From Betaproteobacteria bacterium (GTDB lineage Bacteria; Pseudomonadota; Gammaproteobacteria; Burkholderiales; Thiobacillaceae), in the NCBI GenBank assembly GCA_020049415.1, contig JAIFKV010000065.1:1-53971 (forward strand): DNA of 53,971 nucleotides. Direction: 5' to 3'. Below are positions 1 through 53,971 of the stretch, piece after piece. Made by a program: the position numbers and the translations under genes. The stretch's first letter is position 1, and each line of letters starts with the position of its first letter. Under the pieces are notes generated by a model. It was not told where the DNA came from. It saw only the letters and a program-made list of their open reading frames with translations, and did not search any database.

Positions 1-17
1 CCTGGGCAGTGATGGGT

Positions 18-144
18 GTGCTGGTGGGATGCGGTGCAAGGCGCCGGTCGCGCAGCATGGTCATTCCCTTCAAGCGACCGGCAACGCAGCATCGCGCTCA
101 CCCGTGCAGCTAGAATGTCCTGGTTATTCATGGACAGTCGCTTA
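18..144. repeat. Imperfect palindromic repeat, copy A
   Basis: The left arm (about 24-51) and right arm (about 74-101) are imperfect reverse complements around a short centre. The right arm is followed by a conserved tail ending at 144. Positions 74-144 align without gaps to 26999-27069, and the last 45 bases differ at one position. The left arm is, in reverse complement, 27 of 28 identical to 26999-27026. Bases 18-41 also match 19944-19967 at 21 of 24 positions. No open frame in it looks real. A fold-back or REP-like element fits best; mobility is inferred. Confidence 0.75.
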
Positions 145-209
145 GCCCTCGGCTTCAACTGCGGCTCCGGTGAAACAACAACCTTGCATGTTTCTGCCAG
201 GCATGATTA

Positions 210-238
210 TTCTCAAGGTATTTTTTTGTAAATATAAT
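210..238 (+). promoter_or_regulatory. Candidate sigma70 promoter of the HDOD gene
   Basis: A perfect TATAAT lies at 233-238, with TTCTCA (4 of 6 to TTGACA) at 210-215 and a 17-base spacer. It sits in a locally AT-rich stretch 35 bases before the start codon at 274. This is motif evidence only. Confidence 0.5.
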
Positions 239-273
239 AAAATCGTAATATTCGAAAATGCTTTGAGGTCTTC

Positions 274-1146
274 ATGTTCAACCAGATCAATGCAACGCGT
301 GATTCCGGAAATGGTCGCCCCTTTCCCCGCCAAGAACTGGATCAGTCTGAGACCCGCAAGTTGCTGAGCAGCATCCAGATTCCGCCGCAGCCCGAAATCG
401 TCATGGCGCTCATGTCCGAGCGGAACAGCGATGATCCGGACATCCAGAAAATATCACGCTTGATCAGCAATGACGCAGGCATTGCAGCCGCCGTGTTGAA
501 GACCGTCAACTCCCCTTTTTATGGGTTGAGCAGAAAAATCACCTCCGTTAATCAAGCGGTTTCCACGCTTGGCATGAAGAACATCGGCTCACTGGTGATG
601 GGCTTGGCGCTGCGCAACAGTGTGCCGGTCAAGGGTATGGATCAATACTGGGAAACCACCAACCGCACAGCCGAATATGCCGTCATGCTGGCGCGCCAAC
701 TTGGCTTGCGCAATGTGGATGAAATCCAGCTCTATATCTTGTTTCATGACAGCGCCATGCCATTGCTGCTGCAGCGTTTCCCGGATTATCTCGATACCAT
801 GAAGCGGATTCCTGAGACACCCTGGATTCAAATAACCGACATGGAAGATAGCCGACACAACACCAATCACGTCGCGGTGGGTAGCTTGCTTGCCCGCAAC
901 TGGGGGTTGCCGGACAACGTACGCGAAGCAATCCAGTGGCACCACGACACCAGCGTGTTCGATGGTGAAACGATCAGCAACGAAATACGCACTTTGATAG
1001 CGGTAGGCCACGTTGCCGATCACATCCAGGAAATGACATCCCGACATTTGAATGAGTGTTCTTGGGAAGCTTTCGGCAATGCCTGCCTGACGCATTTGAT
1101 GCTGGGCGAAACGGAACTGCAGGATTTCATCGACGCCGCGAAATAA
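274..1146 (+). CDS. HDOD domain signalling protein
   Basis: 290 residues, with one HDOD domain at about 30-230 and no membrane segment or second output domain. HDOD proteins are degenerate relatives of HD phosphohydrolases and usually act in bacterial signalling as interaction modules. The late-domain pattern is clear: HVAVGSLLARNWGLP followed by an HHD. A FHDSAMPLL segment stands where true HD enzymes have their first HD pair, so catalytic activity is doubtful. The ATG at 274 follows GAGG at 265-268. The gene is preceded by a good promoter and converges on glgX, so it is probably monocistronic. Family assignment is firm; the partner and pathway are unknown. Confidence 0.85.
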   Translation: MFNQINATRDSGNGRPFPRQELDQSETRKLLSSIQIPPQPEIVMALMSERNSDDPDIQKISRLISNDAGIAAAVLKTVNSPFYGLSRKITSVNQAVSTLGMKNIGSLVMGLALRNSVPVKGMDQYWETTNRTAEYAVMLARQLGLRNVDEIQLYILFHDSAMPLLLQRFPDYLDTMKRIPETPWIQITDMEDSRHNTNHVAVGSLLARNWGLPDNVREAIQWHHDTSVFDGETISNEIRTLIAVGHVADHIQEMTSRHLNECSWEAFGNACLTHLMLGETELQDFIDAAK

Positions 1147-1173
1147 TATCTGCAAGTCGGGTAAGGTTGAACA

Positions 1174-1200
1174 CTGGCGGTTGCTGTTGAGCAACGCCAG
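1174..1200. terminator. Hairpin between convergent HDOD and glgX genes
   Basis: An 11-pair stem with one bulged G (CTGGCgGTTGCT, loop GTTG, AGCAACGCCAG) lies between two convergent genes. It has no long T run on either side. It could serve as a weak bidirectional terminator or protect 3' ends. Confidence 0.45.
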
Positions 1201-1242
1201 CGGTTTGGACTCCCGGCCAGCGGTATTCCAAAGCGGGTCTGT

Positions 1243-3378
1243 TCAGATCGACGATTTTGCTTGCCGCAGCAGCACCAACGAGCGGCCCTGCAGCGGATAA
1301 GCACTGCCACGCGCATAGCGTTTCAGATCTGTGGGTTGCGACTGAAAACTGGTATCCACCATTGCTTGCCAGCGCACGCGTGAGCGGAAGCCCGGCAGGG
1401 TGAACGGAATCACTTCCGGCGCGGCGTTCAAAATGAGCAGGAAATCGTCGTCGCCGACCGGTAGTCCGCGTCGATCGACTTCACCAATGGCATCGCCGGC
1501 GAGGTACATGCCCAAGCAGCGGGCGAAGCCCTGATTCCATTCATCGTCCCCCATCTCCAGCCCGTCGGGATTCAGCCACATGATGTTTTTGACTTTGCCG
1601 CGTAGCCGCTGATCCTGAAAAAAGCTGCTGCGGCGGAATATCGGGTGCGCTTTTCGCAAACTGATCATGTGCCGGACAAAGGCCAGCATTTCTTCGTCTT
1701 CCGGCTTCAGTTGCCAGTTCAGCCAGCTGATTTCGTTGTCCTGACAATAGGCATTGTTGTTGCCCTGCTGGCTGCGCCCCATTTCATCACCGGAAAGCAG
1801 CATGGGCACGCCTTGGGAAAGAAACAGCGAGGCGAGGAAATTGCGCTTTTGCCGAGCGCGCAGCGCAAGCACTTCGGCATTGTCGGTGTCGCCCTCGGCG
1901 CCGCAATTCCAGGACAGATTGTTGCTCTCGCCGTCGCGGTTCTTCTCGCCATTGGCCTGGTTGTGCTTTTGATCGAAGCTGACGATGTCCTGTAGGGTAA
2001 AGCCGTCATGCGCGGTGATGAAATTGATGCTGGCGTAGGGTCGGCGGCCATTGTGGGCGTAGAGATCGCTCGATCCGGTAAGGCGATAGGCAAGATCGCC
2101 GATCAGGCCGCCCTCGCCCTTCCAGTAGGCGCGCAAGGCATCGCGATACTTGGCGTTCCACTCGGTCCAGCCGACCGGGAAATTGCCAACCTGATAGCCG
2201 CCCTCGCCCAGATCCCACGGTTCGGCGATCAGTTTGACGCGCGACAACACCGGATCCTGATGAATGATGTCGAAAAAAGCGCCGAGCCGGTCCACATCGT
2301 GCAACTCCCGCGCCAACGCCGCCGCCAGGTCGAAGCGAAAGCCATCGACGTGCATTTCTTGCACCCAGTAGCGCAGGCTGTCCATGATCAGTTGCAATAC
2401 CCGCGGCTGCATCATGTTGAGGGTGTTGCCGCAGCCGGTGTAATCCATGCAGAAGCGCAGATTGGCCGGCGTCAGGCGGTAATAAGCGGCGTTGTCGATG
2501 CCGCGCAAGCTCAATGTCGGGCCGAGGTGGTTGCCCTCGGCGGTGTGGTTGTAGACCACATCCAGGATGACTTCGAGGCCGGCCCGGTGCAACGTTTTAA
2601 CCATATTCTTGAATTCGGTCACGGCGTCGTCGGTCGCCGCGTAGCGTCGATCCGGTGTGAAAAAACCAAGCGAGTTGTAACCCCAGTAATTGCGCAATCC
2701 GCGCTCGACCAGATTCCGATCATCCGCGAAGCAATGCACCGGCATCAACTCCACCGCTGTCACCCCCAGTTGCTGCAGATGCTTGATTGCCGGCGCGCTG
2801 GCAAGGCCGGTGTAGGTGCCGCGCAAAGCTTCGGGAATGGCGGGATGCAGGGCGGTGAAACCTTTGACGTGCAATTCGTAAATGAGGGTGTCGTTCCAGG
2901 GCGTGTCCGGCGCACGGTCGCCTTCCCAGTCGAAAGTCGGGTCAATCACTTGGCATTTTGGCATCGCCAGGGCGTTATCGCGCCAGTCGAACGACAGGTC
3001 TTCCTGCTTCGCCCCGACTTTGTAGCCGAAGTGCGCGTCGCTCCAGCGCAGTTTGCCCACCGCCGCCTTGGCGTAAGGGTCGAGCAGCAATTTGTTGGGA
3101 TTGAAGCGGTGTCCGCGTTGCGGCTGGTATGGGCCATAAACGCGGTAGCCATATAAAAGTCCGGGCTTTGCGCCGAGCAGATAGCAATGCCAAACCAGGT
3201 CGGTCTGTTCACGCATTTCGATGCGGTCGATTTCTCGCCGGCCCCGTGCGTCAAAAAGGCATAGCTCGACTTTTTCCGCGTGCTCCGAAAACAAGGCGAA
3301 ATTAACCCCCTCGCCGTCCCAGTTAGCGCCTTGGGGATAGGGTTTCCCGGGCTGTACGACGGTTGCTTTTTTGGTCAT
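1243..3378 (-). CDS. glgX: Glycogen debranching enzyme GlgX
   Basis: 711 residues, the usual length for GlgX/TreX-type isoamylases (GH13). It hydrolyses alpha-1,6 branches of limit-dextrinised glycogen in the cytoplasm. An N-terminal CBM48-like domain (about 15-130) precedes the TIM barrel. Visible catalytic motifs are [20 protein letters not shown] (nucleophile Asp near 348), LIAEPWD (acid/base Glu near 385) and TAHDGF (Asp near 454). The ATG is preceded by GAGG. It lies about 5.6 kb from glgB on the same strand, but unrelated genes intervene and no glgA, glgC or glgP is in the window. It is not in an operon with its immediate neighbours. All key residues are present. Confidence 0.95.
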
Positions 3379-3651
3379 TGCAGCCTCATTTCTGTTTATT
3401 GAACGGCCCGGATTATGATCGAAGTTGTTACCTCGAATGCCCGATCCGGGGTGGCATTCACATAACTTTAAACTTCGTTTGGCGGCAACGCAGCCTATCG
3501 AAACCCCGCGCAGTTGCCCGAGAATAAGGCACGAAGTCGCGGACGCCGCATCGATTCAACCCGCGCCGAGGGCGCATCCATACGCTATTCTTGCGGCCAG
3601 CAGCACCTTGTCGATTCGGCAATTCAATCATTCCGCAAGGAGACATGGAAC

Positions 3652-3972
3652 ATGAACATGAAAGCAATGCCTTTGATCACGCTTGCCATCCTGACGGCGT
3701 CGGTTGCCGCCCAGGCGTCGGAAAATGAAGTGTCGCAAAAGAACAAGACCTTCAGCGTCAAGACATTGAAGATCAAGAAAGGCGATACGGTGAGCTTTCC
3801 CAACCAGGATCCGTTTTTCCATAATGTATTCAGTTTGTCGCCCGCCAAGACCTTCGACCTGGGCTCCTACCCCAGCGGTGAAACGCGGAAAGTAACATTC
3901 GACAAATCCGGCACGGTGGATGTGGAATGCGCCATCCACCCGCACATGCACATGAGTATTACCGTCGAGTAA
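3652..3972 (+). CDS. Secreted type 1 copper protein (cupredoxin)
   Basis: 106 residues: a signal peptide ending near QAS (residue 23) and one plastocyanin/azurin-like domain. Type 1 copper ligands can be placed as His57 (FFHNVF), Cys93, His96 and Met101 in CAIHPHMHM, with the spacing normal for plastocyanins. It would carry single electrons in the periplasm. The start at 3652 was chosen because AAGGAGA lies just upstream; a longer in-frame reading lacks both a ribosome site and a leading signal peptide. It ends 15 bases before a di-haem cytochrome gene, which is followed by a MauG/CcpA-type peroxidase gene, so the three probably form one operon. Whether it donates to the peroxidase is inference. 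Confidence 0.85.
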   Translation: MNMKAMPLITLAILTASVAAQASENEVSQKNKTFSVKTLKIKKGDTVSFPNQDPFFHNVFSLSPAKTFDLGSYPSGETRKVTFDKSGTVDVECAIHPHMHMSITVE

Positions 3973-3987
3973 AGTCCGCTGCAAACC

Positions 3988-4734
3988 ATGACTGCTTTGC
4001 ATTTTCTCCGACGTGGCACGGTTTTACTGGCCGGGTTGGCCTTGCTCTCGTTCGCGCGCGCGGGCCTGGCCAATCCCGGCGACACCGAGATGCTGGCCAG
4101 CTTGCGTCTGGGGGCGCAGTTGTTTCAGCAACGCTGTGCGATCTGTCATGGCAGCGACGGGCTAGGCGAAGGCGTGCTGTCGATGTCGATCGCGAACTAT
4201 CCCAACACCAATCTTTTGCTGCCTCGGGTATCGACCGATTCAACTTCGATTCGTCGCGCCATTGTAGAAGGCCCGCTGTTTGCCGATATCAGCCCCTTCA
4301 TGCCGCCTTGGAGCGACGCCATGTCCGAATCCGAAATCGACGCGGTCACGCTGTTTGTGGTTTATCTGCGACAGGACTTGTCCGCCGCTATCGTATATGC
4401 GCGTGAGGCGGCCAGGCTGATGCCGCCATCAGCGCGCATCGGGCGCGCCTTGTTCTTGGGGCGTTGCGCAACCTGCCACGGCGCCGACGGCGCTGGCGGC
4501 GGACGTTTGGCAGTGCGGTTGCAGCCAAGACCCAGCAACTTGGCGATCAGCCAGGCAGAGGATGCCTATTTACGCAGCATCATCAGCTTGGGCGGCGCGG
4601 TCTTGCTGCGCTCCCCGGCGATGCCACCGTGGCGCGGCGAATTCAGCGAAACAGAGATTGAATCGATCATTCTTCATATTCATGCGCTGCGCCAGCAGCG
4701 ACACGAAGAAGTATCAAACGAAGCGAGGCGATGA
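3988..4734 (+). CDS. Periplasmic di-haem cytochrome c
   Basis: 248 residues with a signal peptide (cleavage near residue 30, around GLANPGD) and two cytochrome c domains. The haem-binding motifs CAICH (about 49-53) and CATCH (about 160-164) are about 110 residues apart. Each domain ends with a MPPW segment (FMPPW, AMPPW) that probably supplies the axial Met. The tandem layout resembles the c4/c5-type class I cytochromes that carry electrons between periplasmic partners. It lies between the cupredoxin gene and the peroxidase-like gene; its stop is one base before the next ATG, which implies translational coupling. Its precise partners are unknown. Confidence 0.87.
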   Translation: MTALHFLRRGTVLLAGLALLSFARAGLANPGDTEMLASLRLGAQLFQQRCAICHGSDGLGEGVLSMSIANYPNTNLLLPRVSTDSTSIRRAIVEGPLFADISPFMPPWSDAMSESEIDAVTLFVVYLRQDLSAAIVYAREAARLMPPSARIGRALFLGRCATCHGADGAGGGRLAVRLQPRPSNLAISQAEDAYLRSIISLGGAVLLRSPAMPPWRGEFSETEIESIILHIHALRQQRHEEVSNEARR

Positions 4735-4735
4735 C

Positions 4736-5830
4736 ATGAAGACTCTCTCCATCAAGCGGACGCTGTTGCTGGCAGCAACCGTTTTCTCGGTGTATCAGCC
4801 GGTTCTGGCGGCCCCAGTGCTCGTCGATACCGATGCGGATACGGTGACTTTGGCAGCCGGGCACCCCAGTCTGAAAAAGTGGTTGCTGCCCGACACACCG
4901 CCGGCTCCGCCGGACAACCTGAGCACGCCGGAGCGCGTCAAGCTGGGCGAGATGCTGTTTTTCGATCCGCGTTTGTCCGGCACCGGGCAGGTCACCTGCG
5001 TTTCCTGCCATTTGCCCGAGCGCGGCTGGTCGGATGGCCTGCCGACTTCGGTGCGTTTTCTCGGCGAAGTCATGGCGGTGGCCAGCCCGACCATCGTCAA
5101 CCTCGGCTACAACAGCATCTACATGTGGGACGGCCGCCAGCCGACACTGGAGAAGCAGGGAGTTGGCGGCCAAGGCGTCAAGGCCGACATCAATGCCGGC
5201 ATGACGCATTTCGGCTTCAAGGACGGCGTGCATCTGACTCGACTGGCGAAAGTGCCCGGTTATGTCGAGTTGTTCGAGAAAGCTTATCCCGGCCAGGGCA
5301 TCACGCGTGAAACCGTGGCCAAGGCGATCGCCGCGTTCGAGCGCTCGGTGATCTCGAATAACTCGCCCTTCGATCGCTGGCTGCGTGGCGACAAAGACGC
5401 CATCGACGAATCGCAGCAGCGCGGTTTTGCGCTGTTTATCGACCCCGCCCGCGCCAATTGCAGCGTTTGCCATTGGGCGCCCAACTTCACCGACAACGGC
5501 TTCCACAATGTCGGCTTGAAATCTTTTGGCGCCAGCAAACCGGACCTGGGGCGTTACAAACAACGTCCGGTGCGACTCATGCGCGGCGCATTCAAGACGC
5601 CAACCTTGCGCGACGTGGGGTTGACCGCGCCTTACTTTCACGATGGTTCCGCGACCTTGCTGAGGGATGTGCTGAAGCACTACGCGCGCGGTGGCGACGA
5701 TCACTCCAATCTGTCGCCCAACATGCACGCACTTGCGCTGTCTGAACAAGACATGGACGATCTGGAGGCGTTTCTGCATGCGCTGACCACGTCCAACAAA
5801 CCGTATGTTTATCCGTTGCTGCCGAATTGA
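4736..5830 (+). CDS. MauG/cytochrome c peroxidase family di-haem protein
   Basis: 364 residues: a signal peptide (about 1-25), then the bacterial di-haem peroxidase fold with CVSCH (about 88-92) and CSVCH (about 242-246). The typical C-terminal segment APYFHDGS is present. Family members reduce hydrogen peroxide with electrons from cytochromes or cupredoxins (CcpA type), or oxidise protein side chains through a bis-Fe(IV) state (MauG type). Sequence alone does not decide between these. There is no methylamine dehydrogenase gene nearby, so a classical MauG role is unlikely. ATG 4736 follows the previous stop directly and sits behind GAGGCG; a start at 4562 would overlap the cytochrome gene and lose the signal peptide. 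Confidence 0.87.
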   Translation: MKTLSIKRTLLLAATVFSVYQPVLAAPVLVDTDADTVTLAAGHPSLKKWLLPDTPPAPPDNLSTPERVKLGEMLFFDPRLSGTGQVTCVSCHLPERGWSDGLPTSVRFLGEVMAVASPTIVNLGYNSIYMWDGRQPTLEKQGVGGQGVKADINAGMTHFGFKDGVHLTRLAKVPGYVELFEKAYPGQGITRETVAKAIAAFERSVISNNSPFDRWLRGDKDAIDESQQRGFALFIDPARANCSVCHWAPNFTDNGFHNVGLKSFGASKPDLGRYKQRPVRLMRGAFKTPTLRDVGLTAPYFHDGSATLLRDVLKHYARGGDDHSNLSPNMHALALSEQDMDDLEAFLHALTTSNKPYVYPLLPN

Positions 5831-5876
5831 AGAAGGTTTGCATTGCCGCCACGCATGATGTTCACCCCACCGCCTT

Positions 5877-5905
5877 CCGCCAAATGCCTCGGCTGTATTT
5901 GGCGG
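5877..5905. terminator. Hairpin after the peroxidase gene
   Basis: A perfect 9-pair stem, CCGCCAAAT and ATTTGGCGG, encloses an 11-base loop, 46 bases past the stop at 5830. No T run follows. It lies upstream of the GGDEF-EAL gene, so it could end the electron-transfer operon or mark the leader of the next gene. Confidence 0.4.
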
Positions 5906-5942
5906 ATATTCGGGCTCACTGTATTGCCGCGATGAAATTGGT

Positions 5943-8906
5943 ATGTTCATGCTGACCGCGTTTCCACTGCGCTACCTGATTCCCGGGTTGCTGCTGGTTA
6001 CTTCGCTGTTTCTCGCGCTGATTTACGTGCAGCACCGCAATACGGCTTCAGATGCGTTGATCGAAGCGCATCTGCAACGCGAGGCCAGTTACATCGGCCC
6101 GCAAATCAGCGCCGATTTCATCGAGGCCTATCAAATCAACGGTTTGCGCGGGGGCCTGCGCAAAATGATTCGACACGCCACGCGGCCGGATATTCGCCTG
6201 ACACTGGTAATCGATGCGCAAGGTGAACTGCTCTTTATCAACAATCCGGATCTGCAAGGCTTGCGTCTGGAAGCCCTCCCCGACCCGCCGCCGAAGGCGA
6301 TGATCGAAGTGGCGCGCAACAGTCAGGAAGGGCTGAACTGGTTGAGTCCGGGTCGGCAGACCTTATGGGGATTGTTTCCGGTAGAACTGGAAGAGCCGAG
6401 CGCAGCCAACGGCGGCAAGCGAAATAATCTTGTCCTCGCCCTGGCCTACGATGCCGCCAAGTCCAAGGCTTTTGAACGAGAGCGCATCCTCGACGAGATC
6501 GTGTTTTTCCTCGCCGGTATTGTTTTCATTTCATTGTTGATCTGGTTCCTGCTGCGCAAGGTGGTCACCCACCGGATCGAACTCCTGGCGGAGGCGGCAC
6601 ATCATTTTGTCGAAGGTCGCGGCGGCTTCACCGACGACATCAAGGGTCATGACGAGATCGGCCGACTGGCGCATGACCTCGCCCGCATCGGCCGCGATCT
6701 GCATGAACGCTACCTGCAGATCGAGACCGCCAATGCCGAACTGGCGTTGGAGGTCGTCGCCCGGCGCGAGGCGGAGCAGGAACTGCGGCTTACCGCCAGC
6801 GTGTTCGCCAGCACCAGCGAGGGCATCATCATCACCAACCCGAGCAATCGCATCATCGAGGTAAATGAGGCCTTTGTTCACGTCACCGGTTACAGCCGGG
6901 AAGAGATCATTGGCCAGACCCCCGGCTTGTTGCATTCCGGTTTACATAACCCGGCTTTCTATAGCGAGATGTGGCGTCGCATCCAGCGCGATGGCCATTG
7001 GAAAGGCGAAGTCCGCAATCGCCGCAAGAACGGGGAAATCTATACCGAGATTCTCGATATCGGCGTGGTGTGTGATGAAACCGGGGCGGTAACGCATTAC
7101 GTCGGCGTGTTTACCGACATTTCCGAGCTCAAGGAAACCCAGGCGCGGCTGGAGAAAATGGCGCACTACGACCATCTCACCGGCTTGCCCAATCGCGCGC
7201 TGTTCGCCTCGCGCCTGGAAGAGGCGATGGCCAGCGTCACTCGGCATGGCAATCTGCTGGCGGTTGCGCTGCTCGATCTGGATCGCTTCAAGCCGGTCAA
7301 CGACGTGCATGGCCACGAAATGGGCGATCGTCTGCTGATCGAAATCGCGCAGCGCCTGGATGCCTGTATGCGCACCGGCGACATCGTTGCGCGGGTTGGC
7401 GGTGATGAGTTTGTGCTGCTGATTCAGGATCTGGCCGAAGCCGACGAACTATGGCCTTTCTTGCAGCGTGTTCAGGCGACTTTCGAGACACCGGTTCGTA
7501 TCGATGGCCACGTTTTCGATATCACCAGCAGCCTGGGGGCGACGCTGTATCCGAACGATCCCGGCGATGCCGATGCCCTGCTGCGTCATGCCGACCAAGC
7601 GATGTATCTGGCCAAGCAGGCCGGGCGCAATCAATATCATTTATTCGACCCGGTGCAGGACCGGCAGATCCATCAGCGTTACGAACTGATCGAAAAAATG
7701 CGCCACGGGCTGGCGGAAAATCAGTTCGAGGTGTACTACCAGCCAAAACTTTGCATGCGCGGCATGACGGTGTACGGCGCCGAAGCGCTGGTGCGTTGGA
7801 ACGATCCGGAACGCGGCCTGGTGGCGCCGGGGGAATTTTTGCCCCATGCGGAAAACCACGATGTCATCGTCGCCCTCGATCAATGGGTGCTGGAACAGGC
7901 CTTGCGTCAACAAGTCCTCTGGCGCGCGGCTGGAATCGAACTGGTAGTCAGCGTCAACATCGCGGCGCGCGATTTGCAGCGCGAGGATTTTGTCGATCGC
8001 TTGCGCGCCAGCTTGCAACGCTTTCCGACCTTGCCGGCGAAATGCCTGGAGCTGGAAATTCTCGAATCCGCCGCGCTGCAAAACATGCTGCATATCCGCA
8101 AGGTGATTGAAACGGGCCGGCAGATGGGGGTCAGCTTCAGCCTGGATGATTTTGGCGCCGGCTATGCCTCGCTCGCCTATCTGAAGGAAATTCCGGTTGA
8201 TACGCTGAAGATCGACCAGGGTTTTGTGCGTGACATTCTGGAAGATCGCGGCGATCTCGCCTTGGTGCATGGCGTCGTTGGTCTGGCTCAGGCATTCAAC
8301 CTGAAGGTGGTAGCGGAAGGCGTCGAAACCCCCGAGCATGGCGTCTTGCTGATGCGTCTAGGCTGCGAGAACGTGCAAGGCTACGGCATTGCCCGGCCGA
8401 TGCCGGTGGACAAATTCGAGGCATGGCTGAGCGCCTCCAGATTTGATGAAACCTGGCAGGCCTGGGAAGGCAGCTATTGGTCCGCCGAAGATTACCCGCT
8501 GCTGATGGCGCAGCGCGATCACCTCGACTGGATCGCCCAATTGATCGCCTGTATCGATGGCGCCCCGCTGGAAGAATCCGAATGCGAGTTCTTCGACCTG
8601 CGCGCCTGTCGCCTCGGACATTGGTACGACTCCATCGGCCATACGCGTTATGGCCACATGCGCGCTTTCCAGGACCTCGGCGTCACGCACGCCGAGGTGC
8701 ATCGAATCGGCGCGGAAATCTTGCATGCGATTCAAGCCGGCCAGCAAAAAGAAGCGCGCAGCCGTGTTCCCGAGTTGCTGGTCATGAAAGATGCGGTGAT
8801 TGCCAGTCTGAGCCGGCTGCAACGCGCCGTCGATGAGTATCCATTGCTGGACAGCCCGCGACAGCGGAATCTGCCGGGAATATCAAGCGGGAGTTCCGTC
8901 GAATAA
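5943..8906 (+). CDS. Membrane PAS-GGDEF-EAL protein with C-terminal CZB domain
   Basis: 987 residues. Order: TM1 (about 9-28), a periplasmic sensor of about 155 residues, TM2 (about 187-207), HAMP (about 208-260), PAS (about 280-395), GGDEF (about 405-570), EAL (about 585-840), CZB (about 855-965). The cyclase motif is intact (GGDEF near 486, inhibitory RTGD five residues before it), as are phosphodiesterase motifs (EALVRW near 614, DDFGAGYASL). It could therefore both make and degrade c-di-GMP. The C-terminus carries CZB signatures: HLDW near 860, CRLGHWY near 889 and HAEVH near 919. CZB domains bind zinc through three His and one Cys. The only cysteine-rich segment is in this last domain. 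Confidence 0.92.
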   Translation: MFMLTAFPLRYLIPGLLLVTSLFLALIYVQHRNTASDALIEAHLQREASYIGPQISADFIEAYQINGLRGGLRKMIRHATRPDIRLTLVIDAQGELLFINNPDLQGLRLEALPDPPPKAMIEVARNSQEGLNWLSPGRQTLWGLFPVELEEPSAANGGKRNNLVLALAYDAAKSKAFERERILDEIVFFLAGIVFISLLIWFLLRKVVTHRIELLAEAAHHFVEGRGGFTDDIKGHDEIGRLAHDLARIGRDLHERYLQIETANAELALEVVARREAEQELRLTASVFASTSEGIIITNPSNRIIEVNEAFVHVTGYSREEIIGQTPGLLHSGLHNPAFYSEMWRRIQRDGHWKGEVRNRRKNGEIYTEILDIGVVCDETGAVTHYVGVFTDISELKETQARLEKMAHYDHLTGLPNRALFASRLEEAMASVTRHGNLLAVALLDLDRFKPVNDVHGHEMGDRLLIEIAQRLDACMRTGDIVARVGGDEFVLLIQDLAEADELWPFLQRVQATFETPVRIDGHVFDITSSLGATLYPNDPGDADALLRHADQAMYLAKQAGRNQYHLFDPVQDRQIHQRYELIEKMRHGLAENQFEVYYQPKLCMRGMTVYGAEALVRWNDPERGLVAPGEFLPHAENHDVIVALDQWVLEQALRQQVLWRAAGIELVVSVNIAARDLQREDFVDRLRASLQRFPTLPAKCLELEILESAALQNMLHIRKVIETGRQMGVSFSLDDFGAGYASLAYLKEIPVDTLKIDQGFVRDILEDRGDLALVHGVVGLAQAFNLKVVAEGVETPEHGVLLMRLGCENVQGYGIARPMPVDKFEAWLSASRFDETWQAWEGSYWSAEDYPLLMAQRDHLDWIAQLIACIDGAPLEESECEFFDLRACRLGHWYDSIGHTRYGHMRAFQDLGVTHAEVHRIGAEILHAIQAGQQKEARSRVPELLVMKDAVIASLSRLQRAVDEYPLLDSPRQRNLPGISSGSSVE

Positions 8907-8956
8907 ACTCGCCGAATAAACACGTCAAATAAACCTCAGGGGGTGCGCCACCGCCA

Positions 8957-8982
8957 GTAGAGCGGGCTGAAACCCGCTCTAC
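8957..8982. repeat. Perfect 10-bp hairpin between convergent genes
   Basis: GTAGAGCGGG and CCCGCTCTAC flank the loop CTGAAA. It lies between the stops of the GGDEF-EAL gene (8906) and glgB (9005), which converge. It lacks a T tail. The sequence resembles short GC-rich intergenic repeats seen in many proteobacteria and may act as a bidirectional terminator. Confidence 0.6.
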
Positions 8983-9004
8983 CGTACAGACTTGAACCCG
9001 GGAT

Positions 9005-11185
<2,181 letters not shown>

Positions 11186-11512
11186 TGTGGTTCTCCCGGA
11201 TGTCGTAGAAAAAGGCCTTGGCGTGGCAAGATAGCCCACCGCCACAGACCGGCAAGATGCCTTTCCTCCTTAAAGATAGCAATCGAAACCAGCCCGGCAC
11301 AGTTTCGCCGCAGACGGAGTAAAGCGCTGCGGCAACAGGCGAAAACGACTCCGCAGCTTTGTCGGCACGCTTCATCAAGCCTTCACGAAGACCGCCTCGG
11401 CCTGTTGCCGCGCGCCTCGACGCTGCCTTCCAAGTGTTGATAGTGCAGCGCAATAAGGGTTAAATGCCGCGACCAAAACGAGGCTCCTCAGTGAGCGCGA
11501 GAGGACGAAGAC
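11186..11512. other. Divergent glgB-sdhC intergenic region with inverted repeats
   Basis: 327 bases without a gene. It holds GCCGCAG/CTGCGGC (11307-11333) and a 12-base perfect inverted repeat, GCGGCAACAGGC at 11329-11340 and its complement at 11400-11411, spaced by 59 bases. A promoter-like pair for sdhC lies at 11437-11465. Nothing in it resembles a known riboswitch to me. Confidence 0.5.
11437..11465 (+). promoter_or_regulatory. Candidate promoter of the sdh-gltA operon
   Basis: TTGATA (5 of 6 to consensus) at 11437-11442, a 17-base spacer and TTAAAT (4 of 6) at 11460-11465, 47 bases before the sdhC start. It is the best sigma70-like match that I found in the intergenic region. Confidence 0.4.
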
Positions 11513-11908
11513 ATGCATCGGAAACGCCCGTTTTTCCTCGACCTTCTAGCCATACGGCTGCCAATAGGCGGGGTGGTTTCCATCTTGCACCGTGCCAGCG
11601 GCGCCATGCTTTCGCTGGCCATTCCCGCGCTTCTCTACATCTTGATGTTGTCCTTGCGCTCGGCGGAAGACTTCGCCCAGGTGCAGGCATTTTTTGACGG
11701 TGGCCTGGGCGGATTGATCGGTCTGGGCTTGCTTTGGGCGCTGCTGCATCACCTATTCGCTGGTTTACGCCATCTGGGATTTGACATTGGCTGGGGCGAA
11801 GAAAAATTGCCGGCCCGTCTGACCGCAAAACTGGCGCTGCTGGCGGCCATCGTCATCGTCGGCGTGGTTGCGCTGCTCCGGTTGTTGCAATCGGGAGGCA
11901 CCCCATGA
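11513..11908 (+). CDS. sdhC: Succinate dehydrogenase cytochrome b556 subunit SdhC
   Basis: 131 residues, three membrane helices. SdhC and SdhD anchor the dehydrogenase in the inner membrane, hold haem b and form the ubiquinone site. The N-terminal family pattern [13 protein letters not shown]...SILHRASG is present, with Ser24 and Arg27-Ser29 near the quinone site. The haem ligand is probably His80 in [18 protein letters not shown] upstream supports the ATG at 11513. Its stop overlaps the sdhD start (ATGA at 11905-11908). It is the first gene of the sdhCDABE-gltA operon. Confidence 0.93.
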
Positions 11909-12258
11909 GACGTGTTGGCGGTTCGCGCCGCGGCCTGGATATGTGGTTGTTGCAACGCGCCAGCGCGATCTACATGGCGATCTTTCTGCCTGTTTTCCTG
12001 CTTATATTGCTCGATTCGCGCCCGCTCGACTATGCCGTCTGGCAAGGTCTGTTTGCAACGCTGGCGCTGAAAGTGGCCACCTTGTTGTTCGTTGCGGCAT
12101 TGTTGACGCATGCCTGGATCGGGCTGCGCGAAATCTTCATCGACTACATTCATTGCACGCGCTGCGCTTTGTTGCGCCTGTTTCTGTACTTCGCCTTCGC
12201 CCTGCTTTATCTGGCTTGCCTGATCTGGGCTGCGGACATTCTCTGGAGCGTGAGATGA
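11905..12258 (+). CDS. sdhD: Succinate dehydrogenase membrane anchor SdhD
   Basis: 117 residues with three predicted membrane helices (about 22-38, 50-70 and 87-110). The pattern matches E. coli SdhD two residues earlier: His69 for haem b (E. coli His71) and Asp80-Tyr81 at the quinone site (E. coli Asp82-Tyr83). The start overlaps the end of sdhC by four bases and its stop overlaps the sdhA start by four (ATGA at 12255-12258), so the first three subunits are translationally coupled. Confidence 0.92.
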
Positions 12259-14027
12259 GTCAATCCCGGATTCCGAAAAGAACTTTCGATGCGGTCATCG
12301 TTGGCGGCGGTGGCGCCGGTTTGCGCGCCGCGCTGCAACTGTCTCAGGCCAATCTGAAGGTGGCGCTGATTTCCAAGGTATTTCCAACCCGATCGCATAC
12401 CGTTTCGGCACAAGGCGGCATTACGGCGGCGCTGGCGAATGTGTCGGATGACAACTGGCATTGGCACATGTACGACACGGTGAAAGGTTCGGATTACCTC
12501 GGCGATCAGGATGCCATTGAATTCATGTGCCGCAATGCGCCTTCAGCGGTGTATGAACTTGAGCACATGGGATTGCCGTTTTCGCGCCTGGATAACGGCA
12601 AAATTTACCAACGCTCGTTCGGCGGCCAGTCGCAAAACTACGGTGGCGAGCAGGCGATTCGCACTTGTGCGGCGGCCGATCGCACTGGCCACGCACTGTT
12701 GCATACGCTTTATCAGCGCAACATCGCGGCGCGGACGCAGTTTTTTGACGAATTTTTCGCGCTTGATCTGATCCGGGATGAGGAAGGCAGCATCCTAGGG
12801 GTGACCGCGCTGGAAATCGAATCCGGCGAACCCTGGCTATTCGAAGCGCGCGCCACCTTGCTGGCCACCGGCGGCGCTTGCCGCATTTTCCGCCACTCCA
12901 CCAACGCCCACATCAACACTGGCGATGGCCTCGGCATGGTGATGCGAGCCAAGCTGCCCCTGGAAGACATGGAGTTCTGGCAATTCCACCCGACCGGCAT
13001 TCCGGAAGTGGGCAGCCTGATTTCCGAAGGCGTTCGTGGCGAGGGCGGCTATCTGGTCAACAAGGCTGGCGAACGTTTCATGCCGCGCTACGCCCCCAAC
13101 GCCAAAGATCTCGCCTCGCGTGACGTCGTTTCACGCGCCATCGCGCAGGAAATCCTGGCTGGCCGCGGTTGCGGTCCGCAGGGCGATCATGTGTATCTGA
13201 AGATGGAGCATCTCGGTGCGAAGAAAATCAAGGAACGTCTGCCCGGTATTCGCGAACTTTCGCTACAGTTTGCCGGCGTCGACCCCATCGACGGACCGAT
13301 ACCGGTAACCCCCACCGCGCATTACATGATGGGCGGCATTCCCACCAATCTTCACGGCCAGGTGGTTTCGCCGGTGCGCTATGGTCCGGAAGAGCCGACG
13401 CGGGGTCTATACGCGGTAGGGGAATGCGCTTGTGTTTCAGTGCATGGCGCCAACCGCCTGGGCGGCAATTCACTGCTTGATCTGGTGGTATTCGGCCGCG
13501 CGGCCGGTATCCACATGATCGATTTTCTGCGAGAAAACCCGATCCCGCGTCCGCTGCCCCAGGCCGAAGTGGAAAAATCGCTGGCCCGCCTGGCTCGCTG
13601 GGAAAAGAAATCCGGTTCTGAAACAGTGGCTGGCTTGCGCGTCGAAATGCAGCAAGTGATGCAGGCGCATTGCGGCGTCTACCGCAACGAAACCCTGCTC
13701 AGAGAAGGCGTTGACAAGCTGGATGCCATCGAAGCACGTCTGCCTGATGCCGCCCTTGCCGACCATAGCAAAATGTTCAATACCGCCCGACTGGAAGCGC
13801 TGGAACTGGAAAACATGTTTCCTGTCGCCCGCGCCACGCTGATCTCCGCGTTGGCGCGCAACGAAAGCCGCGGCGCGCATAGTCGCGAAGACTATCCCGA
13901 GCGCAACGATGATCAGTGGCTGCGGCATACCTTGTATTTCCGCGACAACGACCAGTTGGATTACAAGCCGGTGCGATTGAAACCGCTCACGGTGGAGACC
14001 TTTCAGCCGAAGCAAAGGACGTATTGA
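12255..14027 (+). CDS. sdhA: Succinate dehydrogenase flavoprotein subunit SdhA
   Basis: 590 residues, standard length. It oxidises succinate to fumarate in the TCA cycle with covalently bound FAD. The dinucleotide-binding motif [14 protein letters not shown] is at about 14-27. The histidine that links to FAD is His48 in [10 protein letters not shown]. Substrate-site segments include [17 protein letters not shown] and [11 protein letters not shown] used the ATG at 12255 because it matches the family N-terminus and overlaps the sdhD stop; a longer reading from 11868 runs through sdhD. It sits one base before sdhB. Confidence 0.97.
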
Positions 14028-14028
14028 T

Positions 14029-14727
14029 ATGCGCTTTCGTATCTATCGTTACGACCCTGAATCCGGCAGCAAGCCGAAGATGCAGGATTACGACCTCGAC
14101 TTCGACGCGCGAGGCAAGAAGGTGCTGGATGCGCTGATTGCGATCAAGGACACACTGGATGAAAGCTTGTCGTTTCGCCGTTCTTGCCGCGAAGGGGTGT
14201 GCGGCTCGGATGGCGTCAACGTCAATGGCGCCAACGTGCTGGCGTGTGTCACGGCGCTGGAAGGTTTGCGCCAGCCGATCGAGATTCGTCCATTGCCGCG
14301 TCTGGGCGTGGTGCGCGACCTTATTGTCGATATGGAACAGTTTTATCAGCATTACCGCGCGGTGAAACCGTATCTGATCAACCTCGATCCGGAACCGGAA
14401 AACGAACGCCTGCAATCACCCGAGGCGCGGGCCGAACTGGATGGCTTGTGGGAATGCATTCTGTGCGGTTGTTGCACGACCTCTTGCCCCTCGTTCTGGT
14501 GGAACCCGGACAAGTTTCTTGGCCCCGCCGCTTTGCTGCAAGGCTACCGTTTTATCGCCGATACACGGGATCAATCGACCAACGAGCGCCTGGACTTTCT
14601 GGAAGACCCGTACCGCCTGTTTCGTTGCCACGGCATCATGAACTGCGTCGAAGCGTGTCCAAAAGGGTTGAACCCCACTGCCGCCATCGGCAAAATCAAG
14701 ACGCTCCTTGTGAAACGGGCGTTGTAA
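14029..14727 (+). CDS. sdhB: Succinate dehydrogenase iron-sulfur subunit SdhB
   Basis: 232 residues. It passes electrons from FAD to ubiquinone through three clusters. The [2Fe-2S] ligands are Cys53, Cys58, Asp61 and Cys73 in SCREGVCGSDG...LAC, the same Cys-Cys-Asp-Cys set as E. coli SdhB. The [4Fe-4S] and [3Fe-4S] ligands lie in CILCGCCTTSCPSFWW and CHGIMNCVEACPKGL. It starts one base after the sdhA stop and is followed 21 bases later by sdhE. Confidence 0.97.
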   Translation: MRFRIYRYDPESGSKPKMQDYDLDFDARGKKVLDALIAIKDTLDESLSFRRSCREGVCGSDGVNVNGANVLACVTALEGLRQPIEIRPLPRLGVVRDLIVDMEQFYQHYRAVKPYLINLDPEPENERLQSPEARAELDGLWECILCGCCTTSCPSFWWNPDKFLGPAALLQGYRFIADTRDQSTNERLDFLEDPYRLFRCHGIMNCVEACPKGLNPTAAIGKIKTLLVKRAL

Positions 14728-14748
14728 ACGCGCTAGAGCGGATATCCG

Positions 14749-15039
14749 GTGACTGACCCCATCTCCACCAATCGCTTGCGTTGGCTTTGCCGGCGCGGGA
14801 TGTTGGAACTGGATACCTGGCTGACGCGGTTTCTCGATGTTCGCTATGCGGATTTGCCAATCGAGCAGCAAGCTGTTTTTGCCCGCTTGTTGAATCAGGA
14901 CGACATGGCCCTGTTCGACTGGATCACAGGAGAGTGCGCCCCGCCGGCCGAGTTTTTCGGCATGGTGGAAGAAATCAAAACAACTCGGTACAAAGGAAAA
15001 CAAGAACATGACCAAGCCAACCGCTTCGCTTCAGGTTGA
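14749..15039 (+). CDS. sdhE: FAD assembly factor SdhE
   Basis: 96 residues of the SdhE/Sdh5 (DUF339, formerly CptB) family, which promotes covalent attachment of FAD to SdhA. The conserved RGxxE motif is RRGMLELD near residues 16-23, followed by TWLTRFLD and a FDWITGE segment. It starts with GTG. Its 3' end overlaps the gltA start by 32 bases, and the last ten or so residues look poorly conserved, so the overlap may serve coupling. The position between sdhB and gltA is the usual betaproteobacterial arrangement. Confidence 0.9.
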
Positions 15040-16300
15040 AAATCAGAAGATTGAACTGCCCATCATGCAGGGCACCTTGGGTCCGGATGTCATCGACACC
15101 CGCACCTTGGGCAACCAGGGCTACTTTACTTACGACCCCGGGTTTCTCTCCACCGCGAGCTGTTCTTCCAGCATTACCTACATCGATGGCGATCAGGGTC
15201 TGCTCTATTACCGTGGCTACCCGATCGAACAACTGGCCGAGCGCGCTGATTTTCTTGAAGTTTCCTATTTGCTCTGGCACGGCGAATTGCCCACCGCCGC
15301 GCAAAAGGAAGAATTCGATTCAACGGTTACCCGGCACACCATGCTGCACGACCAGATGCTGTCGCTGTACAAGGGTTTTCGGCGTGATGCCCACCCGATG
15401 GCGGTAATGGTTTCGATCATCGGCGCGATGGCGGCGTTTTATCCGGAAAGCAGCGATGTCGCTGACGCCAAGCAGCGGGAAATTTCGATGTTCCGCCTGC
15501 TCGCGAAAGTGCCGACCGTTGCCGCCTGGAGTTACAAGTACAACAAGGGCGATCCGTTTGTCTATCCGCAGAACCACAGGGGCTATTCGGAGAATTTCCT
15601 CCACATGCTGCATGCCAACCCATGCGAGCCGTACCAACCCAGTCCGGTGCTGGCGCGCGCGCTGGATCGAATTTTTATTCTGCATGCCGACCACGAACAG
15701 AACGCTTCCACCTCGACCGTGCGTCTGGCTGGCTCCAGCTTTGCCAATCCGTTTGCCTGCATCGCCGCAGGCACCGCCTGTTTGTGGGGACCACTGCATG
15801 GCGGCGCCAATGCCGCCGCATTGGACATGCTGGAAGAGATTGGCGACGTCTCCCGGATCGGCGAATTTGTCAAACGCGCCAAGGACAAGACTTCGGGTTT
15901 CCGTCTGATGGGCTTCGGTCACCGGGTCTACAAGAATATGGACCCGCGCGCCGCCATCATGCGTCAGACCTGCCATGAAGTTCTCGACGAACTCGGTTTG
16001 CATGACGACCCCATCTTCAGAATCGCGCTGAAGCTGGAACAGATCGCGCTGGAAGACGCCTATTTCATTGAGAAAAAGCTCTATCCCAACGTCGATTTCT
16101 ACTCCGGCATCGTGTTGCGCGCGCTCGGCATTCCCACCTCCATGTTCACCGCCATCTTTGCGTTGGCGCGAACCGCCGGTTGGATTGCGCAATGGAACGA
16201 AATGGTTGCCGCGCCGGGTCACAAGATCGCCCGTCCACGCCAACTTTATACCGGTCCGGTGAGACGCGAATTTGTCCCGGTCGCACTGCGTGGCGCTTGA
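15008..16300 (+). CDS. gltA: Type II citrate synthase GltA
   Basis: 430 residues, the size of hexameric NADH-sensitive type II citrate synthases. It condenses acetyl-CoA and oxaloacetate. Active-site segments are [15 protein letters not shown] (His for substrate), [14 protein letters not shown] (catalytic His) and [15 protein letters not shown] (catalytic Asp). The ATG at 15008 lies inside the sdhE frame and follows AAAGGAAAA. It is the last gene of the sdh operon and is followed by a strong terminator. Confidence 0.97.
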
Positions 16301-16396
16301 GCAGCAGGCAACGCAACGGCAAGAAACAATGGGTGAGTAATACTGCGCAAGTAATTCCAGGCGCTTAGCCTGGAAAAATTGATATTTGGGTTGCCA

Positions 16397-16428
16397 AGCC
16401 GCGTGCCGCAAGGTGCGCGGCTTTTTTT
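16397..16428 (+). terminator. Rho-independent terminator of sdh-gltA
   Basis: A 10-pair stem, AGCCGCGTGC with GTGCGCGGCT (two G-T wobbles), has the loop CGCAAG and runs into seven Ts (16422-16428). It is 97 bases past the gltA stop. Confidence 0.85.
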
Positions 16429-16592
16429 CGCCACACTGCAAGTCCGCAAACGACTGCCCATAAATAACCAAGCCCGTTCTCGGCATGGCCCAGTTCAGAA
16501 TTGACCAGGGAATGACTCGGGCAGAGAATTTAAAAGTTGAAATAGAAACGTTTTTTTGGTTGTTACCGTGGTTTGTCTTAAAGGATTAACTC

Positions 16593-19013
16593 ATGTTGCC
16601 ACGTCATTCTCACCCCACCGGTTCTTCTTTGTTTTCCCTGCGGACTCAATTTTTCCTGGTCATACTATTTGCCGCGACGCTGTTGTCCGGTTGTAATTTA
16701 TTCAACAAGTCGGATACCGACGGTGTCAACAAACTCACAGTAGGGGTGTTGTTGCCGTTGACCGGTTCATGGGCGACTCAAGGCCGCAATGCCGAGGCGG
16801 CACTGGCTTCGGCGCTCGATATCATCCACGCGCAGTATTCCGCCGACTTGAAAATCGAACTGAAAATTCTTGATACCAAGGGTGAGCCGGAGACGGCACT
16901 GGCGCAACTGCAGACCCTGCACGCGGCGGGTGTGCGCGTTGTTATCGGCCCGATGACCAGCGCCGAAGCGGAGGTGATGCGGGGCTATGCCAACAGCAAC
17001 GACATGTTGTTGGTCAGCCCCTCAGCGACAGCTTCCGATCTTTCGTACGATGACAATCTGATCATGCTTGCACCGAATGACCGTCATCAGTCCGATGCGC
17101 TGGTCAAGCTCATGCAGGCCGATGGCATTACCCGCGTCGCGGTAGCCTACATCGACGATCTCTACGGACGCAGTTTCCAGCGTGAATTCGCACATGCCGC
17201 AGCAACTGCCGGCATTACTTTGTTGCCTGCGGTCACACTGGATGCAACGACGCCAAATTACGCTGCGACGGCGACAGCGCTTGAACAGTCGGCAGCGGCG
17301 TCACCCGTGGCGTCGACGGCGGTGCTGTTGATCGAAAGTGATGTGCGTGCAGCCGCCTTGGCCAACGTCATCGCCACTGACAGCCAGCTACGCTCTGTCC
17401 GCTGGTACAGCGGAGAAGCGGTCACCGGCTCGCCGCTGTTCGTCGAAGATAGCGGCTTGGCGAAATTCGCCGCCGCCACACGACTTACCGGGTTTACCTT
17501 GGCGATGGAATCCGACATGTTCGATTCCAGCCGGCCGCTGGTGCGGGACATCATCGGGAAGCGGCTGCAGGGTGAAGTCAACGCCTATGCGCTTACCAGT
17601 TGGGACGCCCTCTGGCTAGTGGCCTATACACAGAAACAGGCCCCCTACCGTGATACCGCTACCTTCAAGGCCAATCTGATTGCCGAATCCATCACCTTCG
17701 GCAATATTTTCGGCTTTGCCAACCCGCTTGATGCCAACGGCAATGTTGTTGCCGGCCGCTATGCCCGCTTCCAGTTGGTCGAGAACGCCAGTAACAGTTA
17801 CCGTTGGCAATATAGGGGCACCTACATCAAACCTTCGGCATCGACAGCGTTTGCGATCGACTTTGTCAAACCTTATCCCCCGACCACGGGTTCCGTTACG
17901 CTTGGCGCGCTGTTACCGCTGACTGGCCAGTCAGCGGAAATTGGCCTGCAAGCCCGCAAGGCGCTGGAAGCGGCCATCAGCGTGGCCAACAGCCAATTTG
18001 GCGCAACCGTGCCCGGCATAAGCTACACCCTGGAAATACGCGATACCGCCAGTGATCCGGGGCAAGCGCTACAGGCAATTCAAGAACTGAACAGCCGCGG
18101 CATTGTCGGCATCGTCGGACCGTACCTGAGTAGTGAAGTTGCGGCTGTCGCCAACTATGCCAACCAGCACGGCATGACTCTCATCAGCCCGGCCGCCACC
18201 GCGCCTTCGCTGGGCTCGACGGGACACACCATGCTGTTGAGCCCGAATGACACCCGCCAGGCCGCAGCCCTCGTCAGCCTGATCAAGGCGCGGAATATCG
18301 AGCATGTCATCGTGCTGCATCGTGACGACATTTATGGCACCGAACTGTCGCAGGCATTCGCCGCAGCTTTTCCGGGCCGCACCGACACGGTTGCCTATAA
18401 CGGCAGCAACCTGAACGCCCCGGCGGTGCTTGCCTCCGCCAACGCATTGTTGTCCAGCGGAAGCGGCGCCACTGCGGTGCTGGCAATTTCCTATGCAGAA
18501 ATCGCCGATCTTTTATCTGCCGCGCCAGTCGGCAGCCCGTTGCTTGGCGTGCGCTGGTTCGGCGCCGATGGCACTTCGCAACTGCAAGCGCTCACTGGCC
18601 CGGGTACTGCCGCGGCCAATGCCGCCCAAGTGCAATTCACCGCATCCGTCTTCAGTCACTACGGCGGAGTGGGGCAAACTTCCATTCTTCCCGCCTTGAA
18701 CGTGACGCTAGCGCTGGATTCGCCCGGTGCAACAACCTACACCATCAACTCTTATGATGCCCTTTGGTATCTGGCCGCTACTTATGCCGAACTCGGATCA
18801 CAGGCATCGGCTGATGCGGTCTGGGCCACCCTGACCCGCTCACCCTATTTTTCCGGCATTGGCGGTCCGTTTGCACTCGATGAACACAGTCATCGGGCGT
18901 TCGGTATTTTCCAGTTCCATACCGTTACGCAAGCTGATGCCGGGTATCAATGGCAAGTCTCGGCGGTTTACTTGAACAATCATTTGTATCAAGGCGAACT
19001 GGTTATTTATTGA
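16593..19013 (+). CDS. Lipoprotein with two tandem periplasmic ligand-binding domains
   Basis: 806 residues, about twice the normal size of a branched-chain amino-acid binding protein. A signal peptide ends in the lipobox LLSGC (Cys34). Two type I periplasmic-binding domains (Peripla_BP_6/ANF receptor) follow, at about 47-425 and 433-800. They share the same landmarks: VGVLLPLTG and LGALLPLTG at the start, VIGPMTS and IVGPYLS, LLVSPSATAS and LISPAATAP, MLAPNDRHQ and LLSPNDTRQ. No permease or ATPase genes lie beside it, so it may be a sensor or scavenging receptor, or use a transporter encoded elsewhere. Ligand unknown. AAAGGA precedes the ATG and a strong terminator follows, so it is a single-gene unit. 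Confidence 0.87.
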   Translation: MLPRHSHPTGSSLFSLRTQFFLVILFAATLLSGCNLFNKSDTDGVNKLTVGVLLPLTGSWATQGRNAEAALASALDIIHAQYSADLKIELKILDTKGEPETALAQLQTLHAAGVRVVIGPMTSAEAEVMRGYANSNDMLLVSPSATASDLSYDDNLIMLAPNDRHQSDALVKLMQADGITRVAVAYIDDLYGRSFQREFAHAAATAGITLLPAVTLDATTPNYAATATALEQSAAASPVASTAVLLIESDVRAAALANVIATDSQLRSVRWYSGEAVTGSPLFVEDSGLAKFAAATRLTGFTLAMESDMFDSSRPLVRDIIGKRLQGEVNAYALTSWDALWLVAYTQKQAPYRDTATFKANLIAESITFGNIFGFANPLDANGNVVAGRYARFQLVENASNSYRWQYRGTYIKPSASTAFAIDFVKPYPPTTGSVTLGALLPLTGQSAEIGLQARKALEAAISVANSQFGATVPGISYTLEIRDTASDPGQALQAIQELNSRGIVGIVGPYLSSEVAAVANYANQHGMTLISPAATAPSLGSTGHTMLLSPNDTRQAAALVSLIKARNIEHVIVLHRDDIYGTELSQAFAAAFPGRTDTVAYNGSNLNAPAVLASANALLSSGSGATAVLAISYAEIADLLSAAPVGSPLLGVRWFGADGTSQLQALTGPGTAAANAAQVQFTASVFSHYGGVGQTSILPALNVTLALDSPGATTYTINSYDALWYLAATYAELGSQASADAVWATLTRSPYFSGIGGPFALDEHSHRAFGIFQFHTVTQADAGYQWQVSAVYLNNHLYQGELVIY

Positions 19014-19036
19014 GCCTGACAGGCTGATTCTTCATG

Positions 19037-19070
19037 GCGCGTCGGCGTTTACGCCGCCGCGCTTTTTTTT
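19037..19070 (+). terminator. Rho-independent terminator after the tandem-domain lipoprotein
   Basis: An 11-position stem with a single T-C mismatch (GCGCGtCGGCG and CGCCGcCGCGC) has the loop TTTA and eight Ts at 19063-19070. It lies 24 bases after the stop. Confidence 0.9.
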
Positions 19071-19125
19071 GAAATGTCCGCGCCGGCAAAGATTAAGAAA
19101 TATCCAGACTGGAAAGAGATATTTT

Positions 19126-19866
19126 TCACCTAACGGCCAAATTGGGTTGATCAATTTTGGCAGGTAAACAAGCTGCAATGCCAGTGGCGAGCGCTTCCGC
19201 CATGCGAGCCTGGCGCTGTGGATCGATCAATTCCAATTCTTCTTCCCGATGTTTGATCACGCCTGCTTCCAATAGAACGGCAGGCAATGTCGTGCGGTAC
19301 AAAACCAGTAGATTGTCAAAGAACCAGACACCGTTTTCCGCATCTGCTTCCGGATGTTTTCGACGATGCCATGGCGTTGGTTGAAATCCCGCCTGACGTA
19401 GCATCCTGCCAATACTGCTTGCACAACTCAGACTGGTTTGCAGGTCTGGATTGTTTGACGAAATAAAAATGCCGAAACCCCGTTTGTCTTCGGTATGGCT
19501 TTGCACCTCTCCATTCCAAATCCAGTGCTGCAGATACTCTTCGCTTATCGAATCGTGATGAATGGAGATAAAGAAATCACTGCCTGCTGCTTGCGCCGGA
19601 CGATCTGCCAGGTGGGTAATTTTTCCGTCGAAATTGATTTCACGTACATTCAGTTGTCGGTTTTTCAATGCTTCTGAAACGTGCGCCGCCAGGCTGCGAT
19701 TAAAGCCAAATTCAGGCAATCCCCGCGCGCTGATCGCCCCCGTATTTTCCAGATCATGACCAACATCCAAGGCGATCAAAGCCGGTTCAGCAAACGCGGC
19801 ATTTGAAAATAATAAAAGCACAATCTTGATGATCAAGTCGGAGCGACTAGCGAAAACTTGCAACAT
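19126..19866 (-). CDS. N-acetylmuramoyl-L-alanine amidase (Amidase_3)
   Basis: 246 residues with an N-terminal signal peptide (about 1-26, ending NAAFAEP). One zinc amidase domain of the AmiA/AmiC/CwlC type cleaves the bond between muramic acid and the stem peptide. Zinc ligands can be placed at His37 (ALDVGHD), Glu52 (LPEFGFN) and His103 (SIHHDS); the catalytic Glu is probably in VLLEAGV near 218. There is no AMIN or SPOR domain, so its targeting differs from classical AmiC. It lies downstream of the GPP34 gene on the same strand, separated by a palindromic repeat. Confidence 0.9.
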   Translation of the reverse strand: MLQVFASRSDLIIKIVLLLFSNAAFAEPALIALDVGHDLENTGAISARGLPEFGFNRSLAAHVSEALKNRQLNVREINFDGKITHLADRPAQAAGSDFFISIHHDSISEEYLQHWIWNGEVQSHTEDKRGFGIFISSNNPDLQTSLSCASSIGRMLRQAGFQPTPWHRRKHPEADAENGVWFFDNLLVLYRTTLPAVLLEAGVIKHREEELELIDPQRQARMAEALATGIAACLPAKIDQPNLAVR

Positions 19867-19907
19867 GGTATTTATTCAAGCAGATCTGGCGATAGATTTT
19901 TCTGCTA

Positions 19908-20233
19908 AGGGATGCGGGAATTGCCGATGTACCGTTTTTGGTGGTGCTGGCGGGATGCAGTGCTAGGAGCCTGTCGGACTTTGGTCGTCGATAGCGAAAA
20001 TCGGCCCCGCCGAGGCCATTTTTTGCCGGATTCGCCGCCGCATGGTTGTTCCATGGGGCAAGAAACCGGGAAAAAAGGGGCCGGCGCGGTCGATTTGCAG
20101 CCGACGATTCCACAGTCCGACAGGCTCCTAGGCGTGCCGAGTGCCGTGTGGCTAGCCACACAAACGAGGCACAACGACGCAATGCGCCCGTTAGTGCTGC
20201 CATAAATGGGATATTGGCTGTTTCCGCATCCCT
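19908..20233. repeat. Composite palindromic element in the amidase-GPP34 gap
   Basis: The outer ends AGGGATGCGGGAA (19908-19920) and TTTCCGCATCCCT (20221-20233) are inverted repeats with one mismatch. Inside, bases 19944-19967 match copy A (18-41) at 21 of 24 positions, and about 20170-20210 resembles its right arm more weakly. A second palindromic element (19963-20131) lies within it. The right end overlaps the GPP34 stop codon. It fills nearly all of the 365-base gap and shows no plausible gene. Confidence 0.7.
19963..20131. mobile_element. 169-bp fold-back (MITE-like) element with 18-bp terminal inverted repeats
   Basis: It begins CTAGGAGCCTGTCGGACT and ends with the exact reverse complement. 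The two arms (about 80 bases each) remain alignable as an imperfect palindrome up to a central CATGG-TTGTT-CCATG (20041-20055). It has no transposase. The terminal CTAG may be a duplicated target, but it is itself a palindrome, so that is uncertain. Its right arm, in reverse complement, is closely related to 44484-44685. A non-autonomous element mobilised by a transposase elsewhere is the simplest reading. Confidence 0.65.
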
Positions 20234-20885
20234 AATAACCACACGCCGAAGCAATGGCCAGATTCTGGTTTTGCAGACTTTGAATCAGGTTGCCGCCGAT
20301 CAGGTCCAGGCGCGAGATACTGTCGATGCGTTGCTGATGTCGGCGCATTTCCCTCGGCGACAAAATCTCCGGGAACAACCCGCAGGCGGCAACCAAGCTG
20401 ACCAACACCGTATCGCGCGGGTCGGGAATGACATCGGGATCAGTGATCAGCGCATGCAACCGGCGCTCGACATCAACCAACTCACGGTTATCGACAACCG
20501 GGTATCGGCGCGAGGGAATAACCCATAGCAAGCGGCCGGAAACTTCCTTGATGATCTGCTTGCGCATCAGTTCCTGGCGCGTCAACGTGGTCACATCGGA
20601 AACACGCTGATTCAGTTCGTCAAGGCTGCCGAGCAACGGGTGAGGCCCGGCACCGAGGGCGCGCAAGGGGGTCAGCACGCTATCCAGTATTGGATTACCG
20701 ACCTCTGTGGCATCCAGCACAATCAATGTTTCGACATCCGCGTCGACGCGATGCTGGAACGAAAGCTCGCCCAGAATAGCGACGATCAAAGCTTGACGAA
20801 GCGCGGCTTGACCGCCATTGAGTGAAAATTGCCCGGTACTGTCATCGAGCGCCAATAGATAGATTTCTTCCGCGAAACTCAGCAT
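20232..20885 (-). CDS. GPP34 (GOLPH3/Vps74-like) domain protein
   Basis: 217 residues that match the GPP34 family: an N-terminal SFAEEIYLLALDDSTGQF, then a helical domain with ILGELSFQHRV, a WVIPSRRYPVVD segment and a late DPRDTVLVSLVAACGLF motif. In eukaryotes the family (GOLPH3, Vps74) binds phosphoinositides and retains Golgi glycosyltransferases. Bacterial members have no settled function. No membrane segment or signal peptide is visible. I used the ATG at 20885, which follows GGGG; a TTG four codons upstream is possible. The acetolactate decarboxylase gene lies upstream, 46 bases from this start, on the same strand. Confidence 0.75.
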   Translation of the reverse strand: MLSFAEEIYLLALDDSTGQFSLNGGQAALRQALIVAILGELSFQHRVDADVETLIVLDATEVGNPILDSVLTPLRALGAGPHPLLGSLDELNQRVSDVTTLTRQELMRKQIIKEVSGRLLWVIPSRRYPVVDNRELVDVERRLHALITDPDVIPDPRDTVLVSLVAACGLFPEILSPREMRRHQQRIDSISRLDLIGGNLIQSLQNQNLAIASACGY

Positions 20886-20930
20886 AGATAGCCCCAAGTG
20901 TGGTGGTTTAAGGCAAAAAAAGACGAAATA

Positions 20931-21644
20931 TCATTTTTCCGCCTCTTCAAGATCAGCGTGAATATCCCGCGCCAGATCGGCGGTCAGGTAATCCAGCGTC
21001 AACGGCAAGCCCAACTTCAAGCTGGGGATATGTTGCAGGCTGATGCGAACCTGGCTCGGTCGGCATTCCAGGAGATGGCCGCCGTGCTGTTTATCGTCCG
21101 TCAAAAAATGAAAGTGATAGCCGGGGACAACCACCGATTGCAGAAAATGCGGCGTCCAGAAACCGACCAGACAGCCATCCACCTCGGTGAATTCAAATTC
21201 TGGCTGTTCACGCGCCACTTCCACCAACGGTCGGACGCTATCCTGGCGCGGTACAGAGCGGGTGCGGGCATAGTCGAAGCGGCCATCGATGCGGATGGCG
21301 TAGAGCATGTTTTTCGACGGCAATAGCCGATCCAGCAGTGCCGAGAACCCGGCATAGTCCAAAGGCTGGGTGATTTCTTCCACGCTGTAGGGCTTGAAAT
21401 AGGTCACGCAGGCAAACGGGGTGCGCGTGGTTGGCGGCACGGCGTAGGCGAGCCCATCCGCGCGCAACTGATAAATATGACCATCGACGACAATCATTTC
21501 CCCATCAAGATGATTGAAAGTACCGATGCCGAAATCCCCCTGTTCGAGCAGTTCGGTCATCGTCACATCTTCCTGATAAATACCTTCCACCAACGCATTG
21601 ACGGGGGCTGTGACATACAGACTGGGCTTTACATGCGTGTTCAT
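20931..21644 (-). CDS. budA: Alpha-acetolactate decarboxylase
   Basis: 237 residues, normal for the family. The enzyme converts 2-acetolactate to (R)-acetoin in the cytoplasm, the committed step of acetoin/butanediol formation. The zinc site lies in PGYHFHFLTDDKQHGGH, which supplies three His (near 178, 180 and 191). Other family segments are FGIGTFNHLDGEMI and MLYAIRIDGRFDYARTRS. No catabolic acetolactate synthase or butanediol dehydrogenase gene is nearby, so it would act on acetolactate made elsewhere, perhaps by the branched-chain amino-acid pathway. The upstream ribosome site is weak. Confidence 0.93.
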   Translation of the reverse strand: MNTHVKPSLYVTAPVNALVEGIYQEDVTMTELLEQGDFGIGTFNHLDGEMIVVDGHIYQLRADGLAYAVPPTTRTPFACVTYFKPYSVEEITQPLDYAGFSALLDRLLPSKNMLYAIRIDGRFDYARTRSVPRQDSVRPLVEVAREQPEFEFTEVDGCLVGFWTPHFLQSVVVPGYHFHFLTDDKQHGGHLLECRPSQVRISLQHIPSLKLGLPLTLDYLTADLARDIHADLEEAEK

Positions 21645-21693
21645 GGCGACTCGGAAAGGGTTGAAAAATCGGGTTGCATCAATAGAACGAACA

Positions 21694-22938
21694 TCAATAA
21701 AGCAAACCGATGAGCCCGCCGCAGGACAAGGTGGCGAGACTACCGGCGATCAAGGTGCGCGGGCCCAATTCAAGAATTTCTCGACGCCGCTCGGGAACCA
21801 TCGCGGTCAAACCACCGATCATGATGCCGAGGCTGCCCAGGTTGGCGAAACCGCAGAGCGCATAAGTCATGATCAGACGACTGCGCGGGGAGAGCGCTTC
21901 GGCGGGGAGTGCAGCCAGATCAAGATAGGCAATCAACTCGTTCAGGATAATTTTGGTGCCCAGCAGCGAGCCGGCAGTTGCCGCCTCATGCCAGGGAATA
22001 CCCGCCAGCCAGGCAAGCGGTGTCATCAACACCCCGAACAGATATTGCAGCGACCAAGGGCTACCTTGATGCGGCAGCAGCGCAAGCATCTGGTTGACCA
22101 TTGCCACCAGCGCCACCAGCACAATCAACATGGCGATGATATTCAGCAGCAATTGCAACCCCTCGCCCGTGCCACGCGTTATCGCGCCCATGCTGCTGTC
22201 GTCGAGCGCCGTGGGGCGCAGGTGGCGGCCGGTTGGCGCGCCTTCAGGGGGAACCATCAATACCGCAAAGACAATGGCTGCTGGCGCACTGATGAACGAG
22301 GCCGCCAGAATATGTCCCAGCGCATCTGGCACGCTCGGGCCGACAATCCCGGCGTAAAGCGCCATGACGGTTCCGGCGACGCCGGCCATGCCGGCGGAAA
22401 GAATGACAAACAGTTCCCCGCGCGAAACCTGGGCGAGATACGGCTTAACCAGTAACGGCGCTTCAACCATGCCGACGAAAACATTCGCCGCCGTGGACAA
22501 GCCAACCGCTCCACCCACCCCCAGTGTTTTTTCCAGCAACCACGACAGCATACGCACCAGCAGCGGCAGCACGCGCCAATGAAACAGCAAGGCGGACAAG
22601 GCACTCATCACCAACACAATAGGCAGCGCCTGAAACGCCAACACGAAACTGGCGCCAGCGGTGGTCTCGGCATACGGCAGCGGACCACCGCCGAGATAGC
22701 CGAATACCATGCTGGAACCGGTTCGGGTTGCTCGCTCCAGCGCCAGCAGGCCATCGTTGAACGCGGCAAAGACGCTGTGTGCGCCGGGCAATTTAATAAT
22801 GATTACCGCCAGCGCGATTTGCAGTGCGACACCCCCAAAAACCGTGCGCCAAGGCACGGCGGATTTCTTTTCGGAGAGCAACCAGGCCAGCGCAATGAAG
22901 GCGCAGTAGCCAAACAGCGATTGCGCAAACAGACTCAT
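21694..22938 (-). CDS. NupC-type concentrative nucleoside transporter
   Basis: 414 residues, about ten membrane segments, of the CNT family that takes up nucleosides with H+ or Na+. Recognisable parts are the N-terminal NupC-like domain, the Gate segment (about 95-190), VGMVEAPLLVKPYL (the helix that contacts the nucleoside ribose in CNTs) and the C-terminal CNT domain with CGFANLGSLGIMIGG. It ends 49 bases before the acetolactate decarboxylase start, with nothing in common metabolically. Substrate specificity cannot be read. Confidence 0.92.
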   Translation of the reverse strand: MSLFAQSLFGYCAFIALAWLLSEKKSAVPWRTVFGGVALQIALAVIIIKLPGAHSVFAAFNDGLLALERATRTGSSMVFGYLGGGPLPYAETTAGASFVLAFQALPIVLVMSALSALLFHWRVLPLLVRMLSWLLEKTLGVGGAVGLSTAANVFVGMVEAPLLVKPYLAQVSRGELFVILSAGMAGVAGTVMALYAGIVGPSVPDALGHILAASFISAPAAIVFAVLMVPPEGAPTGRHLRPTALDDSSMGAITRGTGEGLQLLLNIIAMLIVLVALVAMVNQMLALLPHQGSPWSLQYLFGVLMTPLAWLAGIPWHEAATAGSLLGTKIILNELIAYLDLAALPAEALSPRSRLIMTYALCGFANLGSLGIMIGGLTAMVPERRREILELGPRTLIAGSLATLSCGGLIGLLY

Positions 22939-23352
22939 GCTGCCCGTGCCGGCTTCACGCCGGCCGAATTGGCATCGGGATAATCGGGATGTAGGGAATG
23001 GGTTTTCACAAATTTTCCATCGTCGGAAGATAGCCGCAGATTTTCACACAAAGCCGATGCCGACTCGGTAGCCGCATGCATTTCGTCGCAGCCCATTTTC
23101 AGGACAAAAAATTGGCCAGCCAGAAGGCGGTTGCACCATCTTCTTCAGCGCAAGCGAGCATTCATCATGCAGCGAATCTGTGTTGTGCGGTGTTTCAACA
23201 TGAATGACGACTTGCCACTCGATTTATCGGCTTGGGCCGTTCAAACTGCGATCCTTGCAGTTTGCTTCGGATTGAGTTGTTTTCCCCTTCCTTGCGGCAT
23301 CACGCAACCTTAACAACGCTCCTTAAGATCAATATATTTGAATAATATCAAT
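22939..23352. other. Intergenic region between the nucleoside transporter and OMP genes
   Basis: About 414 bases between divergent genes. It includes an 8-pair hairpin, CAAACTGC and GCAGTTTG (23242-23264). I see no convincing gene; a 60-codon frame at 23131-23313 lacks any recognisable feature. It should contain the promoters for both neighbours, but I cannot place them with confidence. Confidence 0.5.
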
Positions 23353-24168
23353 ATGTTATCAATCAGCAAAAACACCTCGTCATGGTCTTTAAATGGCACT
23401 AAAGCTGGCCGGCGGGCGGGCGGGGTGCTTCTGGCACTGGCATGCTTCGCTATCAGCGCGGCGGCGGCAGAACCAGCACGTTATTTCAAGGCCAGTCTGA
23501 GTAGAGAGACCTCGCGCGATACCCGCATCAGTGATCGCGACTGCAACCTGACCAACCCGCCGGCGCTGTTTGGTTGTGGCATCGGTAACGATGGTCAGCC
23601 GCTGGGCGCGACCGGTGACTTCGGTTCCGGCCTCGCCATGGATGCCGCGCTGGGCTACCGCTTTTCGGAAAAGTTTCGTGCGGAAATACTGCTCAGCTAT
23701 CGGCCCAGCCTCGACGTGTCGGCTCAGGCCAATTTTCTCGGTGTCAGCGGAGAGCAGCCCGTGCAGGCGGAAGTGGAGTCTCTTGGCCTGTTCGCGGTCG
23801 GCTATCTCGATTTGCCACGCCTGGGACGCTGGCAACCCTACCTTGGCGCTGGGCTGGGCCGCGCGCATCACCGTATCGGCGCGACCCACTACTACTTTCC
23901 CGCCCTCGGCCCCAGCGCGGAAACCCTATTGCGCGGCGGCAGCCACAGCGAATCGGCTTATGTGCTGATGGCGGGCGCGGCAATACCGTTGTCCCCCGCC
24001 TGGAAACTGGATATTGCCTATCGCTATAACGACCTCGGCGAAGTGCGCAGCGACGATGGCGCGGCAAGCATCATTCGCACCACCCGAACCCGTGTTATCG
24101 ACATCGCCGGGACTCGCGCCCGTTTAAAAACACACGGTGTGATGATCGGCCTGCACTACGCCTTTTGA
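23353..24168 (+). CDS. Outer-membrane beta-barrel protein
   Basis: About 271 residues. A signal peptide (hydrophobic run VLLALACFAISAAAA) is followed by alternating amphipathic strands and a terminal Phe in GVMIGLHYAF, the usual C-terminal strand of an outer-membrane barrel. The layout fits the OmpA-like/OMP_b-brl superfamily of eight-stranded porin-like proteins; segments such as WQPYLGAGLG and WKLDIAYRYNDLG are typical strands. The role is unknown. The start is uncertain: ATG 23353 or TTG 23338, neither with a good ribosome site. It lies 72 bases before the phosphatase gene on the same strand. Confidence 0.75.
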   Translation: MLSISKNTSSWSLNGTKAGRRAGGVLLALACFAISAAAAEPARYFKASLSRETSRDTRISDRDCNLTNPPALFGCGIGNDGQPLGATGDFGSGLAMDAALGYRFSEKFRAEILLSYRPSLDVSAQANFLGVSGEQPVQAEVESLGLFAVGYLDLPRLGRWQPYLGAGLGRAHHRIGATHYYFPALGPSAETLLRGGSHSESAYVLMAGAAIPLSPAWKLDIAYRYNDLGEVRSDDGAASIIRTTRTRVIDIAGTRARLKTHGVMIGLHYAF

Positions 24169-24240
24169 GCCATGCCGGCATGGCATGACAATACCAGCGA
24201 CACAACGCAAACGACCCCGCTTTGAACGACTGATGCCACC

Positions 24241-26100
24241 ATGAAATCCATTCGCACCAAGATGCTCATCGGCTTTGGCCTGTTGCTGACAGCCCTCCTC
24301 TCCTTGCTTGGCGCAGTGCTCTATCTGCAAGTCAAAGCCACCGTGATTCCACTGACGCAAGAACTCAGTCAAGAGGTGTTGAATGCGCGTTCAGCCGGTA
24401 TAGGCCACCTGTTTCAGGGGTATCAGAACGATATCCGGACCTTGTCGCACGACCCCCGCTTACAGTCGGGCAATCTGGGAGTGATTGAACAGGAATTGAA
24501 ACAGCGAAAAGCCAGCATCAGCAAAGACTATGAAATGTTGTTCTTCAGCGACGCCAACGGCGACTATGTCAGTTCCATCGGTTCCCTCGGCAACGTCAAA
24601 GATCGCGCCTACTGGAAAGCCATCATGCTGGATGGCGTCAACGAGGTCATCGGCGAACCGGTGGTTTCGCGCGCCACCGGGGCGACCGTGTTTGTAGTCG
24701 CCGCCGTGGTCACCAATCAACAAGGCCAGCGGATCGGCATGGTCGCCGCCACGGTACTGCTCGACACCCTGTCCAAAATTGCCGGAGCCATCGGTATTGG
24801 AAACCGCGGTTTTGGCTGGGTCATGGATAGCCAAGGGTGGTTGATAGCGCACCCTAAAAGCGAGCTACGGATGCAGCTGAATCTGCTCCGGTCCAGCGCG
24901 CATGGCTATCAGGGTCTGGAGGAAATCGGTCGTCAGCTAGCTCAGGGCAAGTCGGGCTTGAGCCAATACCAGCGTCCCGACGGCACCCGTTTTGTCACCA
25001 TCTACAACCCCATTCCCAACTCGCCGAACTGGGGATTGGGTGTCTCTCTCCATGAAACCGAATTGATGGGCCGCGCCTTTCGTTTGATGCACCTGGTGCT
25101 CTGGGGCATGGCGGGCATTCTGGGCATGGTATTGCTGCTGGTTTATGTGGTTTCCGGGCGCATCGCGGCGCCGATCAGACAGTTGATGCAAGGGGTGCGG
25201 GTAGTCAGCTCCGGCAACCTCGAACATCGCCTGGATGTTCGTACCGGTGACGAAATTCAAGCGCTGGCGGAAGCCTTCAACCACATGACCGATGATCTCA
25301 AAGAACATATCCGCGATCTCGCCCGCGTTTCGGCGGAAAAAGCCAGGGTGGATGGCGAACTGCACGCGGCGACGCAGATTCAGGCCAGCATGTTGCCGCA
25401 TATTTTTCCGCCCTACCCCGAAATCGCCAACATCGATCTGTTTGCCATCATGGAGCCGGCGAAAGAAGTCGGCGGCGATTTCTACGACTTTTTCCTGGTC
25501 GATAACCGGCATCTGTGCGTCTGCATTGGCGACGTATCGGGCAAGGGCGTGCCGGCGGCGTTGTTCATGGTCATCGGCATGACCATCCTGAAAAACCTGA
25601 CCCAGCAAGGCCTGTCGCTGAGCCAGGTGTTCACCCAGGCAAATAACATGTTGTGTTCCGATAACGGCATGTTCATCACCGCATTCATGGCCATCCTTGA
25701 TATTGAAAGCGGTGAGCTGGAATACGTCAGCGCCGGTCACAATCCCCCGCTCATCGCGCATCAAGGCGCTGATTTCAGCTTCCTGAACACCCCCATCCAC
25801 CTGTTCCTGGGCGGCATGGAAAACCAGGAATATCGCTCTTCGCGCATCAAACTGGCCGCCGGTGATGTGCTCTTTGTTTATACCGATGGCCTGACCGAAG
25901 CGATGAACGCAGAAGGCGCCTTCTATACCAACGCCCGTATGCTGGACTCGATCAACCGGCAGCAGGGGCAAAATGTGCAGGGCATCATCAGCGGCATGCG
26001 GGAAGCTGTGCGTGACTTTGTGCAAAATGCGCCCGCTGCGGATGATCTCACCATGCTCGCGCTGACCCTCTCCAAACTCACCCCGCCAGCGCGGCAATGA
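24241..26100 (+). CDS. Membrane Cache-HAMP-PP2C phosphatase (RsbU/SpoIIE type)
   Basis: 619 residues. TM1 (about 8-30), an extracytoplasmic Cache sensor (about 35-275, ending GFGWVMDSQGWLIAHP), TM2 (about 285-308), HAMP (about 310-365) and a PP2C/SpoIIE domain (about 395-610). Metal-binding motifs are intact: EVGGDFYDFF, GDVSGKGVPAALFM, SAGHNPPLI, YTDGLTEAMN and DDLTMLAL. It should dephosphorylate a STAS-domain antagonist in response to an external ligand. The antagonist and its kinase are encoded directly downstream (26187-26522, 26545-26979), so this is the input of a partner-switching system. The Cache ligand is not predictable here. Confidence 0.92.
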   Translation: MKSIRTKMLIGFGLLLTALLSLLGAVLYLQVKATVIPLTQELSQEVLNARSAGIGHLFQGYQNDIRTLSHDPRLQSGNLGVIEQELKQRKASISKDYEMLFFSDANGDYVSSIGSLGNVKDRAYWKAIMLDGVNEVIGEPVVSRATGATVFVVAAVVTNQQGQRIGMVAATVLLDTLSKIAGAIGIGNRGFGWVMDSQGWLIAHPKSELRMQLNLLRSSAHGYQGLEEIGRQLAQGKSGLSQYQRPDGTRFVTIYNPIPNSPNWGLGVSLHETELMGRAFRLMHLVLWGMAGILGMVLLLVYVVSGRIAAPIRQLMQGVRVVSSGNLEHRLDVRTGDEIQALAEAFNHMTDDLKEHIRDLARVSAEKARVDGELHAATQIQASMLPHIFPPYPEIANIDLFAIMEPAKEVGGDFYDFFLVDNRHLCVCIGDVSGKGVPAALFMVIGMTILKNLTQQGLSLSQVFTQANNMLCSDNGMFITAFMAILDIESGELEYVSAGHNPPLIAHQGADFSFLNTPIHLFLGGMENQEYRSSRIKLAAGDVLFVYTDGLTEAMNAEGAFYTNARMLDSINRQQGQNVQGIISGMREAVRDFVQNAPAADDLTMLALTLSKLTPPARQ

Positions 26101-26186
26101 CACCGATCCGATAATTCGTCATGGCTGATCAAAACCTTGGGCAGTGTCACTGCCCTTGTTTCAGCTCCAACATTGAAAGGAAAACC

Positions 26187-26522
26187 ATGCAAATCAAGGA
26201 AACGCAGCAAAACGACCTCCTCATCATGTCATTGACCGGACGCCTGGACAGCACCACATCACCCGATTTTGAAAAGCAGATCTTGTCCCGGTTAGGCGAA
26301 CACTCACACTTGGTGCTCGATTTTTCCGATCTCGATTACATCTCCAGCGCCGGTCTGCGAGTGCTCCTGCTGGCCGCCAAGAAGATCAAGCAAGCCAGTG
26401 GCAGCCTGATTTTGTGTGCGTTGAAAGAACATCTGCGCGAGGTATTCGAGATCAGCGGCTTTCTCACCATACTCGATGTCCGCCCCAGCCTCGCCGATGC
26501 CTTGACGGGCGCTGCCGGCTAA
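26187..26522 (+). CDS. STAS-domain anti-sigma factor antagonist
   Basis: 111 residues, a single STAS domain of the RsbV/SpoIIAA type. The phosphorylatable serine is in DYISSAGLRVLLLAA (near residue 56-57), preceded by LVLDFSDL. In its dephosphorylated form it would bind and neutralise the kinase encoded next. GAAAGG lies just before the ATG at 26187, which favours it over a longer reading from 26121. It is the middle gene of the module. Confidence 0.9.
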   Translation: MQIKETQQNDLLIMSLTGRLDSTTSPDFEKQILSRLGEHSHLVLDFSDLDYISSAGLRVLLLAAKKIKQASGSLILCALKEHLREVFEISGFLTILDVRPSLADALTGAAG

Positions 26523-26544
26523 CGATGACGAAGCGCTCGGCTTG

Positions 26545-26979
26545 ATGGACTTCGACCGCGAGTTCTCCTTGCGCAACGATCTGGACGAGATTCCAGACTT
26601 CGCCGAGGCCATCGAATCTCTGGGAGAACGATCCGGGCTGACCAGCGCGCAGGTCTATCAGATCAATCTGGTCCTGGACGAGTTGCTGACCAATATCATC
26701 AGCTATGCCTACCAGGACATCGATACCGGCAGTCATACCATCAAGGTGCGACTGGCACGCCGGGACGACCAGCTGACAGCCGAACTGATCGATGACGGCA
26801 AAGCCTTCGACCCCTTGCGTGAAGCGCCCGAAGCCATCATCAATGGCGCTGTCGATGCCCGCCCCATAGGCGGACTGGGACTGCATTTCATGCGCACCTT
26901 GATGGACGAAGTACGTTATCAGCGGCTGGACAATTGCAACCAATTGACTCTGATCAAGTACGTCGGCAAATCCGCTTGA
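26545..26979 (+). CDS. RsbW-type serine kinase / anti-sigma factor
   Basis: 144 residues with a GHKL ATPase domain. The N box is LVLDELLTNIISYAY (Glu and Asn that bind Mg-ATP), the G1 box LIDDGKAFDP and the G2 box RPIGGLGLHFM. It should phosphorylate the STAS protein and hold a sigma factor or other partner in check. No sigma-factor gene lies beside it, so the target is unknown. The start is ATG 26545, with TTG 26542 as an alternative; both lack a strong ribosome site. The gene begins 22 bases after the STAS stop. Confidence 0.88.
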   Translation: MDFDREFSLRNDLDEIPDFAEAIESLGERSGLTSAQVYQINLVLDELLTNIISYAYQDIDTGSHTIKVRLARRDDQLTAELIDDGKAFDPLREAPEAIINGAVDARPIGGLGLHFMRTLMDEVRYQRLDNCNQLTLIKYVGKSA

Positions 26980-26998
26980 TCGCCATCAGCGCAAGCCC

Positions 26999-27069
26999 GC
27001 GACCGGCACCTTGCACCGCATCCCACCCGTGCAGCCAGAATGTCCTGGTTATTCATGGACAGTCGCTTA
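26999..27069. repeat. Palindromic repeat arm, copy B
   Basis: 71 bases that align without gaps to 74-144. Bases 27025-27069 differ from 100-144 at one position only. The first 28 bases are the reverse complement of the copy A left arm (24-51) with one mismatch. Only one arm and the tail are visible, so this is a half or truncated copy. It lies in the gap between the RsbW-like gene and the ABC exporter. Confidence 0.75.
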
Positions 27070-27225
27070 TGCACTCAGGCCAGGCTTTGAGCCGACTGTG
27101 ATATGCGTTGACGTTCTGCGGTGGCCGCCGAAGCCGCACCCGATGCGATACCTGCAAATTTGGCTCCAGCGTGCCCGCCGGCAAGCACCTGACTCAGTAT
27201 CTCGTGAGATGAACGACAATCAGGT

Positions 27226-29034
27226 ATGCCCACCATCTCCCCTGCCCCGCTCGCTGCCAAATCCGCCAATCGAAATGCACTGGCGACACTGAAAGGCCTC
27301 TGGCCCTTCCTGCACCCTTATCGGGCACGCATTGCCCTGGCCTTCGTGTTGCTCTGCCTGGGTTCCGCCAGCATCCTGCTGGTGCCGCTGGCATTCCGTG
27401 ATCTGATCGATTTTGGATTTGGCAACCGGACGCAAGCCAGCGATAGCCTGCTCGGTGCATTCAGTCTGAACGGACATTTCATCGCCCTGTTCGGCCTCGC
27501 CGTGTTCTGGGCGCTGATGATCGCGGCGCGTTATTACACCGTAACGTGGGTCGGCGAGCGGGCCACGGCGGACCTGCGCAACGCCGTCTATGCGCGGGTG
27601 TTGTCGCAATCGCCGCACTTCTTTGAAACGGTGCAGACCGGTGAAGTGCTGTCGCGCCTCACCGGAGACACGACGCTGATTCAGACCGTGGTCGGCAGTT
27701 CGATTTCGATGGGCTTGCGCAGCCTGTTCCAGTTCATCGGCGGCATGGCCATGCTGGCCTATACCAGTTTCACCCTGTTCTCCCTCAACCTGGGCCTGAT
27801 GGCGTTGCTGACGCTGCCCATCCTGGTCATCGGCCGCAAGGTCAAAAAGCTGTCGCGGGAAGCGCAGGACCGCATCGCCGACACCGCCGCGCTGGCTGGC
27901 GAAGTGCTCAATGCGATGCCGACAGTGCAGGCCTACACACAGGAAATTCAGGAAGCGCGGCGCTACAACGAGCGCACCGAAACCAGCTTCGTCACCGCCA
28001 TCCGCCGCTCGCGTGTACGCGCCGCGCTGACTGCGCTGATCATCAGCGCGGTGATGGGAACCATCATTTTCGTGCTCTGGATCGGCGCCCGCCAGGTTGC
28101 CCAAGGCGCCATGACCGGCGGTGAACTGGCCTCCTTCGTGCTCTACGCCGCACTGGTCGCCGGCGGCGTCGGCACGCTGGCGGAAGTGTGGGGCGACATC
28201 ATGCGCGCGGCTGGCGCCACCGAACGGCTGCTCGACCTGCTGCACGCCGAATCGGCCATCCAGGAATCCGCCAGCCCGTTGACGCCAGCCCACCCGGGGC
28301 AGGCTGCTATCCGCTTTGAAAATGTCACCTTCCGCTATCCCTCGCGACCGCAAACCAATGCGCTGGAGAGCATCGACCTGGACATCAAGCCGGGTGAGAG
28401 CGTCGCGCTGATCGGCCCTTCCGGCGCAGGAAAAACCAGCCTGTTCCAACTTTTACTGCGTTATTACGATGTCACAGCGGGCTGCATCCGGCTCAACGGC
28501 CAGGACATCCGCCAGTTGCGCCTGCACGATCTGCGCAACAGCATCGCCATCGTGCCGCAAGACCCGGTGATCTTTTCCGCCAACGCCCTGGACAACATCC
28601 GCTACGGCCGCGCCTCGGCAAGCGACGCTGAGGTTCTACACGCCGCCAAGGCGGCGCTGGTGGATGAATTTGTCGAACGCCTGCCTGAGGGCTACCAGAC
28701 CTTCCTCGGCGAGCGCGGCACCCGCCTCTCCGGCGGCCAGCGCCAACGCATCGCCATCGCCCGCGCCATGCTGAAAGGTGCGCCGCTGTTGCTGCTCGAC
28801 GAAGCCACCAGCGCCCTCGACGCGGAATCGGAAGTTTTAGTCCAGCAAGGCCTCAGCGCAGCCATGCGCGGACGCACCACACTGGTGATCGCACATCGCC
28901 TGGCCACGGTGCAGAAAGTCGACCGCATCATCGTGATGGATCAAGGCAAGATCGTCGAAACCGGCACCCCGGCAGATTTGCGCAGCCAAGGCGGGCTTTA
29001 CGCCAGACTGGCGGCGCTGCAACTTGATCATTGA
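27226..29034 (+). CDS. MsbA-like ABC exporter (fused permease and ATPase)
   Basis: 602 residues. A six-helix type IV exporter domain (about 20-310) is followed by an ATPase domain (about 350-595). ATPase motifs are complete: Walker A GPSGAGKTS near 398, signature LSGGQRQRIAIARAM, Walker B LLLLDEATSALD near 521 and the switch IAHRLATV. It would act as a homodimer in the inner membrane and export a lipid, peptide or drug. It resembles the broad subgroup annotated as MsbA-like or lipid/multidrug exporters in proteobacteria; no lipid A or Kdo genes are adjacent, so I do not call it msbA. It appears to be a single-gene unit. Confidence 0.9.
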   Translation: MPTISPAPLAAKSANRNALATLKGLWPFLHPYRARIALAFVLLCLGSASILLVPLAFRDLIDFGFGNRTQASDSLLGAFSLNGHFIALFGLAVFWALMIAARYYTVTWVGERATADLRNAVYARVLSQSPHFFETVQTGEVLSRLTGDTTLIQTVVGSSISMGLRSLFQFIGGMAMLAYTSFTLFSLNLGLMALLTLPILVIGRKVKKLSREAQDRIADTAALAGEVLNAMPTVQAYTQEIQEARRYNERTETSFVTAIRRSRVRAALTALIISAVMGTIIFVLWIGARQVAQGAMTGGELASFVLYAALVAGGVGTLAEVWGDIMRAAGATERLLDLLHAESAIQESASPLTPAHPGQAAIRFENVTFRYPSRPQTNALESIDLDIKPGESVALIGPSGAGKTSLFQLLLRYYDVTAGCIRLNGQDIRQLRLHDLRNSIAIVPQDPVIFSANALDNIRYGRASASDAEVLHAAKAALVDEFVERLPEGYQTFLGERGTRLSGGQRQRIAIARAMLKGAPLLLLDEATSALDAESEVLVQQGLSAAMRGRTTLVIAHRLATVQKVDRIIVMDQGKIVETGTPADLRSQGGLYARLAALQLDH

Positions 29035-29052
29035 CGATACATACACAGGAAG

Positions 29053-29754
29053 TTACCTGACACTGTAGTCGCGCGCCTCAAGACACGCTTTATTGGCGCG
29101 TAGATAGTCAGCGCGCTTTTCTCCCAGTTTGGATTGCTCGATCCCGCTGCCCGGCTGGGACGGATCGAAGCCAGTCTGATCGACCGCCCAACGATGACAT
29201 TCGTAACGATCGTTTGCGATCTGCTGTTCGTCCTGGCCGTGCTTCGGATAAACGAACAACTGCTCCGGCTCGGGTGGCAAAGTGACCACTTCGGGTTCCT
29301 CGGGCGGATTCACCACCACATATTCGCGCTGACTCGGACGCCAGTTGTAATACACGCCATCGGCATAGTAATAAGGCACTCCACCCACCCAGAGCGTGGT
29401 GAAGAAGGGAGGTAAAACCGAAATTCCCAATCCTATCGGTGGCGCTGTCACCACAAAGCGCGGACCCGAGGGTCGATACCAGACACCGCCATTAAAGAAA
29501 TATCGAGTTCCTCGATGCGGCACGACGATTGGCGCATGCGGCAATCTGTCAACCAGCATGCCGCGTGATGGATAGTAACGGTCATGGTGATGACGCTGAT
29601 CCAAACGATAACCCTGTTCACCCCTGGGGGCGCTTTTTTCCCCACGACGTTCTTCCCCCCGCCTGGAATCAGCCGATACATCGCTGATACTGATGCTGAT
29701 GCTCAACAGCATGGCCAGCGCCATGCCTGCTCTGTTTATGTGATGAGTTGACAT
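29053..29754 (-). CDS. Secreted protein with WYRP-type repeat region and DRYEC module (DUF6515-like)
   Basis: 233 residues. A signal peptide (about 1-28) is followed by an Arg/His-rich stretch, then a central region rich in Tyr, Trp and Pro (FFNGGVWYRP, YYYADGVYYNW), typical of DUF6515-like secreted proteins of unknown function. The C-terminus carries DRYEC-HR-WAV-DQTGFDPSQP and ends with a YLRANKACLEARDYSVR segment. The next gene has the same C-terminal module. I chose ATG 29754 because AAGGAG lies six bases ahead; an ATG five codons earlier overlaps that site. It ends 19 bases from the ABC exporter stop, and the genes converge. Confidence 0.75.
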   Translation of the reverse strand: MSTHHINRAGMALAMLLSISISISDVSADSRRGEERRGEKSAPRGEQGYRLDQRHHHDRYYPSRGMLVDRLPHAPIVVPHRGTRYFFNGGVWYRPSGPRFVVTAPPIGLGISVLPPFFTTLWVGGVPYYYADGVYYNWRPSQREYVVVNPPEEPEVVTLPPEPEQLFVYPKHGQDEQQIANDRYECHRWAVDQTGFDPSQPGSGIEQSKLGEKRADYLRANKACLEARDYSVR

Positions 29755-29867
29755 CGTTTTCTCCTTCATTGGCTTGAATCAATTCATATCGCAATGGGGT
29801 TTGGCGCGCACTCGCGCTGATAACACCCCTTTTAAGCCGGATATTTCATGAACAACTACAGCCCCGA

Positions 29868-30470
29868 TTAATGAACTTTATAACCACGTCCTTCCAGGCA
29901 GACCGCCATGGCGCGACGGTATTCTTGAGCCAAGTGGTCGAGCCGACGCAAGCGTTGTGCGTCAAGCTGATCGTAGCGATCCTGAACCCGTTCTGCCCGC
30001 GTCGAACGAGAGGCGTCCGAGGCGGAACCGATCGCCGCCCCGGTAATGGCGCCGATCACCGCGCCAGCAACGGTATCGCGCGGCCTGGAAATCGCCGCGC
30101 CGAGTATGCCGCCGGTCAACGCACCCACCGCCGTGTCGTGTCCAGGTTCCGGCATCGGCAGCACCTCAACCCGCACATTCGCCGCGACCAAGGGTTGGCT
30201 TGGATCAAACCCGGTCTGCTTCACCGCCCACAGATAACATTCGTATCGATCACGATCCTGCCGCTCAGGCGTCTGACCAGCGGTGGGATAAAAAAACACT
30301 TGCGTCGGCGGCGGCTGTGTTTTGACCGCCTCGGAAACTACTCGCTGCTCCTCCGGCGCAGAAGCACAACCGCCAAGCGATATCGCCAACGCCAAAAGGA
30401 TCAGCCGTACCCCGGCATGACTGGAAATATCGCCGCCCCAGCGCACAATGGTTTGTTGTTCAGCCGTCAT
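29868..30470 (-). CDS. Glycine-zipper lipoprotein with DRYEC module
   Basis: 200 residues. The lipobox LGGC ends a signal segment; SAPEE follows. The DRYEC-YL-WAV-KQTGFDPSQP module begins the mature part. It is interrupted by a glycine zipper (AVGALTGGILGAAI, AGAVIGAITGAAIGS) and then resumes with YRRAMAVCLEGRGYKVH, matching the C-terminus of the downstream neighbour. Glycine zippers of this sort are common in outer-membrane lipoproteins and can insert in membranes. ATG 30470 is preceded by AAGGA; a longer reading from 30551 lacks a signal. It is upstream of the DUF6515-like gene on the same strand, 113 bases away, so they may be co-transcribed. Confidence 0.75.
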   Translation of the reverse strand: MTAEQQTIVRWGGDISSHAGVRLILLALAISLGGCASAPEEQRVVSEAVKTQPPPTQVFFYPTAGQTPERQDRDRYECYLWAVKQTGFDPSQPLVAANVRVEVLPMPEPGHDTAVGALTGGILGAAISRPRDTVAGAVIGAITGAAIGSASDASRSTRAERVQDRYDQLDAQRLRRLDHLAQEYRRAMAVCLEGRGYKVH

Positions 30471-30796
30471 TTGAATTCCTTTTCCGATAATTGAAGCGAA
30501 CCCGAAACCAGCGGCGCAAGCGCGAAATAGACTGGAACAGACGATGCTCATGTAATCAGCATAGTCTTGGCAGGCAACCGAACTTCCAACAAGTTGTAAC
30601 CGAATGTTTCAGACTGTTTCCGCTCATTCCAGATTCGGTTTGCAAAGGTGCATGTGGTTTCGCCTTGTACTTTGCCGACTTGCACACCGCATTCGCATCC
30701 ATCGAACACAACCTGGGCGGAATAAAGCATTTAATCTTGGACAAATTAAAGGACATGAAGGTATGTTTAGCCCCTGTAAAAAATCTGCTTGATGAC
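30471..30796. other. Divergent intergenic region before ubiU
   Basis: 326 bases between the glycine-zipper lipoprotein and ubiU, which are divergent. I looked for an FNR-type site (TTGAT-N4-ATCAA), because ubiUVT is FNR-controlled in E. coli, and found none. An AT-rich stretch with TTGGAC (near 30738) lies before ubiU, but no good -10 sits at the right spacing. No gene is evident. Confidence 0.45.
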
Positions 30797-31810
30797 ATGT
30801 CGAATCCCCCTCTGCTTGAACTGATTTGCCCCGCCGGTAGCCTGCCGGCGCTGAAAGCCGCCGTGGATAACGGCGCCGATGGCGTTTATCTCGGCCTCAA
30901 AGACAACACCAACGCGCGCAATTTTTCCGGGCTGAATTTCGACGAGAAATCGCTCACTGAGGGTATTCGCTACGCCCATACAAAAAAGCGCAAGGTTTTG
31001 ATGGCGCTGAACACCTACCCGCAACCGGCCACACTTTCCCGCTGGCACCAGGCGGTGGATACCGCCGCCAGCCTCGGCGTCGATGCCATCATCCTGGCTG
31101 ACCCCGGCTTGATGGCCTATGCCCGAAAAACTCATCCGCAACTGCGCTTGCATCTGTCGGTGCAGGGTTCCGCCACCAGTTACGAAGCCGTCAACTTTTA
31201 CCGGGAGCGCTTCGGCATTCAGCGCGCCGTGTTGCCGCGTGTGCTGTCGCTGGCGCAAGTCGAAAACGTCATTGAAAACACTGATGTCGAAATCGAACTG
31301 TTCGGTTTTGGCGGCTTGTGCGTGATGGTTGAAGGCCGCTGTCTGCTGTCGTCCTACGCCTGCGGCGATTCGCCGAATACTTTCGGCGCTTGTTCGCCCG
31401 GCCACGCGGTGCGCTGGGAGCAGACGCCGAAAGGCATGGAAACCCGCCTCAACGGCGTGCTGATCGACCGCTACGCCGACAACGAGAAAGCCGGTTATCC
31501 GACGCTGTGCAAAGGCCGCTTCGAAGTGCAGGGCGAGACCTACTACGCACTGGAGGAACCGACCAGTTTGAATTCAATGGACATGCTGCCGGAAATGGCG
31601 CGGCTGGGTATTGCCGCAATCAAGATCGAAGGCCGCCAGCGCAGCCCGGCTTATGTCGCGCAGGTCACCCAGGTCTGGCGCGCCGCCATCGACGCGGTGA
31701 AGAAGGACCGCGCCACCTTCAAGGCGCAACCAGCCTGGCAAACGGCGCTGGCGAAGGTGTCGGAAGGCAGCATGAACACGCTCGGCGCGTATTACCGGCC
31801 GTGGAAGTGA
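30797..31810 (+). CDS. ubiU: O2-independent ubiquinone biosynthesis protein UbiU
   Basis: 337 residues of the peptidase U32 family. UbiU forms a heterodimer with UbiV that hydroxylates ubiquinone precursors without oxygen. All four [4Fe-4S] cysteines are present at about 175, 182, 199 and 238, in GGLCVM, EGRC, GACSPG and TLCKGR. This is the E. coli set (169, 176, 193, 232) shifted by six. The start at 30797 follows homology (ELICPAGSLPALKAAV); neither it nor the in-frame ATG at 30755 has a good ribosome site. It is directly followed by ubiV and ubiT. E. coli has the same genes divided between two units. Confidence 0.95.
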   Translation: MSNPPLLELICPAGSLPALKAAVDNGADGVYLGLKDNTNARNFSGLNFDEKSLTEGIRYAHTKKRKVLMALNTYPQPATLSRWHQAVDTAASLGVDAIILADPGLMAYARKTHPQLRLHLSVQGSATSYEAVNFYRERFGIQRAVLPRVLSLAQVENVIENTDVEIELFGFGGLCVMVEGRCLLSSYACGDSPNTFGACSPGHAVRWEQTPKGMETRLNGVLIDRYADNEKAGYPTLCKGRFEVQGETYYALEEPTSLNSMDMLPEMARLGIAAIKIEGRQRSPAYVAQVTQVWRAAIDAVKKDRATFKAQPAWQTALAKVSEGSMNTLGAYYRPWK

Positions 31811-31815
31811 GGCGT

Positions 31816-32730
31816 ATGAAACTCTCCCTCGGCCCCCTCCTCTACTACTGGTCACGCGAGGACACCCTCGCGTTCTACGAACAATCTGCCGAATGGCCGG
31901 TGGACATCGTCTATCTGGGCGAAACAGTCTGTTCACGGCGACATCTGCTGCGCCTGCCGGATTATCTGGAACTGGCGGAAAAACTCAGCGCCGTTGGCAA
32001 GGAAGTCGTGCTGTCCAGCCAGACGCTGATCGAATCGGAATCCGACCTGAAGGCGCTGCGCAAGTTGATCGCCGATGGAAGATTCAAGGTCGAAGCCAAT
32101 GAATGGGGTGCGGTGCGTTTGCTGGCGGAAGCCAGACTGCCCTTCGTCGCCGGCCCGACGCTGAACGCCTACAACCCGGACACGCTGGCGATGCTGGCCG
32201 AAATGGGTGCGACACGCTGGGTGCCGCCGGTGGAAATGCCGCGTCAAATGATCAAGGACATGCTGACGGCGCTGCCGGAATCCATCCACCTGGAAACCGA
32301 GTTGTTCGGCTACGGCCGATTACCGCTGGCCTTCTCGGCGCGCTGTTTCACTGCCCGGCACTACAACCTGCAGAAGGACGACTGCCAGTTCCGTTGCCTC
32401 GACCATCCCGACGGGCTGGTGCTGGCTTCACGTGAAGGCGAAGACTTTCTCGCCATCAATGGCATCCAGACCCAGTCTGCCAAAGTGATGAGCCTGGCGC
32501 ATCGGTTCAACGAACTGGCGGATGCCGGCATCGACGTGCTGCGCCTGTCGCCGCAGGCGCGCAACATGCAACGCGTAGTCGACATCTTTCGCGCCCTCGC
32601 CGAGGGCGATATCCAACCGGCGCAAGCGCCCGCCCAACTTGATCGCTTCATGCCCGCCGCGCCGTGCGACGGCTATTGGCTGGGAAAAGCCGGCATGGAA
32701 TATCACTCTGTAGCTCACCCTGTAGCGTAA
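31816..32730 (+). CDS. ubiV: O2-independent ubiquinone biosynthesis protein UbiV
   Basis: 304 residues, peptidase U32 family, partner of UbiU. The cluster cysteines are Cys39 (LGETVCSRR), about 177 (SARCFTARH) and about 190 and 194 (DDCQFRC). Cys39 is at the same number as in E. coli UbiV and the others are shifted by three. It starts five bases after the ubiU stop; a longer reading from 31390 runs inside ubiU. Its intact ligands together with UbiU and UbiT predict ubiquinone synthesis in anoxic conditions, useful for nitrate or other anaerobic respiration. Confidence 0.95.
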   Translation: MKLSLGPLLYYWSREDTLAFYEQSAEWPVDIVYLGETVCSRRHLLRLPDYLELAEKLSAVGKEVVLSSQTLIESESDLKALRKLIADGRFKVEANEWGAVRLLAEARLPFVAGPTLNAYNPDTLAMLAEMGATRWVPPVEMPRQMIKDMLTALPESIHLETELFGYGRLPLAFSARCFTARHYNLQKDDCQFRCLDHPDGLVLASREGEDFLAINGIQTQSAKVMSLAHRFNELADAGIDVLRLSPQARNMQRVVDIFRALAEGDIQPAQAPAQLDRFMPAAPCDGYWLGKAGMEYHSVAHPVA

Positions 32731-32796
32731 TAAATCAATTTTCACCAACCGTCCGGATTCCTGCGAAGACCGGAATGACAAAGAGAGGAAATACCC

Positions 32797-33291
32797 ATGA
32801 TGCTGCCCGCGATGCAACTACCTGCCATGCCACAACCACTGGCCCGTCTGGTTGCAAATATCCCAGCCTGGCCATTGGTGACGCCGGCATCACACGCCTT
32901 CGCCCTCGCCGCCAATCTGGTCGCATGGCCCTCGCTGCGAGAAATGGATTGGACACAGATTCATGGTCGCCGCTTCTGCGTTCAGATACGCGATATCAGC
33001 CTGAGTCTGCATTTTTCACTCCATGCCAACGGCTTTCGCGCCGAGCGAACCGCACCGGCCGATGTCACCTTCACCGCAACCTCGGCTGATTTCGCCCGAC
33101 TGGCGCTGCGCCTGGAAGACCCGGACACGCTGTTCTTCAACCGCCGCCTGCTGATTGAAGGCGATACCGATCTTGGCCTCGGCGTAAAGAACATGCTCGA
33201 TGCGGTCGAACTGGAAACCGCCGCAGCAAAAATGCCGGCCGGAATGGGACGCGTGGTACTGCTCCTGCGCCGATTGACAACCCAGAGCTGA
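32797..33291 (+). CDS. ubiT: Ubiquinone biosynthesis accessory factor UbiT (SCP2 domain)
   Basis: 164 residues with an SCP2-type lipid-binding domain. UbiT is the anaerobic counterpart of UbiJ, thought to hold the hydrophobic ubiquinone intermediates for UbiU/V and the other Ubi enzymes. The typical late segment LIEGDTDLGLGVKNMLD is clear, as is DVTFTATSADFARLAL. GAGAGGAAA precedes the ATG. The 66 bases after ubiV include a short inverted repeat (ATTCC...GGAAT) but no terminator-like T run, so ubiUVT is likely one operon. Confidence 0.93.
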   Translation: MMLPAMQLPAMPQPLARLVANIPAWPLVTPASHAFALAANLVAWPSLREMDWTQIHGRRFCVQIRDISLSLHFSLHANGFRAERTAPADVTFTATSADFARLALRLEDPDTLFFNRRLLIEGDTDLGLGVKNMLDAVELETAAAKMPAGMGRVVLLLRRLTTQS

Positions 33292-33424
33292 ATAAATCGG
33301 CTGAACAAGTCGGGCCAGGACAACTCACATTAACCGAGTTCAGCTTGAGGGTGTCGCATAACCAGTGCAAACCTGAGTTGGTTGCCTTGAATAGGGGTGC
33401 AATGAAGGTGACGGGTTTCCTGGT

Positions 33425-34198
33425 TTACTTGCGTTCGACCCGATAGCCCTTGGGGATGTCAAACACCTCGGGCTTTAACTTGGCAGTGCCATATTGCTCG
33501 TAAGTCAGGCTGATACGGCTATTCAGCTTGTTGGACAGCGCAGCCATACGTCCTGTGCCTTCGTATTTGGTTTGAACATCTACCGCACAGAGCAGACCCA
33601 TCGGGGCCATTCTGCGAACAATTTCGCTCATGCCACGCGCTTGCGCTGGGGAACTCTTGGCCAGGGCTGGAATGCCCATGAAGAAATCCGGACTTTTTGC
33701 CGCGTTGCTGAAGGTGACCACTTCTTTCTGTTCATCCGTATCGCGCGCCAGCCAGACATTGCCGATCAAGGTGAAACTGACTTTCTCGCCACCTACTTCG
33801 GCCGGCATAGATGCAAAGATGGATTGTTCGACACAGTTCCATTTTTGCAGGGTGTGCTTGCGGCCGGTTGGCTTGAGATCCAGCTTCAGATCTTTGCTCG
33901 ATACCGTGGCGTTGGTTTGCTGGTTTAGCGAAGCCATTGCATAAATCTGGGCTTGCCGCTGTGAATGGTCGATGACGGTGATCTCATTCTTTTTAAGGTC
34001 GTAGAGGTGAGAAAAAGCTTTGCCGCGATCGATCATATCGCGCCGTATCTGCGAACCACTCAGCCAGATGCCTTCTTGGCCAACGCCTTGCATGCCCATC
34101 GCCACCACTGTGCTGCGACCGGTCAAGGAAAGATCGGCGGCGGCTGGGATGGCAGTTAAAACACTGAACATAGTCAATATTAGAGCGGGGGATTTCAT
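33425..34198 (-). CDS. Periplasmic protein of unknown function (DUF4412-like)
   Basis: 257 residues with a signal peptide (about 1-21, AIPAAADLS). The mature part looks like an all-beta lipoprotein-carrier-type fold similar to DUF4412 proteins: GIWLSGSQIRRDMIDRGK, then ITVIDHSQRQAQIYAM. That is the pattern of a protein that reports a bound or coated lipid, but I cannot name a ligand. Its start overlaps the stop of the MMPL exporter (ATGA at 34195-34198), so the two are translationally coupled and probably act together. Confidence 0.65.
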   Translation of the reverse strand: MKSPALILTMFSVLTAIPAAADLSLTGRSTVVAMGMQGVGQEGIWLSGSQIRRDMIDRGKAFSHLYDLKKNEITVIDHSQRQAQIYAMASLNQQTNATVSSKDLKLDLKPTGRKHTLQKWNCVEQSIFASMPAEVGGEKVSFTLIGNVWLARDTDEQKEVVTFSNAAKSPDFFMGIPALAKSSPAQARGMSEIVRRMAPMGLLCAVDVQTKYEGTGRMAALSNKLNSRISLTYEQYGTAKLKPEVFDIPKGYRVERK

Positions 34199-36462
34199 GG
34201 CTTCTCCTCACGTGGTTGGATTTCTACTTCGCTCAGATTGAAACGATGGTAGAGCTTCATCAAAGGCTTTGGCGCCCACCAGTTGAGGTTGCCGAGCAAC
34301 CGCAGACTAGCCGGTACCAGCAACATGCGGACCAAAGTGGCATCAACCAGAACCGAGAGCAACAACCCCAGGCCCATCGCTTTCATGAATACCACTTCAC
34401 CCATGGCAAACGCGCCTAGAACAATACCGATCAGCAATGCGGCGCTGGTGATGATCGGGCCGCTGCGCTGAATACCGGTTGCCACCGAACGCATATTGTC
34501 GCCGGTTGTTTGGCACATTTCCTTGATACGCGAGAGCAAAAAGACTTCGTAATCGATCGACAAGCCAAAAGCTGCGGCAAAAATAAGCACCAGTATCGTG
34601 CCATCCATACTGCCTTGCGGCGTGAAGTTGAGCCACTGAGCAAAATTGCCATCTTGAAACACCCAGACCAGCGCACCGAAGGTGGCGGATAGCGAGAGCA
34701 GGTTGGTCAGAACGGCTTTGAGCGGAATCAATACGCTGCCCAACATGAAGAACAGCAACACGAAAATCACGCCAACGATAGCCGCGATCGTCCAGGGCAC
34801 CCATTCACGCAACGATTGCAGATAATCAAGGTGAAAGGCAGGAAAGCCACCAACCTGAATTTGCAGAATACTGTCCGGCAAGGGCAAGGCGCGAATTTTC
34901 TTGACCAGTTCACGTGCTTCTTCTGAACTGGGGGGAACTGAATATTCAACATGCATCAGACTGAAATCCGCCTTGGCATAGCCATCCAGCGTTTCCTGCG
35001 CGAGCGGGAACTGATCTGGAAACTCATAAAGCAGTTGGTAATCTTTAAGATTGAGATTGGGATCAATACTGGTCAAACCGGAGATTTTGACGATTCCTGG
35101 CAAGGTGCGCAGTTTTTGCGTGTAAGCATCCAGGCCCGCTAATGCTGCAGGCGTATGCGCATCGCCACGGGTCTGAATCGCCAACACCAGTGGCCCCATG
35201 TCCGAGTGCGAAAAGCGCTGTTTGAGGATTTCCTGCACTTGCCGGCTTTCCGCTGTCACCGGTAGCGATTTGCTGTCGGCCGGCCCGATTTCCATGTGCA
35301 GGACAGGCGTGCCCATAGCCAACAGCAAGGTCAAGGTGAGGATCAATATCAGCCAGGCGCGGCGCATTACAAAATGGCTGTAACGATACCAACGCCCGCC
35401 TTCGGTTTGATGCGCGGCGCGGCCAGCGAGACCAGGAAAAGCGAAACGGTTGACGCGATGCCCCAGCATGGCGAGCAAAGCCGGCAGTAAAACCACTGCG
35501 GTGATCATGGCGGCGGCGACCGAGATGCCGCCAGCCAAACCCATATTCTGGAAAAAACGTTGCGGTAGCAAATGCAGACAAAACAGACTGGAAGCAACGG
35601 TCAGTCCACTGAATACCACCGTTCGACCAGCGGTACACATGGTCTTCATCAAACTATCATCGACATCTTTCCCCGCTGCCAATTCTTCACGAAAACGCGA
35701 AACGATAAAAAGTGCGTAATCGATTGCCAGCCCGAGACCGAGCATAGAGACGACATTGGCGGCATAGACACTGATGTCGATAAACATCGTGAAGGTCTTC
35801 AACAGCGCAACCGAAAGCACGATGGTGACGACACCGACAATAAGCGGCAACATCGCCGCCGCGACTGAGCCGAATACCCAGACCAGCAGCAGCGACAGTG
35901 CAATGAAACTGGCGATCTCGGCGTGCCAGATGTCGCGCGCCAATTGCTGGCGAATATCGACATAGGTGGCTAATTCACCTCCCAGTAAAACCTCGATTTG
36001 ATCGCTGTGAAGTTGCTGGCGCAAACGCTCGAAGGCGGCAATACCTTCATCGGCGGCACGCTCCAACTGCACCACTGCGTAACTCAAGCGTGCATCTTTG
36101 GAGCGAAAACGGACATCGCCGCCGCCTTGGTAACTCAACACGCTTTTGACCTCGGGATTCCGCGAGATATTGGCGATTACCGCCTCCACTGCGCTGCGAT
36201 AAGCAGGACTATCGGCGTCACCGAGTGCATCAGAGCGCGATCGAAACAACAAAATCACCTGCGTTTCATCGCGGCCCAGGTGTTGGCGCAACAAACGCAC
36301 CGACTCCGCGGAACCGCTTCCGGGCACATCCCAGCCGGGTGCCAGCGTCAAGCGCTGCATAACATCCTTGCTGTAGAAAGCGCCCAACAAAACCAGCAGC
36401 AAACCCAGCAAAACGATTAGGCGGGGATATCGGCCGGTAAACCGGCCTAGAAAAAAGAACAT
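34195..36462 (-). CDS. MMPL/RND family exporter
   Basis: 755 residues with 11-12 membrane segments in two repeated halves, each with a large periplasmic loop. The halves contain the MMPL proton-relay motifs: LAIDYALFIVSRFRE near 246 and LSIDYEVFLLSRIKE near 636. This is the family of MmpL3, HpnN and YdfJ, which move lipids or small hydrophobic compounds across or out of the inner membrane. No hopanoid or polyketide genes accompany it. The start at 36462 gives a TM1 in family position; an upstream reading to 36771 would overlap the antiporter gene. The downstream coupled periplasmic protein may accept the cargo. Confidence 0.88.
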   Translation of the reverse strand: MFFFLGRFTGRYPRLIVLLGLLLVLLGAFYSKDVMQRLTLAPGWDVPGSGSAESVRLLRQHLGRDETQVILLFRSRSDALGDADSPAYRSAVEAVIANISRNPEVKSVLSYQGGGDVRFRSKDARLSYAVVQLERAADEGIAAFERLRQQLHSDQIEVLLGGELATYVDIRQQLARDIWHAEIASFIALSLLLVWVFGSVAAAMLPLIVGVVTIVLSVALLKTFTMFIDISVYAANVVSMLGLGLAIDYALFIVSRFREELAAGKDVDDSLMKTMCTAGRTVVFSGLTVASSLFCLHLLPQRFFQNMGLAGGISVAAAMITAVVLLPALLAMLGHRVNRFAFPGLAGRAAHQTEGGRWYRYSHFVMRRAWLILILTLTLLLAMGTPVLHMEIGPADSKSLPVTAESRQVQEILKQRFSHSDMGPLVLAIQTRGDAHTPAALAGLDAYTQKLRTLPGIVKISGLTSIDPNLNLKDYQLLYEFPDQFPLAQETLDGYAKADFSLMHVEYSVPPSSEEARELVKKIRALPLPDSILQIQVGGFPAFHLDYLQSLREWVPWTIAAIVGVIFVLLFFMLGSVLIPLKAVLTNLLSLSATFGALVWVFQDGNFAQWLNFTPQGSMDGTILVLIFAAAFGLSIDYEVFLLSRIKEMCQTTGDNMRSVATGIQRSGPIITSAALLIGIVLGAFAMGEVVFMKAMGLGLLLSVLVDATLVRMLLVPASLRLLGNLNWWAPKPLMKLYHRFNLSEVEIQPREEKP

Positions 36463-36557
36463 GGAGAAATGGAGCCTTGAATCTGACCCGCGCAAGGGTA
36501 TCACCGATGCGCGGAAGTCCTGCTGAGGAATGTCGCGCCAAAAGCGCAAGCGTGGTT

Positions 36558-37895
36558 TCAGTGACTGGGTTCGACTTGCGCGGCAGCGGATGGCGGCGTG
36601 CTGGTTTCCTTGTGCGGTGTATGCGGATTCCAGCCCACCGTACCCAGCATGATGAAGAAGCCGATGACATAGGCCATCGCCACATGCCAGCCGCCTTTGA
36701 GCCAGGCAACGGTTGAACGCCCCTCCGGGAACAGGTTGGTAATGGCGACGCCAGCAGAAGAACCAAACCACAAGATTGAGCCGCCAAAACCTACCGCATA
36801 GGCCAGCACGCCCCAGTCGTAACCGCCCTGGGTCAGCGACAGTGCGGTGAGCGGGATGTTATCGAATACGGCGGAGACGAAGCCCAGACCAAACGCCGTT
36901 TCCCACGAAGCCGTCGGCAGTTTCTCCACCGGCATCATCGACGCACAGACAACCAGCGACAGCAAAAAAATGCTGCCCTTGGTGGCATCCGGCAACAAAC
37001 TCCATTCCGGCTTGCGCAACGGCGCCATGGCCAGTAACACCACCCAGACGGCCACCCCAAGGAACGGGAAAGTATTGGAAATTTCCGGGTAGTGGGTGTT
37101 CATGACAATGTTGGTTGCCATTGCACCGACCAGAATCAGTACCACAATAAGCACATAAGCCCAGTCAATGCGGGTATTGATGTCCACTTTTGTCGAGATC
37201 GGCTGAAAACCGTGTTGTTGCCGGGCGGCAATCACGCCAAAGATCATCAGCGCCGGAACTGCGGCGGCATAGGCATGAAAGACATCCAGTGGCGCGACAC
37301 CATCGATCCACATCATGGTTGTGGTGGTGTCGCCGACGACCGAGCCGGAACCGCCGGCATTGGAAGCAGCGACAATAGCGGCCAGATAGCCAATATGGAC
37401 TCGGCGTTTAAACACCCCTAACGCCACCGTGCCGCCAATCAGCGCCGCCGCAATGTTGTCGAGAAAAGCGGAGATGACAAACACCATGACCAGCAAGACA
37501 AATCCGCCTTTCCAGCCTTCGGGCAGAAAGCGCGGCAGCACTTCGGGTATGCGGCTGTCTTCAAAATGCCTGGCGAGTATGGAAAAACCCAGCAACAAGC
37601 CCAACAGATTCGCCAGTGTGACCCATTCATGCTGCAGATGCAGCCCCAAGCCAGCAAAACCCTCGACACCATGAAAACCGGTGAATCCGAGTTTATAAAG
37701 AGTGATGGCGGTCAAGCCTGTCAAAGCTACCATTAATGTATGGTGATGTAACAACGCTACCCCGAGCAGGGTCAGTGCAAACAGGATGAAATCTACCGGG
37801 ATGCCGAATACAACAGGAGATTCTGCGGCATACGCCAAGGATGGAAGCAACAACATCGCCAATAGAAGTGATACCACGCGAGCAGGAATTAACAT
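36558..37895 (-). CDS. NhaD/ArsB-like sodium-proton antiporter (IT superfamily)
   Basis: 445 residues, about 12 membrane segments plus an N-terminal signal-like segment (MLLLPSLAYAAES). Key family parts are AFLDNIAAALIGG, SNAGGSGSVVGDTTTTMMW and AVFDNIPLTALSL: the two helical hairpins with the DN pairs common to NhaD and CitMHS/ArsB transporters. NhaD-type members exchange Na+ or Li+ for H+. The C-terminal tail is short and hydrophilic. It is read in the same direction as the MMPL exporter gene and divergent from the universal stress protein gene. Confidence 0.82.
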   Translation of the reverse strand: MLIPARVVSLLLAMLLLPSLAYAAESPVVFGIPVDFILFALTLLGVALLHHHTLMVALTGLTAITLYKLGFTGFHGVEGFAGLGLHLQHEWVTLANLLGLLLGFSILARHFEDSRIPEVLPRFLPEGWKGGFVLLVMVFVISAFLDNIAAALIGGTVALGVFKRRVHIGYLAAIVAASNAGGSGSVVGDTTTTMMWIDGVAPLDVFHAYAAAVPALMIFGVIAARQQHGFQPISTKVDINTRIDWAYVLIVVLILVGAMATNIVMNTHYPEISNTFPFLGVAVWVVLLAMAPLRKPEWSLLPDATKGSIFLLSLVVCASMMPVEKLPTASWETAFGLGFVSAVFDNIPLTALSLTQGGYDWGVLAYAVGFGGSILWFGSSAGVAITNLFPEGRSTVAWLKGGWHVAMAYVIGFFIMLGTVGWNPHTPHKETSTPPSAAAQVEPSH

Positions 37896-37997
37896 TGGAA
37901 TAGTCTCAAAAAAGGAACTTCAAACGATTATATTAAGGCTGTGTTGCGATAAGCATTCAGCCATGAGTGACACACTTTCTAACAAGAGGGATTTTTC

Positions 37998-38441
37998 ATG
38001 TACAAAATACTTATGCCTGTTGATGGTTCCGCCAGTTCTGAAAAGGCTGCACGTCATGTCGTTGAACTAGCAAAACTGACCGATACGCTGGAGGTGCATC
38101 TTTTTTATGTGCATCCCGTAGTTGATGACTGGGGCGTCAAAAGTTTTCTGCGCGAGGAAGAAGTCAATGCGGTGGTCACCGCGCAGGCTGAAGCGGCAAT
38201 GCAGGGCGCCAGCGCGATTTTCGACGCCGCCGGCATCCGTTATCAATGCCATCAAGCTGTTGGCAAAATAGCGGAGTTGATCGCGCAGCAGGTTGACACG
38301 CTCGACTGCAAGCAGATTGTCATGGGCGCCCGCGGTATGAGTGCGCTGGGCGATCTGATGCTGGGTTCGGTGTCGATCAAAGTTCTGCATCTGGTGCATG
38401 TGCCGGTAACGCTGGTGAAAAGAACGCCAGCACGCGTTTAA
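37998..38441 (+). CDS. Universal stress protein (UspA family)
   Basis: 147 residues, one Usp domain. The ATP-binding pattern G-2x-G-9x-G(S/T) is present as GARGMSALGDLMLGS near 112-126, followed by VPVTLVK, so it is probably of the nucleotide-binding class. GAGGG lies ahead of the ATG. It is divergent from the NhaD-like gene, and converges on trpE. The gap of 85 bases to trpE shows no strong terminator. Confidence 0.9.
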   Translation: MYKILMPVDGSASSEKAARHVVELAKLTDTLEVHLFYVHPVVDDWGVKSFLREEEVNAVVTAQAEAAMQGASAIFDAAGIRYQCHQAVGKIAELIAQQVDTLDCKQIVMGARGMSALGDLMLGSVSIKVLHLVHVPVTLVKRTPARV

Positions 38442-38526
38442 TGCACCATCGGAATGGTCAATAAGAGGGTGTGGGTGGCTCGGGTTGCACTGGTTAGGAC
38501 CAGACACGTCAGTTTCGTTGTGCAAC

Positions 38527-40017
38527 TCAATCCGCCTCGCTCTCGAAACCGGCTTGTGCCAGTTCCGCCGCGCGCAGCACTGCACGCGCCTTGTTGCGGG
38601 TTTCCTGCCATTCATTTTCAGGCACCGAATCAGCGACGATACCCGCACCTGCCTGAACATAAAGCATCTTGTCTTTGACAATAGCGGTACGAATGGCGAT
38701 GGCGACATCCATATCGCCATTGAAACCGACATAGCCGACCGCGCCGGCGTAAACACCGCGTTTGGACGGTTCAAGTTCGTCGATAATTTCCATTGCCCGC
38801 ACTTTGGGTGCGCCGGAAACAGTGCCTGCGGGGAAGGTGGCGCGCAGCACGTCCATCGCATTGAGCCCTGGCTTGAGCTTGCCTTCGACGTTGGAAACGA
38901 TATGCATGACATGAGAATAACGTTCGATGCTCATGTTCTCGGTCACTTTTACGCTACCGATCTGAGCCACTCTGCCCGCATCGTTACGGCCAAGATCCAT
39001 CAGTTGCACGTGCTCGGCGCGCTCTTTGGGATCGGCCAGCAGTTCTTCCTCCAGACGTAAATCTTCATCCCGCGTCGCTCCCCGAGGGCGTGTACCGGCG
39101 ATGGGTCTGACCGTTACGCGCTTGTCGTCCCCAGCGCCTTCCAGGCGCACCAGGATTTCCGGAGATGAACCGACCACATGAAAACCGCCCATATCGTAAT
39201 AAAACATATAGGGCGAAGGATTCAGACCGCGCAGCGCGCGGTAGAGTGAAAGTGGATGCGCGTAGAACGATTGGCTCATGCGCTGCGACAACACAACTTG
39301 CATTACATCGCCATCGAGAATGTACTGCTTGGCACGCGCAACAGCGGCTTTGAATGCATCCTCGCCAAATTCCGAGACGGATTCGCCACCATTGCCTTTG
39401 ACATCACGCGGCGGAATTGCCGGTCGGTGCAGCAAACGAGTGAGTTCGGCCAAACGTCGATGCGCTTTCAGATAAGACTGGTCTTCAAGCGGATCGGCAT
39501 AAACGATCAGGGTCAACTTGCCGGACAGATTGTCGACCACCACCAACTCGTCGGTGAGCATGAGCAAAATATCGGGCGTATTGATGCCATCCGGTTTGCG
39601 CGTACTGGCCAGCCGAGACTCGATGTAACGTACCGTGTCGTAACCGAAATAGCCGCAAAGCCCCCCCGGAAAACGTGGCATGCCAGGTACCGGTGCGGCT
39701 TTGAAACGGCCCAGAAAGCGCTCCACAAACTTGAGTGGATCGTCGCAGTTGCACTGTTCTATCGGCAAGCCATTGGTTTCGACGCTGGCAAAGTGGCCAT
39801 GCACGCGCAACACGGTTTTGGCTGGCAAACCGATGAAGGAGTAGCGTCCGAACCGCTCGCCGCCAACCACCGACTCAAGCAAATACGAGTAGGGTTCATT
39901 GGCCAATTTGAGATAAATCGAAAGCGGCGTATCCAGGTCGGCCGGTAGCGGCTTGATGACCGGGATACGGTTGAAACCCTGGCGTGCCAGATTGTTGAAT
40001 TTTTCTTCGTTGAACAT
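38527..40017 (-). CDS. trpE: Anthranilate synthase component I TrpE
   Basis: 496 residues. It makes anthranilate from chorismate, with TrpG supplying ammonia. The N-domain contains the tryptophan feedback site [18 protein letters not shown] (LLES at 46-49), which suggests end-product inhibition. Chorismate-binding segments are [35 protein letters not shown] and [20 protein letters not shown] 40017 fits the family start. It is the last gene of rpe-gph-trpE, a layout also seen in other betaproteobacteria; trpG is not in the window. Confidence 0.95.
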
Positions 40018-40125
40018 ATCGGTTTCCTGGAAATCGTGGAGGTTTAACGCAAAATCAAAAGCCAGAAACACCCCGCCATCGGGCTCCAATGCGTTGCACT
40101 TTTTCGTGTTCCGGGAAAACCAGGA

Positions 40126-40806
40126 TCATTTCTTGATGATCAATTTCGCGGCATCGGCCAGGTTCGCCACCACCGCATCCAGATCAAGTTCTGCCACTGG
40201 ACGACCGCGGTTATAGCCATAAGGCACGCAAAATACCGGACAACCTGCAGCGCGCGCGGCTTGCGTGTCGTTGAGCGAATCTCCGATCAACAGCAGTTCT
40301 TCGGGCTCTACGCCAAACACCTGACACGCATGCAACAGCGGCAGCGGATCCGGTTTTTTCTTTGCCAGGGTATCGCCAGAAAGAATCAACTCGAAGTAAT
40401 CGAACAGTCCGGTATCTTTCAGCAAAGGGTGGGTAAAGCGCGCCGCTTTGTTGGTAATACAGGCAAGTCGATAACCACCAGCCTGCATGGCTTGCAAGCC
40501 TTCGACAACACCGGGGAAAACACGACTCTTGCGAGAAACATGCTCACCGTAATGCTTTTCATAGCTGGCGATGGCTGTTTCAAACAAGGCCGGCTCGGGT
40601 TCGGCTTGCATATCGCGAGTCAGCGAACGCTTCACCAGACGCGAAACGCCATTGCCAATATAGGTCTTGATTTCGGCGAGAGAGACTGCTGGCATACCCA
40701 GATCGACCAACATCGCTTCAGCGGCATCGGCGAGATCTTCGGCGGTATCGAGCAAGGTGCCATCGAGATCAATGACGACGGCTTTGATGGGAAGTGGAAA
40801 GTTCAT
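40126..40806 (-). CDS. gph: Phosphoglycolate phosphatase Gph
   Basis: 226 residues, HAD superfamily with a small alpha-helical cap. It removes phosphate from 2-phosphoglycolate. HAD motifs: I VIDLDGTLLDT (nucleophile Asp near 12), II ITNKAARF, III Lys in KKKPDPLPLL and IV GDSLNDTQAA. The gene is 87 bases past the rpe stop and 108 bases before the trpE start, all on the same strand. Gph versus a broader HAD phosphatase is decided by this context and by motif similarity. Confidence 0.92.
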   Translation of the reverse strand: MNFPLPIKAVVIDLDGTLLDTAEDLADAAEAMLVDLGMPAVSLAEIKTYIGNGVSRLVKRSLTRDMQAEPEPALFETAIASYEKHYGEHVSRKSRVFPGVVEGLQAMQAGGYRLACITNKAARFTHPLLKDTGLFDYFELILSGDTLAKKKPDPLPLLHACQVFGVEPEELLLIGDSLNDTQAARAAGCPVFCVPYGYNRGRPVAELDLDAVVANLADAAKLIIKK

Positions 40807-40893
40807 ATTGGTTCGCTTGTAGCGGGCTGCTCACCGTCGGTCGCATTTTCATGCGCTACCGGCAATGGGCGACTCGCCACAAACAGCTCCTTT

Positions 40894-41580
40894 TCAGGCC
40901 TTGGCCAATTCGGCGCGCATCGCGGCGACAACGGTGTCATAACGGTTCGGGTCGGTGTCTTTGGCAGCGCCGAAAATGGCGGAACCCGCAACAAAAGTGT
41001 CCACCCCCGATTTGGCGACCTCGCAGATATTGGCTGGGCCGACGCCGCCATCGATCTCCAGACGGCAGTTATAGCCGCCGGCATCGATCATGGCGCGAAC
41101 CTTCTTCGCCTTGTCAAGCACATAAGGAATGAACTTCTGGCCGCCGAAACCGGGGTTGACCGACATCAGCAACACCATATCAAGCTTGGGCAGCATGTAT
41201 TCCAGGATATCCAGCGGCGTCGCCGGGTTGAACACCAGACCCGCCTTGCAGCCGCTCTCTTTGATCAGGCCGATGGTGCGGTCAACATGCTCGGACGCTT
41301 CCGGGTGAAAAGTGATATAGGTTGCGCCGGCCTTGGCGAAATCCGGAATGATGCGATCTACCGGCTTCACCATCAAATGCACATCGATGGGCGCTGTAAC
41401 GCCATGTTTACGCAGGGCTTCGCAAACCAACGGACCGATGGTCAAGTTGGGTACATAGTGGTTATCCATGACGTCGAAGTGAACGATGTCTGCGCCAGCG
41501 GCGAGCACTTTATCGACTTCTTCGCCCAGTTTGGCGAAATTGGCGGAAAGGATGGAAGGAGCAATCTGGAAGTCGGCCAT
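40894..41580 (-). CDS. rpe: Ribulose-phosphate 3-epimerase Rpe
   Basis: 228 residues, the standard size of this TIM barrel enzyme. It interconverts ribulose 5-phosphate and xylulose 5-phosphate. Family motifs are [32 protein letters not shown] (metal His and Asp), [14 protein letters not shown] and [12 protein letters not shown] (catalytic Asp). ATG 41580 was chosen over a 37-residue extension that does not align. It heads the rpe-gph-trpE group and is divergent from apaG. Confidence 0.96.
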
Positions 41581-41715
41581 AACAGGTACCCTGCAAGTGA
41601 ATGGAAACCAGCATCTTACCCGTCGATTGGCGCTCGGAATATAGGGAGTGCAGTATGGACAGGCCGGCGCTATTCGTGTGCAATTCCGCACTCACTCTCG
41701 CACCAACCGCACACC

Positions 41716-42099
41716 ATGGCCGAAATCAGGAAATACCATATCACCGTGACCGCCAAAACCAACTTTATTCCTGAACAATCGGACGAGGCCGCCAACCGAT
41801 ACGTGTTTTCCTACACCATCACTATCGCCAACACGGGACAGATTGCCGCGCAACTTATTTCGCGGCATTGGCAGATCATCGATGCGCACCAGAAAGTGCA
41901 GGAAGTGCGTGGCCTTGGCGTGGTAGGCGAACAACCTTTGCTGAAGCCTGGCGACAGTTTCGAATACACCAGCGGCACCGCTGTATCAACACCAGTTGGC
42001 GCGATGAAAGGGAGCTACCAGATGGTCGCTGAAGATGGCAACGCTTTCGAAGCTGAAATTCCCGAGTTCATCCTTTCTGTGCCGCGCGTCCTGCATTAA
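41716..42099 (+). CDS. apaG: ApaG protein (DUF525)
   Basis: 127 residues. It is a small all-beta (fibronectin III-like) protein. The pattern YVFSYTITIANTGQIAAQLISRHW and GLGVVGEQPLLKPGDSFEYTSG is characteristic. In Salmonella it was linked to Co2+ resistance, and human proteins use the domain to bind proteins or nucleotides, but its bacterial biochemical role is not settled. ATG 41716 lies 136 bases from the rpe start, transcribed the other way; a very long upstream frame across rpe and gph is an artefact. mltA follows 177 bases later. Confidence 0.93.
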   Translation: MAEIRKYHITVTAKTNFIPEQSDEAANRYVFSYTITIANTGQIAAQLISRHWQIIDAHQKVQEVRGLGVVGEQPLLKPGDSFEYTSGTAVSTPVGAMKGSYQMVAEDGNAFEAEIPEFILSVPRVLH

Positions 42100-42276
42100 A
42101 CGAAGCACGCCCCCCTCTTGATCGCGCCGTGCATCTGACCGCCTTTTGGGCTTGTATCCTGAAAAGCAAACGTCTGACCATGAAGCGATTGGCAGCCTTC
42201 AGCGCTGCAATTTTCAATAGTCCGACAATCAGTTAATTTGATTATTCCGGCGGATCATTTGCATTTCGAGTATTCC

Positions 42277-43617
42277 ATGCGCGAATTTTTCATTGTTGGT
42301 CTTATCGTTTTTTTCACTATATCGTTGCCTGGCTGTAGCAGCCTGAACGGGACTCCACCGATTCCCGCAAAACCCCAGATTGCTCCGCCCGATATTTCTC
42401 CGGTGGCTCAACCTGCAACGCAGCAGCCCTCCCCCTCCCCTGCGCCGGGTCCGTCCGCCGTCGGGCCCGCTTCGACAGCTGTGCCAACAACGACAACGGC
42501 GGCTGTGGCTTTACCGCCAGAGCAGATCAAACTGATTCCGACCGCCATGCCTTGGCTGAAGCCGGCACAATGGGAACAACTTCCGGGTTGGCGCGACGAC
42601 GACCTCACCCTGGCTTGGCCGGCTTTACTGCATTCGTGTCGGGGTTTAAGAAGCAATCCAGCCTGGAACACCGTCTGCCAGGATGCGTACCTGCAATCGC
42701 CGTTACCCGATGGCGCCAGCATTCGAGCCTTCTTCGAGAAATACTTTCGCCCTTGGCAAATCAATCAAGCCGAAGGCGGTGTCGATGGGTTGGTAACGGG
42801 TTATTACGAGCCGTTATTGCGCGGCAGTCGCAGCGAGACAGAGAAATATCGCTATCCCGTTTATGCCGCGCCGGAAGATTTGCTGGTGGTCGACCTTGCC
42901 AGTCTGTATCCGGAATTAAAAAATATGCGCTTACGCGGGCGTATCCAGGGTAACAAGGTCGTTCCCTATTTCAGCCGGGCGGAAATCGAGGCGGGTGCTG
43001 CGCCGGTGCGAGGCAAGGAACTGGCCTGGGTCGATGATGCCGTCGAGTTGTTCTTTTTGCAGGTGCAGGGCTCGGGTCGGATCAAGATGGAAAATGGCGA
43101 CACCCTACGTATCGGTTACGCCGATCAAAACGGGCATCCCTACCGTTCGATTGGCAAATGGCTGATTGAACAGGGCGAACTGACGCTCGACAAAGCTTCG
43201 ATGCAAGGCATCAAGGATTGGGGTCGGCGCAATCCAGAGCGGTTGCCAGAATTGCTCAACGCCAATCCCAGCTATGTTTTCTTTCGCGAGTTACCGAATC
43301 ATCTCGCGGGTCCGCTCGGTGCGCTCGGCGTCCCGCTCACCAGCGAGCGCAGCATCGCCATCGATCCGCGTGGCACCCCGCTTGGCGCACCAGTCTGGCT
43401 GGCAACGACGCGCCCGAATTCGACTGAAACGCTGAATCGATTAATGCTGGCGCAAGATACCGGCGGCGCAATTCGCGGCAATGTTCGCGCCGATTTTTTC
43501 TGGGGTTTTGGCGACGATGCCGGCAAACAAGCTGGTGGCATGAAGCAGAAAGGTCGCATGTGGGTGCTCTTGCCACTCGACTTCCCACTGTTAACCAATA
43601 CTGCCCTCAATCCCTGA
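42277..43617 (+). CDS. mltA: Membrane-bound lytic murein transglycosylase A
   Basis: 446 residues. It is a lipoprotein with lipobox LPGC (Cys near 20). A low-complexity Pro/Ala/Thr linker (about 25-80) precedes the MltA barrel (about 90-350) and the 3D domain (about 350-440). Diagnostic segments are VTGYYEPLLRGSR, VQGSGRIKMENG and IDPRGTPLGAPVW; the catalytic Asp of the family lies in the 3D domain, in QDTGGAIRG. It cleaves peptidoglycan glycan strands and forms 1,6-anhydro-muropeptides at the outer membrane. ATG 42277 was used because the signal peptide starts there. It converges with the TonB-like gene, and the 3' ends overlap by 11 bases. Confidence 0.93.
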   Translation: MREFFIVGLIVFFTISLPGCSSLNGTPPIPAKPQIAPPDISPVAQPATQQPSPSPAPGPSAVGPASTAVPTTTTAAVALPPEQIKLIPTAMPWLKPAQWEQLPGWRDDDLTLAWPALLHSCRGLRSNPAWNTVCQDAYLQSPLPDGASIRAFFEKYFRPWQINQAEGGVDGLVTGYYEPLLRGSRSETEKYRYPVYAAPEDLLVVDLASLYPELKNMRLRGRIQGNKVVPYFSRAEIEAGAAPVRGKELAWVDDAVELFFLQVQGSGRIKMENGDTLRIGYADQNGHPYRSIGKWLIEQGELTLDKASMQGIKDWGRRNPERLPELLNANPSYVFFRELPNHLAGPLGALGVPLTSERSIAIDPRGTPLGAPVWLATTRPNSTETLNRLMLAQDTGGAIRGNVRADFFWGFGDDAGKQAGGMKQKGRMWVLLPLDFPLLTNTALNP

Positions 43618-44425
43618 GCCGGAACTCTACCCGCATATACGCCTGATAGCGTACCGGGCGACCGTCGCGGATGGCGGGATGAAAACGCGCCTCGCGAAAT
43701 GCCGCCAAGGCCGCTTCGTTGAACACATCAGGCGGCGTCGCTTCAACCACTTCGGCCGAAAGTACGCGCCCCAAGGGATCGATTTTCAACATCAGTTTCA
43801 ACGTGCCTTCCAGATTTCGACGCTTGGCCTCTTCCGGATAGACCGGTTCAACGGCGCCGATAGCCTTGGGATGTTGATCAACCTCGCGCGCTTGGTACCA
43901 GGTGGTATCAATATCGATCGGCAAACTTGGCAACGCGGAAATTTGCGCCGAGCCGCTCGCTTTTCCGCTGGGCACTGTCATGTCGACAGGTGTCTCGGCA
44001 CGTGTGACTGCCTCGGTAAGCGGGGTTGCAATCGACTCTGGCAGCGCTTCCGATTTCACTGCTTGCTCTTGTTCTGGCCTGGGTAATGCCGGAATCGGTG
44101 GCGTTAATGAAGGCTTCATCGCGGTCAGCAACTCAGGAACGGGTTTTGTCTCGCTTTCCAATGGAGTTTCCTGCTCCGCTTCCGCTAGCGCAGGGGCTTG
44201 TTCGACCTGCTCCACTGGATCCGATGCCGCCACTTCCGCTTTTGCCGGCAACAACTGCGCATCGATAACTACTGTATGACGCCCCCCCGAACCCGTGGCG
44301 GGTTGAAAAATCAACAAGAAAGCCAGATGCAATGACAGCGAAAACAACAATCCCTGCGTAATAGGCTGACGCAACCAATCGGCCGCGCTTTTTACCCATT
44401 CATTTGAAGAAATTCCAGCCTGCAT
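43607..44425 (-). CDS. TonB-like energy transducer protein
   Basis: 272 residues. A single membrane helix (about 22-42) is followed by a Pro/Glu/Ala-rich periplasmic spacer (about 60-175). The TonB C-terminal domain (about 190-272) carries VEPVYPEEAKRRNLEGTLKLML and ends with FREARFHPAIRDG. It would pass energy to an outer-membrane receptor, but no ExbB/ExbD or receptor genes are beside it. ATG 44425 was chosen; a reading that starts at 44515 runs through the palindromic repeat and adds 30 residues with no match. Confidence 0.82.
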   Translation of the reverse strand: MQAGISSNEWVKSAADWLRQPITQGLLFSLSLHLAFLLIFQPATGSGGRHTVVIDAQLLPAKAEVAASDPVEQVEQAPALAEAEQETPLESETKPVPELLTAMKPSLTPPIPALPRPEQEQAVKSEALPESIATPLTEAVTRAETPVDMTVPSGKASGSAQISALPSLPIDIDTTWYQAREVDQHPKAIGAVEPVYPEEAKRRNLEGTLKLMLKIDPLGRVLSAEVVEATPPDVFNEAALAAFREARFHPAIRDGRPVRYQAYMRVEFRLRD

Positions 44426-44483
44426 GGCAGCAGTATAAAGTGAGTGACCGTGCGTGATCCCATTCGCGGGCGTACTTGCCCAA

Positions 44484-44685
44484 AGGCTGTCGGACTTTGG
44501 AATCGTCGACTTCAAATTCCCCGGGGTATAAGCGGGAAAGTCCCGGGGGGTATAAGCGGGAAATCGACCGCGCCGGCCCCTTTTTTGCCGGCTTCTTGCA
44601 CCTGCAAGGGATACGCCGGATTCTTACTCGTTAAAACGCTACGACTCCGCTGCCCCTGGAACAACCATGCGGCGGCGAATCCGGC
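44484..44685. repeat. Expanded copy of the 169-bp fold-back element
   Basis: It aligns with the reverse complement of the right arm and centre of 19963-20131: CTGTCGGACT, TGGAATCGTCG, AAATCGACCGCGCCGGCCCC with its T run, then ACAACCATGCGGCGGCGAAT. Two insertions are present here: about 44509-44560 with a 20-22 base direct repeat (CCCGGGG-n-TATAAGCGGGAAA twice), and about 44600-44652. The opposite terminal repeat is not visible, so it is a partial or rearranged copy. Confidence 0.65.
44519..44563 (+). repeat. Two direct repeats within the fold-back element
   Basis: CCCGGGGTATAAGCGGGAAA occurs at about 44519-44539 and again, with two extra Gs, at about 44542-44563. The 20-22 base unit is part of the insertion that separates this copy from the 19963-20131 copy. 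Confidence 0.7.
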
Positions 44686-44881
44686 CAAGCGAAGCTTTCC
44701 AGTGCGGCAGGGGCCAACAAGGCGTGCGAGCCTTCATGAAATATCCGGGCTGGCGTCATTTCCGAAACTCGAGTGGCGTTTATTCCATCCAGAAAAAAGC
44801 CTCAATCGGAATCCCACATTTTTTTCTAGCCATCTTCGTTACTTGGCATAATAAAAACTCATACTGAAGAGGTGCCTACTT

Positions 44882-45325
44882 ATGCGTAAAAACCTGTTTT
44901 TTGCAGTACTTCTGTTTTTGATCAGCCTATCTGTTTTTGCTGACTCTGCACCAATAGGCTACGTCAAGACGGTGAAAGGCGAGGCCTTTGTGGTCAATGA
45001 AGGAAAATCGATTCGCGCTGTGGTTGCCACACCCATCATTGAGGGGAGCATTTTGAAGACTGGCAACAATGCTTCCCTTGGTATCACCTTCAAGGACAAC
45101 ACCGTCATGTCCTTTGGCCCCAACACAGAGCTGACGGTGGACGAATACCTTTATTCTCCCAACAAGGGAAAGCTGAAATTGGCGGCAAGTCTTGCCAAAG
45201 GCACCTTGTCCTATCTTTCAGGCGCAATCGCCAAAATCAAGCCTGAGGCTGTTTCTGTAAAAACTCCGACTGGAACCATAGGGGTGCGAGGAACTCATTT
45301 CCTGGTAAGAGTCGAGCCAGACTGA
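44882..45325 (+). CDS. Secreted FecR-domain protein
   Basis: 147 residues. A signal peptide (about 1-20) precedes one FecR-type beta domain, with VKGEAFVVNEG near 30-40, EGSILKTGNNASLGITFKD and TPTGTIGVRGTHFLVRVEP. FecR domains in this setting are extracytoplasmic binding modules, often paired with CHASE2 cyclases or OmpA/LysM proteins, and unlike FecR itself it has no anti-sigma segment. GAGG precedes the ATG at moderate spacing. It ends 13 bases before the OmpA-type lipoprotein gene, so they are co-transcribed. Confidence 0.87.
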   Translation: MRKNLFFAVLLFLISLSVFADSAPIGYVKTVKGEAFVVNEGKSIRAVVATPIIEGSILKTGNNASLGITFKDNTVMSFGPNTELTVDEYLYSPNKGKLKLAASLAKGTLSYLSGAIAKIKPEAVSVKTPTGTIGVRGTHFLVRVEPD

Positions 45326-45338
45326 GACGGGACCAATC

Positions 45339-46580
45339 ATGCGTTTCGCAGCTAGTTTGCTTGTATTTGGTCTGCTGACCGCCTGTAGTTCTCAGATTGT
45401 CGTCATTCCCGGCGCGCCCTTGGAGGGCGCTTCAACTTCGGTGAATGTGCAATCGGAAAAGGGGGACTACACACTCAACGAACAAGGTTATGGCTTTTAT
45501 ACCGGCTTTGTTCCGAACACCCGCTATCGTGTGGATGAAGCTGACTTAAAGAGAGATTTCGGTCCATCCATCGACTCGATGCAAGAAATCATTGCCGCTG
45601 GGCTACCTGAAATCCCCCATTCCTATGTTGTTTTGCTGCATCACAAAAGCGGCCCGCTAGGCAGTTTGTTGTTTGATTCTGCGGATGGCTCTATGCACCA
45701 TCTGCTCGACCAACCTGCTCAGGCTGCCTTCATTGACGGCTATCCAGATAAACCCAAGCCTGTCGATGGCGGTCAGTTACAGCGTGATTTTGGCCCGGCA
45801 TTGGCCGCTTTACGAGACACGTTAAAGACTCAGCGTTCCTATCTCATGCTGTTGGAAAGCCCGGATGGCTCCGCCAGCAAGGTGCTCTTCCATGCTCGGC
45901 AGGGTGCAACTCTGCTTGAAAATGTTGGTGAGAGCATCACGCTTGACGGTCTTCCTCACGATGCCGAGCAAACCCTTGCCGAGACGGATTTTGGCGCATC
46001 AAAAGAGGCCACCAAGAAGATATTGGATGATGGTTTGCCCAAGCTGTCTCATTCTTACGCAGCCATTATGGAAAGTCCGCTTGGCCCGATTGGTGAAGCG
46101 GAAATCCTCGAAGGGCAAGCGATGGGCGTTATCCTTGATCAACCCGGACAAGCGGTGATCATTGACGGTTACTCCAACAAGATTTTTACCTTGGATGAGG
46201 CGCAGTATCAGCGGGATTTTGGCGCTTCTGCAGAAGCCATGCCCCCGCTGCCAGTGACTTTAACCCTCTACTTCAAATCGGGTAGCGCCAAATTGACCAA
46301 AGATACGCTGGCGATCATGCAGGTGATTCTGGAGGAGATTCGTAAACGTCCCGCAGCCGACATCACTATCAGTGGCTTTACCGATACGGTGAAAAGCGAC
46401 CAATACAATAATCAGCTTTCGCTCCAACGCAGCGAGGCAGTCGCGGCACTCATCCGGAAAAGTGGCGTACCGCTTCAGGAAATCAGTATCGCCGCCTATG
46501 GGAAAGACCTGCTGGCGATACAGACCCCGGATAACACAGCGGAAGAAATGAACCGCCGGGTTGAAATCAGTATCCGGTAA
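45339..46580 (+). CDS. OmpA-type lipoprotein with internal tandem repeats
   Basis: 413 residues. The lipobox LLTAC gives Cys16. Residues about 65-305 hold about three and a half copies of an unrecognised unit. The copies are marked by RDFG/TDFG at 73, 150, 217 and 293, by a central SY-hydrophobic segment (95, 167, 239) and by IDGY or LDGL (132, 202, 275). The C-terminal OmpA domain (about 306-413) has the peptidoglycan-binding pattern GFTDT, NNQLSLQRSEAV and NRRVEIS. It should tether the outer membrane to peptidoglycan. It follows the FecR-domain gene closely and converges on the glutaminase gene. The repeat may serve as a spacer or a ligand-binding unit. Confidence 0.85.
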   Translation: MRFAASLLVFGLLTACSSQIVVIPGAPLEGASTSVNVQSEKGDYTLNEQGYGFYTGFVPNTRYRVDEADLKRDFGPSIDSMQEIIAAGLPEIPHSYVVLLHHKSGPLGSLLFDSADGSMHHLLDQPAQAAFIDGYPDKPKPVDGGQLQRDFGPALAALRDTLKTQRSYLMLLESPDGSASKVLFHARQGATLLENVGESITLDGLPHDAEQTLAETDFGASKEATKKILDDGLPKLSHSYAAIMESPLGPIGEAEILEGQAMGVILDQPGQAVIIDGYSNKIFTLDEAQYQRDFGASAEAMPPLPVTLTLYFKSGSAKLTKDTLAIMQVILEEIRKRPAADITISGFTDTVKSDQYNNQLSLQRSEAVAALIRKSGVPLQEISIAAYGKDLLAIQTPDNTAEEMNRRVEISIR

Positions 46581-46619
46581 AAGCCACTCATTTAATCCGC
46601 ACTTGATTGACAGTTCACT

Positions 46620-46649
46620 CTGGAAGAGCAAGTCAATTTGCTCTTCCAG
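46620..46649. terminator. Strong hairpin between convergent OmpA-type and glutaminase genes
   Basis: A perfect 12-pair stem (CTGGAAGAGCAA and TTGCTCTTCCAG) with a 6-base loop, followed by ATTTGTATTT. It lies 39 bases past the OmpA-type stop and 16 bases from the glutaminase stop, so it can serve both. Confidence 0.8.
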
Positions 46650-46665
46650 ATTTGTATTTCAGAGC

Positions 46666-48489
46666 TCATGCCAGTGCGGCAATCCATTGGGTTGCCCGTC
46701 GCAGATTGTTGGCCATGTCCTTGGCAAGATTCTCCAAAACGAAGATCTTCAGCTCCGGCGCCTGCTGCGCCAGCGCCTCAAAATCTGATGCATCCAGAAT
46801 TCGACACATCACCTCGGTATCCGCAAAAACCGAAGCGCTTCGTGTTGTTTGTCCGAGCAGCACCATTTCCCCGAAGTTCATGCCAGCGCCCAACGAGGCA
46901 ATACGCTGATGTCCACCATTCGCAATGGGGACCAGGATGCTGACATGGCCGGAATCAATGAAAAAAATTCGACCGTCACCCGCCTGGCCAGAAACCAGAA
47001 TCTGCTCACCCGGCTTGAATGATTGCGGATGTGTCACAGCCTCGACCAGACTCATCAGGTCTTCGGTCACGCTCTTGAAGAGCGGAAAGTCAGCCAGTTT
47101 CCAATCTACATGGGTCGACCAGTCGACGTTTCCGAACAACCTGTTCTCGCACCATTCCACCGCCAGATCATTGTCTTCAAAGCTGAGAAAGCCACGATCA
47201 CCATTCCGCGCCGCCTTTCTTAACGGTTCCATCAGCGCCTGACGGTGATGCATTCGGGAAAAGACCACCGCGATTTCATCCTGACTGAAACCGATGCGGG
47301 CTTGGTTCAGCAATCGCGCTGCGCTTTCAGAAATGCCATCCACCTGGTTCATGTCAAGGATAAAACTGTGGCTATCAGGCGCCATTTCACGCATGCGTCG
47401 AATCACATATTCCGCGCCATCAACAGCCAGATAACCATGCAAACTCAAATATTTGATGCGATGTGCATGTGTTTGCAGATACTCGCGCATGTCTCCGATA
47501 GGCTGTCGGCGCGACGGGGCGTCCGCCCCCGTGAAGACCCTGCCCAGGGCCATGCTTGGCGTGCCGGTACGATTAAAAATATGCAAGCCGAAGTCGCGAG
47601 ACAACTGCTTGCACACTTCGATGCCACGTTCACTATTACCCTTTGCATCGAGCCGAGGTGAAAAGATACCAATACCGAATCGGCCAGGCAGTACGGCAAT
47701 AATGCCACCACCCACGCCGCTCTTGGCCGGCATTCCGACCTCATACAACCAACTGCCTGCATAGTCATACATGCCACAGGTGGCCATGACGCTCAACACC
47801 CGTTCGACATGCTCCGAAGGCAGCGCTCGCTTTGCTGTGAGTGGGTTTACGCCGCCATTGGCCAATGTTGCCGCCATGTAAGCCAGATCCCGACAAGTAA
47901 CCAGGATGGAGCATTGACGAAAGTAATTTTCCAGCGGCGCCATGGGCTCGCCGTCAATAATGCCGAAATTCTTCAGCATCCAGGCGATTGCACGGTTGCG
48001 GAAACCGGTCTCGCTTTCCGATCGGTACACCGATTCATCAACGCTGATATCGTGTCCGATAAAGGCGGCGAGAGAGGATTCAATTCGCTGCCACTGGGCA
48101 TGTGGCGTCTCGCCGGCGACCAAACCGGTGGTGGCAATTGCACCAGCATTGATCATCGGATTCATTGGCGCACCAGTTTGGGGATCAAGACTGATGGAAT
48201 TAAAAGCATCACCGCTGGGTTCAACCCCAACCCGGCTTGCGACAAACTCTTTACCCCTGTCCGCCAGCGCCGTGGCATAGACGAACGGTTTCGAGATGGA
48301 TTGAATGGTGAAGGGCTGCTCGGAGTCTCCGACCGAATAAGCAACGCCATCCATGGTGACGAGGCAAATCCCAAACCATTCCGGATTGGCTTTGGTGAGT
48401 TCGGGGATATAACTCGCTACCTCTCCCCCATTCAGGTTGGCTAGTCGGGCGTGCAGTTCATCCAGGTAAAGCTGAAAAGGTAATTGCAT
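46666..48489 (-). CDS. glsA: Glutaminase fused to STAS and cyclic-nucleotide-binding domains
   Basis: 607 residues, twice the size of ordinary GlsA. The serine-dependent glutaminase domain (about 1-310) has the SxxK pair Ser64-Lys67 (QSISKPF) and the MNPMINAGAIATTG segment, and converts glutamine to glutamate and ammonia. A STAS domain (about 335-445) follows. The C-terminal cyclic-nucleotide-binding domain (about 480-600) keeps the phosphate-binding cassette FGEM near 539 and RSAS near 549, so it should bind cAMP or cGMP. The upstream gene on the same strand, 85 bases away, encodes a class III cyclase. Nucleotide control of glutamine breakdown is a reasonable inference, not proven. Confidence 0.9.
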   Translation of the reverse strand: MQLPFQLYLDELHARLANLNGGEVASYIPELTKANPEWFGICLVTMDGVAYSVGDSEQPFTIQSISKPFVYATALADRGKEFVASRVGVEPSGDAFNSISLDPQTGAPMNPMINAGAIATTGLVAGETPHAQWQRIESSLAAFIGHDISVDESVYRSESETGFRNRAIAWMLKNFGIIDGEPMAPLENYFRQCSILVTCRDLAYMAATLANGGVNPLTAKRALPSEHVERVLSVMATCGMYDYAGSWLYEVGMPAKSGVGGGIIAVLPGRFGIGIFSPRLDAKGNSERGIEVCKQLSRDFGLHIFNRTGTPSMALGRVFTGADAPSRRQPIGDMREYLQTHAHRIKYLSLHGYLAVDGAEYVIRRMREMAPDSHSFILDMNQVDGISESAARLLNQARIGFSQDEIAVVFSRMHHRQALMEPLRKAARNGDRGFLSFEDNDLAVEWCENRLFGNVDWSTHVDWKLADFPLFKSVTEDLMSLVEAVTHPQSFKPGEQILVSGQAGDGRIFFIDSGHVSILVPIANGGHQRIASLGAGMNFGEMVLLGQTTRSASVFADTEVMCRILDASDFEALAQQAPELKIFVLENLAKDMANNLRRATQWIAALA

Positions 48490-48505
48490 GTGGAGTTCAC
48501 CAAGG

Positions 48506-48526
48506 TAGTTTCTGTAACAGAAACTA
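48506..48526. promoter_or_regulatory. Perfect dyad upstream of the glutaminase gene
   Basis: TAGTTTCTG and its exact reverse complement CAGAAACTA, separated by TAA, lie 17 bases before the glutaminase start (48489) and 49 bases past the cyclase stop. It has no T run after it on the transcribed side, which favours an operator or mRNA hairpin over a terminator. It is not a CRP-type site (TGTGA-N6-TCACA). Confidence 0.45.
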
Positions 48527-48574
48527 GCAAATACCAGGCCATCTCATAGGCTGCTGAACAGACTAAATACTTGG

Positions 48575-50737
48575 TTACTTTTGAGTAAAAACAATGACTT
48601 CTCCGGTTTGGCCAGACAACAGTCGTTGGAGGTGAAACTTCACTAATGGATCGTCTGGCCGCTCTTCCGCCAGTCGTTTAAAGACATTCAAGGCCGTCGG
48701 ATCATCCTGTGCCATCAACTTATAGGCTTCGGCATAATCCAGGTCTGGTTTCGCCAGTTCCGTATCGCCGACAAAAGCGGGTTCATACACCAGCAATGGT
48801 TGTGTTTTTCCTTTCAATACCAGTCTGCCAACCGGCCTGGCCATGATTTCCGGGCAGCCCGAAAGCGTTGCCTCGGATACGCAGACCCAAGTGCCCAACT
48901 GCTTGTTGACCGTTTCCAGTCTGGCCGCCGTATTGACCGGATCACCCAAGGCGCGATAGTCAAAGATCGTTGAACCGCCGAAGTTTCCTACCGTCACTTC
49001 TCCGGTATGAATGCCAATCCGTGTTGAACCAAAAGGGATGCCTCGCTGATTGGCGTCGGCCGCGTAGTCGCTGGCAAAACGGTGCATTTCCAAGGCGCAG
49101 CGCAGGGCGCGTTGACGATGGTCGGACTGTTCCAACGGCGCCGAGAACATGATGGCGACCGCATCACCGACAATGCGGTCCAAAGTGCCGTCATGCTTGA
49201 AGGCGATGCGGATCATGTTATCGAGGTATTCATTCAGCAACGTGACGGCTACGGCCGGATCCAGTTTCTCCATCAGGTTGGTGAAACTGGCCAGGTCGGT
49301 GAAGATGAAGCTGCATTCCCTTCGGCTGCCGCCCAATTCCAACTGGCCTGGATTGTTGACCAGATAGTTCACCAGATTGGGCGAAAGGTAGCGAGCGAAG
49401 GCTTGCCTCACCCAGCGTTGGCGTCGTTCGGTTGCCGCGTGGTGAATCAGGCTGGTAAAAATGAAGATCATCAACAAGGTCAAACCGGGGGTTACCGGAT
49501 CAAGCAACAGACCGTAATTTGAATAAGCGTACCAACCGCCCCAGACGGTCAAGATCAGTGTAATAACCACCGCGCCAGCCGATAGTAAAGAGCCAGCAAA
49601 CATGCCGATGAAACCCACCAAGAGCCCTCCTGAAATAATGCCCAGCACTTCCAGTGCAGGCGCCCAACCCGGACGCTGCAGGTTGTCTCCGACAATAATC
49701 TGTTCCAGCGCTTGAGCATGAGCTTCGACTCCGGGCATGGTTCCGCCAAGAGGGCTGAAACGCAGGTCCATCAAGCCTTGAGCGGAACTTCCCACCAGCA
49801 GAATATGGTTCTGGATCAAGTCCTGAGGAACCTGACCAGAAAAAATCTTCCAAGCGGGGATATAGCGAGTGGCCACAGGCTTGGTATATCGCACCCATAT
49901 TTCACCCTCGGCTGTTGTCGGTATCGTCAGTGGGCCAATACGGATGCTTTCGAGGCCGGCATCTTCCTCCTCGGCGGTTTTTATAAAATAGTTACGCTCA
50001 CCCTGGGCCACGCGTAACGCCTCCGCCACCAACGACGGAACAACCTGATCCCCGAGTCGAAGCATGAGCGGAACCCGTCGTATAACACCATCATTATCCG
50101 GGATGAAAGAAATCGCCCCATTGCCTGCGGTCGCATCCTGCAACGGTGCAAGACAGGCAACCGTGCCATTGAATTGGGACAGAAAAGACATTGGCGAAGG
50201 GCCAATCTGCACGATGCTGTACGGTTTGACGAAGTGGTTCGGCAGCGTCCCCGTCCGCGTCGGCGCATGCCCCAGAACCACGCCCCCTTTCGCGATACTG
50301 TCGGCAAAAACCGTATCGTGAACGGGCAGGCTTGAAAGCTCGCTACGCAGAGATGCAGAGGGTTTCCATATCTTCAACAAAGCCTCCGGAGAGGTCCGAT
50401 CCGGCTCGGCAAACATCATGTCGAAGACAACAGCGGCAGCACCCGCAGAGCGCAAATGCTCGACCAAATCAGCCAGCCGCGTGCGCGGCCAGGGCCATTG
50501 CCCCAGCCGGGTCAAACTTTCATCGTCAACATCGATGATGCGCACCGGTGCATCTTGATAAGGTCTGGGAGACCAACGCTGATATTCATCAAACACCGTG
50601 TTTCGCAGCACTTGCAGAATGGTTGGATTGAGCAGAAAAAGTAAAACACCCAACATCACTGCTGCAATCGGCAAGACCCAATCAACATTCAGTTTGAGCA
50701 CCCTATTCGAGAGTGCTTTCAGGCGCGTATCAGGCAT
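48575..50737 (-). CDS. CHASE2-domain class III adenylate cyclase
   Basis: 720 residues. TM1 (about 20-40), CHASE2 extracytoplasmic sensor (about 45-330), three membrane helices (about 345-425) and a class III cyclase domain (about 470-630). Both metal Asps are present (FTDLASFT near 480 and RIVGDAV), as are Asn and Arg of the transition-state site (VNTAARLE). The adenine-specifying Asp is in LGDPVN. The residue at the first substrate position is Arg (LDRIVGD) where many cyclases have Lys. The end (about 650-720) is a helical TPR-like segment. ATG 50737 was used; an upstream GTG is possible. It is most likely a cAMP maker that works with the downstream cyclic-nucleotide-binding glutaminase. 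Confidence 0.9.
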   Translation of the reverse strand: MPDTRLKALSNRVLKLNVDWVLPIAAVMLGVLLFLLNPTILQVLRNTVFDEYQRWSPRPYQDAPVRIIDVDDESLTRLGQWPWPRTRLADLVEHLRSAGAAAVVFDMMFAEPDRTSPEALLKIWKPSASLRSELSSLPVHDTVFADSIAKGGVVLGHAPTRTGTLPNHFVKPYSIVQIGPSPMSFLSQFNGTVACLAPLQDATAGNGAISFIPDNDGVIRRVPLMLRLGDQVVPSLVAEALRVAQGERNYFIKTAEEEDAGLESIRIGPLTIPTTAEGEIWVRYTKPVATRYIPAWKIFSGQVPQDLIQNHILLVGSSAQGLMDLRFSPLGGTMPGVEAHAQALEQIIVGDNLQRPGWAPALEVLGIISGGLLVGFIGMFAGSLLSAGAVVITLILTVWGGWYAYSNYGLLLDPVTPGLTLLMIFIFTSLIHHAATERRQRWVRQAFARYLSPNLVNYLVNNPGQLELGGSRRECSFIFTDLASFTNLMEKLDPAVAVTLLNEYLDNMIRIAFKHDGTLDRIVGDAVAIMFSAPLEQSDHRQRALRCALEMHRFASDYAADANQRGIPFGSTRIGIHTGEVTVGNFGGSTIFDYRALGDPVNTAARLETVNKQLGTWVCVSEATLSGCPEIMARPVGRLVLKGKTQPLLVYEPAFVGDTELAKPDLDYAEAYKLMAQDDPTALNVFKRLAEERPDDPLVKFHLQRLLSGQTGEVIVFTQK

Positions 50738-50812
50738 CAAAAACACATCAGAAAATTGCGGTTAAAGCTGGATCGAGCATCAAACTTGGTCTGAAAATGC
50801 GCCGGGAGTCGC

Positions 50813-51208
50813 TCATTTCAGCTCACCTTCGCGGTAAAACCAACGTCCATCAATGCGTACAAAGCGACTTGTTTCGTGCATCCGGAAAGCGCGTCCATTG
50901 ATCTTGTAACGGGCAACGAATTCGACTTCAGCATGCTGTTCGTCGATATCGGCGGTTCGTTTGATGGTCAATTCCAGCCATTTTGGCGGCGGTTCTTCAT
51001 CCAGTAGAAGCGTCTGCGGACGTGTATCCGGATGCCAGGTTTTCAGCAGATAGTCTGCATCCCGCATGACAAAAGCCGAATAACGCGAACGCATCAAAGC
51101 CTCGGCGGTGGTCGGCAAAGCATCTCCGCGCAGGTATGACTGGCAGCAGGCCGAGAGCAACTTTCCAGAACCGCATGGGCAAGACGGGTTTTCAGGGGAG
51201 AGGGTCAT
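50813..51208 (-). CDS. YchJ family protein (UPF0225) with SEC-C motif
   Basis: 131 residues. An N-terminal SEC-C zinc motif (CPCGSG...CCQSYL) is followed by the YchJ-type NTF2-like domain (TTAEALMRSRYSAFV, WLELTIKRT, RFVRIDGRWFYREGE). Function unknown; members are usually small soluble proteins. Its start overlaps the cation ATPase stop by four bases (ATGA at 51205-51208), so it is translated with the ATPase. Confidence 0.9.
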   Translation of the reverse strand: MTLSPENPSCPCGSGKLLSACCQSYLRGDALPTTAEALMRSRYSAFVMRDADYLLKTWHPDTRPQTLLLDEEPPPKWLELTIKRTADIDEQHAEVEFVARYKINGRAFRMHETSRFVRIDGRWFYREGELK

Positions 51209-53856
51209 CGCGTTCTGATCAAACGTAACCCGAATTTGCGCACTTCATCCAGGATCAAGACGCTGGACGCCACCAACGTTGCCTTGAACCAGTCGGCCGG
51301 GGATAGATCGGTGGTGCCGAACAGCATTTGCGCCGGCGTCCAATGCACCACCACGGCCTGCATCGCCAGCACCCCGGCCAGCGCCAGCCATAATTTGCCG
51401 TTCTTCATAAAATGCGCATTGAAGGCGCTGCCGTGTTCGTTGCGGGCGTTGAACACATTGAAGAACTGAAACAGCACGAAGGTCGTAAAAGCCAGGGTCA
51501 AGGCATAAACAGTCCCGTGCAGCGTCAAACCATATTGAAATAACCCCAGCGTGCCGACCATCATGGTGATGCCATACAACGCGAGTCGGCCCAGGCGCGG
51601 CAAGGTAAGAATCTCGGCAGCCTGCGCGCGTGGCGCTTCGTGCATGATGCCGCTACGTGCTGGTTCAATCCCCAGCGTCATTGCTGGCGGACCGTCCATG
51701 ATGATGTTGATCCAGAGTAATTGAATCGCGCTGAACGGTGCTGGCAGTCCCGCCAGCGTGGCGGCAAGCACGGTAAGAATGGCGCCGATGTTGGTGGAAA
51801 GCTGGAAACGCACGAACTTGATGATGTTGTCATACACCATCCGGCCCTCTTCGATGGCGCGCACGATAGTGGCGAAGTTATCGTCAGTCAGCACCATGCT
51901 GGCAGCTTCACGCGTCACCGCCGTACCGGTGATTCCCATCGCGATGCCAATATCGGCGGCCTTCAGCGCTGGCGCGTCGTTGACTCCATCACCGGTCATC
52001 GCAACGACATGACCACCGGCGCGCAAGGCTTTGACGATACGCACTTTGTGCGTCGGCGAAACCCGTGCGAAGACGCTGATATTGTTGATGCGACCGGCCA
52101 AAGCGGCATCATCCAGAGCGTCAAGTTCGGCGCCGTCGATCACTTCGCCGGCCTGCCCCGACCTACCCATCAGCCCCAGTTCTCGGCCGATCGCGGCTGC
52201 GGTCACTTTGTGATCGCCGGTAATCATTTTGACGGCGATGCCGGCGTGCTGACAGCGCTCGATCGCATCGGCGGCCTCCGGACGGGGGGGATCCTGCAAT
52301 CCGGCGAGGCCGAGAAATGTCCAGTTGGAATCCCATACGAAAAGATCACCCGTCGGGTCAAAATCGCGTACCGGAATAGACCGGCGAGCGACGGCAATGA
52401 CCCGCAGGCTCTGCTCGGCCATGCGCTCGACCGCCGCCTCGACTGTGCCGCGCGTATTTGCATCCAGTTCGCAAGCAGCGCCCTCCCCCATCCGCCAACA
52501 CAGCTGATGCGTCGCGCGTGCCAACAAAACACCGGGCGCGCCTTTGATCATCATCTCGACGTGTTCGCCCTGATGGTGAAACGTCGCCATAAATTTATGC
52601 ACTGAATCAAACGGAATTTCGCCAATACGTGGCGCGCGCATTTGTTCCTCTTCAGGCAACAATCCGCCCTTCTGCGCCAGCACCCAGAGCGCACCCTCAG
52701 TGGGGTCGCCAAGCAAAACGCCCTCGCGTACCTGCGAATCGGTGCATAACGCCATGGGTAACAGATAAGGGCGTAAATCGATATTGGCTGACGACTCGAT
52801 AACCCCCTTCGGCAAATAACCTTCGCCGCTGATGGCGAACGCCGAACCGGCAAACCAGCCGGCGCGCGCGGTCATCTGATTCAGGGTCAGCGTACCGGTT
52901 TTGTCGGTGCAAATCACCGTTGTTGAACCCAGCGTTTCCACTGCCGCGAGTTTTTTCAGAATCGCCTGGTTTTGCGCCATCCGCCACATGCCGATGGCCA
53001 GGGTCACCGTCACTACCGCCGGCAATCCTTCCGGAATCGCCGCCACCGCCAGTGCAACAGCGGTCATCGCCGAATCAACCCAGGGCAAACCGCGCGAAAG
53101 GTCAAGTCCGAAGATCAGGGTAACAACCATTCCCGCAATCACCGCCAGCTTCTTGCCCAAGGTATCGAGTTGCTTTTGCAGGGGAGTTTGCGTTTCCACC
53201 GCACTGGCGATCATCCCCGCCAGCTGACCCATTTCCGTCTGCATGCCGGTGGTTGTCACCAGCATCTCGGCGCGTCCGCGGGTCAATACGGTATTCATGT
53301 AAAGCAGATTGACGCGGTCACCGAGCGGCAAATCGGAGGCTTCCAGCGCCAGTGTGGATTTGCCTACCGCATGCGATTCGCCGGTCAGCGCCGCCTCGAT
53401 CACTTCCAGGGTGTGTGCCGCCAACAATCGGCCATCGGCGGGAATGCGGTCGCCCGCTTCCAGCAAGACGATATCGCCGGGAACCAGAAGACTGGCATCA
53501 ACTTCGATAACCTGTTCAGCGCGCCGAACCCTGGCGCGCGCCGCCAACATACCCTTCAAAGCGGCCAATGTTCGTTCCGCCCGATGTTCCTGATAAAAGC
53601 CCAGGCTGGCGTTGAGCAACACCACAAACAGCAACACGATGACCAGAATATTTTTGAATTGATCGAGAAATTTGAGCCACTGTGGACGTGGCCTGACCTC
53701 CGCCAGCCGATTTTCACCGTAGTGCGCCAGCCGGATTTTTGCCTCTTCATCACTCAATCCGCGCAACGCGTCGGTCCGCAAAGCGGCGACCGACGCTGCG
53801 ACGTCGAGACAATGCCAAGTGTGCTTATCCAAGCCGGTGCCCACATTGTTTGCCAA
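51205..53856 (-). CDS. P2-type cation-transporting ATPase
   Basis: 883 residues. Order: N-terminal cation ATPase segment, TM1-2 with actuator domain (VPGDIVLLEAGDRIPAD, TGES), TM4 with PEGLPAVV, phosphorylation Asp near 318 (CTDKTGT), nucleotide domain, hinge MTGDGVNDAPALKAADIGIAMG and TM5-10. The PEGLP motif and C-terminal helices place it with Ca2+/Na+/Mn2+ P2 pumps; the ion is not decided by sequence here. The start codon is TTG at 53856, supported by AAGGAG about eight bases before it; that site overlaps the stop codon of the upstream gene. It is followed by ychJ. Confidence 0.93.
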   Translation of the reverse strand: MANNVGTGLDKHTWHCLDVAASVAALRTDALRGLSDEEAKIRLAHYGENRLAEVRPRPQWLKFLDQFKNILVIVLLFVVLLNASLGFYQEHRAERTLAALKGMLAARARVRRAEQVIEVDASLLVPGDIVLLEAGDRIPADGRLLAAHTLEVIEAALTGESHAVGKSTLALEASDLPLGDRVNLLYMNTVLTRGRAEMLVTTTGMQTEMGQLAGMIASAVETQTPLQKQLDTLGKKLAVIAGMVVTLIFGLDLSRGLPWVDSAMTAVALAVAAIPEGLPAVVTVTLAIGMWRMAQNQAILKKLAAVETLGSTTVICTDKTGTLTLNQMTARAGWFAGSAFAISGEGYLPKGVIESSANIDLRPYLLPMALCTDSQVREGVLLGDPTEGALWVLAQKGGLLPEEEQMRAPRIGEIPFDSVHKFMATFHHQGEHVEMMIKGAPGVLLARATHQLCWRMGEGAACELDANTRGTVEAAVERMAEQSLRVIAVARRSIPVRDFDPTGDLFVWDSNWTFLGLAGLQDPPRPEAADAIERCQHAGIAVKMITGDHKVTAAAIGRELGLMGRSGQAGEVIDGAELDALDDAALAGRINNISVFARVSPTHKVRIVKALRAGGHVVAMTGDGVNDAPALKAADIGIAMGITGTAVTREAASMVLTDDNFATIVRAIEEGRMVYDNIIKFVRFQLSTNIGAILTVLAATLAGLPAPFSAIQLLWINIIMDGPPAMTLGIEPARSGIMHEAPRAQAAEILTLPRLGRLALYGITMMVGTLGLFQYGLTLHGTVYALTLAFTTFVLFQFFNVFNARNEHGSAFNAHFMKNGKLWLALAGVLAMQAVVVHWTPAQMLFGTTDLSPADWFKATLVASSVLILDEVRKFGLRLIRTR

Positions 53857-53861
53857 TGTAA

Positions 53862-53971
53862 CTACTCCTTCGCCGACTCCTTGTGCGCTTCCGGCGCTGG
53901 ACCGTGGCCACCGGAAATGCGGTCCATCAGCGCGAACATGACACCGGAGAACACCAGTGTGAGGTGGATGA
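53862..53971 (-). CDS. C-terminal tail of an upstream membrane protein (UPF0114-like?)
   Basis: Only the last 35 or so codons are in the window, ending in TAG at 53862-53864. The tail reads IHLTLVFSGVMFALMDRIS, a membrane helix, then a His/Glu/Lys-rich end. That helix resembles the last segment of YqhA-type (UPF0114/TIGR00645) proteins, but so little is visible that this is only a suggestion. Its stop is inside the ribosome site of the cation ATPase gene, so the two are probably co-transcribed. Confidence 0.45.
   Translation of the reverse strand, partial: IHLTLVFSGVMFALMDRISGGHGPAPEAHKESAKE

Follow-up and report, generated by a model that had tools for sequence, protein, structure and literature searches.

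A glutaminase with a cyclic-nucleotide-binding domain encoded beside a CHASE2 cyclase: a candidate nucleotide-gated metabolic enzyme

The 53,971-nucleotide stretch of betaproteobacterial DNA analyzed here (the window) encodes a glutaminase with a C-terminal cyclic-nucleotide-binding (CNB) domain next to a class III nucleotide cyclase with a CHASE2 domain. The CNB domain, together with the frequent presence of a neighboring cyclase, suggests a directly switched metabolic enzyme, and we consider it probable that the glutaminase is gated by a cyclic nucleotide supplied by a FecR/OmpA/CHASE2 envelope-sensing cyclase. Cyclic-nucleotide signaling in bacteria has mostly been described as a cyclase acting through a Crp-type transcription factor. 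If our reading is true, direct gating of the glutaminase would place a central nitrogen reaction under the control of a second messenger. No paper on a glutaminase-STAS-CNB protein was found in the literature searched from the glutaminase, CHASE2/FecR, and rpoN angles.

Domains and neighborhood of the glutaminase

The glutaminase gene (positions 46666 to 48489, minus strand) encodes a 607-residue protein in which the open reading frame, Pfam matches, and alignment delimit glutaminase (residues 22 to 305), STAS (about 343 to 414), and CNB (about 489 to 576, plus the C-helix) regions. The glutaminase domain was matched by PF04960 (E value of 4.9e-122; 407 bits against a cut-off of 27) and by NCBIfam TIGR03814 (368.4 bits against 255.4), and the CNB domain was matched by Pfam cNMP_binding (2.9e-14). 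The STAS match fell below the Pfam cut-off (6.3e-4; 19.9 bits against 22.6), but SulP transporters end in a tail homologous to the whole STAS-CNB stretch, and the region was assigned to STAS on that basis. An earlier note on this DNA had proposed the triple fusion, which these matches and the SulP homology bear out.

The protein was aligned with 80 relatives, most of them from metagenome bins (judging by record titles) and many only 40 to 47% identical to it. Residues S64, K67, N114, E158, N165, Y189, and Y241, which we take to be the SxxK pair and the Asn/Glu/Asn/Tyr/Tyr pocket, are each at least 97% conserved in this 81-protein alignment. The phosphate-binding cassette of the CNB domain, FGE (539 to 541) through R550-S-A-S553, is present (codons at 46831 to 46875, minus strand, computed from residue numbers), as the earlier note had recognized; G540 is found in 81/81 proteins, E541 in 80/81, and R550 in 78/81, the arginine being lost in three Rhodococcus relatives. 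Judged by its sequence, the window protein is thus a predicted glutaminase-family member with intact active-site and CNB cassettes. At C-helix position 600, presumably the counterpart of CRP S128, the window protein has T, and the family has N in 35/81 and T in 32/81. The base-contact residue on this helix tells the nucleotide, according to residue roles given in excerpts of PMC11224242.

The cyclase gene lies upstream on the same strand (48575 to 50746, minus strand; 723 residues) and is separated from the glutaminase gene by 85 nucleotides (48490 to 48574). Gene order, spacing, and the CHASE2 class III assignment (Pfam CHASE2, 8.7e-59; Guanylate_cyc, 6.4e-18) agree with the earlier note. Its placement of the cyclase gene was likewise sound, but the start that it gave, 50737, is an in-frame alternative ATG three codons downstream of the GTG at 50746. 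Class III adenylate cyclases carry Lys and Thr/Asp (or Ser) at two substrate-specifying positions. The window cyclase has R at both (TLDRIVGD and FDYRALGD) and so lacks this pair; R/R is common to its cyclase type, while K with T or S occurs in 11 of the 15 other alignment rows. Because of the R/R pair, which nucleotide the cyclase makes cannot be read off, and its product becomes an easily assayed question.

Two genes that the earlier note did not bring up belong to the same recurrent neighborhood. One encodes a 147-residue FecR-domain protein (44882 to 45325, plus strand) whose N terminus looks signal-peptide-like by eye, and the other a 413-residue OmpA-domain protein (45339 to 46580, plus strand) with a lipoprotein-signal-like N terminus, also by eye; both were identified from open reading frames and Pfam matches. 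The cyclase-glutaminase pair is therefore part of a larger FecR/OmpA/CHASE2 cluster. A palindrome search found a terminator-like element with a 14-bp stem (46619 to 46650, unstranded, reported on the plus strand) where the OmpA and glutaminase genes converge. Neither a Crp-type transcription factor nor a phosphodiesterase was found by Pfam among the six window genes scanned.

Linkage of the cyclase to CNB-domain enzymes

A survey of loci fetched by the glutaminase, the check that the earlier note had suggested, showed that the adjacency recurs. Of the 80 loci, 17 contained a CHASE2 cyclase, where 0.64 would be expected, indicating that the pairing is not due to chance. The linked loci display several gene orders and more than one cyclase type, and 15 of the 17 have FecR and/or OmpA genes nearby; at locus L057, FecR, cyclase, class II phosphodiesterase, and glutaminase genes all run in one direction. 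On the glutaminase tree, the linkage label requires at least 15 state changes, nine of them forced by starred branches. Co-occurrence extends beyond physical linkage. With a threshold E value of at most 1e-100, window-type cyclases were found in 21 of 39 genomes whose glutaminase shows 55% identity or more. Of these genomes, 27 have no linked CHASE2 cyclase, and 11 of the 27 still carry the window-type cyclase; the corresponding count is 9 of 294 for genomes of the order that lack the glutaminase-STAS-CNB protein.

At the cyclase-less loci, Pfam was run on the closest gene to either side (upstream at 56 loci, downstream at 53), leaving out L105 and L106, which are near-copies of L104, and the upstream gene of L100. 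Among the first 25 of 98 upstream and 74 downstream families, NHL (9 upstream, 5 downstream) and DUF7133 (6 and 6) were the commonest, and no other recurrent signaling partner was seen. The upstream neighbor at one locus (L035) is a FecR-TPR protein.

The same cyclase type also adjoins CNB-domain enzymes other than glutaminase. In the genus of the window, the slot directly downstream of the cyclase holds a CNB enzyme in four of six cyclase genomes: glutaminase-STAS-CNB in two, CNB-EAL in one, and FeeM-CNB in one. The remaining two (G761 and G759) have the cyclase and no CNB gene within the stretch. Glutaminase-STAS-CNB itself occurs in 2 of 23 genomes of the genus, with the cyclase adjoining in both. 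Outside the genus, neighbors of this cyclase type include a CNB-patatin, a CNB-kinase, and an antiporter-CNB protein. Overall, a CNB gene was found near window-type cyclases in 8/22 stretches versus 2/28 for other CHASE2 cyclases, a modest contrast (Fisher, 0.014), and among seven window-type cyclases from genomes with an unlinked glutaminase, one had a CNB gene in the stretch. The variety of predicted CNB enzymes beside one cyclase type, in sister species as well, goes beyond the earlier note and provides a comparative set for studying whether these cyclases work locally.

Recurrent linkage, unlinked co-occurrence, and the other CNB enzymes together support the proposal that producer and reader of the nucleotide are encoded together. 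That part of the earlier interpretation stands; it is qualified by the larger cluster, by a nucleotide that cannot be deduced, and by the promoter described below.

A predicted promoter between the two genes

The glutaminase gene has its own conserved, predicted sigma-54 promoter, an element that the earlier note did not report. The putative −24/−12 sequence TGGCCTGGTATTTGCT (48526 to 48541, minus strand) ends 36 nucleotides before the glutaminase ATG and matches 10/12 positions of TGGCACG-N4-TTGCW with a GG-N10-GC core; the window's own genome has rpoN. The motif occurs upstream of the glutaminase at 58 of 79 loci versus 35 of 765 other genes and is absent in six of seven genomes without rpoN. 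Since this candidate promoter sits between the two genes, joint transcription is probably not the main arrangement, and cyclase and glutaminase need not be coexpressed. Sigma-54 control would add a second layer of regulation to the enzyme. NtrC-like sites (two mismatches or fewer) were found in 7 of 80 upstream regions, against about 4 in random stretches, and are not enriched. A perfect palindrome in the gap, TTTCTGTTACAGAAA (48509 to 48523), was dropped as a candidate operator: conservation was lacking in five relatives, and the predicted folding of the gap RNA was no stronger than that of shuffled sequences (z of −0.84).

Proposed mechanism, alternatives, and related systems

In the mechanism we favor, FecR, the peptidoglycan-binding OmpA protein, and the periplasmic CHASE2 domain would form an envelope sensor that controls the cytoplasmic cyclase. 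The cyclic mononucleotide produced, whichever it may be, would bind the C-terminal CNB domain of the glutaminase protein, and STAS would pass the signal on to the glutaminase domain, whose production of glutamate and ammonia would change and, most likely, rise. The sigma-54 promoter would set glutaminase abundance separately. The sensor-cyclase may thus act as a cassette that feeds adjoining CNB-domain enzymes, glutaminase being one of several interchangeable outputs. Counted against gating are the cyclase-less loci, the promoter between the genes, the modest 8/22 versus 2/28 contrast, the 1/7 CNB neighbors at unlinked cyclases, G761 and G759, the arginine loss in Rhodococcus, and the metagenome-bin origin of most relatives.

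Instead of a local supply, the CNB domain might read a global cAMP pool fed by any cyclase, with the adjacent CHASE2 cyclase as one contributor or else serving FecR/OmpA and a Crp-type regulator. The canonical CNB cassette, the 63 of 80 glutaminase loci without a CHASE2 cyclase in the fetched stretch (some stretches are short), and the 6 CHASE2 and 17 CNB matches in the window's own genome are consistent with such a pool. The excess of linkage and co-occurrence argues against it, as does the way in which the CNB enzyme immediately following the cyclase varies between sister species, and we regard it as plausible but unlikely. More speculative is the idea that R/R CHASE2 cyclases make a non-cAMP nucleotide (cGMP, a cyclic pyrimidine, or an unnamed one) as a private messenger read by adjoining CNB enzymes, whereby one envelope sensor would switch interchangeable enzymes and leave the cAMP pool of the cell untouched. 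The CNB enzymes concerned would be glutaminase, EAL phosphodiesterase, N-acyl amino acid synthase, phospholipase, kinase, phosphatase, and antiporter.

It is improbable that the protein is a sigma-54-controlled nitrogen enzyme whose CNB domain has given up nucleotide binding and persists as a structural or oligomerization module. The promoter motif at 58 of 79 loci, its covariation with rpoN, and the Rhodococcus losses would agree with this, but E541 and R550 are retained across the alignment although many members have diverged widely, NtrC-like sites are not enriched, and the cyclase linkage would be left unexplained. That the genes are chance neighbors is highly improbable: the separate promoter and the scarcity of the glutaminase in the genus would fit, whereas the 17 linked loci, the repeated state changes on the tree, and the adjoining cyclase in both glutaminase-bearing genomes of the genus would not. 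Equally improbable is a Pycsar-like antiphage system of a cyclase and CNB-domain effectors. The PADLOC model for PycC matched the cyclase domain (1.6e-19), and those for PycTIR/TIR effectors matched the CNB part (best, 1.1e-11), but the matches are confined to the cyclase and CNB domains that the two systems have in common and did not amount to PycC with a TIR or transmembrane effector. Moreover, the cyclase bears a CHASE2 sensor with FecR/OmpA nearby, the linked CNB proteins that were identified belong to metabolism, signaling, or transport, and scans of CNB proteins reported no TIR domain.

The best PDB match to the window glutaminase in both structure and sequence is the salt-tolerant glutaminase Mglu of Micrococcus luteus (3agd, 3if5, and 3ih8), which likewise has a C-terminal extension, presumably STAS-like, but no CNB domain; NCBIfam NF002134 covers residues 1 to 409 of the window protein with a score under its cut-off. 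In the SulP transporters (L118 and L138), a membrane anion transporter replaces the glutaminase before the homologous STAS-CNB module. The CNB part is also matched by NF058543, the mycobacterial protein acetylase Pat, in which a CNB domain gates catalysis directly; Pat differs in its enzyme and domain order, and we know of no linked cyclase for it.

Pycsar PycC/PycTIR shares the link between a class III cyclase and a CNB-domain enzyme but, as described in excerpts of PMC11224242, serves phage defense with cUMP/cCMP and a TIR NADase and has no CHASE2 or FecR. CHASE2 cyclases with FecR have precedents (PMC5498481 and PMC9239204, in excerpts), and a CHASE2 class III cyclase with a FecR gene nearby is what the window locus contains. 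The Campylobacterota cluster comprises a CHASE2 adenylate cyclase, a phosphodiesterase (also present at L057), a FecR protein, and a TPR protein; neither a CNB-domain enzyme nor a glutaminase is among the cluster genes described in the excerpted text (PMC9239204). In Sinorhizobium meliloti, excerpts describe the CHASE2 cyclases CyaD1, CyaD2, and CyaK with the FecR-domain protein SMc02177, outer-membrane NsrA, and Clr (PMC5498481, PMC7529298, and PMC13001267). There, the plant-signal response did not require smc02177 (PMC5498481), a result that weighs against a general sensor role for FecR. The two systems share CHASE2 class III cyclases, a FecR-domain gene (of neighboring locus number in S. 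meliloti), and a route from an envelope signal to a cyclic nucleotide. They differ in that, in the same sources, the outer-membrane component is the NsrA beta-barrel and the read-out is the Crp-family factor Clr, whereas the window locus has OmpA and, as its candidate read-out, a CNB-domain enzyme.

The cyclase-glutaminase locus and its encoded proteins

The earlier note placed a CHASE2 cyclase gene ahead of a glutaminase gene on one strand with 85 nt between them, and the ORF listing bore this out. A 723-aa ORF on the minus strand (48575-50746) matched Pfam CHASE2 (8.7e-59) and the class III cyclase domain (6.4e-18). It is followed on that strand, after 85 nt, by a 607-aa ORF (46666-48489) matching Glutaminase (4.9e-122), the cyclic-nucleotide-binding (CNB) domain (cNMP_binding, 2.9e-14) and, below threshold, STAS (6.3e-4). 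A YchJ-like gene and a P-type ATPase gene are situated upstream of the cyclase; the best NCBIfam match of the ATPase was a calcium pump, with a score under the cut-off. Downstream, plus-strand genes for a FecR-domain protein (44882-45325) and an OmpA-domain protein (45339-46580) converge on the glutaminase. A pattern scan placed a terminator-like palindrome (46619-46650) between the convergent units and found no terminator-like site in the cyclase-glutaminase gap. That gap holds a perfect palindrome, TTTCTGTTACAGAAA (48509-48523), which was not conserved across the five relatives compared and could be an operator specific to the lineage.

The window protein was aligned with 80 relatives (n = 81), drawn from 78 of the 80 scan loci described below, with L006 and L007 added. 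The alignment excluded a second copy of the window (L002), three duplicates (L003, L004 and L005), two fragments (L068 and L069) and a double glutaminase that has no CNB domain (L009). Glutaminase residues S64, K67, N114, E158, N165, Y189 and Y241 were at least 97% conserved. The phosphate-binding cassette of the CNB domain, noted earlier as intact in the window protein, was retained across the alignment (G540 in 81/81, E541 in 80/81 and R550 in 78/81); only three proteins, all from Rhodococcus, lacked R550. In these homologues (L104, L105 and L106), the loss of the cassette arginine may mean that the CNB domain no longer binds nucleotide; neither a sigma-54 motif nor an rpoN match was found for them.

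An AlphaFold model of the window protein, built from 40 sequences, had a mean pLDDT of 89.5 and a pTM of 0.82. Its best Foldseek matches, spanning 422-462 columns, were to M. luteus Mglu; at an rmsd of about 11 Å, the domains do not superpose as a single body. Glutaminases of human and E. coli came next (about 305 columns), and the nearest sequence matches of the CNB part were PKG and PKA regulatory domains.

Linkage of the glutaminase to CHASE2 cyclases

When the genome collection was scanned with the glutaminase as query, 430 stretches encoded a relative, and the best 80 of them were used as loci. The suggestion that producer and reader of a nucleotide are encoded together was supported beyond the window: a CHASE2 cyclase was found in 17/80 loci, compared with 0.64 expected from CHASE2 matches per genome (80 genomes) and stretch lengths (P about 3e-20 assuming independence, which the loci do not have). 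The cyclase of L045, one of the 17, was confirmed by Pfam, while L035 and L108, with the cyclase domain cut at the stretch end and CHASE2 not seen, were not counted. Clustering at 80% identity reduced 78 aligned glutaminases to 63 clusters, 14 of them with the cyclase. On a quick glutaminase tree with long branches flagged, the linkage label required at least 15 changes, 9 of them forced by starred branches, or 13 when unlinked stretches shorter than 10 kb were removed. Shuffled labels gave a mean of 16.3, near the figure of 15. Taken with the clustering, relatedness thus does not account for the count of linked loci.

Gene order varied. The cyclase lies directly upstream, as in the window, in L032, L033, L034, L053, L062 and L072; the genes are divergent in L040, L044 and L045; and FecR and OmpA genes intervene where the cyclase is downstream (L047, L049, L086 and L099) or upstream (L070 and L110). 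In L057 and L111, same-strand FecR and cyclase genes precede the glutaminase across a gap one gene long, occupied in L057 by a class II cyclic-nucleotide phosphodiesterase; the ORF tried in the L111 gap gave no Pfam match. FecR and/or OmpA genes were near in 15/17 linked loci; L040, where the contig ends inside the cyclase, had neither, and L045 had only a weak, distant FecR match. FecR-domain genes were also seen near the glutaminase gene at L088:6350-6850 and L035:4041-7508, in stretches showing no CHASE2 cyclase. In the genome of L088, a window-type cyclase (one resembling the window's) sits on another contig.

The two genes also co-occurred when unlinked. Of 300 genomes in the window's order, 11 had the cyclase type (E at most 1e-100) and 6 the full glutaminase-STAS-CNB; two genomes had both, and the cyclase occurred without the glutaminase in 9/294. 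At a stricter 1e-150, 5/369 genomes of the window's class had it, counting the window's own. Among glutaminase genomes, 28/80 carried the cyclase type at 1e-100, a few as fragments or only 34-35% identical. Where the glutaminase was at least 55% identical (L032-L070, n = 39), the cyclase type was present in 21/39 (Fisher 5.5e-16 versus 9/294), and 11/27 of these genomes lacking a linked CHASE2 cyclase carried it elsewhere (Fisher 1.8e-8 versus 9/294), the samples being unmatched for lineage and the bins possibly incomplete. Within the window's genus (23 species), 6 had the cyclase and 2 the glutaminase, both times adjoining the cyclase.

A sigma-54 motif ahead of the glutaminase

Invariant bases ahead of the glutaminase start in the window and five relatives include TGG-N8-TTGC, which we take to be the -24/-12 element of sigma-54 promoters. 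The window motif, TGGCCTGGTATTTGCT (48541-48526), has 10/12 consensus bases and lies 36 nt before the ATG. With 4 of the 12 bases obligatory and 9 or more required for a match, the motif was found within 250 nt of 62/80 glutaminase starts versus 8.6% of random 250-mers drawn from these loci (n = 3950). Within 130 nt, it preceded 58/79 glutaminases versus 35/765 other genes of the loci (Fisher 4e-47, with loci not independent and start positions of the other genes crude). Among the order's glutaminases lacking a CNB match (n = 24), two had it within 200 nt, one of these within 130 nt. Among 78 loci with an rpoN result, 56/71 with rpoN had the motif versus 1/7 without (Fisher 0.0012); the sole rpoN-less locus with the motif, L077, comes from a bin that may be incomplete. 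Only 11-12 nt separate the end of the motif from the assigned start in L073, L077, L083, L087, L090-L094, L097 and L098, which may point to a true start further downstream or to a leaderless mRNA.

The motif was absent from the window cyclase, FecR and OmpA genes (best scores 0, 5 and 7). Its conservation before the glutaminase and absence from these genes indicate that most of these loci would transcribe the glutaminase as a separate unit. Joint transcription of the two genes is possible in L053, which showed no motif and has about 120 nt between the end of the cyclase and the glutaminase.

CNB enzymes beside the cyclase and a proposed mechanism

Other CNB proteins are also encoded near the cyclase. 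A CNB enzyme lies directly downstream of it in 4/6 genus members with the cyclase. Genome G129 (L119) has a CNB-EAL protein and G760 (L130:566-1477) a FeeM-type N-acyl amino acid synthase with CNB, both on the cyclase strand; the latter would be a cyclic-nucleotide-gated synthase. The G761 cyclase (L131) has no adjoining CNB gene; of the CNB matches listed for its contig, the closest is about 12 kb off. None was seen beside the cyclase on the short contigs of G759 (L132 and L133). In two genus species, a ShlB/FhaC-type two-partner secretion gene is near the cyclase and FecR (L119:12833-14536 and L132:2742-4445). Elsewhere, the cyclase has a CNB-patatin of NTE type (L123 and L124), a CNB-Ser/Thr kinase (L135) or CNB-EAL (L151) nearby; L120 has a CNB protein with no further Pfam domain. 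Second CNB genes in glutaminase-cyclase loci encode a CNB-SpoIIE phosphatase in L032, L033, L034 and L062; the one in L047, immediately downstream of the cyclase, encodes a Na+/H+ exchanger-CNB protein, and the one in L070 a protein with CNB alone. On a Paracoccus plasmid, two genes separate a CNB-patatin gene from a related cyclase (35% identical); on an Ensifer plasmid, another (40% identical) is adjoined by FecR, TPR and MBL-fold genes, with a SulP-STAS-CNB gene about 2 kb away. Two glutaminase stretches in which no CHASE2 cyclase was found also encode further CNB proteins: CNB-DUF1003 about 7 kb from the glutaminase (L060:16937-17824), and CNB-patatin (NTE type) plus a SulP-STAS-CNB transporter a few kilobases from it (L118:10086-16356).

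Among stretches fetched by cyclase or CHASE2, the window excluded, CNB genes were present in 8/22 whose cyclase was window-type (score 600 or more) versus 2/28 with another CHASE2 cyclase (Fisher 0.014; 7/21 and 0.028 when the glutaminase-bearing L129 is dropped). The other 14 stretches lacked a CHASE2-cyclase pair; two of them had a CNB gene, one being a glutaminase locus (L121). No CNB gene was found near the five other CHASE2 loci of the window's own genome. These counts are suggestive of CNB genes being commoner near window-type cyclases. Counting against this reading, seven window-type cyclases from genomes with an unlinked glutaminase, several on short stretches, had a CNB gene near only one (L151). 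Eighteen genomes with a window-type cyclase have 6 to 23 CNB matches each.

Two positions of the cyclase specify its substrate. Both are R (TLDRIVGD and DYRALGD) in 27/42 aligned rows for the window cyclase and its type, a count that includes second copies of the window and L062 and the incomplete L040. K and T occupy these positions in adenylate cyclase structures 3r5g and 1wc1; in 6fht and 2w01 the first is K or E and the second G. Of the 15 other rows, 11 pair K with T or S; L035, L045, L108 and the fragment L005 fall outside both classes. Both kinds occur linked to the glutaminase, since the cyclases of L057, L072 and L111 are K/T. On the reader side, residue 600, presumably aligned with CRP S128, is T in the window protein and N (35/81) or T (32/81) in most of the family. 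PMC11224242 ties S/T, N and E at that position to cAMP, cUMP and cGMP, respectively; by analogy, this rule transfers only weakly to the glutaminase-STAS-CNB family. S. meliloti Clr responds to both cAMP and cGMP (PMC10127613).

We propose that an envelope signal would reach FecR, OmpA and CHASE2; that the cyclase would then make a cyclic mononucleotide, which one being uncertain; that this would bind the CNB domain and, via STAS, presumably alter glutaminase activity; and that sigma-54 would set glutaminase amount. Cyclase activity is likely because the catalytic motifs are kept, and nucleotide binding is likely because the cassette is conserved. Control of amount by sigma-54 is, as a prediction from sequence, well supported. 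The envelope step draws on S. meliloti and Campylobacterota precedents for signaling via FecR/CHASE2 cyclases (PMC5498481, PMC7529298 and PMC9239204). Against FecR sensing, the results of PMC5498481 do not support a role for the FecR-domain gene smc02177 in plant-signal perception; FecR adjoining CHASE2 histidine kinases is also on record (PMC5192318). Nitrogen supply, glutamate as an osmolyte and ammonia against acid are candidate physiological roles: antiporter and SulP outputs at other loci lean toward ion or envelope stress, and the sigma-54 promoter toward nitrogen.

Among the papers listed from a literature with little subscription coverage, none described a CNB-bearing glutaminase or CNB-domain enzymes linked to CHASE2 cyclases. 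Known kinds account for the individual domains, for the cyclase module with FecR and CHASE2 and for the glutaminase core with its extension. What is new is their combination, the swapping of one CNB enzyme for another next to the cyclase, and the putative sigma-54 promoter. Homology to the SulP transporter tail (L118 and L138) extends over the whole STAS-CNB stretch, and M. luteus Mglu has a STAS-like C-terminal extension and no CNB domain. A glutaminase extended in this way was thus already known, and the CNB domain is what has been added.
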